From Liolophura sinensis (Eukaryota; Mollusca; Polyplacophora; Chitonida; Chitonidae), in contig NC_088304.1 in the NCBI RefSeq assembly GCF_032854445.1, positions 1,240,001 through 1,304,000 of the forward strand: a stretch of 64,000 nucleotides of DNA. Direction: 5' to 3'. Below are positions 1-64,000 of this stretch, piece after piece. Under the pieces are notes generated by a model. It did not search any database, had not been told where the DNA came from, and was given only the letters and a program-made list of their open reading frames with translations. Within the stretch, counting starts at the first letter, position 1; each line of letters starts with the position of its first letter. A program made the position numbers and the translations under genes.

Positions 1-3000
1 AAGTCGTACAGAGTGGTTTACTGATTCATGCTATCTTTTACTGAGGAGATCCAGTGGTCTCTGCCTGCCAGAAAGTCGTACAGAACGGTTTACTGATTCA
101 TGCTATCTTTTACTGAGGAGATCAAGTGGTCTCTGCCTGCCAGAAAGTCGTACAGAATGGTTTAGTGATTCATGCTATCTTTTACTGAGGAGATCAAGTG
201 GTCTCTGCCTGCCAGAAAGTCATACAGAATGGTTTAGTGATTCATGCTATCTTTTACTGAGGAGATCAAGTGGTCTCTGCCTACCAGAAAGTCATACAGA
301 ATGGTTTAGTGATTCATGCTATCTTTTACTGAGGAGATCCAGTGGTGTCTGCCTGCCAGAAAGTCGTACAGAATGGTTTAGTGATTCATGCTATCTTTTA
401 CTAAGGAGATCAAGTGGTCTCTGCCTGCCAGAAAGTCGTACAGAATGGTTTAGTGATTCATGCTATCTTTTACTGAGGAGATCCACTGGTTTCTGCCTGC
501 CAGAAAGTCATACAGAATGGTTTACTGATTCATGCTATCTTTTACTGAGGAGATCAAGTGGTCTCTGCCTGCCAGAAAGTCATACAGAATGGTTTAGTGA
601 TTCATGCTATCTTTTACTGAGGAGATCAAGTGGTCTCTGCCTACCAGAAAGTCATACAGAATGGTTTAGTGATTCATGCTATCTTTTACTGAGGAGATCC
701 AGTGGTGTCTGCCTGCCAGAAAGTCGTACAGAATGGTTTAGTGATTCATGCTATCTTTTACTAAGGAGATCAAGTGGTCTCTGCCTGCCAGAAAGTCGTA
801 CAGAATGGTTTAGTGATTCATGCTATCTTTTACTGAGGAGATCAAGTGGTCTCTGCCTGCCAGAAAGTCATACAGAATGGTTTAGTGATTCATGCTATCT
901 TTTACTAAGGAGATCAAGTGGTCTCTGCCTGCCAGAAAGTCATACAGAATGGTTTACTGATTCATGCTATCTTTTACTGAGGAGATCCACTGGTTTCTGC
1001 CTGCCAGAAAGTCATACAGAATGGTTTAGTGATTCATGCTATCTTTTACTGAGGAGATCAAGTGGTCTCTGCCTGCCAGAAAGTCATACAGAATGGTTTA
1101 GTGATTCATGCTATCTTTTACTAAGGAGATCAAGTGGTCTCTGCCTGCCAGAAAGTCATACAGAATGGTTTAGTGATTCATGCTATCTTTTACTGAGGAG
1201 ATCCAGTGGTCTCTGCCTACCAGAAAGTCGTACAGAATGGTTTAGTGATTCATGCTATCTTTTACTGAGGAGATCCAGTGGTCTCTGCCTGCCAGAAAGT
1301 CGTACAGAATGGTTTAGTGATTCATGCTATCTTTTACTGAGGAGCTCCAGTGGTCTCTGCCTGCCGGAAAGTCATACAGAATGGTTTAGTGATTCATGCT
1401 ATCTTTTACTGAGGAGATCCAGTGGTCTCTGCCTGCCAGAAAGTCGTGCAGAATGGTTTAGTGATTCATGCTATCTTTTACTGAGGAGATCCAGTGGTCT
1501 CTGCCTGCCAGAAAGTCGTGCAGAATGGTTTGGTGATTCATGGTATCTTTTACTGAGGAGATCCAGTGGTCTCTGCCTGCCAGAAAGTCATACAGAATGG
1601 TTTAGTGATTCATGGTATCTTTTACTGAGGAGATCCAGTGGTCTCTGCCTGCCAGAAAGTCGTACAGAATGGTTTAGTGATTCATGGTATCTTTTACTGA
1701 GGAGATCCAGTGGTCTCTGCCTGCCAGAAAGTCGTACAGAATGGTTTAGTGATTCATGGTATCTTTTACTGAGGAGATCCAGTGGTCTCTGCCTGCCAGA
1801 AAGTCATACAGAATGGTTTAGTGATTCATGGTATCTTTTACTGAGGAGATCCAGTGGTCTCTGCCTGCCAGAAAGTCGTACAGAATGGTTTAGTGATTCA
1901 TGCTATCTTTTACTGAGGAGATCCAGTGGTCTCTGCCTGCCAGAAAGTCGTACAGAATGGTTTAGTGATTCATGCTATCTTTTACTGAGGAGATCCAGTG
2001 GTCTCTGCCTGCCAGAAAGTCGTACAGAATGGTTTAGTGATTCATGCTATCTTTTACTAAGGAGATCCAGTGGTCTCTGCCTGCCAGAAAGTCGTACAGA
2101 ATGGTTTACTGATTCATGCTATCTTTTACTGAGGAGATCAAGTGGTCTCTGCCTGCCAGAAAGTCGTACAGAATGGTTTAGTGATTCATGCTATCTTTTA
2201 CTGAGGAGATCCAGTGGTCTCTGCCTGCCAGAAAGTCGTACAGAATGGTTTAGTGATTCATGCTATCTTTTACTGAGGAGATCAAGTGGTCTCTGCCTGC
2301 CAGAAAGTTGTACAGAATGGTTTACTGATTCATGCTATCTTTTACTAAGGAGATCCAGTGGTCTCTGCCTGCCAGAAAGTCGTACAGAATGGTTTACTGA
2401 TTCATGCTATCTTTTACTGAGGAGATCCAGTGATCTCTGCCTGCCAGAAAGTCGTACAGAATGGTTTAGTGATTCATGCTATCTTTTACTGAGGAGATCC
2501 AGTGGTCTCTGCCTGCCAGAAAGTCATACAGAATGGTTTACTGATTCATGCTATCTTTTACTCAGGAGATCCAGTGGTCTCTGCCTGCCAGAAAGTCGTA
2601 CAGAATGGTTTAGTGATTCATGCTATCTTTTACTGAGGAGATCCAGTGGTCTCTGCCTGCCAGAAAGTCGTACAGAATGGTTTACTGATTCATGCTATCT
2701 TTTACTGAGGAGATCCAGTGGTCTCTGCCTGCCAGAAAGTCGTACAGAATGGTTTAGTGATTCATGCTATCTTTTACTGAGGAGATCCAGTGGTCTCTGC
2801 CTGCCAGAAAGTCATACAGAATGGTTTAGTGATTCATGCTATCTTTTACTGAGGAGATCCAGTGGTCTCTGCCTGCCAGAAAGTCGTGCAGAATGGTTTA
2901 CTGATTCATGCTATCTTTTACTGAGGAGGTCAAGTGGTCTCTGCCTAATGGTTTAGTGATTCATGGTATCTTTTACTGAGGAGATCAAGTGGTCTCTGCC

Positions 3001-6000
3001 TGCCAGAAAGTCGTGCAGAATGGTTTAGTGATTCATGCTATCTTTTACTGAGAGATCCAGTGGTCTCTGCCTGCCAGAAAGTCATACAGAATGGTTTAGT
3101 GATTCATGCTATCTTTTACTGAGGAGATCAAGTGGTCTCTGCCTGCCAGAAAGTCATACAGAATGGTTTAGTGATTCATGCTATCTTTTACTGAGGAGAT
3201 CAAGTGGTCTCTGCCTGCCAGAAAGTCGTACAGAATGGTTTAGTGATTCATGCTATCTTTTACTGAGGAGATCAAGTGGTCTCTGCCTGCCAGAAAGTCA
3301 AACAGAATGGTTTAGTGATTCATGCTATCTTTTACTGAGGAGATCCACTGGTTTCTGCCTGCCAGAAAGTCATACAGAATGGTTTAGTGATTCATGCTAT
3401 CTTTTTCTGAGGAGATCCAGTGGTCTCTGCCTGCCAGAAAGTCGTACAGAATGGTTTAGTGATTCATGCTATCTTTTACTGAGGAGATCCAGTGGTCTCT
3501 GCCTGCCAGAAAGTCGTACAGAATGGTTTAGTGATTCATGCTATCTTTTACTGAGGAGATCCAGTGGTCTCTGCCTGCCAGAAAGTCGTACAGAACGGTT
3601 AACTGATTCATGCTATCTTTTACTGAGGAGATCCACTGGTTTCTGCCTGCCAGAAAGTCGTGCAGAATGGTTTACTGATTCATGCTATCTTTTACTGAGA
3701 GATCCAGTGGTCTCTGCCTGCCAGAAAGTCATACAGAATGGTTTAGTGATTCATGGTATCTTTTACTGAGGAGATCAAGTGGTCTCTGCCTGCCAGAAAG
3801 TCGTGCAGAATGGTTTAGTGATTCATGCTATCTTTTACTGAGAGATCCAGTGGTCTCTGCCTGCCAGAAAGTCATACAGAATGGTTTAGTGATTCATGCT
3901 ATCTTTTACTGAGGAGATCCAGTGGTCTCTGCCTGCCAGAAAGTCATACAGAATGGTTTAGTGATTCATGCTATCTTTTACTGAGGAGATCAAGTGGTCT
4001 CTGCCTGCCAGAAAGTCGTACAGAATGGTTTAGTGATTCATGCTATCTTTTACTGAGGAGATAAAGTGGTCTCTGCCTGCCAGAAAGTCGTACAGAATGG
4101 TTTAGTGATTCATGCTATCTTTTACTGAGGAGATCCACTGGTTTCTGCCTGCCAGAAAGTCATACAGAATGGTTTAGTGATTCATGCTATCTTTTTCTGA
4201 GGAGATCCAGTGGTCTCTGCCTGCCAGAAAGTCGTACAGAATGGTTTAGTGATTCATGCTATCTTTTACTGAGGAGATCCAGTGGTCTCTGCCTGCCAGA
4301 AAGTCGTACAGGATGGTTTAGTGATTCATGCTATCTTTTACTGAGGAGATCCAGTGGTCTCTGCCTGCCAGAAAGTCGTACAGAACGGTTAACTGATTCA
4401 TGCTATCTTTTACTGAGGAGATCCACTGGTTTCTGCCTGCCAGAAAGTCGTGCAGAATGGTTTACTGATTCATGCTATCTTTTACTGAGGAGATCCAGTG
4501 GTGTCTGGCTGCCAGAAAGTCGTACAGAATGGTTTAATGATTCATGCTATCTTTTACTAAGGAGATCAAGTGGTCTCTGCCTACCGAAATGTCGTACAGA
4601 ACGGTTTACTGATTCATGGTATCTTTTACTGAGGAGATCCACTGGTTTCTGCCTGCCAGAAAGTCATACAGAATGGTTTAGTGATTCATGCTATCTTTTA
4701 CTGAGGAGATCCAGTGGTCTCTGCCTGCCAGAAAGTCATACAGAATGGTTTAGTGATTCATGCTATCTTTTACTGAGGAGATCCAGTGGTCTCTGCCTGC
4801 CAGAAAGTCGTACAGAGTGGTTTAGTGATTCATGCTATCTTTTACTGAGGAGATCCAGTGGTCTCTGCATGCCAGAAAGTCGTACAGAGTGGTTTAGTGA
4901 TTCATGCTATCTTTTACTGAGGAGATCAAGTGGTCTCTGCCTGCTGGAATGTCGTACAGAATGGTTTACTGATTCATGCTATCTTTTACTGAGGAGATCC
5001 ACTGGTTTCTGCCTGCCAGAAGGTCATACAGAATGGTTTAGTGATTCATGCTATCTTTTACTGAGGAGATCAAGTGGTCTCTGCCTGCCAGAAAGTTGTA
5101 CAGAATGGTTTAGTGATTCATGCTATCTTTTACTCTTTAGATCAAGTGGTCTCTGCCTGCCAGAAAGTTGTACAGAATGGTTTACTGATTCATGCTATCT
5201 TTTACTGAGGAGATCAAGTGGTCTCTGCCTGCCAGAAAGTCGTACAGAATGGTTTACTGATTCATGGTATCTTCTACTGAGGAGATCCACTGGTTTCTGC
5301 CTGCCAGAAAGTCATACAGAATGGTTTACTGATTCATGCTATCTTTTACTGAGGAGATCAAGTGGTCTCTGCCTGCCAGAAAGTCATACAGAATGGTTTA
5401 GTGATTCATGCTATCTTTCACTGAGGAGATCAAGTGGTCTCTGCCTGCCGGAATGTCGTACAGAGTGGTTTAGTGATTCATGGTATCTTTTACTAAGGAG
5501 ATCCAGTGGTCTCTGCCTGCCAGAAAGTCGTACAGAATGGTTTAGTGATTCATGCTATCTTTTACTGAGGAGATCCAGTGGTCTCTGCCTGCCAGAAAGT
5601 CGTACAGAATGGTTTAGTGATTCATGCTATCTTTTACTGAGGAGATCCAGTTGTCTCTGCCTGCCAGAAAGTCGTACAGAATGGTTTAGTGATTCATGCT
5701 ATCTTTTACTGAGGAGATCCAGTGGTCTCTGTCTGCCAGAAAGTCGTACAGAATGGTTTAGTGATTCATGCTATCTTTTACTGAGGAGATCCAGTGGTCT
5801 CTGCCTGCCAGAAAGTCGTACAGAATGGTTTAGTGATTCATGCTATCTTTTACTGAGGAGATCAAGTGGTCTCTGCCTGCCAGAAAGTCATACAGAATGG
5901 TTTAGTGATTCATGCTATCTTTTACTGAGGAGATCCAGTGGTCTCTGCCTGCCAGAAAGTCATACAGAATGGTTTAGTGATTCATGCTATCTTTTACTGA

Positions 6001-9000
6001 GGAGATCCAGTGGTCTCTGCCTGCCAGAAAGTCGTACAGAATGGTTTACTGATTCATGCTATCTTTTACTGAGGAGATCCAGTGGTCTCTGCCTGCCAGA
6101 AAGTCATACAGAATGGTTTAGTGATTCATGGTATCTTTTACTGAGGAGATCCAGTGGTCTCTGCCTGCCAGAAAGTCGTACAGAATGGTTTAGTGATTCA
6201 TGCTATCTTTTACTGAGGAGATCCAGTGGTCTCTGCCTGCCAGAAAGTCGTACAGAATGGTTTAGTGATTCATGCTATCTTTTACTGAGAGATCCAGTGG
6301 TCTCTGCCTGCCAGAAAGTCGTACAGAATGGTTTAGCGATTCATGCTATCTTTTACTGAGGAGATCAAGTGGTCTCTGCCTGCCAGAAAGTCGTACAGAA
6401 CGGTTTACTGATTCATGCTATCTTTTACTCAGGAGATCCAGTGGTCTCTGCCTGCCAGAAAGTCATACAGAAGGGTTTAGTGATTCATGGTATCTTTTAC
6501 TGAGGAGATCCAGTGGTCTCTGCCTGCCAGAAAGTCGTACAGAATGGTTTAGTGATTCATGGTATCTTTTACTGAGGAGATCCAGTGGTCTCTGCCTGCC
6601 AGAAAGTCGTACAGAATGGTTTAGTGATTCATGGTATCTTTTACTGAGGAGATCCAGTGGTCTCTGCCTGCCAGAAAGTCGTACAGAATGGTTTAGTGAT
6701 TCATGCTATCTTTTACTGAGGAGATCCAGTGGTCTCTGCCTGCCAGAAAGTCGTACAGAATGGTTTAGTGATTCATGCTATCTTTTACTGAGGAGCTCCA
6801 GTGGTCTCTGCCTGCCAGAAAGTCATACAGAATGGTTTAGTGATTCATGCTATCTTTTACTGAGGAGATCCAGTGGTCTCTGCCTGCCAGAAAGTCGTAC
6901 AGAATGGTTTAGTGATTCATGGTATCTTTTACTGAGGAGATCCAGTGGTCTCTGCCTGCCAGAAAGTCATACAGAATGGTTTAGTGATTCATGGTATCTT
7001 TTACTGAGGAGATCCAGTGGTCTCTGCCTGCCAGAAAGTCGTACAGAATGGTTTACTGATTCATGCTATCTTTTACTGAGGAGATCCAGTGGTCTCTGCC
7101 TGCCAGAAAGTCGTACAGAATGGTTTACTGATTCATGCTATCTTTTACTGAGGAGATCCAGTGGTCTCTGCCTGCCAGAAAGTCGTACAGAATGGTTTAC
7201 TGATTCATGCTATCTTTTACTGAGGAGATCCAGTGGTCTCTGCCTGCCAGAAAGTCGTACAGAATGGTTTAGTGATTCATGCTATCTTTTACTGAGGAGA
7301 TCAAGTGGTCTCTGCCTGCCAGAAAGTCGTACAGAATGGTTTACTGATTCATGCTATCTTTTACTGAGGAGATCCAGTGATCTCTGCCTGCCAGAAAGTC
7401 GTACAGAATGGTTTAGTGATTCATGCTGTCTTTTACTCAGGAGATCCAGTGGTCTCTGCCTGCCAGAAAGTCATACAGAATGGTTTAGTGATTCATGCTA
7501 TCTTTTACTGAGGAGATCCAGTGGTCTCTGCCTGCCAGAAAGTCGTACAGAATGGTTTAGTGATTCATGCTATCTTTTACTGAGGAGATCCAGTGGTCTC
7601 TGCCTGCCAGAAAGTCGTACAGAATGGTTTAGTGATTCATGCTATCTTTTACTGAGGAGATCCAGTGGTCTCTGCCTGCCAGAAAGTCATACAGAATGGT
7701 TTAGTGATTCATGCTATCTTTTACTGAGGAGATCCAGTGGTCTCTGCCTGCCAGAAAGTCGTGCAGAATGGTTTACTGATTCATGCTATCTTTTACTGAG
7801 GAGATCAAGTGGTCTCTGCCTGCCAGAAAGTCATACAGAATGGTTTAGTGATTCATGGTATCTTTTACTGAGGAGATCAAGTGGTCTCTGCCTGCCAGAA
7901 AGTCGTGCAGAATGGTTTAGTGATTCATGCTATCTTTTACTGAGAGATCCAGTGGTCTCTGCCTGGCAGAAAGTCATACAGAATGGTTTAGTGATTCATG
8001 CTATCTTTTACTCAGGAGATCCAGTGGTCTCTGCCTGCCAGAAAGTCATACAGAATTGTTTAGTAATTCATGCTATCTTTTACTGAGGAGATCAAGTGGT
8101 CTCTGCCTGCCAGAAAGTCATACAGAACGGTTTACTGATTCATGCTATCTTTTACTGAGGAGATCCAGTGGTCTCTGCCTACCAGAAAGTCGTACAGAAT
8201 GGTTTACTGATTCATGCTATCTTTTACTGAGGAGATCCAGTGGTCTCTGCCTGCCAGAAAGTCATACAGAATGGTTTAGTGATTCATGCTATCTTTTACT
8301 GAGGAGATCAAGTGGTCTCTGCCTACCGAAATGTCGTACAGAACGGTTTACTGATTCATGCTATCTTTTACTGAGGAGATCCACTGGTTTCTGCCTGCCA
8401 GAAAGTCATACAGAATGGTTTAGTGATTCATGCTATCTTTTACTGAGGAGATCCACTGGTTTCTGCCTGCCAGAAAGTCGTACAGAATGGTTTAGTGATT
8501 CATGCTATCTTTTACTGAGGAGATCCAGTGGTGTCTGCCTGCCAGAAAGTCGTACAGAATGGTTTACTGATTCATGCTATCTTTTACTAAGGAGATCAAG
8601 TGGTCTCTGCCTACTGAAATGTCGTACAGAACGGTTTACTGATTCATGCTATCTTTTACTGAGGAGATCCACTGGTTTCTGCCTGCCAGAAAGTCATACA
8701 GAATGGTTTAGTGATTTATGCTATCTTTTACTGAGGAAATCCAGTGGTCTCTGCCTGCCAGAAAGTCATACAGAATGGTTTAGTGATTCATGCTATCTTT
8801 TACTGAGGAGATCCAGTGGTCTCTGCCTGCCAGAAAGTCGTACAGAGTGGTTTAGTGATTCATGCTATCTTTTACTGAGGAGATCCAGTGGTCTCTGCCT
8901 GCCAGAAAGTCGTACAGAGTGGTTTAGTGATTCATGCTATCTTTTACTGAGGAGATCAAGTGGTCTCTGCCTGCCGGAATGTCGTACAGAATGGTTTACT

Positions 9001-11960
9001 GATTCATGGTATCTTTTACTGTGGAGATCCACTGGTTTCTGCCTGCCAGAAGGTCATACAGAATGGTTTAGTGATTCATGCTATCTTTTACTGAGGAGAT
9101 CAAGTGGTCTCTGCCTGCCAGAAAGTTGTACAGAATGGTTTAGTGATTCATGCTATCTTTTACTCTTTAGATCAAGTGGTCTCTGCCTGCCAGAAAGTTG
9201 TACAGAATGGTTTACTGATTCATGCTATCTTTTACTGAGGAGATCAAGTGGTCTCTGCCTGCCAGAAAGTCGTACAGAATGGTTTACTGATTCATGGTAT
9301 CTTTTACCGAGGAGATCCACTGGTTTCTGCCTGCCAGAAAGTCATACAGAATGGTTTACTGATTCATGGTATCTTTTACTGAGGAGATCAAGTGGTCTCT
9401 GCCTGCCAGAAAGTCATACAGAATGGTTTAGTGATTCATGCTATCTTTCACTGAGGAGATCCAGTGGTCTCTGCCTGCCGGAATGTCGTACAGAGTGGTT
9501 TAGTGATTCATGGTATCTTTTACTAAGGAGATCCAGTGGTCTCTGCCTGCCAGAAGATCGTACAGAATGGTTTAGTGATTCATGCTATCTTTTACTGAGG
9601 AGATCAAGTGGTCTCCGCCTGCCAGAAAGTCGTACAGAACAGTTTACTGATTCATGCTATCTTTTACTAAGGAGATCAAGTGGTCTCCGCCTGCCAGAAA
9701 GTCGTACAGAACAGTTTACTGATTCATGGTATCTTTTACTGAGGAGATCAAGTGGTCTCTGCCTGCCAGAAAGTCATACAGAACAGTTTACTGATTCATG
9801 CTATCTTTTACTGAGGAGATCAAGTGGTCTCTGCCTGCCAGAAAGTCATACAGAACGCTTTACTGATTCATGCTATCTTTTACTGAGGAGATCAAGTGGT
9901 CTCTGCCTGCCAGAAAGTCGTACAGAACGGTTTACTGATTCATGCTATCTTTCACTGAGGAGATCAAGTGGTCTCTGCCTGCCGGAAAGCCGTACAGAAC
10001 GGTTTAGTGATTCATGCTATCTTTTACTAAGGAGATCAAGTGGTCTCTGCCTGCCAGAAAGCCGTACAGAACGGTTTACTGATTCATGCTATCTTTTACT
10101 GAGGAGATCAAGTGGTCTCTGCCTGCCGGAATGTCATACAGAACGGTTTAGTGATTCATGCTGTCTTTTACTAAGGAGATCCAGTGGTCTCCGCCTGCCA
10201 GAAAGTCGTACAGAATGGTTTACTGATTCATGCTATCTTTCACTGAGGAGATCAAGTGGTCTCTGCCTGCCAGAAAGTCGTACAGAATGGTTTACTGATT
10301 CATGCTATCTTTTACTGAGGAGATCAAGTGGTCTCTGCCTGCCAGAAAGTCGTACAGAATGGTTTACTGATTCATGGTATCTTTTACTGAGGAGATCCAG
10401 TGGTCTCTGCCTGCCAGAAAGTCGTACAGAGTGGTTTAGTGATTCATGCTATCTTTTACTGAGGAGATCAAGTGGTCTCTGCCTGCCAGAAAGTCGTACA
10501 GAATGGTTTAGTGATTCATGGTATCTTTTACTGAGGAGATCCAGTGGTCTCTGCCTGCCAGAAAGTCGTACAGAACAGTTTACTGATTCATGCTATCTTT
10601 TACTAAGGAGATCAAGTGGTCTCCGCCTGCAGGAATGTCGTACAGAGCGGTTTTAGTGATTCATGCTATCTTTTACTGAGGAGATCAAGTGGCCTCTGCC
10701 TGCCAGAAAGTCGTACAGAATGGTTTACTGATTCATGCTATCTTTCACTGAGGAGATCAAGTGGTCTCTGCCTTCCGGAATGTCGTACAGAATGGTTTAC
10801 TGATTCATGCTATCTTTTACTAAGGAGATTAAGTGGCCTCTGCCTGCCGGAATGTCGTACAGAATGGTTTAGTGATTCATGCTATCTTTTACTGAGGAGA
10901 TCAATTGGCCTCTGCCTGCCGGAATGTCGTACAGAACGGTTTACTGATTCATGCTATCTTTTACTGAGGAGATTAAGTGGTCTCTGCCTGCCGGAATGTC
11001 GTACAGAATGGTTTACTGATTCATGCTATCTTTTACTAAGGAGATTAAGTGGTCTCTGCCTGCCAGAAAGTCGTACAGAATGGTTTACTGATTCATGCTA
11101 TCTTTTACTGAGGAGATCAAGTGGTCTCTGCCTGCCAGAAAGTCGTACAGAATGGTTTACTGATTCATGCTATCTTTTACTGAGGAGATCAAGTGGTCTC
11201 TGCCTGCCGGAATGTCGTGCAGAATGGTTTACTGATTCATGCTATCTTTTACTGAGGAGATCAAGTGGTCTCTGCCTGCCAGAAAGTCGTACAGAATGGT
11301 TTACTGATTCATGCTATCTTTTACTAAGGAGATCAAGTGGTCTCCGCCTGCCGGAATGTCGTACAGAACGGTTTACTGATTCATGCTATCTTTTACTGAG
11401 GAGATTAAGTGGTCTCTGCCTGCCAGAAAGTCGTACAGAATGGTTTACTGATTCATGCTATCTTTTACTAAGGAGATCAAGTGGCCTCTGCCTGCCAGAA
11501 GGTCGTGCAGAATGGTTTACTGATTCATGCTATCTTTTACTCTGGAGATCAAGTGGTCTCTGCCTGCCGGAATGTCGTACAGAATGGTTTAGTGATTCAT
11601 GCTATCTTTTACTCAGGAGATCAAGTGGTCTCCGCCTGCCGGAATGTCGTGCAGAATGGTTTACTGATTCATGCTATGTTTTACTAAGGAGATCAAGTGG
11701 CCTCTGCCTGCCAGAAAGTCATACAGAATGGTTTACTGATTCATGCTATCTTTTACTAAGGAGATCAATTGGCCTCTGCCTGCCGGAATGTCGTACAGAA
11801 TGGTTTACTGATTCATGCTATCTTTTACTGAGGAGATCAAGTGGTCTCTGCCTGCCGGAATGTCGTGCAGAATGGTTTACTGATTCATGCTATCTTTTAC
11901 TAAGGAGATCAAGTGGTCTCTGCCTGCAGGAATGTCGTGCAGAATGGTTTACTGATTCAT
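1..11960 (+). repeat. 72-bp tandem satellite array, about 166 monomers
   Basis: Monomers of exactly 72 bp run from the window edge to 11960, where unique sequence begins; the array probably continues upstream. Conserved landmarks in each monomer are agaaagtcgtacagaatggt, ttcatgctatcttttactga and gtggtctctgcctgcc. Variable sites are few and recurrent (cgt/cat, agt/act, tgc/tgg, tcc/tca). Because 72 is a multiple of 3, one + strand frame stays open for long stretches and encodes a 24-residue repeat of the RSSGLCLPES type, up to about 909 codons (7927-10656). Common variants change the amino acid (R/H, S/T, C/W, W/R) at least as often as not, and 2-bp deletions (for example near 3049, 3695, 3840, 6286 and 7941) and a TAA (near 4063) break the frame, so I read it as non-coding. 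Monomers near the 3' end (10.6-11.96 kb) are more diverged, with ggaatgtcg variants, as expected at an array edge. Confidence 0.97.
4500..9570 (+). repeat. Internal duplication of about 4.03 kb within the 72-bp array
   Basis: Rare variants recur in the same order about 4030 bp apart. The unique tactctttag variant occurs at 5131 and at 9161. The run with ccgaaatg or ctgaaatg, then a gaaggtcat monomer and a gaaagttgt monomer occupies about 4500-5540 and again about 8530-9570. The offset equals 56 monomers minus 2 bp, which suits a block duplication with one intervening 2-bp deletion. A shorter five-monomer (360-bp) duplication is visible at 341 and 701 (gtggtgtctgcctg followed by ctaaggagat). 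The array therefore grew by block duplications as well as single-monomer steps. Confidence 0.8.
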
Positions 11961-12189
11961 CCTTCCCTGCTCAAGATGTCCCCATTCCATCAGTTTGGTA
12001 TATTTACCCACTAACAAGTTTGAATGAACCTTTAGTTTGTCTTCTTCATTCTACACACAGAAAGTAATGTTGTATGATAGGGTTTAGTCAATAACCCAGC
12101 AGTTTTCAGTTTGACAGTAATGAAAAGCCTCATTAGCCACCACTGACACCACTGGCACCACTGCCATGCTAAAAGGATCTGAGGAAAAA

Positions 12190-12238
12190 TATATTTGAAA
12201 TATATATATATATATATATATTATATGTGTGTGTGTAT
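12190..12238. repeat. (TA)n(TG)n microsatellite
   Basis: A run of TA dinucleotides passes into TG dinucleotides in the intron just 5' of the first visible PELO exon, about 45 bp before its acceptor. It is a simple repeat with no further content. Confidence 0.9.
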
Positions 12239-12284
12239 TAGCTCAAATAACTAATCAACAATTTTCTTCCCCCTCCGGCCACAG

Positions 12285-12403
12285 GATCAGTTTAATGAGT
12301 ACATGTTCCAGCAGGCCATCAAGTTGGAGTACAAGATACTACTGGAGAACAAGTCCAATTTGTCCTGTCCATTCTTCATCGGGGTTCAAACATGCACTTA
12401 ACG
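12285..12403 (+). CDS. PELO: PELO exon that seeded a tandem array
   Basis: A good acceptor (ccctccggccacag) precedes GATCAG, and a GTGAGT donor follows at 12404. The frame matches pelota from residue DQF through LLENKS. Two single-base deletions relative to the expected coding sequence then throw the last 40 or so bases out of frame. The downstream tandem copies of this exon tail keep the expected frame there (TTTGTCCTCCTCCAT), so the deletions are derived or artefactual. The exon is 119 nt where phase demands 121. Confidence 0.82.
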
Positions 12404-15400
12404 GTGAGTTGTCAGTCTGAACTCATTCTTGGTGTTACTTCTGGACAACAAGTCTGAGTTTGTCCTCCATTCTTCTCTAGTTTTAAACACAAACTTAACG
12501 GTGAGTTCTCAGGACTGATATGTGGTGTTTCTGCTGGACAACAAGGTCTGAGTTTGTCCTCCTCCATTCTTTCTCTAGTTTCAAACATGCTATTAACAGT
12601 GAGTTCTCAAGACTGATATGTGGTGTTACTGCTGGACAACAAGTCTGAGTTTGTCCTCCTCCATTCTTTCTCTAGTTTTCAAACATGCTATTAACAGTGA
12701 GTTCTCAGGACTGATATGTGGTGTTACTGCTGGACAACAAGTCTGAGTTTGTCCTCCTCCATTCTTTCTCTAGTTTCAAACATGCTATTAACAGTGAGTT
12801 CTCAGGACTGATATTGTGTTACTGCTGGGACAACAAGTCTGAGTTTGTCCTTCTCCATTCTTCCTCTAGTTTCAAACACACACTTAACGGTGAGTTCTCA
12901 GGACTGATATGTAGTGTTACTGCTGGACAACACGTCTGAGTTTGTCTTTCTCCATTCTTCCTCTAGTTTCAAACACACACTTAACAGTGAGTTCTCAGGA
13001 CTGATGCATGGTGTTACTGCTGGACAACAAGTCTGAGTTTGTCCTCCTCCATTCTTCCTCTAGTTTCAAACACGCTATTAACAGTGAGTTCTCAGGACTG
13101 ATATGTGGTGTTACTGCTGGACAACAAGTCTGAGTTTGTCCTCCTCCATTCTTTCTCTAGTTTCAAACATGCTATTAACAGTGAGTTCTCAAGACTGATA
13201 TGTGGTGTTACTGCTGGACAACAAGTCTGAGTTTGTCCTCCTCCATTCTTTCTCTAGTTTCAAACACGCTATTAACAGTGAGTTCTCAAGACTGATATGT
13301 GGTGTTACTGCTGCACAACAAGTCTGAGTTTGTCCTCCTCCATTCTTTCTCTAGTTTCAAACATGCTATTAACAGTGAGTTCTCAAGACTGATATGTGGT
13401 GTTACTGCTGGACAACAAGTCTGAGTTTGTCCTCCTCCATTCTTTCTCTAATTTCAAACATTCACTTAACATTGAGCTGATGCGTGGTGTTATTGCTGGA
13501 CAACAAGTCTGTCTAAATCTTTGTACCCATCTCACTGGACTGACTGGAGTGTATGAGCCAGGAGTTTTGATCAAGAGTGTCTATGTGATTGTGTGTTTGA
13601 GTGATGTAGTAATCACATATGTGTACTTATCTGCCGCTTGATGTAAGCACGTTTAATGTTTTGATGGATTTATACCACCACTTTGTGTGCTGAAAATTTA
13701 ACATTGCTATCAGTATTATTTTGCTATCATAATTGTTATTATATCACGACAGTGTTGGTATATTCTAGATATATCACATAGTTTTATGCTGCCTCAAAGG
13801 GACGCCATTCCAGACGTACAGATATTTCATCCCGACTCACTGGTAATATACTGTCACTTGTCTACCAGCACTAGGCTTATTCATTTATTCTGCTTGCCAG
13901 ACTTTCAAGAAATTATTAAGTCAGCCAATTTCAAAATCTTTAAAGGCATAATCCGGCTCAGGATTAATCCCACTATTCCCACCACGGCAAAACGTCTTGC
14001 CCAGATGGTTGTCCTTCATCAGTGTACTGTTATAAGATTTTATGATAGGTATTTTTCATGAAGTGATCAAAGTGAAAACTGATGCCATTTTTCTTTGGAC
14101 TCACAGAAGTGCTGTCCGATCCAGCTGTCACATCAAAACTGGCAGACACGAAAGCAGCAGGAGAAGTGCGAGCTTTGGATGACTTCTACAGATGTTACAG
14201 AATGATCCTAATAGGGCTTTCTATGGGTGAGAGTGCCATGATCCAGTTATAGTCCTGGGCCACTTTCAGAAAGCTTAAATCGACTTTTCTGATCTTTTCT
14301 TGTAATTCTTGTCCCTAAATACTATGGCACGTCAGCCTACATGTAGGTAACATCTTTTACATAAAAAACTTTATGTTAAAAGAAATATGACTTGTTAAGT
14401 TTTGTGAATATGTATCCAGTGAAAACACTAACACAAACAGGACATGATCAGACTTTCTAATCTTACCTGTATACTGTAACATAGGTGTCTGAAAAAAGTC
14501 TCGCAAAAGCTTATGTAGAGTGGATGAAACAACGAACAGCTGAGCAGTTGGGAAGATGTTCCTGATGGAAAGTTTTCATTTTGCCTTTTGAACAAGGCGA
14601 GACATATGATCGTTAATTATGTCGAGAAAAGTTGCCTAACATTTACGCTATAAATCCCCCAACCTTTTCAGATATGAAGAGCAACTTTCAGTACAGTTCA
14701 TACACCTTTATAATGTGAATCTGCTTGAATAAACACCTTGAAAACATGCAAGAAGATTGAAGAATTACAGTATGACGAGCCACATAATACTGTAGGACTA
14801 TTTTTACCAGTAGTGACAAAAGAGTTGCAACTCCAAGCTCCCCTTTTGCAATGTTAAATCTGACTGTTTTATCTTGGTTTTCTCTTTCAGTATCAAGGCA
14901 GTAGAGAGGGCAGCAGAGTTACAGGGTATAGAAACCTTGATGGTTACAGATGAGCTTTTCAGGTAACTAAATGGCCTTCAGTATCACTTGTTTATTTATT
15001 TTATCAGTGTGTTGAGTGGCACTGGAGAAGAGTCAAATTCTACATTTTTTAGTTGTAAAATCCAGCCTGATAACTTGGGTTTCCTACCTCCTAACATGGG
15101 CCATTCCCTTAACCTGGGGCCTGTGTGCAAAACGACACGAAATCGTATAAGGCGACATCACAGGTAAAGCCGTCATTTGTGTTATTAAGGCTACTTGTTT
15201 AACCACAATATTTAGTTTATAACAGTATTTAATTTAATTTATTTATTTGATTGGTTTTTTATGCCCTGGTCAAGAATATTTCACTTATACAACGGTAGCA
15301 AGCATTATGATGGGAGGAACCCGGGAAGAGCCCAAAGGAAACCAACCATCATTCGCACGTTGCTGCAGACCTTCCCATGTATGACCGGAGAGGGAAGCAT

Positions 15401-15973
15401 CACAAGTTGGACTTGACTGTCTGGAACCACATTGATGAGAGGGTTCAGAATTATTGCTCTGCACTGACCCTGTTTAATTTAAAGACACAGAGCATGGTTA
15501 CTACATATTTGCATGCATAAAATTAGACCATTTTTGTAAATGTGTCGATTGTTTTTGACGGTGTTTTAATCTCCAGGTCAGCTGTTGTGGAGAAGAGGAA
15601 GCGGTATGTGAAGCTGGTGGACACGGTCAAAGATCTGGGGAGGAGATGTGAAAATATTCTCCAGCCTCCATGTCTCAGGAGAGCGTAAGTTATTTTACAT
15701 CACAGTTTTGTGGACAACCTTAGTAATTGGATGAAAATAATGCATCAGATTTTTGGTTAGCCATATACGCTTACATGTGAGTTTTGTTGAATGAAATTTG
15801 TTATCATTTAACAGTTAAGTGCAAAAAATGAAAAACACAATCAAATTAAATAACTGAGTGAATGGTGTGTTTGTATGTAAACAGAGCTGACTCAGCTGTC
15901 TGGCGTGGCGGCCATTTTGAGGTTCCCCATCCCTGATGAGGATGAAGATCAGGATTCGGAGGAGGAAAACTGA
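12285..15973 (+). CDS. PELO: Pelota homologue, last five exons (5' part outside window)
   Basis: This is an eRF1-like ribosome-rescue factor; pelota works with HBS1 to split stalled ribosomes in no-go and non-stop mRNA decay in the cytoplasm. Exons read from splice sites are 12285-12403, 14107-14226, 14891-14962, 15577-15684 and 15885-15973 (TGA). Conserved landmarks are YMFQQAIK and LLENKS in the first, KLADTKAAGEVRALDDFY in the second, TDELF in the third, KIFSSLHVSGE in the fourth, and LTQLSGVAAILRFPIP followed by an acidic DEDEDQDSEEEN tail in the fifth. This covers the end of the central domain and the C-terminal domain, about 165 of the usual 385 or so residues. Intron phases agree across all junctions. 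The first exon lacks two single bases (near 12358 and 12367), the second lacks one (near 14192) and the fourth has one extra (near 15641). The gene is therefore either mis-sequenced or decayed. Upstream exons should lie beyond the 72-bp array. Confidence 0.9.
12404..13515 (+). repeat. Tandem array of PELO exon tail plus 5' splice site (about 97-bp unit)
   Basis: About 11 copies. Each unit joins the first 35 or so bases of the intron (GTGAGTTCTCAGGACTGAT) to the last 60 or so bases of the preceding PELO exon (CTGCTGGACAACAAGTCTGA, then TTTGTCCTCCTCCATTCT, then TTTCAAACATGCTATTAAC). Translated, the exon part reads LLLDNKSEFVLLHS, then SSFKHAINS, which is clearly the pelota segment in the exon at 12285-12403. 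Nearly every copy keeps a GTGAGT donor; the last one, near 13470, has decayed to attgag. The unit length of 96-98 bp is not a multiple of 3. Confidence 0.9.
13516..14106 (+). other. PELO intron remainder, nothing recognised
   Basis: AT-rich unique sequence between the exon-tail array and the acceptor at 14106. The short open frames here show no recognisable protein. Confidence 0.6.
15236..15420 (-). mobile_element. SINE-like element, minus orientation
   Basis: Read on the minus strand, it has the accttcccatg...ttggtttcctttgggct...cataatgcttgctaccgttgtataagtgaaatattcttgac...ataaaaaaccaatcaaataaataaa arrangement shared with the copies at 17396, 19470, 29228, 31310 and 33560. It lies in the PELO intron between 14962 and 15577. 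I see no coding capacity, as expected for a short non-autonomous retroposon; the family name is not determined. Confidence 0.65.
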
Positions 15974-16654
15974 GGCCAGGTTCAGGGTGAGCAGAACTAC
16001 TCTCTGTGACCTCAAAATTCAGCGTTAACTGTTGCTTATTTTGTTTGATTCTGACTCCTGTTTGAGTTAGGTTTGTGATTTCTTTTGAAGGTAGGGTAAT
16101 GGAGAAGCTTCACCACCAAGTCATATTTTAGGTCATGACTGAAAATATGTTTATTGGATAAAACTTGACCAGACCCAGAACAAGTTCTCGTTGGGATTTT
16201 TGAAAAAAAATATTCTCGCATATTTCTCTTTCAGTGTTAATTTCTGGAAAATTCCTTTCCTTTCATTAACAAGATTTACCAAAAAAAAAAAAAAAAAACG
16301 TTAAATTCTCTAACGACCAATCCTGTCATTCTCTCTGTAAACTGTAATTCTCAGCCTTTTGGTGTGTTTGTAACATGTTCATTTAAGCATATTCTGAAGG
16401 CATTATTCTGTGAAGACTGATAAAATTATACTTTCTGTGAAGCCCTGAAATTGGCCAATCTCTCAGTTGTAGTTTTGTCTCCAAAGTCAAATATAAAATG
16501 TGCATATATTGCCCTTTTATATGCAAAAAAGTTGAGGAATTGGGGTAGGTAAGGTTAAAAATCTAGATCATATCATGCGCAACAAAGAATTTTTTAGGAT
16601 GGCCTTGGTTATGACCTTTATTTGGCTCTAAAAATGCCTTCTTTTAGGCATTGG

Positions 16655-17395
16655 TCTGGCTTCAGTGTCAACACTGAGTGTGTAACAGTAGCTGCTTCTG
16701 TCAACACTGAATGTGTAACATTAGCTGCCTCTGTATCAACACTGAGTGTGGAACATTAGCTGCCTCTGTGTCAATACTGAGTGTGGAACATTAGCTGCCT
16801 CTGTGTCAACACTGAGTGTGTAGCGTTAGCTGCCTCTGTGTCAACACTAAGTGTGTAACATTAGCTGCCTCAGTGTCAACACTGAGTGTGTAACATTAGC
16901 TGCCTCAGTGTCAACACTGAGTGTGGAACATTAGCTGCCTCAGTGTCAACACTGAGTGTGGAACATTAGCCACCTCTGTCAACACTGAGTGTGTAACATT
17001 AGCTGCCTCTGTGTCAACACTGAGCGTGTAACATTAGCTGTCTCTGTGTCAACACTGAGTGTGGAACATAAGCTGCCTCAGTGTCAACACTGAGTGTGTA
17101 ACATTAGCTGCCTCTGTCAACACTGAGTGTGTAACATTAGCTGCCTCTGTCAACACTGAGTGTGGAACATTAGCTGCCTCTGTGTCAACACTGAGTGTGG
17201 AACATTAGCTGCCTCTGTGTCAACACTGAGTGTGGAACATTAGCTGCCTCTGTGTCGACACTGAGTGTGGAACATTAGCTGCCTCTGTATCAACACTGAG
17301 TGTGGAACATTAGCTGCCTCTGTGTCAACACTGAGTGTGTAACATTAGCTGCCTCTGTGTCAACACTGAGTGTGGAACATTAGCTGCCTCTGGCA
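16655..17395 (+). repeat. Minisatellite, 33-35-bp unit, about 21 copies
   Basis: The unit is tgtcaacactgagtgtggaa followed by cattagctgcctctg. Some units lack a tg dinucleotide, giving 33 bp. It lies 0.7 kb downstream of the PELO stop codon, in the 3' UTR or flank, and runs directly into a SINE-like element at 17396. Confidence 0.93.
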
Positions 17396-17590
17396 TATTC
17401 TTGGATGGATTTCCCTTACAGCAGTCTTCCTTGATTCATCTTTATGCCGGGTTGCCAAGTATCGTGGGTTTCCACCAGGCTCTGTCCAGTTTCCTGAACC
17501 ATAATGCTTGCCACTGTCATATACTAATAAATTAGATATTGTTGGGCATGGCGTAAAGCTCAAACTGAATGAATAAATCAATAAACTCAC
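17396..17590 (+). mobile_element. SINE-like element, plus orientation
   Basis: It contains cgtgggtttccaccaggctc, then ccataatgcttgccactgtc, then ggcatggcgtaaagctcaaac, and ends in aataaat-rich sequence. The order and wording match the other copies in the window. It includes an AATAAA at 17526 that could act as a polyadenylation signal for PELO, but this is untested. Confidence 0.65.
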
Positions 17591-19465
17591 CCTGCAATGT
17601 GTCAGTGCGACTAGTTCAAGTAAATCATCCATTTGAGTTAAATTGGTAACATCGGAAGTCACATTTGTTTAAGTTAGTCAATTCTGCTACTTTTTGTTTC
17701 TAAAGGCATGTAACGAAAATTCTACACCCATGTGCAGTATACGTAATATGTGTTGTTCTTTATAGGTCAATGCAATTATCAAACTGTGGGATGTGAGATT
17801 TACTGATGCACTCCATACGATGGACCAGAAAGACAAAACAATTGACAACTGACCAGCGTTATTCCATATTAGTAAGCTATTCAGTGGTTCTGAGCATTGT
17901 AAGGGAATGACCTTAGAGTGAACCAGTACAATTGCATACCTATACACAAAGGTATATGTACTTGTGTGTAAGTAACCGGGTGGAATTGCATGTGGACGTA
18001 GGTGATGTCTTGTGTTTGGTACAAACAGACAAATGGGATTATATGGACTAATATACCGTACAAGAACGATTGAAAATGAGGATTTTCCTATTTTAAGGTA
18101 TTGGTACATAAATTACTCTTGATTTGAGGATATAGACTGTACAATCAAGATGAAGGACTAATCTAAAAGACTGTGTTTACAACATTACTAAACCAAACAA
18201 GCAAGATGGCAGTAGGTCACCCCATCACACTTACATAAGGCTCATAACACACCACTATGTTTCTCCTTAACTTTCATCCATTAGACTGGCTGATGTGGTC
18301 GCAAAATGGTGTATATGGCGATTAGTCATTTAGAACCTTCTTTTAGTATATCTTAAAGATAAAGAAAACATTAATGACTACGGGATGACCATGACACGCT
18401 CTCCAGCAAAATGGTTCAGTTTATTTTTTTAAGAATTCTTTCAACAAAGTAAAATACATTTGAAACATTGGATTCCACGTCGGTATTTTCTGACTATATT
18501 GTGACCAGCCAAGTGACATTTTTAGGAGCCAGTTAAGATGGTCACTAAAGCAGTCCTTTTTAATGCCTGTTAGCACAGTTTGACTGGCTGGTGTGGGAGA
18601 TAGGCAAGTCCAGGCGATGCCTTATCTAATTTGAATTTAGGTGTGGTATATTTACTCAAGCGTGACCAAGGCTGCAAGTTTTAACCCAAGAAACCTTATT
18701 TCAACTGTCGCCATTGTAAACAATTAAACATCAGTGATGGTGTATATTGTTGTACAATTTGTAAGCGAAGTCCAACTTACAAACTATGTAGAAAAAGTCG
18801 TGGTTTTGCCTTTAATATATAACTTGTTCCTGAAACAGATGACCGTTCTGCAAAGCTGTCTCGATGCTGCCTTTCGACAATGCTGCCACTATTTTCAATA
18901 GTGACGTATCTCTTCATTGTATGTTGTCGTGGAGATAGCGTCAGGTCAGTTTGCAGCTGCTTGTTATATCAGGCCCGTGAGCTACATGTGGAAGCAATTT
19001 GTCATATTAAAACCATTGAACTTTAAAATGAAATATAAAGTTTTAAGAAATTTAATTTCATACGAAATGTATATATGCTCTGAAGATCCTTGTAAATATA
19101 TCTGTACGCTAATGGTCATCTATTATTTAAATGAATACACGTAGATTTATCTATGTGGATTTAAATTTGTTAGCATTTGAAATGCTACTTAATCCAAGAA
19201 ATAAAAAAATTCAAAACTTTGAATTTTCGGAATTCAACTGTATAAAAAGGGTTGAGCTGACATTCAGAGAATATAAGCAGCCATCTCTGACAACTATTTG
19301 GAATTATTCTATGGTTTATATATGTATATTTATAAAATTGAAATGTATATTTAAGAGCTGTTTGTCTCCGCAACGATGTGACATAAATTGATGTAGTATG
19401 ATGGCAGTTATTTGCAAATAAAGAAATTGTTGCACAAAACTAATTGGTGGTCTTATAAATAATGG
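17591..19465. other. No gene recognised
   Basis: Unique AT-rich sequence. Small open frames occur on both strands but none shows splice-linked, conserved or low-complexity coding character. An AATAAA near 19419 is the only signal noted. Confidence 0.5.
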
Positions 19466-20095
19466 AAGTGGGTTTTGTTTAGGTCGTCGAATACCAATGG
19501 TGGGTTTTCCCCGGTTTCGTGGGTTATGTTCGATTCACAATACAGTCACTCCCCTCCTCCCCCCCCCCCCCCCACACACACACATCGGTTTCCACCAACA
19601 ACCATGATGCTGGCCGCCGTCGTAGTAGTGAAATATTCTTTAGTATGGCATAAAACGCCGATCTGCATTCGTTGTGAGTTCAAGTGAGGTTAAAGTCCAG
19701 CTCCTGCGTGGGAAGGTCTGCCGGCAATCCTGGATTGTCATGGGTTATGTGGGCCCCCCTCACCCCCCCCCCCCCCCCCACACACACACACCGGTTTCCA
19801 CCAACAACCATAATGCTGGCCGCCGTCCTATTTAATGAAATATTCTTTAGTGTGGCGTAAAACGCCGATCTGCATTCGTTGTGAGTTCAAGTGAGGTTAA
19901 AGTCCAGCTCCTGCGTGGGAAGGTCTGCCAGCAATCCTGGATGTCCGTGGGATATATCGGATTCCACCACCCCTGCCCCCACACCGGTTTCCAGCCACTA
20001 TAATGCTGGCCGCCTTCGGCAATATTCTGAGTACACCGTAAACCACCAATCAAATAAATAAATAAAACGTCGATCAAATCAATAAATAAAATGAA
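19466..20095 (+). mobile_element. Composite of three SINE-like units in tandem, with poly-C tracts
   Basis: Two units of about 210 bp and one shorter unit repeat head to tail. Each carries a cacaccggtttcca segment, a tgctggccgccgtc segment and a ggcgtaaaacgccgatctgc or gtaaaccaccaatc segment. The first two begin with C homopolymers followed by (CA)n (about 19557-19583 and 19752-19790). The last ends in aataaataaataaa. The element abuts the 67-bp satellite after about 115 bp. Confidence 0.65.
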
Positions 20096-20210
20096 TAGGA
20101 ATTAAGGACGTGTGAAATTCCGATCATGATGTTCTTTCACTGAAGTAACAAAATGTCATGTCAATCATCCAAAGATGGTATCCTGCTGTTTAGAAAACTG
20201 TGTGGGTTTT

Positions 20211-23200
20211 TCATGCTACAATGACGCGGAATTTGTTCCCTTGCCAACTGATGATATAATTAGGACAGGATATTGTCATGCAGCTACATGACGCGGAACT
20301 TGTTCCGTTGCCAGCTGATGATATAATTAGAACAAGATATGTCATGCATCCACATGACGCGGAACTTGTTCCCTTACCAACTGATGATATAATTAGGACA
20401 GGATATTGTCATGCAGCCACATGACGCGGAACTTGTTCCCTTACCAACTGATGATATAATTAGGACAGGATATTGTCATGCAGCCACATGACACGGAACT
20501 TGTTCCCTTACCAACTGATGATATAATTAGGACAGGATATTGTCATGCAGCCACATGACACGGAACTTGTTCCCTTACCAACTGATGATATAATTAGGAC
20601 AGGATATTGTCATGCAGCCACATGACGCGGAACTTGTTCCCTTACCAACTGATGATATAATTAGGACAGGATATTGTCATGCAGCCACATGACGCGGAAT
20701 TTGTTCCCTTACCAACTGATGATATAATTAGGACAGGATATTGTCATGCAGCCACATGACGCGGAACTTGTTCTGTTACCAACTGATGATATAATTAGAA
20801 CAAGATATGTCATGCAGCCACATGACGCGGAATTTGTTCCCTTACCAACTGATGATATAATTAGAACTGGATATTGTCATGCAGCCACATGACGCGGAAC
20901 TTGTTCCCTTACCAACTGATGATATAATTAGAACAGGATATTATCATGCAGCCACATGACGCGGAATTTGTTCCGTTGCCAACTGATGATATAATTAGAA
21001 CAAGATATGTCATGCAGCCACATGACGCGGAATTTGTTCCCTTACCAACTGATGATAGAATTAGAACTGGATATTGTCATGCAGCCACATGACGCGGAAC
21101 TTGTTCCCTTACCAACTGATGATATAATTAGGACTGGATATTGTCATGCAGCCACATGACGCGGAACTTGTTCTGTTACCAGCTGATGATATAATTAGAA
21201 CAAGATATGTCATGCAGCCACATGACGCGGAACTTGTTCCCTTACCAACTGATGATATAATTAGAACTGGATATTGTCATGCAGCCACATGACACGGAAC
21301 TTGTTCCCTTACCAACTGATGATATAATTAGAACAGGATATTATCATGCAGCCACATGACGCGGAATTTGTTCCCTTGCCAACTGATGATATAATTAGGA
21401 CTGGATATTGTCATGCAGCCACATGACGCAGAACTTGTTCCGTTGCCAACTGATGATATAATTAGAGCAAGATATGTCATGCAGCCACATGACACGGAAC
21501 TTGTTCCCTTACCAACTGATGATATAATTAGGACAGGATATTGTCATGCAGCCACATGACGCGGAACTTGTTCCCTTACCAACTGATGATATAATTAGGA
21601 CTGGATATTGTCATGCAGCCACATGACGCGGAACTTGTTCCCTTACCAACTGATGATATAATTAGAGCAAGATATGTCATGCAGCCACATGACACGGAAC
21701 TTGTTCTGTTACCATCTGATGATACAATTAGAACAAGATACTGTCATGCAGCCACATGACGCGGAACTTGTTCCCTTACCAACTGATGATATAATTAGGA
21801 CAGGATATTGTCATGCAGCCACATGACGTGGAACTTGTTCCCTTACCAACTGATGATATAATTAGAGCAAGATATGTCATGCAGCCACATGACACGGAAC
21901 TTGTTCCCTTACCAACTGATGATATAATTAGGACTGGATATTGTCATGCAGCCACATGACGCGGAACTTGTTCTGTTACCAGCTGATGATATAATTAGAA
22001 CAAGATATGTCATGCAGCCACATGACGCGGAACTTGTTCCCTTACCAACTGATGATATAATTAGAACTGGATATTGTCATGCAGCCACATGACGCGGAAC
22101 TTGTTCCCTTACCAACTGATGATATAATTAGGACAGGATATTGTCATGCAGCCACATGACACGGAACTTGTTCCCTTACCAACTGATGATATAATTAGGA
22201 CAGGATATTGTCATGCAGCCACATGACGTGGAACTTGTTCCCTTACCAACTGATGATATAATTAGGACAGGATATTGTCATGCAGCCACATGACGCGGAA
22301 TTTGTTCCCTTACCAACTGATGATATAATTAGGACTGGATATTGTCATGCAGCCACATGACGCGGAACTTGTTCTGTTACCAACTGATGATATAATTAGA
22401 ACAAGATATGTCATGCAGCCACATGACGCGGAATTTGTTCCCTTACCAACTGATGATATAATTAGAACTGGATATTATCATGCAGCCACATGACGCGGAA
22501 TTTGTTCCGTTGCCAACTGATGATATAATTAAAACAAGATATGTCATGCAGCCACATGACGCGGAATTTGTTCCCTTACCAACTGATGATATAATTAGAA
22601 CTGGATATTGTCATGCAGCCACATGACGCGGAACTTGTTCCCTTACCAACTGATGATATAATTAGGACTGGATATTATCATGCAGCCACATGACGCGGAA
22701 CTTGTTCTGTTACCAGCTGATGATATAATTAGAACAAGATATGTCATGCAGCCACATGACGCGGAACTTGTTCCCTTACCAACTGATGATATAATTAGAA
22801 CTGGATATTGTCATGCAGCCACATGACACGGAACTTGTTCCCTTACCAACTGATGATATAATTAGAACAGGATATTGTCATGCAGCCACATGACGCGGAA
22901 CTTGTTCCCTTACCAACTGATGATATAATTAGGACTGGATATTATCATGCAGCCACATGACGCGGAACTTGTTCTGTTACCAGCTGATGATATAATTAGA
23001 GCAAGATATGTCATGCAGCCACATGACGCGGAATTTGTTCCCTTGCCAACTGATGATATAATTAGGACTGGATATTGTCATGCAGCCACATGACGCAGAA
23101 CTTGTTCCGTTGCCAACTGATGATATAATTAGAGCAAGATATGTCATGCAGCCACATGACACGGAACTTGTTCCCTTACCAACTGATGATATAATTAGGA

Positions 23201-25345
23201 CAGGATATTGTCATGCAGCCACATGACGCGGAACTTGTTCCCTTACCAACTGATGATATAATTAGGACTGGATATTGTCATGCAGCCACATGACGCGGAA
23301 CTTGTTCCCTTACCAACTGATGATATAATTAGAGCAAGATATGTCATGCAGCCACATGACACGGAACTTGTTCTGTTACCATCTGATGATACAATTAGAA
23401 CAAGATACTGTCATGCAGCCACATGACGCGGAACTTGTTCCCTTACCAACTGATGATATAATTAGGACAGGATATTGTCATGCAGCCACATGACGTGGAA
23501 CTTGTTCCCTTGCCAACTGATGATATAATTAGAGCAAGATATGTCATGCAGCCACATGACACGGAACTTGTTCCCTTACCAACTGATGATATAATTAGGA
23601 CTGGATATTGTCATGCAGCCACATGACGCGGAACTTGTTCTGTTACCAGCTGATGATATAATTAGAACAAGATATGTCATGCAGCCACATGACGCGGAAC
23701 TTGTTCCCTTACCAACTGATGATATAATTAGAACTGGATATTGTCATGCAGCCACATGACACGGAACTTGTTCCCTTACCAACTGATGATATAATTAGGA
23801 CAGGATATTGTCATGCAGCCACATGACACGGAACTTGTTCCCTTACCAACTGATGATATAATTAGGACAGGATATTGTCATGCAGCCACATGACACGGAA
23901 CTTGTTCCCTTACCAACTGATGATATAATTAGGACAGGATATTGTCATGCAGCCACATGACGTGGAACTTGTTCCCTTACCAACTGATGATATAATTAGG
24001 ACAGGATATTGTCATGCAGCCACATGACGCGGAATTTGTTCCCTTACCAACTGATGATATAATTAGGACTGGATATTGTCATGCAGCCACATGACGCGGA
24101 ACTTGTTCTGTTACCAACTGATGATATAATTAGAACAAGATATGTCATGCAGCCACATGACGCGGAATTTGTTCCCTTACCAACTGATGATATAATTAGA
24201 ACTGGATATTGTCATGCAGCCACATGACGCGGAACTTGTTCCCTTACCAACTGATGATATAATTAGAACAGGATATTATCATGCAGCCACATGACGCGGA
24301 ATTTGTTCCGTTGCCAACTGATGATATAATTAGAACAAGATATGTCATGCAGCCACATGACGCGGAATTTGTTCCCTTACCAACTGATGATATAATTAGA
24401 ACTGGATATTGTCATGCAGCCACATGACGCGGAACTTGTTCCCTTACCAACTGATGATATAATTAGGACTGGATATTGTCATGCAGCCACATGACGCGGA
24501 ACTTGTTCTGTTACCAGATGATGATATAATTAGAACAAGATATGTCATGCAGCCACATGACGCGGAACTTGTTCCCTTACCAACTGATGATATAATTAGA
24601 ACTGGATATTGTCATGCAGCCACATGACACGGAACTTGTTCCCTTATCAACTGATGATATAATTAGAACAGGATATTATCATGCAGCCACATGACGCGGA
24701 ATTTGTTCCCTTGCCAACTGATGATATAATTAGGACTGGATATTGTCATGCAGCCACATGACGCAGAACTTGTTCCGTTGCCAACTGATGATATAATTAG
24801 AGCAAGATATGTCATGCAGCCACATGACACGGAACTTGTTCCCTTACCAACTGATGATATAATTAGGACAGGATATTGTCATGCAGCCACATGACGCGGA
24901 ACTTGTTCCCTTACCAACTGATGATATAATTAGGACTGGATATTGTCATGCAGCCACATGACGCGGAACTTGTTCCCTTACCAACTGATGATATAATTAG
25001 AGCAAGATATGTCATGCAGCCACATGACACGGAACTTGTTCTGTTACCATCTGATGATACAATTAGAACAAGATACTGTCATGCAGCCACATGACGCGGA
25101 ACTTGTTCCCTTACCAACTGATGATATAATTAGGACAGGATATTGTCATGCAGCCACATGACGTGGAACTTGTTCCCTTACCAACTGATGATATAATTAG
25201 AGCAAGATATGTCATGCAGCCACATGACACGGAACTTGTTCTGTTACCAACTGATGATATAATTAGGACTGGATATTGTCATGCAGCCACATGACGCGGA
25301 ATTTGTTCTGTTACCAACTGATGATATAATTAGGACAGGATTTTC
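20211..25345 (+). repeat. 67-bp satellite with a 1667-bp higher-order repeat, about 77 monomers
   Basis: The monomer is 66-67 bp: catgcagccacatgacgcgg, then aacttgttcccttaccaact, then gatgatataattaggacagg, then atattgt. The shorter form has gaacaagatatgt. Rare monomer types recur at a fixed distance. The accatctgatgatacaatta type is at 21711, 23378 and 25046. The ttcccttgcc type followed by gacgcagaac is at 21371, 23038 and 24706. Spacings are 1667 and 1668 bp, that is 25 monomers, so about three higher-order copies exist. Each monomer also has a 6-bp inverted repeat GTCATG/CATGAC around CAGCCA and a GGAAC-nn-GTTCC dyad. No long open frame exists because 67 is not a multiple of 3. Confidence 0.95.
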
Positions 25346-27327
25346 TTTTATTACCAAAGGACCTGGTACGGTAAGGCAGGGAATCGGCCTCAGAGAGGTA
25401 CCGCCGAGAAAATGCAAATTTCAATATCCGAGTAGAATTCTATATTCTTTTTTGATTTTCAGAATCAAAAGTATAATAACTTGATCGAGGCTTATAAAAG
25501 TTACCTGGCCATGTAAGAGTTGGATGCTTATGTAATTACCCGATTTTTGGTTGAAATGATCCACTGTGTTGTTAATTTACTGTATGAAGATCGACCAAAA
25601 TTAACCAGAAAAATATTTTTAGTGAAACTCGCCCGTATGTTAAGGGTTGGTGTGGTTTTGGTTAACGTTTGTCTTCATATGTAAAACAAAGTTTATAACC
25701 CAGTTAATTTTGTCATGTTGTGACAAGTTTAAAATCCTGCCTAAGCCAGTATAGCATCCTTCACAGTACAGTGAATGAACAAAAAAGAAAAAAAAAAAAA
25801 TAACGAAGTGATTGTGGAGAACAAAGACAACCCTTTGAGTCAGAAATGGAATCCTCGTGATGGAGTAAGTTAGCCTTATTCGATTTAAGACCTACACATT
25901 GCTAACACGTAGATAATCTCGCTTCAGTGGAACATTAAGTCGCAAGCTTGTCATATAACAGGAAAAGAGGAGTACAAACCAGAAATGGGCCTGCCAGCAA
26001 CCTGTGGATTTCGTGAAGTGGTCAGTCTTGCTTCTTCCTATAAATTGGCGCTCAAGATAGAAGAAAGGCCAAGCACTGGCTGATCTGGTATCTGTATACT
26101 TTGACTGGGTGAATGCATTTTCGGCATAACAATCTGTACATTGTAGGCCTATACTCAAGTCGGCATTCGGAGGTTTCCGCAATATACAAGGATGCAGACA
26201 CCATCGTGACAAGCCCAAACAAACATGCTCATTCAGATTGCGATAGAACACGCGCATGGTAGACATAATAGTTTTATATGTCTGCAATTGTGTCTTTTAA
26301 TACACGTTTAAATCATGTTATCACTTCATGCTTTGACGAACCGCCCCAAGATGAAAAGGTTGTGGTTAACGTCGCATTTTAGACAGGAACATCGTTTAAT
26401 TTGCCGAGTGCCGAGTGAAAATGCAAAAGCGAATGAAACGCGTTGATCGATGGTAGTTTTGCGTTTGTGCCAGCGCGGAAAACGATATGGACCAATGCCT
26501 TTAAACAAGGATAAGGATGTAAAAGGTAAGGGAGTGCTGGAGTGGCAGAAGCGTATACTCACAATTAAAGAGGTCGAATTTAGCCGGTTACGAGTAGGCC
26601 TAATCATGTGCCCACTATAACAATATCATCGCTGCTGTGATGTACTCTCCATACTGTAGTCTTTTGTACCCTCGCGTTTTAACAATGCGATTTTGGGATT
26701 TAGCCTAAAAGTGTAATCAGAATTATATACTCTTTATAAAATATCCGTATTCATTAAATGGATAAAAACTTAACCCCTGGTTCTGTACTGTGGTATTATA
26801 CAATGACGGATTGCCCTTTGTGTTGAGTCAAAATAACGATATGAGCGACATTGACTTGATTTTCCTGTAGTTTCTTGGCTTTTCTGCGACCAAAACGTAA
26901 ATGTCTGCATTAGGGAAAAGATTGTCGTGTGTGAATCGTGTGTGTTGGATTGTTGTGGAAGTTCAGAACGATCACCACAAACTAGGTGGACCCATGCAAA
27001 ATGGCTTTGTAAGACATAGGCCTACTCTGACCGGCCTGTTTTACTATTACCTTCGGAAAAGAAAACTCGCAAATAATTGTTAGATGACATCAGGCAATTT
27101 CCTTGAGAAATTTTTTTATGTAATCATTACACGTTACGGTAAATGGATGGATATATAAGTAAAAATTGCCTGCTCGAAACCATTTTTTTTTTAATCTGAT
27201 AAACTGTAGACTATATTTTCATTCAAAATATTTAAATGGTGTTTAAATGTCATCTGGAAACTGTTGGCTTTACATTTCATTGAATTCAAATTGACCTCAA
27301 AGCTCAGATTAGCGCCAACTTCTACAC
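25346..27327. other. No gene recognised
   Basis: Unique sequence between the 67-bp satellite and the promoter region of the next gene. Minus-strand open frames of 93-131 codons exist (for example 25892-26287), but I find no family resemblance or splice context and treat them as chance. Confidence 0.5.
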
Positions 27328-27460
27328 CCGACGTCAAAAAGCATATCTTGGCTTCCGCTGAAGGGGAAAGGTCAGCTGTATTATGACGTCACTGATTGAT
27401 ATTACGTCACACCCAGTCGCGTCATCGTTTGTCCCATTATGACGTCACGGCATAAATGAC
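27328..27460 (+). promoter_or_regulatory. Cluster of CRE/ATF-type sites upstream of a membrane-protein gene
   Basis: Two full palindromic TGACGTCA sites lie at 27384-27391 and 27440-27447, each preceded by TTA and 56 bp apart. A TTACGTCA variant lies between them at 27402-27409, and a GACGTCA half-type site lies at 27330-27336. A cataaatg box follows the last site at about 27451. The ATG of the next gene is at 27581, 134 bp after the last palindrome. TGACGTCA is the established binding site of CREB/ATF bZIP factors; that this cluster is the promoter is inference from position. Confidence 0.6.
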
Positions 27461-27580
27461 ATGCAGCAGGATTCTTTTCATCTTGTTTTTATTCCACGTG
27501 AGACGATGTTTGGTTAGGGGGCTTATGGGTGTAAATGTGATGTTCGGTTAAGGGTCTTCATAGGCCGTGGAGGTCACGGT

Positions 27581-30500
27581 ATGCTGCAGAACATAGTGTC
27601 CGTGTCCAGCGTGTGTTTGCTGCTGGCGATCGCGGGCTGGGACAGGGACGCCAGTAAAACCATCCAAGAGAACATTTTCGACCCTTCCATATTTGAGACG
27701 TATACCGACAAGTACAGCGTGTATGTATACATACCTACTACCTTGTGTCGTTTGGTCAAGAATTTGGCCATCAATGAAATCTAATAACACCTGTTTACTA
27801 CTTTCTCGTGACTTCCTAGTTTATTTTGGAACTTTGTGAGTTGGGGCTGTTTTATGTCAGATGATTTGTCATTATTACGGGGTTTTATGGAACGTATGCA
27901 CGTATGTCGGCTTAAATATATTCTCAGCCTAATTGTACCAGTTTTAGGGCAGAGCTGCATGCAAGCAGTTATACTTTATGGACTTCATGGGGATTTCTGA
28001 TAGGTTCCATATTTCTGTAAACCCTTCTGGGTTTAGGCTAATACATAATACTAGAAAGCAATATGAGTAAGTCTCCTAGCGCCACGTCGGATATTATCCA
28101 GCCACTTCATGCAGAGAACGGCTTTAAACCGACAAGAAATCAAACGAAAAGATACACAGACAGTATCTGAATTATTCATGCCATCTGGGTTCCATTTTCC
28201 CAAGGGACGCTATTTTAACAAACAGTATTTCTGACATTGTCGACTGCACACAAGAAAACCGTGTACTCACGCTGCTTTTACGATCGCAGATGGGTTAAAA
28301 CATTTTGCAATATATTCGGTGTTTGTATCAGTATGTCTAGCCATCCTTTTCCTTGTACCGAACAAAGCCTCATCACGGCGTGAATTGTATAGTGCCAACC
28401 TGGAGCATCCAAACCTATCGCAATTTGAGGAGAAGAGACTTGCGATTTTTTTTTCTCGCGATATGTGGTATAAATTAAACATATATGATATATTCAGTTA
28501 CGCCTTTGTTTCGTGAAGTAGACTTATAGTTGCATATAAATGTACACTAATAACACTTGTGTTGAAATCTAACACACATTGGATTGTTTTCATTCAACAC
28601 AGATATGTTTTACCTTAACACAACGTGTGCTAAATAAATGTGAAGTACATATGTTTGTGATACAGCATGTAAATGAAACACAGACAAGACCTTGCATTAA
28701 TTCAACACAAGGCAGAGCTCTTCAAATATGACAGAAGGCTTTTGTTGGAAAGAACACAACTGTGACATTCGTACAACACAAGCGTTGTTTTGTGTGAGCA
28801 CAAAATAGTTACTTTCTTATAATACAGGTGAATGTTAACTATAGTAAACCAAAGAGCTTTGGTGCCTACTTGGGACAACGACACCTTTAAATAATGTACA
28901 CACCACCTCAAAGCCCATTACATGTAGATTTCAAAAAATGTTTTTTTATGATTTTTTTTCTTTTTTTGATTTTTTTTTCAGTCAATAAACTGCAAAAAAA
29001 AGAGAAAAGCTATTAAAGTTCTAATAGTGTTGGAACCTTATTGAACAGGCTGTAAAATTTTATTGTAAAGTTTAAGTTTTATGCCCCAGGAGATGAATTT
29101 GGGAACACTTAACAAGTGTTATGTTTGGATAAATATATAACAATTTGAACTTCATCACGATAACGTTTTACATTATTATTTATGTTAAAAGCCGCCTTAA
29201 TTTGTTAAATCTGACTGAAGTTCGTCTGTTGACTTGCCAAAGGTCGGTGGTTTACGTCAGGCACTGAGGATTCCTCCATTCATAAACCTCCCCGCCTTGC
29301 AATAAGTAAAAAATTCTTGAATATGGCTTTAAACAACGATCAAATAAATAAATAAATAAATAAATAAGTAAATAAATAAATAAATAAATAAATAAAACCA
29401 ATCACTTGTTCACCTCTCTCCCTCACAGTGACTCAGACACGTGGGACTGGTTCGGTACCGTTACTTGGTCAGGGGAGGTCGAACCCTGCCCCTGCCGATG
29501 GAGTTTCTTCTTTCCAGGGGCTTGTCCCACCAGACGCCGAGACGAACTGCACGACTTGGGCATTTTCTCCTGGGTCTTTCATAGGGTCATATACAGCATC
29601 GAGGTAACTATTTTATTCCTCATGTAGCGGTATTAAAATGATTATGGTATAATGATAACCGCTATGCACCTAGGGCAGGTTCCACAAAGCTGTTTGTCAA
29701 AATTTCAATGCCTCAAAACCTCAATGCAAATTGAAAGTTGACACATTTGTCTTAAGATAGTAGGCCTATTGATGACGTGAACCAAATGTTTACTTCAGAA
29801 GCCAAAAAATAGGCTTTAATATCGTGTTTCAAATTTTTGACTTAAGTCAGAAATGGCTTTGTGGAATTGGGTCCTGCAGTAGGCCAAGCTACTAACAGTT
29901 GATTGCTGTATGGCAAAAGTTGGCTTTTTCTACAGATAGAAGAGTAAATGAGAAAGAGTTTCAAAAATGGAACCGATACCAGTGTTAAGTTAAGACAAAG
30001 CGCTGCATTTTCAACTTTTTCCAGTTATAATGGACGCTAAAATATTGACTTAAGTCCTGTGTCTAAAGTCTCTTCGTTGAACTGGTCCAAGTGCAGTCCA
30101 TTTTTTTTATTCGGTGCAAATTAAGTGAGATACTTTGCCTTTGTTAAATTTCCTATAAAAAACAATTTCCGTTCACTCATCAACTGGTCTCAGGGAAGTT
30201 TTCAAAATTGTATTTTTCTCTCTCCAGAAAAGTCATGGGTTCAAAATATTTTGTCATGTTCTGATTCACTGTTCATTTCTTTTGCATATAGTGCATGATC
30301 TCAGGTGCACATGGTCTTAGTTATTAATGCCATAGGTAGCGACATTTCTTGAAAACTTTCTATACATGTGGAACACGTGATTTGCATAACCAGTTTTCCA
30401 AACCATCTCAGAGAAGCCCTAGCTGTGTGACTTCATCATTGGTCATGTGCACTGAAGTATTAAATTGGCATTTTAAAACCCCTCGAATCTTAGAGTTGAA

Positions 30501-33500
30501 ATATTTTAATGGAATATAAATGTAAACCCGAGTAAGTGAAAATATATGACGTTATATCAATATGTAGATATCTTTTCTAAACAAAGCTTTCTTTTCAATG
30601 CCCCCCTACACTGCATCCGCCTAGCCTATATACCGTTTTAGAAAACGCAGAGGCCTAAAGCGTTTTGACTGTTTGTTTATCAGGACTTGGGGGCGGTAGT
30701 GGACGGATTTGCGGTGGGGAATGCGGTCTGGTTGCTTCTGTCTATAGGAGCACACATCACTCTATACATAATACATGCCCAGGGAACCGACTGGAAAAGT
30801 AAGTATGGCTCACTGACAGCTTGGTTTGTATGACCTGATTCAGCACAAACTTCATTTCTCTTTGGGAGTTCGTTCAGATAGATGTTAGGAAATCATTGCA
30901 GACTAATATTGATTAAAAACCCAAGAGTGTCATTCTGGTAAAACTGCACAACATATGGTTCATAGAGATGAGTATAGTTGGAAACCCATATTTATTTTCA
31001 TACTTTACACCTTTCCGCAACGATCCAAAGAAAGAAACGTTTCTTTCTGGAATCACGCGATAAAATTCTACGCATTAGTAGCAATAAGCACACGCAGGTA
31101 CAGCACAACAGTAGAGTAAGATCTTCACACAGGACACATGCACCCCTGTAGGGGGCTTATACCGTAAGTTTCCAGTTCCGACAAGGCCTACTGTGTCAAT
31201 AAGATAATGCAAAGAGTCATTTGTTGGAGCTACCATGCAGGGTACTGTACGACGATCAACTCCATGTATGCCCTCGCACGGCGCAATAACCCAGGAGTTT
31301 CCCACCATTGAGGTCGATGCGAGTGCAAGCCCAACTCATGCTGGCTTCCTCAAAGGCCATACGTGGGAAGGTCCGTCAGCAACATGCGGATGGTCGTCGG
31401 TTTCCCCTGGTTTCCTTCCACCGTAAGGCTGACCGCCGTGGTGTAAGTGAAATATTCTCGAGTATGGCGTAAAACACCAATCGAATAAATAAATAAATAT
31501 TATATACCCTCGTGTTTCTCCTCCCCAGGGTTATTTGGTCTACACCCAAAGAAACAAACGAAGGACTCGGCTTGTCAGAAGAACACTAACATTTATAGAA
31601 AGATAAATATCTTACGACTTCGACACCGTAAGTATATGGGCTACCAATGCTCTTTTATAATGTTTTCTCCTAAACCTCATTGGATGTTTACTCCTAAACC
31701 TCATTGGATGTTTACTCCTAAACCTTATTGTGTGTTTACTCCTAAACCTCATTGGATGTTTATCTTTCCATATTTTAACTCGCTGGAAAATCTGTCCTTT
31801 ATCCAAAATGGTCAGATTTTTTGTATAAGCTAAATGCCTTTCGGCCATGATGCGTGCAAAGTCGGAGTACACTGCCTTGAACCGACACACGAACGCACCG
31901 GCTTGGTTAGCTCCATTCGGAATACCTTGTAGTTTAAAAGGTTAAGTGGTGACTCGGGTTTTATTGAGATGTTTAACATAAATACAGCTCTGAGTACTTT
32001 AAAAAAGCTAGAGCAACAATAGAGATCGATAAAGTATGCGTTTTTGCATCGTATTAAAGGATGTACACTCGAAAGGTTGATCTGTTAATTTGAACAGAAA
32101 GGTCTGTTGTGTGAGTGATGCTGGCATGTACTCGATTATTATAGCATAATATTCAACATAACAGCGTTTGTCTAATAGAATCTTTATGTTGAATTAATAG
32201 AATAAATGAGTTATATTTAACAGAACAAACTGCTTCAGTAACAGAATACATTCTAGCATCATTCTGACAGATCACCTAACAGATTCATTTTTCGAGTGTA
32301 GAATCCACAAGTTGGCTTCAAAAAGCTCTATATATGCGATCGACCTGCATGCATGTAATGCAAAGCACTCTGACCAGAACTAGAGAAGCCGTGGATCAGG
32401 CGGTACGTTGGTATGGCAGTTCTTGGCCATGCACTCTGACCAGAAATAGTCAAGCCGTTAGGCGGGATTTTGGGAAGGCAGTTCTGGGCCAGGAACTCTG
32501 GCCAGAACTAGAGAAGCCGTCGATCAGGTGGTACGTTGGTATGGCAGTTCTTGGCCATGCACTCTGACCAGAAATTGTCATGCCGTTAGGCGAGATTTTG
32601 GTAAGGCAGTTATGGGCCAGGCACTCTGACCAGAACTAGACAAATCGTCGATCAGGCGGGTCTTTGGTATGGCAGTTCGAGGCTAGGTATTGTATGGCAG
32701 TTCCAGACCCAAAATTGAATTGCTTAGGTGTATAGCATATTGTATCTGGACTACGCGATACCAAACAAAAATCATTAGCCAAGTGAACCTGAATATAACG
32801 GTTTTACTTTGCTCTGGGATTTGCGTTGCAGGTAACAGCGACTTTTACGCACTGGGAGTTATTTTAAAATTATTCTGCTTTTGATTTGTTCTGAATGCTT
32901 GTAACAATAGATCCACCAATGTCTCAGCTTACATTAAAACTGCTGTGTGTTCACGAATTATAAATAATTTAAAGATCAGTTCATTCTTCACAATTTGTCC
33001 TGTGACTTCATCATAAAGATACTTACTGTAAGGTAATATTAACAATAATATTAATTTTCCTTGGAGCTTCGTCAAAACAGTTCCTTACTCTATTTTTTCT
33101 CGCTTTTCAGGCGAAGAGCTTGAAGAAATGGCCAAGACAATAGAGTATTTAGAGCGCGAGAGGCAAAAACAGGAGGATTATTTAGAACAGAAAAGTAAAT
33201 CTTACATTTTTTTTACCGTTGGTTTATATAATTTTATATTTGATTTATTCATTTGTTTATATTTTTGTCATATTTTAAAATCAAGAAAATATAATTTTGC
33301 TTTTGTCTTTTTATTCGTTGATATGACATGTCACAAATTGGTTCTTATTAAAGAGGTGTCTGGCATATATGTAAAGATATAGTTTATTAGATAAGATATT
33401 GTAGAAAGGCACCTGAAATTATGTCCATGTTTTCATTAAAAAAACACTAAACATGAAAAAACACTGTTTGGTTCCGGGAATTAGAGCCTAACACTGCCAG

Positions 33501-33961
33501 CACTCTGTCATCGATGGGCTGAAAGTCGATCCCTTTGTATCCTTAGTCGTGTAATCACATGACATGAAACAGCCGCCCACACTAACCAGCTCCCACCCCT
33601 CCCCTCACAGTCTGACGTTCGTTAAGGACCACTGTACACGTGGGAAAAGTGCATCATTAGCTAGCCCAAAGTCGGTGGTTTACACCTTTCACTCCAGTTT
33701 CCCTCACTCCAAAATACTGGCCGCCATCATACAGGTAAAAAAAAAAACATCTTGAATATTTCGTTAAACACCAATCAAATATATAAGTAGATACATGAAA
33801 CAGTTTTCTGTATTCGCTAATTTCTTTTGTTCTGTGTTTGTTTATCAGAAGTTGAGGTAGACATACTGCAGAACGCCATACGTCACTTATATCATGCCCA
33901 CGCACAAGGAGACGTGGAGAAACCACCCAAGGGAGTGAAACCCGACTGTAGATGGGACTGA
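27581..33961 (+). CDS. Six-exon gene, secreted-side/single-pass membrane protein with coiled coil, family not recognised
   Basis: Exons are 27581-27720, 29429-29603, 30684-30798, 31529-31627, 33111-33194 and 33849-33961 (TGA). They total 726 nt and 241 residues, and every junction is GT-AG with matching phase and no frame break. Residues 1-24 form a signal peptide (hydrophobic VCLLLAIAG core). Residues 25-113 are an extracellular part with WDWFG, a CPCRW motif and a third Cys after PGA, then RRR. Residues 114-137 are a hydrophobic membrane span (AVWLLLSIGAHITLYII). The remaining 104 residues would be cytosolic: a basic juxtamembrane stretch, an EELEEMAKTIEYLERERQKQ coiled coil (about 177-204) and a C-terminal tail ending CRWD. 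AATAAA follows at 34003. I do not recognise the family. A receptor-like or adhesion role would be a guess. The exact start is the first ATG with a signal peptide. Confidence 0.75.
27721..29227 (+). other. First intron of the membrane-protein gene, nothing else recognised
   Basis: AT-rich intron sequence with T-rich tracts near 28940-28980. No exon or element is supported apart from the SINE-like copy that starts at 29228. Confidence 0.5.
29228..29400 (+). mobile_element. SINE-like element with (AAAT)n tail
   Basis: It starts around tgacttgccaaaggtcggtgg, passes through gaggattcctccattcataa and gaatatggctttaaacaacg, and ends in about fourteen AAAT units (29340-29397). It lies in intron 1 of the membrane-protein gene, 30 bp before the exon 2 acceptor. 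Confidence 0.7.
31310..31500 (+). mobile_element. SINE-like element, plus orientation
   Basis: It contains catacgtgggaaggtccgtc, gtcggtttcccctggtttcc, taaggctgaccgccgtggtg and gagtatggcgtaaaacacca, then aataaataaata. It is the best-preserved example of the family in the window. It lies in intron 3 of the membrane-protein gene, 29 bp before exon 4. Confidence 0.75.
31662..31765 (+). repeat. 24-bp minisatellite, four copies
   Basis: Tandem copies of tcctaaacctcattggatgt plus ttac, in the intron shortly after exon 4 of the membrane-protein gene. Confidence 0.9.
32362..32690 (+). repeat. About 64-bp tandem repeat, five copies, alternating two types
   Basis: The marker gcactctgaccagaa or ggaactctggccagaa recurs near 32365, 32431, 32493, 32558 and 32622. 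Odd copies carry gatcaggcggtacgttggta; even copies carry gccgttaggcgggattttgg. The true duplicating unit is therefore probably the dimer of about 130 bp. Confidence 0.85.
33560..33790 (+). mobile_element. SINE-like element, plus orientation
   Basis: It contains acacgtgggaaaagtgcatc, cccaaagtcggtggtttaca, aaatactggccgccatcata and cgttaaacaccaatcaaata. It lies in the last intron of the membrane-protein gene, ending about 60 bp before exon 6. A tRNA-like segment (gttccgggaattagagcc...gatccc) sits just upstream at 33470-33540. Confidence 0.65.
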
Positions 33962-34002
33962 GACTCACAGCGAACCAGACAGATCTATACATCTACGCTT
34001 AT

Positions 34003-34008
34003 AATAAA
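34003..34008 (+). terminator. Polyadenylation signal AATAAA of the membrane-protein gene
   Basis: AATAAA lies 41 bp after the stop codon of the six-exon gene. Another AATAAA lies near 34112. Either could be used. Confidence 0.5.
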
Positions 34009-34204
34009 GATTCCGGGTTTCTTCGCTGTAAACAGTTTTTGGGGAAAACAGAATAATTTATAAAAGTGTCTTATTTATTTTCATGTAAACACAGGTACGT
34101 ATTTTTTTTATAATAAAATGAATGACATACATATATCATAAACTTGCTCGTTGTTGACATTTCATTTACATCACAGGAAAATACAGCATAAAACCATCAG
34201 TATT

Positions 34205-34390
34205 TAGATATATTTATTTATTTGATTTGTGGTTTACGCCGTACTCAATCAGGACTTCTTATACATATACACATGTACATATAGGTAGTAGTTCAGACAC
34301 TATCGTAGAGACGAATGGAATGAAAGCCGGATGAGGACATCTCCCACCGCAGAGAGGAATGGGGATACCACTGCCGTGGTTATATACAGT
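34205..34390 (-). mobile_element. SINE-like element, minus orientation
   Basis: It starts with atttatttatttgatttgtg and gtttacgccgtactcaatca, the reverse complement of the family tail, with no clear head. It is immediately followed by a degenerate minisatellite. Confidence 0.55.
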
Positions 34391-34424
34391 GTCATTTAGG
34401 ATGACACCTACCGTATTCATATAG

Positions 34425-35115
34425 CTGCAGAGTAATCGAGACATACACAGCTGCACAGAAATCGAGACATATACAGCGACGGAGTAATCTAGACATATAT
34501 AGCGACAGAGTAATCTAGGCACATACAGGTGCGAGTAACCTAGACACATACAGCTACAGAGTAATCTAGACATATAGTGCTGCAGAGTAATCTTGAGACA
34601 TACAGATGCGAGTAATATACAGCGACGGAGTAATCTAGACATATATAGCGACAGAGTAATCTAGGCACATACAGGTGCGAGTAACCTAGACACATACAGC
34701 TACAGAGTAATCTAGACATATAGTGCTGCAGAGTAATCTTGAGACATACAGATGCGAGTAATCTAGACATATACATCTGCAGAGTAATCTGGACATATAC
34801 AGCTGTAGAGTAATCCAGACATATACTAGCATAGCTACAGAGTAATCTAGACAGCTGCAGAGTAATCTAGACATGTACTAATATAGCTACAGAGTAATTT
34901 AGACATATACTAGTATAACTACAGAGTAATCTAGACATATTCTAGCATAACTACAAAGTAATCCAGACATATACTAGCATAGCTACAGAGTAATCTAGAC
35001 AGCTGCAGAGTAATCTAGACATGTACTAATATAGCTACAGAGTAATCCAGAAGCGGTTGCAGACTAATGAACATGGACTTGTACAGAGTCTGTGTAATCT
35101 AGACATGTGCTTTAT
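34425..35115 (+). repeat. Degenerate minisatellite, about 27-45-bp units
   Basis: Recurrent gagtaatctagacatatac with acagctgcag, atagctacag or tgctgcagagt joiners. Block duplications are visible: 34484-34570 matches 34617-34700, and 34838-34880 matches 34980-35020. It lies between the membrane-protein gene and the next gene. Confidence 0.85.
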
Positions 35116-35317
35116 AAGTCATCACCTTACCGGCAAGTCTGTCTGAAGAAGATAACATTACCATTATATCTGCAACATTAAAGTGCAATGCATTAGAGAA
35201 TTCTTGTGGATATCAACTTCTGGGTTTATTGCGCACGATGTGTCGGTGTGAGAAGTAATATCAAGCGTGAAACACAATGTAGACCCTAATTCTCTTCTTC
35301 TAAACGCCCTCAAAAGA

Positions 35318-35650
35318 GTGAGTGAGTGAGTGAGTGCTTGGGGTTTAACGTCGTACTTCACTATTTTTCAGTCATACGACGACGAAGGACTGCTTCATGT
35401 AATATGCCTTCTTGTTGCAGGACGGATTTCCACTGCTCTTTTATCTAGTGCTGCTTTACCCAGACGATTTGCCGAAGGCAAGTAAGCCGCCCCGCCCAAG
35501 CCATTATAATGATAAAGGTCAACCAGTCGTTGCACTATCTCCTTAATGCTGAACGCCAAGCGAGGAAGTTACAATTTCTTTTTTAAGGTCTTAGGTGTGA
35601 CCCGACCCAGGATTGACCCTGGATCTATCGCCTCCAGATACAATATCCTA
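35318..35650 (+). mobile_element. Second SINE-like family, full-length candidate
   Basis: It begins with gagtgagtgagtgagtgctt, then ggggtttaacgtcgtacttc, gtcatacgacgacgaaggac, ccgccccgcccaagccatta, and ends in gtgacccgacccaggattga with ccctggatc. This differs from the gcgtaaaac-tailed family. The wording is one I associate with dispersed mollusc repeats, but the family name is not checked. Confidence 0.6.
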
Positions 35651-36054
35651 CATGACATTCCTGCGTTTATCGAATAACCAAATTACAACATTGTTGAAGA
35701 ACAAAACTAAAATACGAAGTAATGTCAGACGGATATTTGAAGGCCATACGTAAAAATACTTTCATAAATTTACAAAAATCTCGTCTGTTGGTGAATAAGA
35801 ATGAAAAACAGCACGTGACTAGCTACAGAGTAGGCCACCGGAACTGGAATGAGCAATGAAGCCCACTTTAGAATTCCGACCACTGAATTCATATAATTCC
35901 ATTTCAAACAGTCCAAATATACATACATGTCTATTTGGCAATGTGCTTATGTCATTTGAACTTCCACAGAACCTGGAAGATTAAGATTAATCCCAGATTA
36001 ATCCCAGATAGAACTAAATTCCCAGGTAGAACTAAATTCAGACGCATACCAAGG

Positions 36055-36180
36055 AAAGAACCGGTTCGAATCCAACTCTGCCCGATTCGGTAAGCCAAAG
36101 CTTTCTTACAGGAGGGTTGAGGGCGAACTTGTCTCCTGCAAGAGGCATTGGTTTAATTGCTCCACTTTCTGTCCTATGAC
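36055..36180 (+). mobile_element. tRNA-related repeat remnant
   Basis: It contains GGTTCGAATCC, a perfect match to the RNA polymerase III B-box consensus, followed by caactctgcccgattcgg. I cannot fold a tRNA around it, so a tRNA-derived SINE remnant is more likely than a tRNA gene. Confidence 0.4.
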
Positions 36181-36969
36181 CTGATCGCTGTATTAATACA
36201 GGTAAGTAAAAAACTATGACGTTGAACAGATATTAATCGAATAAATAGAAAAGATGTATAGATCAAACCATAGACGTTGGATATTTGACAGTGAATGTAC
36301 ATGTAGGCCTACTTGTAACGTAATAAATGTACATACAAAAGAAAGTGCTTTCCATTCACACTTACAGGCATACATACGACAAAATAACATCACAATACTC
36401 ATGGAGTAATTAACACAGACATAATACAACAGACACCCTATATGAATAATGGCAACCCTAGCCAGCATGGTTAATGGCAAAGGATTAAAAGCTATTCAGA
36501 AACTCTTTAATCGCCCAAATCTAAAGTTAGCATAATGATGTTGAACCATTCTTAATAGACACCTTTGTTAACACAAGTAACCTATACCAGTACACAATCA
36601 AGAAATTCGTCATGAAAATGCTTGCTCGAACACTTTGTTAATATGCATATATTTGTTTTGAAGAAAGGATCTGTAATTAATAAAAAAAATACTAGCGCTT
36701 TGGTAATTTGAGGGCTGTATATGAAGAACATAAAGTAAACAGATATTAAGCATTTTCACAAGGTCAGATAATGTACTCGCAGTTATTCCCCTTGTGTTTT
36801 TAGAGTTATTTCCCCTATGTTAACGTTTCAACACAGATGGCGTTCTAAATTTTTGGATTGTTGAATTGTTTAACTTCTCGCAACTTTTAATGAGCTGTTT
36901 CTGACAAAGGCCACATATGCGTTAAATTGCAACAACAACATCGCCAAGGTTTGAATTCAGTCGATTGAA

Positions 36970-39900
36970 ATGGATGACAACACATGTACGGAAGCGGGTA
37001 GCGACCGTCTGTCAGTGATTTCTGGTACGACTCACGGAACAGACGAATTTGATTCACCTCGATGGCAAACAGGGTTACTGAAGATGTGAGTTTCGAGTTT
37101 ACGTTTGAAAGTTAGTACAAGCCAGAACGTGCCTATATTCTAACCTAATTCAGCGAGTTAAATGATCTTCCTTCTCAATTTATTTAACAATAACATTCAG
37201 ACATTTACCTTGACCAAACGAATTTCAGAGATATAAAATATAGAGATTTAAGGCTTTCACACCTTAAGCGGTGTTTGTGTAACCTGATACCACTGACCCT
37301 TGTTTCGTACCGAGTCAAATCCCGAGAATGTGCAGCCTTCGAGGGATTTGACGAGGTACGAAACAAGGTTCAATGGTATAGGGTTACACAACAAACACCG
37401 CTACGGTCTGCTCTACCCAAAAAAGGGAAGAAATTGTGCCAAAAACGGTATATTTTTTGCCTCTGTTCTCTTTCCCTCCCTCCGCAGATGGCATGCATTT
37501 TAGACCAATCAACGGCAAGCTTATCCCAGTGCAGCTCAGATTGAGACATCATGAAACAAATGTTTTCTTTCTTTTTTTTTTTCAATGTCATGGCATTGCT
37601 CAGGGAGGTAAATGTACCGGCCGGTGTGTTAGCGAGACACACTCGATGTTGTTTGTAAGGTCATCTCTGTTTAATCTGTATATTTGCACATGACCCGCAA
37701 CTAAAAGCAGAGTAGAGTAGTACATAACTACTTGAATTGTTCTCTTACCTTAAAAGAAGAAATACAAGAATTGATGCTTCCTTTCCACCCCCACCCCACT
37801 TTCTACTTCCCGATATATAGTAACCCTGACTTAATTTAGATTGAGATTAACCCCTTGTATTCGTCTTTTAACACTTTCCTTCTGTTGCTGTACATTCAAG
37901 TTCATTCACTGAGTATAGCATATTCTTTGTCGCTTTGTATAAATGCCAGCACTTATGAAAGTCAGCATTTATGGGGACATATTTAAATTTGTAATCTGCA
38001 TATGTATTTTCTAGATCTGAATATGTGGACATTTATTTGAAATCTTGCATAACATTGGGTATGGAAATGGTTGAATAAACGGTGAATTATTAGCACAAAT
38101 AATTTGGATGACCTAAATAAATTTCTGTTTTCTTATTTACAGGTTTCAAGGTTCTGATGTAAAAGGTAAGAGTATCTATGCATATTATATGATATCTTCA
38201 ATATACTGTAAAAGGATTATCATTAAGTGTATGTATTGTCTTGTATAATCACCTCAACTTATGTTTTAATAGAAGTATAAGGTGAGAGGAGAGAATGGCC
38301 AAGTAGTGTTTGTTCACAAAACAAAAGTTTTATCTGTTTTTACATTTTTAATATTTTTCACCCAGATGCCATTACACTGAAAGAAAAAAAATTTGTTTAA
38401 AGATGCCCCAATCTGAGCTGCATTGGGATAAGCTTGTCATTGATTGGTCTAAAATGCATGACATCTGCAGAGGGAGGGAAAGAGAACATCAGCTAAAAAT
38501 AAACCGTTTTTGACACATTTTCTTCTGGTTTTTGGGTAGAGTAGACTTTAACACCGCCGTAGCGGCATTTGTTGTGTAACGTGATACCACTGTTTTATCA
38601 GAATTAAATAACAGTTGATACTATGATATGTTTCCACAATGTTTTTAATGAAATTAGAGTTAAATTATCCATAACATGATAAAGTTTTACAGGTTTATAA
38701 ACTTGTGCAAATTCACACAAAATATAATGTATCTATCCCAGAACAGTGATATGTGTTGGTAGTCTCACCAGTCCTAGGTCAATCCATGATTGATAACATA
38801 TTTCATTGTTTAAAACTAGATAACTGTACTGAATGTGAATTCAAGTCACCTAAATTTAATGTTGAAAAATAAATTGTCAGAATACAAATTTTATAACTGA
38901 GTTGTTATTTCAGATGTTTTCCAGGCCTCTCCAGTGATTGGATTTGCAGGAAAGAAATCTTTAAATCAGAACGAATACCTGTTTGAAGGTGACACCAGTC
39001 AAGAGACAGTAAGAACAATTATGCATCTAATTATATTATATTATATTATTTTATATTTATATCAATACAAAGCTGTGTTCTGAAAGACATATTCTGAATA
39101 TTATTTTTGCTTTTGTTTATATGTCACAAATGTTTATTTTTTGCCTCAATTTCTGTTTTCTGAATTTTTTCTTTGAGAATGGTAGGGAAGTATTTTTTAT
39201 TTTGTAACAGATATAGCTTTTATGGTAAACCAGCTGATAGCCAGTCAAACAGATTTATTGATTTATTTGTTTATGATTTAAAATTGCACTCAATAAAATT
39301 TCTTCTATGTGAAGGTGGTCAGATTTATGGGTGGGAACTGGGCAGATCCTAAGAAATCCATCATTGTTTGCCAGGTACCTGACAATTTTCCCAACTTTAA
39401 GCTACAGCGAAACCGGCAAAAGCGGAAACTGATTTCATGGGTGTGTTTATCATCCTCGGCCTCACTGTAGTTTCCTGATCTCTAACCATCGTCATACCTG
39501 ATGTACTGGTCCCAGTTTACTGAATGTCAGGATTTCATGTCATCCTCAGCCTCACTGCAGCTTCCTGATCTCTAACCATTGTCATGTCTGATGTACTCTT
39601 CCCAGTTTACTGAATGTCAGGATTTCATGTCATCCTCAGCCTCACTGCAGCTTCCTCATCTGTAACCATCGTCATGTCTGATGTACTCTTCCCAGTTTAC
39701 TGAATGTCAGGATTTCATGAAGTCAGTTTTATTTCAGACATTTAATTTTCAGTCTGTTAGTTGAAGGACTAGTTGTGGCCAAACATAAGATTTAGATTTA
39801 CCTATGAAAGATAGTGTGAAATCATTCAGTACTTGTCAGTGCTCAAATTAGATATGTGCACTCATTTTTTCAGACAGCTCCAGTAGATGATAATGATGAT

Positions 39901-42900
39901 GTCATGTCCAGCATGTCAGAATCACTGTTGTCACATCAAAACATACCATTCACCAACTCTAATGCACCAGTATCATCACAGACCTGGAGAAAGGGTATGG
40001 GGACTAAGGGGGATAACTCTCAGAGCAGGCATGTAAAGGGGCACAACTCAGACTGGATGGGTCACAGCCAAGGAACACAGTTCAGTCCAAGTATTTTAGG
40101 CCCACAACATGTATCTCAGATGCAACAGAGCTTTAAAACCAGCCTGCCAAATGAGGGGTCAGGTCTGTCCTTTTCCCTGTCTTTGTAATATGAATTTCCT
40201 TATGTATTCTGATTGGCAAATGTCATTGTGTATGGAAGACTAGGATATTAAAGTGTGATTTTGACAACAGGTAGTAACCAATGATCAGCCAATTAAACCC
40301 TTTATGTGCACAATGCTTGGTTCTATACCATGGTTTTTAATCATTCAAAGTCCTAAAAAAAAAAAAAAAAAAAAACCTATAAAAAATCTACTAACAGTAC
40401 AGTTCAAATTTAGCAATATTCTTAATTCAGTTTTGGAGCCCCCTAGTCTTAAAAGCAGATGTAACCAAGCAACAGTTTGTGCTCAAATGCTCAGATTCCT
40501 GATGGTGTGAGTGAAAATTAGATTTATACGTATGTACCAGTTTGCATGTTTTGAGTCAAATGCTCAGATTCCTGATGGTCTAAAGTGAAAATTAGATTTA
40601 TACGTATGTACCAGTTTGCGTGTTTTGAGTCAAATGCTCAGATTCCTGATGGTCTAAAGTGAAAATTAGATTTATACGTATGTACCAGTTTGCATGTTTT
40701 GAGTCAAATGCCCAGATTCCTGATGGTGTGAGTGAAAATTAGATTTATACGTATGTACCAGTTTGCATGTTTTGAGTCAAATGCTGAGATTCCTGATGGT
40801 GTGAGTGAAAATTAGATTTATATTTTAAGAAAAAATCAACGAAAAAGCCATAATTTACTGTATTTTTATCATAAAGTTTGGCGCGTAAAGATGCACTTTC
40901 AAAAGCATGCAATTTTAAATTCTACTTAAATTTTCTGATAAGAAGTTAATTAAACTTAAGTGAATCAATCAGAATGTGTCACATGAAAAATGCTTAACTT
41001 TAAGTGGAATACAGTATATTAGTTATCATCTTAATTAGCAGAAGTATATGTGTTAATTATATTAGAGGATTTCATTGAGCTGATTTTATTATGTTTCCAG
41101 TTTTGTCAGGGTTTAATGAAGAAGAAGTAGACTTGTTGCACAAATGTCAAAACAGATTGAAGGACATCAAAATCCTACTGAATACTTCAAGTAACAACCA
41201 TCAGGTGATCTATAAGTTCTAAGAAGACAAGTTTTCCCCATTTTGGGTATAATATTCTGGGGGAAGTTCTCTTGCTAATTATTGGTTAATTATCACACTG
41301 TTGATGGAATTAATTACTTATGTCCAGTGTCTGAGAATTATTGACACTTTCCCCAAATCTCAATGTTTGTAGGGCCTTGCCACCATAGTGTCATTTTCCT
41401 TTTATTCTTCCTTTGTTTAAAAATTCATGAGATTTGCTTGTCTAAAATGCTTCAGTGGAAAAGTTTGAGAAAATGTTACGATTGTGATTTTGAACATCTT
41501 CCAGTTTATAACCAGCTTGTTTCGCTAATGAAGTCAGCTAGTGGAAAAAATTTCAGCTGATTTTAATAGAAAATTTTCTCTTCCCTGCCTCTGGTACCCT
41601 TGTGTTATGATAAATTTCCCATCCTAGATTTGATATGGAATTATAGTGTGTCTTTTATTTTAATCACTGTTAATATTGCTTTCACTTTTGAACAGGATGT
41701 GATGGTAAAGATAGGAGAGACACAAGGCCTTATTATTCAGGGACTTGAGACACTACATTCTTCAAATGGTGTTATAAGTTCAGGTGAGAGTCTCAAATTT
41801 TTATGGACATTCAAATATTGTTTGATACAGTTCCCCCCCCCCCCACCAAAAAAAAATTAAAGGCTCATTAAATTAAAGTTAAATAGGACTTAGTGTGTAG
41901 TGCATTCTGGGACAGGGTTTTTCAGATTCACGTGCTTACATTGTTACTGTGGTAATCGTGTCTTTTGGTTGTACATGAAATTCTCTTGATACTAATTTTC
42001 ACCCATATGGCATTTGTCACGTGTGTGAAAGTTCACCACTTAGTCATCAAAGGCCGATGGTTTACTCTCGGCACGCCAGTCTCGTGCATCTGACCACCAC
42101 TGTATACATGTAAGTCTTGAGTATGACATGAAACAAACAATAAAGTACATAAATTAGTGTGCCATTCTTGGAATAAACGCACATGTACATATATCTTCGG
42201 GCCAGTATGGACATGTACATATATCCTCGGGCCAGTATGGACATGTACATATATCCTCGGGCCAGTATGCGCATGTTCATGTATCCTCAGGCCAGTATGG
42301 ACATGTACATGTATCCTCGGGCCAGTATGGACATGTACATGTATCATCGGGCCAGTATGAACATGTACATATATCCTCGGGCCAGTATGAACATGTACAT
42401 ATGTCCTCGGGCCAGTATGAACATGTACATATATCCTCGGGCCAGTATGGACATGTTCATATATCCTCAGGCCATTTTGAACATGTACATGTATCCTCGA
42501 GCCAGTATGCACATGTTCATATATCCTTGGGCCAGTATGCGCATGTTCATGTATCCTCAGGCCAGTATGGACATGTACATGTATCCTCGAGCCAGTATGC
42601 ACATGTTCATATATCCTTGGGCCAGTATGCGCATGTACATGTATCCTCGGGCCAGTATGAACATGTACATGTATCCTCGGGCCAGTATGGACATGTACAT
42701 GTATCATCGGGCCAGTATGGACATGTATATGTATCCTCAGGCCATTTTGAACATGTACATGTATCCTCGAGCCAGTATGCACATGTTCATATATCCTTGG
42801 GCCAGTATGCGCATGTTCATGTATCCTCAGGCCAGTATGAACATGTACATGTATCCTCAGGCCAGTATGAACATGTACATGTATCCTCAGGCCAGTATGA

Positions 42901-45900
42901 ACATGTACATGTATCCTCGGGCCAGTATGGACATGTACATGTATCCTCGGGCCAGTATGGACATGTATATGTATCCTCGGGCCAGTATGAACATGTACAT
43001 GTATCCTCAGGCCAGTATGCACATGTTCATGTATCCTCAGGCCAGTATGCACATGTTCATGTATCCTCAGGCCAGTATGGACATGTACATGTATCCTCGA
43101 GCCAGTATGCACATGTTCATATATCCTTGGGCCAGTATGCGCATGTTCATGTATCCTCAGGCCAGTATGAACATGTACATGTATCCTCAGGCCAGTATGA
43201 ACATGTACACGTATCCTCGGGCCAGTATGAACATGTACATGTATCCTCGGGCCAGTATGAACATGTACATGTATCCTCGGGCCAGTATGAACATGTACAT
43301 GTATCATCGGGCCAGTATGAACATGTACACGTATCCTCGAGCCAGTGTGTACATGTACATGTATCCTCGAGCCAGTATGAACATGTACATGTATCCTCGA
43401 GCCGGTATGAACATGTACATGTATCATCGGGCCAGTATGAAAAAGATACCTATATCCTCGGGCCATTTTGAACATGTACATGTATCCTCGAGCCAGTATG
43501 AACATGTACATATATCCTCAGGCCAGTATGGACATGTACATGTATCCTCGGGCCAGTATGGACATGTTCATATAACCTCAGGCCAGTATGGACATGTTCA
43601 TATATCCTCGGGCCAGTATGGACATGTTCATATATCCTCGGGCCAGTATGAACATGTACATATATCCTCGGGCCAGTATGGACATGTACATATATCCTCG
43701 GGCCAGTATGCGCATGTTCATGTATCCTCAGGCCAGTATGAACATGTACATGTATCCTCAGGCCAGTATGAACATGTACATGTATCCTCAGGCCAGTATG
43801 AACATGTACATGTATCCTCAGGCCAGTATGAACATGTACATATATCCTCAGGCCAGTATGGACATGTACATGTATCCTCGGGCCAGTATGGACATGTTCA
43901 TATAACCTCAGGCCAGTATGGACATGTACATGTATCATCGGGCCAGTATGGACATGTATATGTATCCTCAGGCCATTTTGAACATGTACATGTATCCTCG
44001 AGCCAGTATGCACATGTTCATATATCCTTGGGCCAGTATGCGCATGTTCATGTATCCTCAGGCCAGTATGAACATGTACATGTATCCTCAGGCCAGTATG
44101 AACATGTACATGTATCCTCAGGCCAGTATGAACATGTACATGTATCCTCGGGCCAGTATGGACATGTACATGTATCCTCGGGCCAGTATGGACATGTATA
44201 TGTATCCTCGGGCCAGTATGAACATGTACATGTATCCTCAGGCCAGTATGCACATGTTCATGTATCCTCAGGCCAGTATGCACATGTTCATGTATCCTCA
44301 GGCCAGTATGAACATGTACATGTATCCTCAGGCCAGTATGAACATGTACACGTATCCTCGGGCCAGTATGAACATGTACATGTATCCTCGGGCCAGTATG
44401 AACATGTACATGTATCCTCGGGCCAGTATGAACATGTACATGTATCCTCGAGCCAGTATGAACATGTACACGTATCCTCGAGCCAGTGTGTACATGTACA
44501 TGTATCCTCGAGCCAGTATGAACATGTACATGTATCCTCGAGCCGGTATGAACATGTACATGTATCATCGGGCCAGTATGAAAAAGATACCTATATCCTC
44601 GGGCCATTTTGAACATGTACATGTATCCTCGAGCCAGTATGAACATGTACATATATCCTCAGGCCAGTATGGACATGTACATGTATCCCCGGGCCAGTAT
44701 GGACATGTATATGTATCCTCGGGCCATTTTGAACATGTACATGTATCCTCGAGCCAGTATGCACATGTTCATGTATCCTTTTTCACTTTGAATCGATGAC
44801 AGCCAGCATAATAGTGGGAGGTAACCAGTGGTACAAAACATGTTAAGATTTACACATACATTAATGTGTGTATAAAGCTGGTGAGGTGCTAAGATTAATG
44901 TCCTGTAATGGTCTTACTCCTCCAGGCAAAAACCTGACCCGTGATGTAGGTATATCAAGAGTAACGTAGCTTTAAGTTTGTGGTAAAAGACTTCAATAAG
45001 TAAATGAATCATATACAACAAGGGTTAATTTCTGTAAGGTCTAGGTGTTGAAGCAGAGATGAGGAAACTGAAGAATCTATTGTCAACCTTTTTGTCATTC
45101 TTTTATTTACAGACTGGAAAACTCGTTTTGAAACTTTAAAGGGACATCTGGGTCAAATCCGACAAGCTCATGATGTCAAACGAGAGCAACTGGCATTACA
45201 GGTCAAACAGAGAGGTCAAACCAAAGACAAGAGACAAAAAATTCACAAAGAGCTATTGTCACTGAGCATGCAACAAAAGTCTCTCTTGAATCTTTTCCAA
45301 AAACAACAAGACATCAACAAGCTCATGAAATCCTGTATTCAGACAGCTCAGTCCAGTGATTTATCACAGCAGAAGACTTTGAGTTCAAGGTCATCACCAG
45401 TGTCAGACCCAAGGTCATCACCAAGGTCACATTCAAATTCTAGGTCAGTACCAAGGTCAAGGTCATCTTTGACAAAATCACCACTAACTTTAAGTGGATC
45501 TAGCAAATCAAGTCCGTCAGTTACGAAATCAGCTCAGAATGAAAAACTGCCTAATGAAGATTTAAAGAAGAAGAGAGAGGAAGAAAGTCAAGCTGAATGG
45601 AACACAATATCAGCATCAACAACTGACATGACTGCCTCAAAATTGGGAGACAAAGAAAAGACATTTAGCAGAGGATTTGACAGTGAGACACAGCCACTTG
45701 CCTCAGAGACAAGAAATTGGGTTCATGTCCGATTGTAGCTCAGGTTTAAAAACTACTTCTGGGACTCCAGCAGATCTTGATACAACTGCTGTTAAACGCA
45801 TGGAGAATGTTAAAAAAATCCATGGTGGTGACTGGTGTGGGGTTGAAGAGGAAGACGGCTGGGTTAGAGGCAGAGGGACAACAAGACACAAAACCTCCAC

Positions 45901-48900
45901 ACATGCTGTAATATGTGTTCATGCTCTACATGGTTCAGAGAAGAAAAAGTGTTTGAATCCAGAAGGAATACAGGTTAGTGGTAATTTGCTGTCAGGTAAA
46001 GGTTCTGAGGCAGGTGATGTGATAGTCGTCCAGCCAAGTCAGAAACAACCAGTCCACATGGGCAATAAAGAGATGAAGAGTGCAAACATCCTTTAACATT
46101 GGACGAGGTGTAACGGGTGTGAGTCTGCTGTGATGAAGGAGTGCAACGTCAGGCAATGTTGGACAAAGTGTAGCATGGTGTGAGACTGCTGTGATGATGT
46201 CAGCTAAGTCACAGAGTCAAGACAAAATGTTGTGCACCAACAGGAAGGAGAGTTCCATGGGATCAAACAGCGTATTGGTCAGCCCGGGGGTTCCAGGACA
46301 TTAACAGGTTCCACAGTTTCCAAACAACCAGAAGAGCTGGGATATCAACAACTGGAAAGTACATTTGCTCAAACGAAAAGCTCTATCACAAACCTCCCTC
46401 AAGCTGGCCCAGTGTTTAAATCTAGTACTGATACAGCATCTTTGACCACCCCCAAAGTTCTACCTTCGAGTGACATAAGATTTCATTGTACAGATTCTGT
46501 TCTTCAGACAGCTGCTGTTGGATCAAAGCAGGACACTATCCTACCCTAATGTCACACCTTACAAAGTTCTGCCCAAGTTACCTGGCAGGAAAAACAACTG
46601 TGCTCCGCACAGTTATGCTTCAAAGGTTTTACCTGAGAAACAGAGCCATGCGCAAGTCAGTGGTGACGATCAGGTAAACTCGGCTGCTGAGATGTCTCGA
46701 AGTGATGGATGCAGTGGTATGCGACAGGTTCAGTCTGCTGGTTGTAAGCCTCACGGGACTGAGACATCACAGACACTGGTAAATGTAAGCCTTACTGTAA
46801 AGTTGTAAGCCTTACTGAAAGTTGTAAGCCTTACTGTAAAGTTGTCATAGTGGTAAATAAATTCAAGACTTATCCGAAATTCTATTGCCTTTGCAGGCAA
46901 TATTTTGAAACATTTTGAGATAACTATGGAGTGTAGAAAAATAATGTGCGCAGTTTCATGAAGCCTTCATCTTTAGTGACACAAACAAACCATTAAGTAT
47001 CATTGTCATGATAACTGTGTGCATGACTTCCACTCAAAAAAGTGCTTTAGTATTTGAAAAAGTTAAAGATTTAGAATAAGTCAAGAGATGTTGTATGTCC
47101 ATGTATAAAAGAACAGGACAGCCTCCCTCACATTTTAAATGATGTCCCAAGTACATGTGAATACATAACAAATTCCTAAATCTCAGCCTTTACAATAAGA
47201 TCATTCCAATCTTACCCCACCCCTAACGATAAAGAAAATTTAAGAAAGGAAAATCCCTCTTGTGAGCTAGTCTATATTAATAACGTTGAATGTCATTGTG
47301 CCCTGTTGTTGGGCTGGTTGCTATGTTTCAATTGTGCCTTGAGCATGACATTACAGTGAGGAAGCACTATAGATATTATTAAAGCAGTCTGTTGCTGGTT
47401 CCAGTGTGTGCGTATGAAATCTAGCGAGTACCTGAGCACCAGACTCGACAGTGTCATGGAGTTGATGGAGAAGGGTTTGCTGAGATCAGGCCAGGGGAAT
47501 CTCACACTCACTATCAAGGTAAACCTAAAAAAACAACACCTCAGCTATTTTCATTACATGTATATATACAGTTTTAACAGTTTACACTGGCTGGCGATCC
47601 TCACCAGACCCAAAGCCGCTGCTAGTCCAGCAAGAGCTGGCGATAATCACCAGACCCAAAGCCGCTGCTAGTCCAGCAAGAGCTGGCAATCCTCACCAGA
47701 CTCAAAGCCGCTGCTAGTCCAGAAAGAGCTGGCAATCCTCACCAGACCCACAGCTGCTGCTAGTCCAGCAAGAGCTGGCTATCCTCACCAGACTCAAAGC
47801 TGCTGCTAGTCCAGCAAGAGCTGGTGATCCTCACCAGACCCAAAGCTGCTGCTAGTCCAGCAAGAGCTGGCGATCCTCACCAGACTCAAAGCTGCTGCTA
47901 GTTCAGCAAGAGCTGGCGATCCTCACCAGACCCAAAGCTGCTGCTAGTCCAGCAAGAGCTGGCAATCCTCACCAGATCCAAAGCTGCTGCTAGTCCAGCA
48001 AGAGCTGGCGATCCTCACCAGACTCAAAGCTGCTGCTAGTCCAGCAAGAGCTGGCGATCCTCACCAGACTCGACGCTGCTGCTAGTCCAGCAAGAGCATT
48101 TTCAACTGCCTCTGCAACCAAAATTTTGAAACATTCCGAGAGAGCTAGACTATATAGAGAAGAAAACTAATTTGTTTTATGAAGCTTTAGTGACACAAAC
48201 AAATTTTATCATCATTTTTGATATCAATTGTATGCTTAAATCTGCAAATCCTGCAAAGCCTCTAACATAAATATTTCAGATTTTAAATTCATTGATTATG
48301 AATAATACTGATATAATATACCTGCCCATGTTAAAATGCATTTGCCCCAACATGGCATAAGGTGACAACATCATTACGCAAAGGGACTTCCCTATGATGT
48401 CATAGCGTTCCTACTTAAAAGCTTCGTATTGGGTATAAGGGTCTGGTTGACTTCTAGCAGAAATTCATTTATAACACTGTTTAACTTGTGATGACTCAAC
48501 AGAGAAACTGAGATGGAATGGGGTCTTAATATCCTGCAATTTTGTATGAAAAACCTACAGAATATTGTGCGATTTTGATGAAACTTAGCATACATCTTGC
48601 CTATAATCTGATTTTGCCGAAGTATAATCGCCCATTTAGGACTTGTGTAACAGTGCCTTCCATTCAACTCTTCCTATTGTACTGAACCTGTTTCCATGAA
48701 ACTCAGAATTCATCTTCCCTACACATCTAAACTTGTGCACGCTTAATAGTTTCAATAACTACTCCCATTCAGGTACGTAGTGCAATAATGTATCTTCATA
48801 TATGCAGATTTTGTCCTTGATGCAACTTTTACTAAAGTATTGCACCAATTTTCCTGAAACCTTGTGTACATCTTTTATATCATCTAAACATCCACATTCT

Positions 48901-51900
48901 AAATAATAATGACTGTATTGATTAATATTTTTATTTTCATTTTCTTTCTTTCTCTTCTTGGAAATGTTAGGGAATGGGGGTATTTCAGATATCTGAATTT
49001 TTGTGGTTTAAAATTTATCTTTTGTTTTTAATTCTTGTCTTCAGAGTTTAGTGGAGCTTACTGCTATATAATATTCCACAGCTGTAATTCCACGAACACT
49101 AGTTTTGTAATTCCTCAACATTTTCCTATATAAAAATGCAACTTTCTGTGCAATTTATGTACATTTTTTAATGTGATTTTAAAGACATACCTACATAGAT
49201 TGGATTGGCCAATTCCAGGGCTTCACAAAAAGTATGATTTTATCACTCTACACAGAATAATGCTCGCAGAAATGTGCTTGAATAAACACCTTGTAATCAT
49301 GCAAAAAGGGTTGAAGAATTAGAGTAACTCATTTTAGCCATGATAACAATACCAAAATTTGCATCCAAAATCATAAAACTCCAATACTTGATTTACATGA
49401 TCAAATTTTATACTAAAGGGGAAGAAACTGTGGGTTGATTTTTTCTGATGAGTGTCAAGATTTTGATGATGAACCTCTCTTCCGACCATTTCCGCTCAAT
49501 CTTTCATAGCTTGATTGCATCTCTCTGGTTCTTGGCACTGCTTTTGATGCTGTAAGATGAGGAAGATCTTATTTCTGGTTGAATTTAAGTAAATCAAGTT
49601 ATTTGGAAAAAAAAATACTGGCTCCCTTTAATCTTGGCTAATGTAATTACGTGAAAAGAAAGAAAAAAAAAATTGAAAAAGGAAAAAAAAATTGAAAACG
49701 AAAAAAGGCTATTCGTTACCAGAAATGAGCTTTCCTGACCTGCTTGAAAATCAATACTTGACTTGATCGTGTGTAGATCAAAAAACTGTAACTCCCAACA
49801 TACAACCAGGCCAGGCTCATTGTTAAATATACTTGTGCCAGTGGAATCAGCGTAGATCAGCTGTGTTCAGCTGAATGAATGTCTGTACTCTATTGGGGGT
49901 GGGGATTGGGTGGGGTTGGGGAGACAGGGCCGCAGTCAAGAGGTTAGTAAAAGCAACTGGCCTTTCTATTGCTGGAACATACATGTAAGAGGTGTGCATG
50001 CAAAACCGGATGGGGAATTTGTGAATTTCCCCACTGTCACTGCTTGTGGGACCTTGGTGACAAAAAGGTGACACTAACTTGAATTTGTGAATTTCAATGT
50101 GAAAAGAAAAAAAAATTTATAAAATAAAACTAATAATGCACCCTTTTGTTCCTTGTCCAGTCTTAATGTGTTTTTTGTGTTTATCAAGACTTGTTGAGCA
50201 TGTATACATATCCTCAACAGGATGCAAATTAGATTATTTTCAAGTACAATTTTTATTTTCATTCACTCCTTTGACTTCGAAAAAGAATTATTCTGCCAGT
50301 AAAACAACAATTAAAATTGGCCCAAAGGTCTGGTGATGACACTCATTGTAGTTTACCTGTGTATCTACATGTATGTCACATGTAAGACCTTAATAGTTGC
50401 TAGTTTTCTGGACCTTTTTTCTAAATGACTCTTTCATTCTGAATTGAAAATTAGCAAGTAGCTTGACTAATTAGGGTTTTAGACCATTGCAACTATTTTC
50501 AGCAGAATTATGGACCGTTTTCATTCTGTTGAAAACTTCGACACACCGACAGCTCAAATGCACCGATCTCACGAGCATTCATGGACAGACCAGTCATAAT
50601 CAACACTGTTGCAGATAGGTCCACCAGATGTACCAGACATTAGTTACATGAGTTCAACCATTACATGATGTAATTAAACAGTCCCACAGTTATACTTTTC
50701 CCATAAATGGAAGAGTATGAACATCCTCACTAGAAAGGGTGTTGGGACACCGAACATCTGGCATGATGCAACATCTGGGATGGTCTCTACTCTTCCAGCT
50801 GAGAATGGGGTTACTCTCTAATCAAAAAAGAGTGAGTGAGTGAAGTACATTGCATTTTGAACAGGGTGTCTGCCATAGAGGGTCTGTGATGCAGGATGGC
50901 CGTATTCACTCTAGGGAGGGCACATTTAAAACCCCGACAGGCTGGGTGTCAAAGGTGACTGGGGTGAAGGTCAAGAAACAGGCTGCCTATGATACGGTGA
51001 GGCTGTTAAGACAATGTCAGTGGTTACCTGCATGTGTCAATTTCATTTAAGTTTGAAATGATTGGCGGAAAGTTGGAATCTCAGTTGTAGCAACTTAAAG
51101 GTGAAGAAAACATAAAAAATAATGCAAATATCGAATGAAAGAGCGTGAAAAGATATTTGCAAATTTGGTTTTTAATATTATTTTTGATATTTGTTTTCAA
51201 GACGACAGGGTACTTGGAAATATTTTTGCATGGTGGGTATTTGGGACCACCTCTTGGTATTTATGATCTTTGCATAAAAAAGGATGTGATGCATATCTAA
51301 TAAATTTGTTGTTTATATCCAAACACATGCATTTAATCTAAATTATGATAATATTTATGAATATATTAAAAATACAAATATGGTTAAAACTTGGGTTGAA
51401 CACTTTGGGTTTCTGTTAGCTGAAAAGACAAAATTATAGCACAAATATATTTATTATACGTTCGCTACATCTTCATTTAGAACATTATTGTGCTGAGGCA
51501 ATAATATTCACCACACAAACATTGTTTTCAAATGGCTTTTTCTCATTAAAGAAAAAAAAGGTAGAAGGCCCTATACACAAGTATTTTTTCCAACTCTTTC
51601 ATCTGAAATTTATGTCATTTTTATGTTTCCTCCACCTTTTCCAGCCAGTTTTCTTGAGAACTTTACACGCAATATTTATATATCGCACACTACTGCAAGT
51701 ATTAATTTTTGTCTTAGTCTTTATGCATTTTCATCACAGTTTTATTTCTGTACAATAACTGCTCCAAATATTGCTCGATTTTGATCAAATTTTAGTGTTC
51801 AGCTTAAATTTGAAAACCATCTGGATCCACACAGAAGTTTTCTATGTTTAATGATTCTCATTACTGCTTCAAATTTTGTGCACAGATTCATGTTGTGGTG

Positions 51901-52107
51901 TCTCGAATCATGTTTTAAAACAAGGATGTCAATTTTACATCACGGTTACATTTTTTACATTACAATTTTACAAATGTGATGTTTTTCATTGTTTTCTGCT
52001 TTGCAGGTGATGTTTAAGGGTGTACCTCTGTCCAAACTGCGGACAGCTTCTGTCCCATCAGGAGTTTCAGGTGAAGAAGGGACCGAAACATGCAAAGATA
52101 CGCCAGG
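36970..52107 (+). CDS. Coiled-coil protein with RAMA-like C-terminal domain (ANKRD31-like), ten visible exons
   Basis: Exons read from splice sites are 36970-37085 (ATG, in-frame TGA upstream), 38143-38165, 38914-39008, 39874-40162, 41101-41204, 41696-41783, 45113 to about 46778, 47405-47518, 50865-50996 and 52007-52107. Phases agree. Residues 1-175 are Ser/Asn-rich. Exons 5-7 carry a long amphipathic helix (EEEVDLLHKCQNRLKDIKIL; WKTRFETLKGHLGQIRQ; KQQDINKLMK), then a Ser/Arg/Pro-rich stretch. Exons 8-10 read MELMEKGLLRSG, LTLTIKGVCHRGSVMQDGRI, GTFKTPTGWVSKVTG and VMFKGVPLSKLR. This order (GLL-x-G, DGRI, SP/TP-x-W, V-x-F-x-G-x-PL) is that of the RAMA domain, known from ANKRD31 and MPND. ANKRD31 acts with REC114 in meiotic break formation. 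No ankyrin repeats are seen here. Exon 7 has frame breaks; the first frame stops at 45738 (446 residues). The last exon ends GGGTAAGT: a donor, or a TAA stop at 52109. Confidence 0.65.
37267..37402. repeat. Long perfect-like hairpin (57-bp arms) in intron 1
   Basis: The left arm starts AGCGGTGTTTGTGTAACC and continues through CCTTGTTTCGTACC to GTCAAATCCC. The right arm is GGGATTTGAC, GGTACGAAACAAGG, GGTTACACAACAAACACCGCT. The arms pair over nearly 57 bp with only a few mismatches and one or two small bulges, around a loop of about 19 nt. In RNA this would be a stable stem-loop. It is the outer end of an element whose inverted partner lies at 38398-38590. Confidence 0.9.
37403..37560 (+). repeat. 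Dispersed element, copy 1 (plus), next to the hairpin
   Basis: It contains ggtctgctctacccaaaaaa, ttctctttccctccctccgc, agatggcatgcattttagac and caacggcaagcttatcccag. Together with the hairpin it appears in reverse complement at 38398-38590. It is probably a foldback or MITE-type element; no transposase is visible. Confidence 0.75.
38143..38165 (+). CDS. 23-nt exon (exon 2) of the RAMA-like gene
   Basis: A pyrimidine-rich acceptor (tttcttatttacag) and a GTAAGA donor bound 23 nt that link exon 1 (phase 2) to exon 3 (phase 1), reading FQGSDVK. Skipping it would shift the frame. It is flanked on both sides by the inverted element pair. Confidence 0.65.
38398..38590 (-). repeat. Dispersed element, copy 2 (minus), intron 2
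   Basis: It is the reverse complement of 37375-37560: atctgagctgcattgggata, attggtctaaaatgcatgac, gagggagggaaagagaacat, gggtagagtagac, then gcggcatttgttgtgtaacg. Only half of the hairpin is kept. Identity to copy 1 looks to be about 85 percent by eye. Confidence 0.85.
39445..39722 (+). repeat. 90-bp tandem repeat, three copies
   Basis: The unit contains catcctcagcctcactgcag, atctctaaccat, gtctgatgtactcttcccag and tttactgaatgtcaggattt. Copies end at 39540, 39630 and 39720. It lies in intron 3 of the RAMA-like gene. Confidence 0.9.
40354..40374. repeat. Poly-A tract
   Basis: About 21 consecutive A in intron 4 of the RAMA-like gene. A similar A tract lies at 16279-16297. These are low-complexity and assembly-fragile. 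Confidence 0.85.
40485..40822 (+). repeat. 74-bp tandem repeat, five copies
   Basis: The unit contains caaatgctcagattcctgat, ggtgtgagtgaaaattagat, ttatacgtatgtaccagttt and gcatgttttgagt. It lies in intron 4 of the RAMA-like gene; the last copy is truncated. Confidence 0.92.
42035..42150 (+). mobile_element. SINE-like fragment, plus orientation
   Basis: It contains catcaaaggccgatggttta, cggcacgccagtctcgtg, tctgaccaccactg and ttgagtatgacatgaaacaa. It is a diverged member of the gcgtaaaac-tailed family and ends just before the 30-bp array. Confidence 0.5.
42165..44785. repeat. 30-bp minisatellite, about 87 copies, open in several frames on both strands
   Basis: The unit is gccagtatgaacatgtacat followed by gtatcctcgg. 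Because 30 is a multiple of 3 and the unit is stop-poor, it yields ORFs of up to 809 codons (+) and 492 codons (-) with 10-residue periods (MNMYMYPRAS; HVHVSSGQYE; HTGPRIHVHV). A marker unit with aaaaagatacctatatcctc occurs at 43440 and 44581, 1141 bp apart, so about two higher-order copies of 38 units exist. The array is in intron 6 of the RAMA-like gene; the flanking exons (41696-41783 and 45113) join in phase without it, so I regard these ORFs as non-coding. Confidence 0.93.
45113..46778 (+). CDS. Large exon 7 of the RAMA-like gene, frame broken
   Basis: Frame 1 runs from the acceptor to TAG at 45736-45738 and encodes the coiled coil and a Ser/Arg/Pro-rich region. Coding-like sequence then continues in other frames: about 45740-46096 in frame 2 (DLDTTAVKRMENVKKIHGGD, WVRGRGTTRH), about 46175-46270 in another, 46232-46546 (QQLESTFAQTKSSITNLPQA), and 46545-46778 (NVTPYKVLPKLPGRKNN) after an extra base in the CCC at about 46543. 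Some of the gaps may be small introns, for example from the CAG/GTTAGT at 45972 to the TGTCAG at about 46202. The donor is GTAAAT at 46779 or GTAAGC at 46785; both are phase 0 with exon 8. Confidence 0.55.
46796..46850 (+). repeat. 20-bp repeat, three copies
   Basis: Tandem gtaagccttactgtaaagtt overlapping the candidate donor of exon 7. Each copy offers a GTAAGC motif, so the exact 5' splice site is ambiguous. Confidence 0.75.
46878..47020 (+). mobile_element. Dispersed repeat, copy A
   Basis: It contains attctattgcctttgcaggc, aatattttgaaacattttga and tttagtgacacaaacaaacc. It matches 48103-48245 and 55625-55800 in content and order. All three copies are within or just after the RAMA-like gene. 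Confidence 0.65.
47405..52107 (+). CDS. RAMA-like domain exons 8-10
   Basis: Three phase-0 exons (47405-47518, 50865-50996, 52007-52107) have no frame break. Together they give about 115 residues: a helix (YLSTRLDSVMELMEKGLL), a glycine turn (RSGQG), a strand (LTLTIKG), a second strand ending DGRI, a TFKTPTGWV segment in the place of the family's SPS-x-W, and a final strand and hairpin (VMFKGVPLSKLR). RAMA is a small domain first described in restriction and methylase-associated proteins and found in ANKRD31 and MPND. In ANKRD31 it accompanies coiled coils and REC114-binding segments. The assignment is from the spacing of these motifs by eye. Confidence 0.6.
47590..48098 (+). repeat. 46-bp minisatellite, 11 copies
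   Basis: The unit is agagctggcgatcctcacca, gacccaaagctgctgctagt, ccagca. It lies in intron 8 of the RAMA-like gene and runs directly into copy B of the dispersed repeat. Confidence 0.95.
48103..48245 (+). mobile_element. Dispersed repeat, copy B
   Basis: It contains ttttcaactgcctctgcaac, caaaattttgaaacattccg and gctttagtgacacaaacaaa. It is the same family as 46878 and 55625. Confidence 0.65.
48246..50864 (+). other. Intron 8 of the RAMA-like gene, otherwise empty
   Basis: AT-rich unique sequence with A-rich tracts near 49610-49710. The short minus-strand frames at 48392-48667, 49847-50074 and 50074-50262 show nothing recognisable. Confidence 0.5.
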
Positions 52108-52124
52108 GTAAGTACATGTTATAT

Positions 52125-53325
52125 GGAGAGACTGAGACTCAGACTGTGCTCCACAATTTTCAGATTCAGAGTGTGTCCACAATTATCAAGCTCAGAATGT
52201 GATCCACAATTTTCAGGCTCAGACTGCTCCACAGTTTTCAGGCTCAGGCTGTGCTCCACAATTTTCAGGCTCAGACTGTGCTTCACAATTTTCAGGCTCA
52301 GACTGCTCCACAGTTTTCAGGCTCAGGCTGTGCTCCACAATTTTCAGGCTCAAACTCTGCTCCAAAAATTATCAGGCTTAGACTGTGCTCCACAATTTTA
52401 AGGCTCAAACTCTGCTCCACAATTATCTGACTCAGAATGTGATTCACAATTTCAGGCTCAGACTGTGCTCCACAATTATCAGACTCAGAATGTGATTCAC
52501 AATTTTTAGGCTCAAACTGTGCTCCACAATTTTCAGGCTCAAACTGTGCTCCACAATTTTCAGGCTCAGACTGTCCTCCACAATTTTCAGGCTCAGGCTG
52601 TGCCCTTCAATTATCAGGCTTAGACTGTGCTCCACAATTATCTGTCTCAGAATGTGATTCACAATTTCAGGCTCAGACTGTGCTCCACAATTATCAGGCT
52701 GAGAATGTGATTCACAATTTCAGGCTCAGACTGTGCTCCACAATTTTCAGGCTCAGGCTGTGCTCCTCAATTATCAGGCTCAGTGATCCAACATTTTCAG
52801 GTTCAGACTGTGCTCCACAGTTATTAGGCCCAGAGTGTGATCCACAATTATCAGGCGCAAAATGTGATCCACAATTTTCAGACCCAAACTGCTCCACAAT
52901 TTCCAGGCTCAGACTGTGTTCCTCAATCATCAGGCTCAGACTGTGTCCCACAATTATCAAGCTCAGAATGTGATCCACAATTTTCAGGCTCAGTTAGCTC
53001 TACAATTTTCAGCTCCAGCAGCTCCACAATTTTCAGGCTTACACTATGCTCCACAGTTTTCAGGCTCCTTCTCTGCTTTTCAATTATCAGGCTCAGACTG
53101 TGATCCACAATTTTTTGGCTCAGACTGTGATGCACAGTTATCAGGCTCAGACTGTGATCCACAATTTTCAGGCTCAGAATGTGATAAAAAAATTTCAGGG
53201 TCAGTGTGTGTGCCACAAATTTTCAAGCTCAGCATGTGCTCCACAATTTACATGCTCAGTGTGTACTCCACAGTTTTTAGGCTCAGACTGCGTTCCACAA
53301 TTTTCAGGCTCAGAATGGAACAGTT
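52125..53325 (+). repeat. Degenerate 26-28-bp minisatellite, about 44 copies
   Basis: The unit is gctcagactgtgctccacaa followed by ttttcag. Copies vary (tgatcc for tgctcc, attatcag for ttttcag). It begins about 18 bp after the exon 10 donor. Many copies present a pyrimidine-then-AG end resembling a splice acceptor. Confidence 0.92.
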
Positions 53326-53850
53326 TTCAGACTTAGTATGTGCTCCAAAATTTTCAGGCTCAACGTGTGCTCCACAATAATTACACTCAGAATGGAACAG
53401 TTTTCAGACTTAGTATGTGCTCCAAAATTTTCAGGCTCAACGTGTGCTCCACAATAATTACGCCCAGAATGGAACAGTTTTCAGACTTAGTATGTGCTCC
53501 AAAATTTTCAGGCTCAACGTGTGCTCCACAATAATTACACTCAGAATGGAACAGTTTTCAGACTTAGTATGTGCTCCAAAATTTTCAGGCTCAACGTGTG
53601 CTCCACAATAATTACGCTCAGAATGGAACAGTTTTCAGACTTAGTATGTGCTCCAAAATTTTCAGGCTCAACGTGTGCTCCACAATAATTACGCTCAGAA
53701 TGGAACAGTTTTCAGACTTAGTATGTGCTCCAAAATTTTCAGGCTCAACGTGTGCTCCACAATAATTACGCTCAGAATGGAACAGTTTTCAGACTTAGTA
53801 TGTGCTCCAAAATTTTCAGGCTCAACGTGTGCTCCACAATAATTACACTC
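53326..53850 (+). repeat. 77-bp tandem repeat, seven copies, built from the 27-bp unit
   Basis: The unit contains cagaatggaacagttttcag, acttagtatgtgctccaaaa, ttttcaggctcaacgtgtgc and tccacaataattacgct, that is, three diverged 27-bp units fixed together. Copies are nearly identical and sit exactly 77 bp apart (for example 53340, 53417, 53494, 53571, 53648). Confidence 0.95.
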
Positions 53851-53870
53851 AGAAAGTGCTCCAAAGTATT

Positions 53871-55436
53871 TGGATTCTGACTTTGATCCACACTGAACTT
53901 TCTGCAATTTTTAGCCTTGGAACATTATGTGATCTACCATTTTCAGCCAGTCATGAAAACTCAGATTCTGACTGTGATCCACACTGAACTTTCAGCAATT
54001 TTTAGCCTTGGAACATTATGTGATCTACCATTTTCAGCCTGTCATGAAAACTCAGATTCTGACTGTGATCCACACTGAACTTTCAGCAATTTTTAGCCTT
54101 GGAACATTATGTGATCTACCATTTCCAGCCTGTCATGAAAACTCAGATTCTGACTGTGATCCACACTGAACTTTCTGCAATTTTTAGCCTTGGAACATTA
54201 TGTGATCTACCATTTTCAGCCTGTCATGAAAACTCAGATTCTGACTTTGATCCACACTGAACTTTCAGCAATTTTTAGCCTTGGAACATTATGTGATCTA
54301 CCATTTTCAGCCTGTCATGAAAACTCAGATTCTGACTTTGATCCACACTGAACTTTCTGCAATTTTTAGCCCTGGAACATTATGTGATCTACCATTTTCA
54401 GCCTGTCATGAAAACTCAGATTCTGACTTTGATCCACACTGAACTTTCAGCAATTTTTAGCCTTGGAACATTATGTGATCTACCATTTTCAGCCTGTCAT
54501 GAAAACTCAGATTCTGACTGTGATCCACACTGAACTTTCTGCAATTTTTAGCCTTGGAACATTATGTGATCTACCATTTTCAGCCAGTCATGAAAACTCA
54601 GATTCTGACTGTGATCCACACTGAACTTTCTGCAATTTTTAGCCCTAGAACATTATGTGATCTACCATTTTCAGCCAGTCATGAAAACTCAGATTCTGAC
54701 TGTGATCCACACTGAACTTTCAGCAATTTTTAGCCCTGGAACATTATGTGATCTACCATTTTCAGCCAGTCATGAAAACTCAGATTCTGACTGTGATCCA
54801 CACTGAACTTTCTGCAATTTTTAGCCTTGGAACATTATGTGATCTACCATTTTCAGCCTGTCATGAAAACTCAGATTCTGACTTTGATCCACACTGAACT
54901 TTCAGCAATTTTTAGCCTTGGAACATTATGTGATCTACCATTTTCAGCCTGTCATGAAAACTCAGATTCTGACTTTGATCCACACTGAACTTTCTGCAAT
55001 TTTTAGCCCTGGAACATTATGTGATCTACCATTTTCAGCCTGTCATGAAAACTCAGATTCTGACTTTGATCCACACTGAACTTTCAGCAATTTTTAGCCT
55101 TGGAACATTATGTGATCTACCATTTTCAGCCAGTCATGAAAACCCAGATTCTGACTGTGATCCACACTGAACTTTCTGCAATTTTTAGCCTTGGAACATT
55201 ATGTGATCTACCATTTTCAGCCAGTCATGAAAACTCAGATTCTGACTGTGATCCACACTGAACTTTCTGCAATTTTTAGCCCTAGAACATTATGTGATCT
55301 ACCATTTTCAGCCAGTCATGAAAACTCAGATTCTGACTGTGATCCACACTGAACTTTCTTCAATTTTTAGCCCTGGAACATTATGTGATCTACCATTTTC
55401 AGCCAGTCATGAAAACTCAGATTCTGACTGTGATAA
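53871..55436 (+). repeat. 91-bp tandem repeat, about 17 copies
   Basis: The unit contains ttttcagcctgtcatgaaaa, ctcagattctgactgtgatc, cacactgaactttctgcaat and ttttagccttggaacattat, then gtgatctacca. Fragments such as ctcagattctgactgtgatccac and ttttcag still resemble the 27-bp unit upstream. Variant sites (tgtgatc/tttgatc, ttctgc/ttcagc, cctg/ccag) recur with a period of about 5-7 units, indicating block duplication. Confidence 0.95.
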
Positions 55437-55554
55437 ATCATTTGTAATTAAGTTTTCTGGCCATGATGGTGATTCATGAGTGATGCACTCAGTGTGATTC
55501 ACAGATTTTTTTCTTGCTGTGATGAGGATTCACCCGCAAGTACCTCACACATGG

Positions 55555-55800
55555 AAAAGTTTGTCAGTAACTTGCCCAAGGTGGGTGGTTTACCCCATTC
55601 AATCCGGATTCCTCCAACTACCCAAATTCTTCAACCTTTTCAACTGCCTCTGCAACCAATATTTTGAAACATTCTTAGAGAACTATAGGATGTAGAGAAA
55701 CAATCCACATAGCTGTGTCAAGCTTGCAACTTCAGTGACACAAACATATCAATTTTGGTGTCATTTTCTTAATAACTGTATGCATAATTTGCACTGAAAA
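55555..55800 (+). mobile_element. SINE-like fragment followed by dispersed repeat copy C
   Basis: 55555-55625 holds cttgcccaaggtgggtggtt, cattcaatccggattcctcc and aactaccca of the SINE-like family. 55625-55800 holds ttttcaactgcctctgcaac, caatattttgaaacattctt and cttcagtgacacaaaca, matching copies A and B. Confidence 0.6.
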
Positions 55801-56820
55801 ATATGTATACATGTACAAAACAAAGTCAGGAAGTTGGTAATGGTGAGGTTTAGGGTGTGTTTATTTGTCAGTTTCTCAGCATCACAGGCTGCCAGACAGG
55901 AATAACATATGTACAGATGCCATGCAAAGCTTTTACCTGGGGACTTAATAATTCTTTTGTTTTTTATCTTTGTCTAATTTAAAAGGTAGGTTTGGAAGGT
56001 TGATCACTGGAAGGTTGATCACTGGAAGGTGGCCTTGGAGTGTGATGGCAAAACACTGAAATTCTGTGAAATATAAAATATACAATACAGGCTGACCTGA
56101 GCTAGGAGCTTCAAAACTGAAATGAGATAAAAGCCATTAAAAGTGCCAATGCTTTCAATCATTTTATGATTGTTTAGTTTTTTCGGGAAAAAAAACAGAA
56201 ATGTAGTCTTTTATTTATGTTCCTTGTTAAATGGGAAGGAAAATGGATATGAAAAATGCGATCGTTGCTTGCCGGATTCTGGATTCATCAGTGTTTCTTA
56301 GTTGGTTGGATATCACTAGTAGTCTTTAATATTATGATTGAATTGATGATATTCATTGATATATATAAGATATGATGACATTACTTCTGAGACAGTTTTA
56401 AAACATTAACCACAGCTTTTTGAAAGTGTTTCATAAATTTTAGGAAAAGAAGGCATATTCTGGCTTTAACCAGAATTGTGGAATTTTGTTGGAAGCTTGG
56501 TTTGTACATGTACATGTAATACTTGGTGGATAACATTTTTCATCCTTTGTTTTTCCTGCCAGTATTTGCATCTATGGCAGTATTGCCAGTGTATGGGTTA
56601 CTGACAACTTAGTCATTTTGCTCATTAAAGAACAGAACTGAACAATCTTATAGGTCAACAACAGGCTATTTACCAAACATGGAATGATAGGGCCATCAAA
56701 CAGAACTATTTAGCTCAGTATATCCAGAAATTTTCATTTTACTTGTTTAATTACTCACTACTTGAGATAGATCGACAGAGCCTTCCACATGTAACTGTCA
56801 ACTAAACAGACATATATCTA
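55801..56820. other. No gene recognised
   Basis: AT-rich sequence with a 17-bp triplet repeat (ggaaggttgatcact) at about 55996-56032. If the RAMA-like gene continues past exon 10, further exons would be expected around or after here, but I could not identify one. Confidence 0.45.
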
Positions 56821-56829
56821 TAACTCTAT

Positions 56830-57400
56830 AAGTGGACAGCAGAGCAGTCTAACTCAGCAATCTATGGAACCATAAAGAGCTCAGTGAACAGCAGGGCAAT
56901 CTAACTCAACAATCTGTGGAACCATAAAGAGCTCAGTGAACAGCAGGGCAATCTGACTCAGCAATCTATGGAACCATAAAGAGCTCAGTGAACAGCAGGG
57001 CAATCTAACTCAGCAATCTATGGAACCATAAAGAGCTCAGTGAACAGCAGGGCAATCTAACTCAGCAATCTATGGAACCATAAAGAGCTCAGTGAACAGC
57101 AAGGCAATCTAATTCAGCAATCTATGGAACCATAAAGAGCTCAGTGAACAACAGGGCAATCTAATTCAGCAATCTATGGAACCATAAAGAGCTCAGTGAA
57201 CAGCAGGGCAATCTAACTCAGCAATCTATGGAACCATAAAGAGCTCAGTGAACAGCAGGGCAATCTAACTCAGCAATCTATGGAACCATAGATATTGCTT
57301 AATGAACAGCGGAGCAATCTTCCTCAGCAATCTATGGAACCATAAAGAGCTCAGTGAACAGCAGAGCAGTCTAACTCATTGAACATAGAGCCTGTGCTAA
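56830..57400 (+). repeat. 52-bp minisatellite, about 10 copies
   Basis: The unit is cagtgaacagcagggcaatc, taactcagcaatctatggaa, ccataaagagct. A diverged tail with cactgaacaacagtcatcc and gaacaatagagcc motifs continues to about 57770. Confidence 0.93.
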
Positions 57401-57770
57401 ACTCACTGAACAACAGTCATCCAACTCTTTGAACAATAGAGTCAACCTTACCTTTAATACTGTAGACCCACAATAGTCATCCAATTCCATGAACACTAGA
57501 ACCAATTCTAACTCAGTACTGCACAACTTAACTTGTTGAACAATCTGATAAACTCAGTTCTAGCTCACAGGACAACAGTCATCTCGCTCATTGTACAAGA
57601 GAGCCAGTTCTAACTCACTGAACAACAGTCATCCAACTCTGTGAACACTAGAGCCAATTCTAACTCACTGAACAACAGACCAATCTAACTTGTTGAACAA
57701 TCTGACATACTCAATTCACTAAACACCAGTCATCAAACTCAGCGGGCAACTCATCAGACAATAGAGCCAT

Positions 57771-58797
57771 CTCTACATGTGCTGATGAAGTCAATTCAGG
57801 ATTTATATACCCTGTGCACAGATGGTACCTAGCTGATAGTGACGGTCAGTTATATGTGCTTAATACTGTAGATTTGACCACCTTCAAGTGGTTGGAATTT
57901 GCTGAAAGTTTGATTTGATAAGCGGCCATTATAAACTTACTCATCTGTTGTACATTGGGAGGTGAATTAATCTTGGAGTGATTTTGTTTGAACATGTCAT
58001 AATCAAAGATTCGTCTTCCAGTGCATTTTAGAATGTTTAGACCTCATCAGTACTGGTTAATTGCTACAATACACATACATGTACCTCTAGGATAGTTTCA
58101 ACCATACAAATATCAACTTCTAGAAAGTGCACTTAAATCGGCTGACTTTAGACCGGTTGTCTGCATGACATGTTTTCTACCTACTACATGAAGTCGTATG
58201 TCAGCTAGCAATGAATCTAACTGGAAATGGGCAATGGCAGTGTGTGTCATGTGCGAGTGAGCATAACATCAGGAAGCATGTTTAATGATCTATCTACATA
58301 CACACCTTGTCCCTGGATAAAACAATTTTCACAAAACCATACACTGCTTCAGGCATTCTGTTTCAGTATGCTAGTCAGGGGCTGCTTTCACAAATGTTCG
58401 TAAGACATATTTCTCGTAACTTTTTTTGTAGAAGACATTGCCTAGGTTGTAGTCCATAAGGCGATGTGATTTACGAGAAAAGTTTTGATAAACTGATTTA
58501 CAAAGCGTTGTAAAAATGGCCCCTGATTATGTACATGCTTTCCATACTCTAAACTCTTTCATGCAATGTTGACATTTTTGAATTAAAACGGCAGATAACA
58601 ATGCAAAGCAAGTTAATCCTGTATTATGAATATTCCTTCACATATCATTTCAGAACCATCAATAGCCATTTTTATTTGTTTCCAAATGAGGCTTTCATTT
58701 GTTCACATTTCTGAGGAACAGCGTTATACAATACTTTTCATATGTAAGCCAATACATACATGCAATGTTATAATTTTCACTGACACTAGTTGCAATT
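57771..58797. other. No gene recognised; 3' flank of RD3
   Basis: Unique sequence. On the minus strand this follows the RD3 stop codon and should include its 3' UTR. Confidence 0.45.
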
Positions 58798-59424
58798 TCA
58801 GATTTCTATTGATGTTTCTTCGTTTTCGTTTCCGTGAAAAACTGTTAAGAAAGTCTGGCTGCTTGGCCCCATGGTTTGTAACTGGGTGCCCTGCTTTTCC
58901 ATATCATCATACTGCTCATCGTCCAGTGGGGTCACTTTGGGGTTTGGCCGTACGCTCATACGCAGACTGGTCAAACTGGCAGTCCTTTTGGTCACCCAGT
59001 CGGTCAGCGTCTCCTCTTTGGGGCGCTCCTCTATGACCTGGATGACCGCCGATCGCAAAATCCGTGGAAGTTTGTCCACAGGTGGCTCAGCGACTAATGC
59101 ATCACGGAAAGTGCCGATGATTCGGCTGCACTCAGAGGCCTTGACTTTGTAGCACAGTTCCTCGAGTTCTAATCTTTCCAGCTGAGGAATTTCAAATGTT
59201 TTGGGAGAGGGCGTTGATGCCAGCCAGCTGTAATCGACAGCGCTTGCGCTTTGTTGTTTCTCCTCCCGGTCACGCGCCATGTAGTACTCTTCCAGCTCCT
59301 TGATTCGGAAGTCAAGTTCTGTCATAAGCGAATCACACACGACACTCTGCTGATCCTTCTCGTGTGTGCGGTAAGGAGTGGTGTAGTCCGCCACCCACTG
59401 ACGCAGCCGCGACACAAATGGCAT
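58798..59424 (-). CDS. RD3: RD3 (retinal degeneration 3) family protein
   Basis: A single uninterrupted 208-residue frame; the open frame extends 18 nt upstream to a TTG, but the first ATG (59424-59422) gives MPFVSRLRQW, aligning with the MSLISWLRW-like start of vertebrate RD3. The family hallmark VDYSWLAST is at residues 63-71. It is followed by a helix with QLERLELEELCYKVKASECS (about 81-100) and a four-helix-bundle-like core to about residue 140 (LPRILRSAVIQVIEE). A polar, probably disordered tail follows. Length is close to the roughly 195 residues of human RD3. RD3 binds and inhibits membrane guanylate cyclases and helps their trafficking in vertebrate photoreceptors; the role of an invertebrate homologue is inference. 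RD3 versus RD3L cannot be decided. It is convergent with the RAMA-like gene. Confidence 0.9.
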   Translation of the reverse strand: MPFVSRLRQWVADYTTPYRTHEKDQQSVVCDSLMTELDFRIKELEEYYMARDREEKQQSASAVDYSWLASTPSPKTFEIPQLERLELEELCYKVKASECSRIIGTFRDALVAEPPVDKLPRILRSAVIQVIEERPKEETLTDWVTKRTASLTSLRMSVRPNPKVTPLDDEQYDDMEKQGTQLQTMGPSSQTFLTVFHGNENEETSIEI

Positions 59425-60515
59425 TGCGGATCGAATGTTCAAACAAGAGCCAGGTTAAAGTAAGATAGTATCCAGTCACAGACGTGGTTTCATACAACTA
59501 CCAATAGCTGTTCAAATCACCACGACTGTTACTGTCCAAACATAAGTTTTGGTTAATTATCATGACAAAATCATGGTGACTCAACACATGGATGGCATCA
59601 GTGACCAAAACTACTGGTCAGTCGTATCATGTTGGCTTCAACTGTCCAGAACGATATTGGGTAAAAGTATGACTAGTAGAATTTGTCCAAGGCTTGCTGA
59701 TGATAATGTCACTTTGGGAGCGTGCTGAAGTGATCTAAGCAGTGTAATGACCAGTATAAGATGTGATCAGTTGTCATCTGGTCATGCTGGTTCCAGGCCG
59801 CCAAAGTAGATCTGTAGACAGTCAGCTGGCATATATCTGCAGTGGAAACAGGCCTCTAGTTAGTATGGCTTAGTGGTATTTCATTTATAAATAGTTCAGG
59901 TAAAATCACAAAGTTTCTTTATGGACACCAATTTCTGATTTATTTTTACAAATGTTTTCATGTACATTCTAACAATGTAACTTTGTGATGTTACTCTGTC
60001 AACTTGTAAGTGCCTTTAAGGAACAAAGTTCAGGTAACATCGGAATTTACTGAATTCAAGAGCAGCATTCTTCATGCTGGATCATTTTGACCAGTAAAAT
60101 CAAACTTTTTGAATTAAATATTGAAGCAATTATGATTGTCAATCATACATCGACTACATACAGTCAGGAGGTCTGTGTGTTTGATTTATTTGCATGGATT
60201 ATTTGAAAGTAATAACTTAAACAAAAGAGCTACATGCACAAAATGTGGCAGAGTGTATTGATATACATTGTACTATAAATACTGTAAGTATTTCATCGAA
60301 ACTTTGATAGGTAAAAGTGCACTTTCAGAAGCATATGAATTAAGCCATGAAGATCAATACTTTTGATGCAAACACTTCTGTTTATATTTCTTATAACATA
60401 TCATTAAAAATTCACAAAAAAACCCCTAAGTGGCACTGTAAGGTAACTGAATCCATTAGAATCAAGTATAAATGTACTTGTTGTGTTAAATGCGCTTTAG
60501 GTGAAATACAGTAGC
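59425..60515. other. 5' flank of RD3, nothing recognised
   Basis: Unique AT-rich sequence. A non-coding first exon and promoter for the minus-strand RD3 gene may lie here, but I see no clear signals. Confidence 0.4.
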
Positions 60516-60692
60516 CAGGTATCTCATCAGCCAGGCATCTCATCAGCCAGGTATCTCATCAGCCAGGTATCTCATCAGCCAGGCATCTCATCAGCCAGCT
60601 ATCTCATCAGCCAGCTATCTCAGTAGCCAGCTATCTCATCTGCCAGCTATCTCATCTGCCAGCTATCTCATCTGCCAGCTATCTCATCTGCC
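60516..60692 (+). repeat. 16-bp minisatellite, 11 copies
   Basis: Tandem agccaggtatctcatc grading into tgccagctatctcatc. The early and late halves use different variants, showing step-by-step spread. Confidence 0.93.
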
Positions 60693-60699
60693 TTACTGG

Positions 60700-60800
60700 C
60701 AAAATTAGCAAGAGCTGGATTTGAACCTGAAACCTGACCCTGAGAGCTGGTGGACTTCTGACAGCAGCCATTACTTCCCTTAACCAGCAAAGATCTCTTA
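60700..60800 (+). mobile_element. Possible tRNA-derived SINE remnant
   Basis: Contains ggatttgaacctgaaacctg, a B-box-like stretch, then gtggacttctgacagcagcc. No tRNA fold was found. Weak evidence. Confidence 0.3.
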
Positions 60801-60840
60801 CCAACTTAACTTTATTTCATTGTCTACATGCTGAAGGTAT

Positions 60841-60992
60841 TGAGCGTGACAAATGACAGTAGGTGTATTATATGTGACAAATGACAGTAGGTGTATTATA
60901 TGTGACAAATGATAGTAGGTGTATTATATGTGACAAATGACAGTAGGTGTATTATATGTGACAAATGACAGTAGGTGTATTATATGTGACAA
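60841..60992 (+). repeat. 28-bp minisatellite, five copies
   Basis: Tandem tgacaaatgacagtaggtgt plus attatatg, nearly identical copies. Confidence 0.95.
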
Positions 60993-61283
60993 AACGATTC
61001 ATCAGAGATGGTACATTAATTTCACCCTCATCACTAATTTGTGTATGTTGACAGTTATCCTATCATCAGTAATAATAAAGGTTGTTTGTTTCTGAAAATA
61101 AAACCTTCCAGTGAAGGAAATGAACCATGACATAAAGTGGTGGTTAATCAATTGAATGAATGCTATATCCTGAACAATTTTTTATTTTTATTTTGCTGCA
61201 AATAGCAGTGACAAACAAAAGCTCTAGTATATTTTCTACTGCCTGCGAATTTCACAGTTATTATTTGTCTGCATTAGTACTGG

Positions 61284-62790
61284 CTACATCAGTGGTAGTG
61301 ATTACATCTGATACAGTCTCTAATCTGACATCAGTGGTAGTGATTACATCTGATACAGTCTTTAATCTGACATCAGCAGAAGTGATTACATTTGATACAG
61401 TCTTTAATCTGATGTCAGTGGTAGTGATTACATTTGATACTGTCTTTATTCTGACATCAGCAGAAGTGATTACATTTGATACAGCCTTTAATCTGATGTC
61501 AGTGGTGATGGTTACATTTGATACAGCCTATAATCTGACATCAGTGGTAGTGATTACATTTTTGATACAGTCTTTAATCTGATGTCAGTGGTAGTGATTA
61601 CATTTTTGATACAGTCTTTAATCTGACATCAGTGGTAGTGATTACATTTGATACAGCCTTTAATCTGACATCAGTGGTGATGGTTACATTTGATACAGCC
61701 TTTAATCTGACATCAGTGGTAGTGATTACATTTGATACAGCCTTTAATCTGACATCAGTGGTGATGGTTACATTGATACAGCCTTTAATCTGATGTCAGT
61801 GGTAGTGATTACATTTGATACTGCCTTTATTCTGACATCAGCAGAAGTGATTACATTTGGTACAGTCTTTAATCTGATGTCAGTGGTAGTGATTACATTT
61901 GATACTGTCTTTATTCTGACATCAGCAGTAGTGATTACATTTGATACAGCCTTTAATCTGACGTCAGTGGTGATGGTTACATTTGATACTGCCTTTATTC
62001 TGACATCAGCAGTAGTGATTACATTTGGTACAGTCTTTAATCTGATGTCAGTGGTAGTGATTACATTTGATACTGTCTTTATTCTGACATCAGCAGTAGT
62101 GATTACATTTGATACAGCCTTTAATCTGATGTCAGTGGTAGTGATTACATTTGATACTGCCTTTATTCTGACATCAGCAGTAGTGATTACATTTTTGATA
62201 CAGTGTTTAATCTGACATCAGTGGTAGTGATTACATTTGATACTGTCTTTAATTTGACATCAGTGTTAGTGATTACATTTGATACTGTCTTTAATCTGAC
62301 ATCAGTGGTAGTGATTACATCTGAAACAGTCTTTAATCTGACATCAATGGTGATGGTTACATTTGATACAGCCTTTAATCTGACATCAGTGGTGATGGTT
62401 ACATTTGATACTGCCTTTAATCTGATGTCAGTTGTGATGATTACATCTGATACAGTCTTTAATCTAACATCAGTGGTGATGATTACATTTGATACAGCCT
62501 TTATTCTGACATCAGCAGTAGTGATTACATTTTTGATACAGTCTTTAATCTGACCAGTTGTGATGATTACATCTGATAGTCTTTAATCTAACATCAGTGG
62601 TGATGGTTACATTTGATATAATCTTTAATCTGACATCAGTGGTGATGATTACATTTGATATAATCTTTAATCTGACATCAGTGGTAGTGATTACATTGAC
62701 ATCAGCAGTAGTGATTACATTTGATACTGTCTTTAATCTGACATCATTGGTAGTGATTACATTTGATACTGTCTTTAATTTAACGCCTGC
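61284..62790 (+). repeat. 42-bp minisatellite, about 36 copies, ORF-generating
   Basis: The unit is ctgacatcagtggtagtgat, tacatttgatacagccttta, at. As 42 is a multiple of 3, it gives + strand frames of 66-140 codons with a 14-residue period (TSVVVITFDTVFNL). One-base insertions in the T run (tttttgatac at 61559, 61603, 62191, 62530) break the frame repeatedly. Variants alternate in blocks (acatcagcagtagtg versus tgtcagtggtagtg), which suggests an 84-bp or larger unit. Confidence 0.95.
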
Positions 62791-63559
62791 ATTATGATGA
62801 GCCGGGAAGGGAATATTAGTCTGCATGACATCAATGAAATGTCATCAGGGTCCTACTGCCTGGCATTGTCAGGATTGTTTGCTGGGTGTCCATTGTCAGA
62901 TTTGACCTAAATTCCTCGACCCAGAATTGATCTGATAAAGGTGGTTTAAGGGTTGCTTGGAAAATAGGATGATATAGGAAAGTTTCAGCGCCAAATCTAA
63001 TGTTTTAGTATCTTTATTTACCTCTAGTAGTGGACTTATTGTAGATGTGTTGTCTGTTATTTATTTCTGCCTTTGAAGTGATGATTTGTGGGTAGATTTG
63101 TTACATAGCACTCAGCCAGTTATTTAAAGAATTAAACTGGTCAATCCAGCTTGGACCTGAGTTGCCAGCATTAGGTTGGGCAAGGTGCCAACCTATGCCC
63201 ACTTATGCATGTGGTCAGTTCCCCCTGATGGATGCTACATTCAGATTGTTTTTCATTCCTTCAGTTGTCGAACAAATAGTTAAAAACTTAAAGGACAGTG
63301 CCATTCTTATCACAATAAGAAATGGCCATCCTAGGGAATGTATGAGGAGAACAAAAGGTATTACGAGACATTAACCAATCATAATAGAGGCTTAGTTCCA
63401 TATTGTGATGGGAGCCACAGTAAAAAATTCACTGATGACGCGTCACTTTGATGTCTTAACTGATCAAAATGATTTGTTGTAAGATTGATCCTTAATTGAT
63501 TGCTGTTGATTGTTTAGCTGAGTGAATACTGTTTATATATCAATGCAGGCTACGAGATA
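62791..63559. other. No gene recognised
   Basis: Unique sequence between the 42-bp array and the terminal SINE-like fragment. A 70-codon frame at 63162-63374 has no recognisable features. Confidence 0.45.
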
Positions 63560-63629
63560 TACATACACTGTATAGCAATGGTCCTGTCCAATCAAAACCA
63601 TCTATGTCACATCATAATGGCAAACTAAA

Positions 63630-63705
63630 TTAATGTTTTCTCCCACCATAATACCGTTGTATAAGTGAAACATTCTTAAGTATGGCTTGAAACGACAATG
63701 AAAAC
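63630..63705 (+). mobile_element. SINE-like fragment
   Basis: ctcccaccataataccgttg, tataagtgaaacattcttaa, gtatggcttgaaacgaca match the 3' half of the SINE-like family. Confidence 0.5.
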
Positions 63706-63714
63706 ACCCTCCTG

Positions 63715-63797
63715 TAATCAACGACCATCCTGTGATCAATCACTGTCTTGTGATCAATCACTGTTTTGTGATCAATCACCGTCCAGTGATCAATAGA
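63715..63797 (+). repeat. 18-bp minisatellite, four to five copies
   Basis: Tandem tgtgatcaatcactgtct-type units directly after the SINE-like fragment. Confidence 0.85.
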
Positions 63798-64000
63798 ACT
63801 ATCAGAATCAGGCAGAATTTTGTCGTGGGTAAAATTTTAGGTCAAATACTTGACTTCATTGGTGGTATTCAAGAATTATTTCGCAGATTTATGGTTGTAG
63901 GAAACCTGGCTTAATACAGGGAAGGAAACCACCGCTGGCCCTTTTTCAGATTCCTGATACTGACATACAAACTGGCCGTCAACATTCTTTTAGCATGGTA

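Follow-up and report, generated by a model that had tools for sequence, protein, structure and literature searches.

Tandem duplication across an exon–intron boundary reportedly featured in a 2007 study as a source of intron gain or change. How the spliceosome chooses among equally good sites is an old question, usually studied with pairs of sites. In the potato RdRp gene, the available text of one report describes a duplication across an exon–intron boundary with a new intron detected (PMC4974935). Human segmental duplications contain variable internal tandem repeats at exon–intron boundaries, and 27 intron modifications are given in the accessible sections of that work (PMC2812944). In C. 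elegans, the intronic minisatellite CeRep25B is linked to alternative splicing (PMC4039745, excerpted text), and exons between large introns are described, in the portion consulted of a further report, as preferring the sites that lie closest across the exon (PMC9225289). Here, we describe a minisatellite that spans the 5′ splice site of a PELO exon in a chiton, together with similar arrays over splice sites of other genes in the same assembly.

Results

The window, i.e., the whole 64,000-nucleotide stretch analysed, corresponds to C10:1240001-1304000, and the assembly searched comprises 609,464,459 bp in 632 contigs. This assembly was published as Liolophura japonica, with a HiFi depth of 14x and a mean read of 8,347 bp stated in the accessible part of its description (PMC11068029); the species name has since been corrected to L. 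sinensis by the assembly authors (PMC12441733). A search with the human PELO protein placed the PELO exons in order from ~C10:1232.5 kb to window position 15973. Exon 8 (12285..12403, 119 nt in the assembly) is bounded by the acceptor ccacag/GATCAG and the donor AACG/GTGAGT, where the slash marks the exon edge, and is followed by exon 9 (14107..14226), exon 10 (14891..14962), exon 11 (15577..15684) and the last exon with the stop codon (15885..15973), all on the + strand and all recognised by homology to human PELO. A 104-aa stretch from exons 5-8, which includes the first 25 codons of exon 8, matches pelota in the PDB (5lzw, E=1.8e-51), in line with the initial annotation, which had called the exon part pelota. 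The phrase quoted there, LLLDNKSEFVLLHS, comes from the array units and not from the exon, which itself reads ILLENKSN before its frame is shifted by two apparent single-base deletions. Short PELO pieces found no match in Pfam, and a PDB match of the exon 11 piece was discarded as chance (E=4.3). From pelota homology and exon order, the boundary that bears the array is the edge of a real coding exon, though exon 8 as assembled does not keep its reading frame.

Long introns lie on both sides of exon 8 (~15.7 kb before it and ~1.7 kb after it). A 72-bp satellite detected by TRF fills intron 7; it begins ~100 nt past the end of exon 7, outside the window at ~C10:1236642, occupies window positions 1..11960 and amounts to ~15.3 kb in all (window 1-11960 plus L009 5643-10000; L-numbers are our locus labels), longer than the mean HiFi read. 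Downstream of the gene, the window is crowded with other minisatellites between 16665 and 62779 (units of 35, 67, 30, 46, 27, 91, 52 and 42 bp and more), and an open frame of 217 aa on the - strand (58798-59451) matches RD3 (PF14473, E=2.5e-27).

At the end of exon 8, TRF delineates an array at 12337-13476 (period 97, 11.8 copies, 91% matches), with a last partial copy ending near 13512. Its copies run head to tail at spacings of 96-98 bp, within the unit size of a minisatellite (~10-100 bp), and the initial count of about 11 units of about 97 bp after the exon is borne out. Local alignment to the array unit defines a founder copy at 12337..12434 (+ strand), consisting of the last 67 nt of exon 8 and ~31 nt of intron, and an intronic array of ~11 decoy units of 96-98 bp, the last one partial, extends over 12435..13512 (+ strand). 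Homology to the exon starts at 12337, and the unit takes ~67 nt from the end of the exon and ~30 nt from the start of the intron; the composition proposed earlier stands on both sides, with its lengths of ~60 and ~35 nt revised. The unit consensus aligns to both sides of the exon 8 boundary with a score of 84, while none of 1000 mononucleotide shuffles scored above 28, placing the match above chance and identifying the array as a tandem duplication across the exon–intron boundary.

By sequence reading, joining the authentic 5′ splice site of exon 8 (GTGAGT, 12404..12409, + strand) to exon 9 at 14107 preserves the phase. Ten decoy GTGAGT donors follow on the same strand at 12501, 12599, 12697, 12794, 12890, 12987, 13084, 13181, 13278 and 13375 (12501..13380), and the last unit carries a decayed TTGAGC on that strand (13472..13477). 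With the authentic site included, GTGAGT occupies 11 of 12 donor positions, spaced 96-98 bp apart (10 of the 11 later copies), in agreement with the earlier picture of about ten decoys and a donor kept in nearly all units. Identity averages 96% among seven core units and 91% among ten later units; the units are only 69-74% identical to the founder copy, suggesting that the array is old or has been homogenised away from the exon. An origin of the array in assembly is highly improbable: low HiFi depth and the local indels described below could be held to favour it, but the array (~1.1 kb) is far below the mean HiFi read, its units are told apart by position-specific variants, and arrays of the same class recur at other loci.

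Two decoys share the 9-mer of the authentic donor. By a simple frequency-based score, the donors at 12501 and 12890 equal the authentic one and the other eight are lower; position -1 is A in eight of the ten decoys and G in the authentic donor. The exon's TCATCGGGG stretch became an acceptor-like stretch in 10 of the 11 later units, bearing CTCTAG behind a pyrimidine tract ~20 nt before the donor position, and CTCTAG is absent from the exon. Such features raise the alternative that decoys are used and lower PELO output or yield alternative transcripts, either through the decoy donors or through ~20-nt micro-exons reaching from CTCTAG to the next GTGAGT. We hold this to be quite improbable, given the weaker score of eight of the ten decoys, the in-frame stop met after five residues (GELSV) on read-through past the authentic donor, and the presence of similar arrays in CCT, OGDH and RPTOR genes, where frequent use would be expected to be costly. 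Recursive splice sites (ratchet points) carry an acceptor AG directly before a donor GT; the ten PELO decoys read CG/GT or CA/GT and are not sites of this type.

As the assembly stands, the PELO frame is broken. Read against pelota, four apparent single-base indels fall in ~508 nt of exons 8-12, with exon 8 lacking two bases, exon 9 lacking one and exon 11 having one extra, whereas no indel was seen in exons 1-7, every one of which was matched in one frame. Three of the four resemble homopolymer length changes when read against the expected codons, and the conserved residues around the indels are kept. Reading frames elsewhere were tested on the CCT family, picked before a second array was known. 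The CCT/Hsp60 family search gave 76 matches, 16 of which list stops inside the match. Among 60 CCT exon matches at eight loci (8,533 nt, part of it intron), no frame break was found: 54 were open in the match frame, and the stops in the other six were attributed by reading to sequence before the acceptor (five) or to a start-offset effect (one). Indels like those of PELO exons 8-12 are thus not general, and generic assembly noise was rejected as their cause.

A decaying PELO pseudogene, with the array as a bystander of relaxed selection, would account for indels that are confined to exons 8-12 and absent from exons 1-7 and from the CCT exon matches. Searches of most of the assembly with the pelota family model (2 matches) and with the protein pieced together from the PELO exons found here (18 matches) revealed no second PELO locus, and a second copy in the assembly appears unlikely. 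This result argues against a pseudogene, as do the homopolymer-like nature of three indels and the conserved residues around them, a HiFi depth that is only 14x in the available text (PMC11068029), and the occurrence of similar arrays in CCT genes whose exons are open; we consider decay improbable. The indels are probably sequence errors, of the kind that local consensus error at this depth may leave. Because the frame is broken in the assembly, we can only assume that the array is silent where PELO works.

A search of the assembly with the array unit returned 11 matches, all inside the PELO array (one candidate region scored). The unit is found only there, but the class of arrays is general, and a special attraction to PELO was rejected. 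Arrays over splice sites also occur at CCT5, CCT3 (three), SUFU, RPTOR, BTAF1/MOT1 (two), OGDH, PTR2, ankyrin and myosin exons, some of these names being our own reading. The initial annotation had presented the array as a satellite born from a coding exon; the origin across an exon–intron boundary stands, but it is not a single case, as similar arrays lie on donors and acceptors of other genes.

The frequency of the class was assessed in two families chosen regardless of arrays. Of about 92 donors, 4 lie inside arrays, as do 3 of about 92 acceptors; the exons scored were those matched by the family profile. In the CCT family, the CCT5 array was first noticed, during the reading-frame test, as repeated partial family matches 109 bp apart in one gene, and it prompted fetching of the eight loci. 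The 60 exon matches of this sample, 52 of them with a following match in the gene, were drawn from the family matches outside C3 (a 20-kb gene), C4, C5 and the rest of C6 and C11. Three donor-spanning arrays (CCT5, 109 bp; CCT3, 60 bp and 66 bp) and one acceptor-spanning array (CCT3, 41 bp, seen by eye and missed by the automatic caller) were identified, where CCT5 and CCT3 are names from our own reading of the sequences. At CCT5 (L057 5267-6091, reverse complement), the array contains ~93 nt of exon tail with the donor and six further donor copies; around the donor, the first two copies share 97% and 100% identity with the exon, indicating that this array is recent. The CCT3 gene (L060, reverse complement; 4-349, 5373-5743 and 6784-7638) holds the acceptor-spanning and the other two donor-spanning arrays.

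For myosin, 65 of 213 candidates were scored and 40 of 84 myosin-head exon matches were fetched, with ~260 bases of flank on each side for 38 of the 40 and shorter flanks for L104 and L106. A donor is spanned by an array at L084 (66 bp), and acceptors are spanned by arrays at L097 (26-321; 95 bp, with ~50 nt of exon head) and L100 (1-266; 32 bp), where the copies keep AG. TRF arrays at L090 and L105 are intronic, do not include the splice site and were left out.

In motif scans, we searched for the donor motif AGGTRAGT three times at 83-113 bp spacing, taking the motif read backwards as control; such a control is imperfect, and placements are not arrays. AGGTRAGT triples numbered 2852 placements versus 1119 for the backward control (singles, 50,973 versus 47,894), a triple-to-single ratio of 5.6% versus 2.3%. 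Triples of the acceptor motif TTTCAGR numbered 3023 versus 1672 (singles, 300,542 versus 180,241), a ratio of 1.01% versus 0.93%. The excess over the backward control is therefore larger for donor-motif than for acceptor-motif triples. The asymmetry hinted at by these scans was dropped on the strength of the family samples, which, with four donors and three acceptors, show no clear donor excess, as expected if both exon edges tolerate copies.

Counted by eye, donor-motif arrays number at least about 20 in the first 6.74 Mb of C1, and control arrays at least about 12 in 10.45 Mb. Flanks were examined for 17 of the 20 donor-motif arrays (all but 323k, 513k and L033). For seven of the 17, homology confirms an exon that the array adjoins or in whose tail it starts: ankyrin, SUFU, SNF2 and PTR2 flanks are above the Pfam cut-off, RPTOR and OGDH were matched with E=7.2e-6 and E=3.5e-20, respectively, and one flank matches a PDB entry named 'Helicase-like protein' (E=3.4e-11), which we take to be Mot1, the BTAF1 homologue. 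Three further flanks are exon-like but unconfirmed (L025; L029, with a sub-threshold Branch match; and L037, with no match in the PDB), and seven look non-exonic (L028, L030, L034, L035, L036, L038 and L039). Loci such as L031 read CAG/GTGAGT, unlike the PELO decoys. L028 is a 45-bp array of TGCAG/GTAAGT units, in which the donor comes straight after the acceptor, so that the array looks like a row of recursive splice sites; at this locus, no coding exon was recognised. Among 15 acceptor-motif arrays fetched, an exon-like head after the last copy was seen by eye only in L049 and L056, of which L056 is above the Pfam cut-off (Lips) and L049 has no Pfam match. L043 has a coding-like unit but no exon behind it, the candidate L055 showed no TRF array in the stretch fetched, and the array found at 2063k by the acceptor scan, which is the donor array of SUFU, was excluded from the acceptor set.

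These data bear on whether minisatellites are born at mutational hotspots formed by donors or exon edges, with R-loops or exposed single strands as examples of a cause, or at random sites where arrays are tolerated. The donor-motif ratio favours a hotspot, as does a comparison with chance in the CCT loci: 25 arrays positioned randomly there (shortest TRF period each) would give 1.36 edge arrays against four observed (P=0.04), although a single gene contributes three of the four and the expectation varies with the assumed unit length. The near-equal ratio for TTTCAGR and the similar numbers of donors and acceptors in the family samples speak against it. Some attraction of arrays to exon edges is possible; a hotspot in the full sense we regard as unlikely.

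Discussion

We consider it likely that the PELO array arose by ordinary tandem duplication across the end of the exon, in a genome rich in minisatellites, and that it is tolerated as the authentic site remains the nearest to its partner across the exon. The genome of this chiton is dense in minisatellites, some of which lie over exon edges, the PELO array being one such case. Duplication over the 5′ splice site of exon 8 would have produced the ~11 intronic copies that are visible in the sequence, and later homogenisation may have followed. Such arrays could survive if the exon is still delimited by its outermost, authentic site, with the rest turned into intron. With long introns on both sides, exon definition should favour the authentic donor, the closest across the exon to the acceptor. 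Decoy use would add sequence with the stop noted above, and since read-through soon ends there, it should give a non-productive transcript. The proximity rule implies choice of the first donor in a donor array and of the last acceptor in an acceptor array, which fits both kinds of array found.

A wider reading, advanced tentatively, is that splice-site-spanning minisatellites may form a standing genome-wide class in this chiton, in which a donor or acceptor and its surroundings are copied almost perfectly and a few per cent of the exon ends of conserved genes are affected. They might then serve as a natural library for splice-site choice in which position alone differs, reflect a possible edge preference in mutation, and be a steady source of longer introns and pseudo-exons. 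Similar sites stand in rows in conserved genes such as CCT5, CCT3, SUFU, OGDH, RPTOR and BTAF1, and the CCT5 copies include ~93 nt of the exon. In the youngest arrays, position is nearly the sole difference between copies, offering a natural experiment on splice-site choice. Public RNA-seq could reveal which site is used; five transcriptome samples of the same species are listed in the accessible part of the assembly report (PMC11068029). The arrays could also show how minisatellites lengthen introns from their edges with the protein unharmed.

Duplication across exon–intron boundaries is already known, and the multi-copy, splice-site-bearing class is apparently unreported in the open-licence literature: among the papers listed by our searches, none was seen to describe multi-copy minisatellites over splice sites as a class found throughout a genome. 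The terms tandem repeat, minisatellite, satellite and simple repeat are likewise absent from the available portion of a chiton comparative paper (PMC12005716). As described in the text available, the potato RdRp case (PMC4974935) shares with PELO a duplicated segment that crosses an exon–intron boundary and carries splice signals; it involves one duplication and a new intron, whereas PELO has ~11 copies in an existing intron. CeRep25B also places a minisatellite in introns near splicing decisions, but the sections at hand portray a dispersed family with regulatory motifs and describe no exon-edge units (PMC4039745). Human segmental duplications, in the excerpts of that study (PMC2812944), resemble the chiton in having minisatellite-like repeats at exon–intron boundaries that are able to change splicing there. 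The human repeats belong to recently duplicated genes, whereas the chiton arrays occupy a few per cent of sampled exon ends, lie in conserved genes and carry a splice site in each unit. Like the competing alternative 5′ splice sites treated in the accessible part of PMC9225289, they present several donors for one exon; unlike them, the chiton copies include exon and intron context, many times over, so that position is the main difference between the sites.
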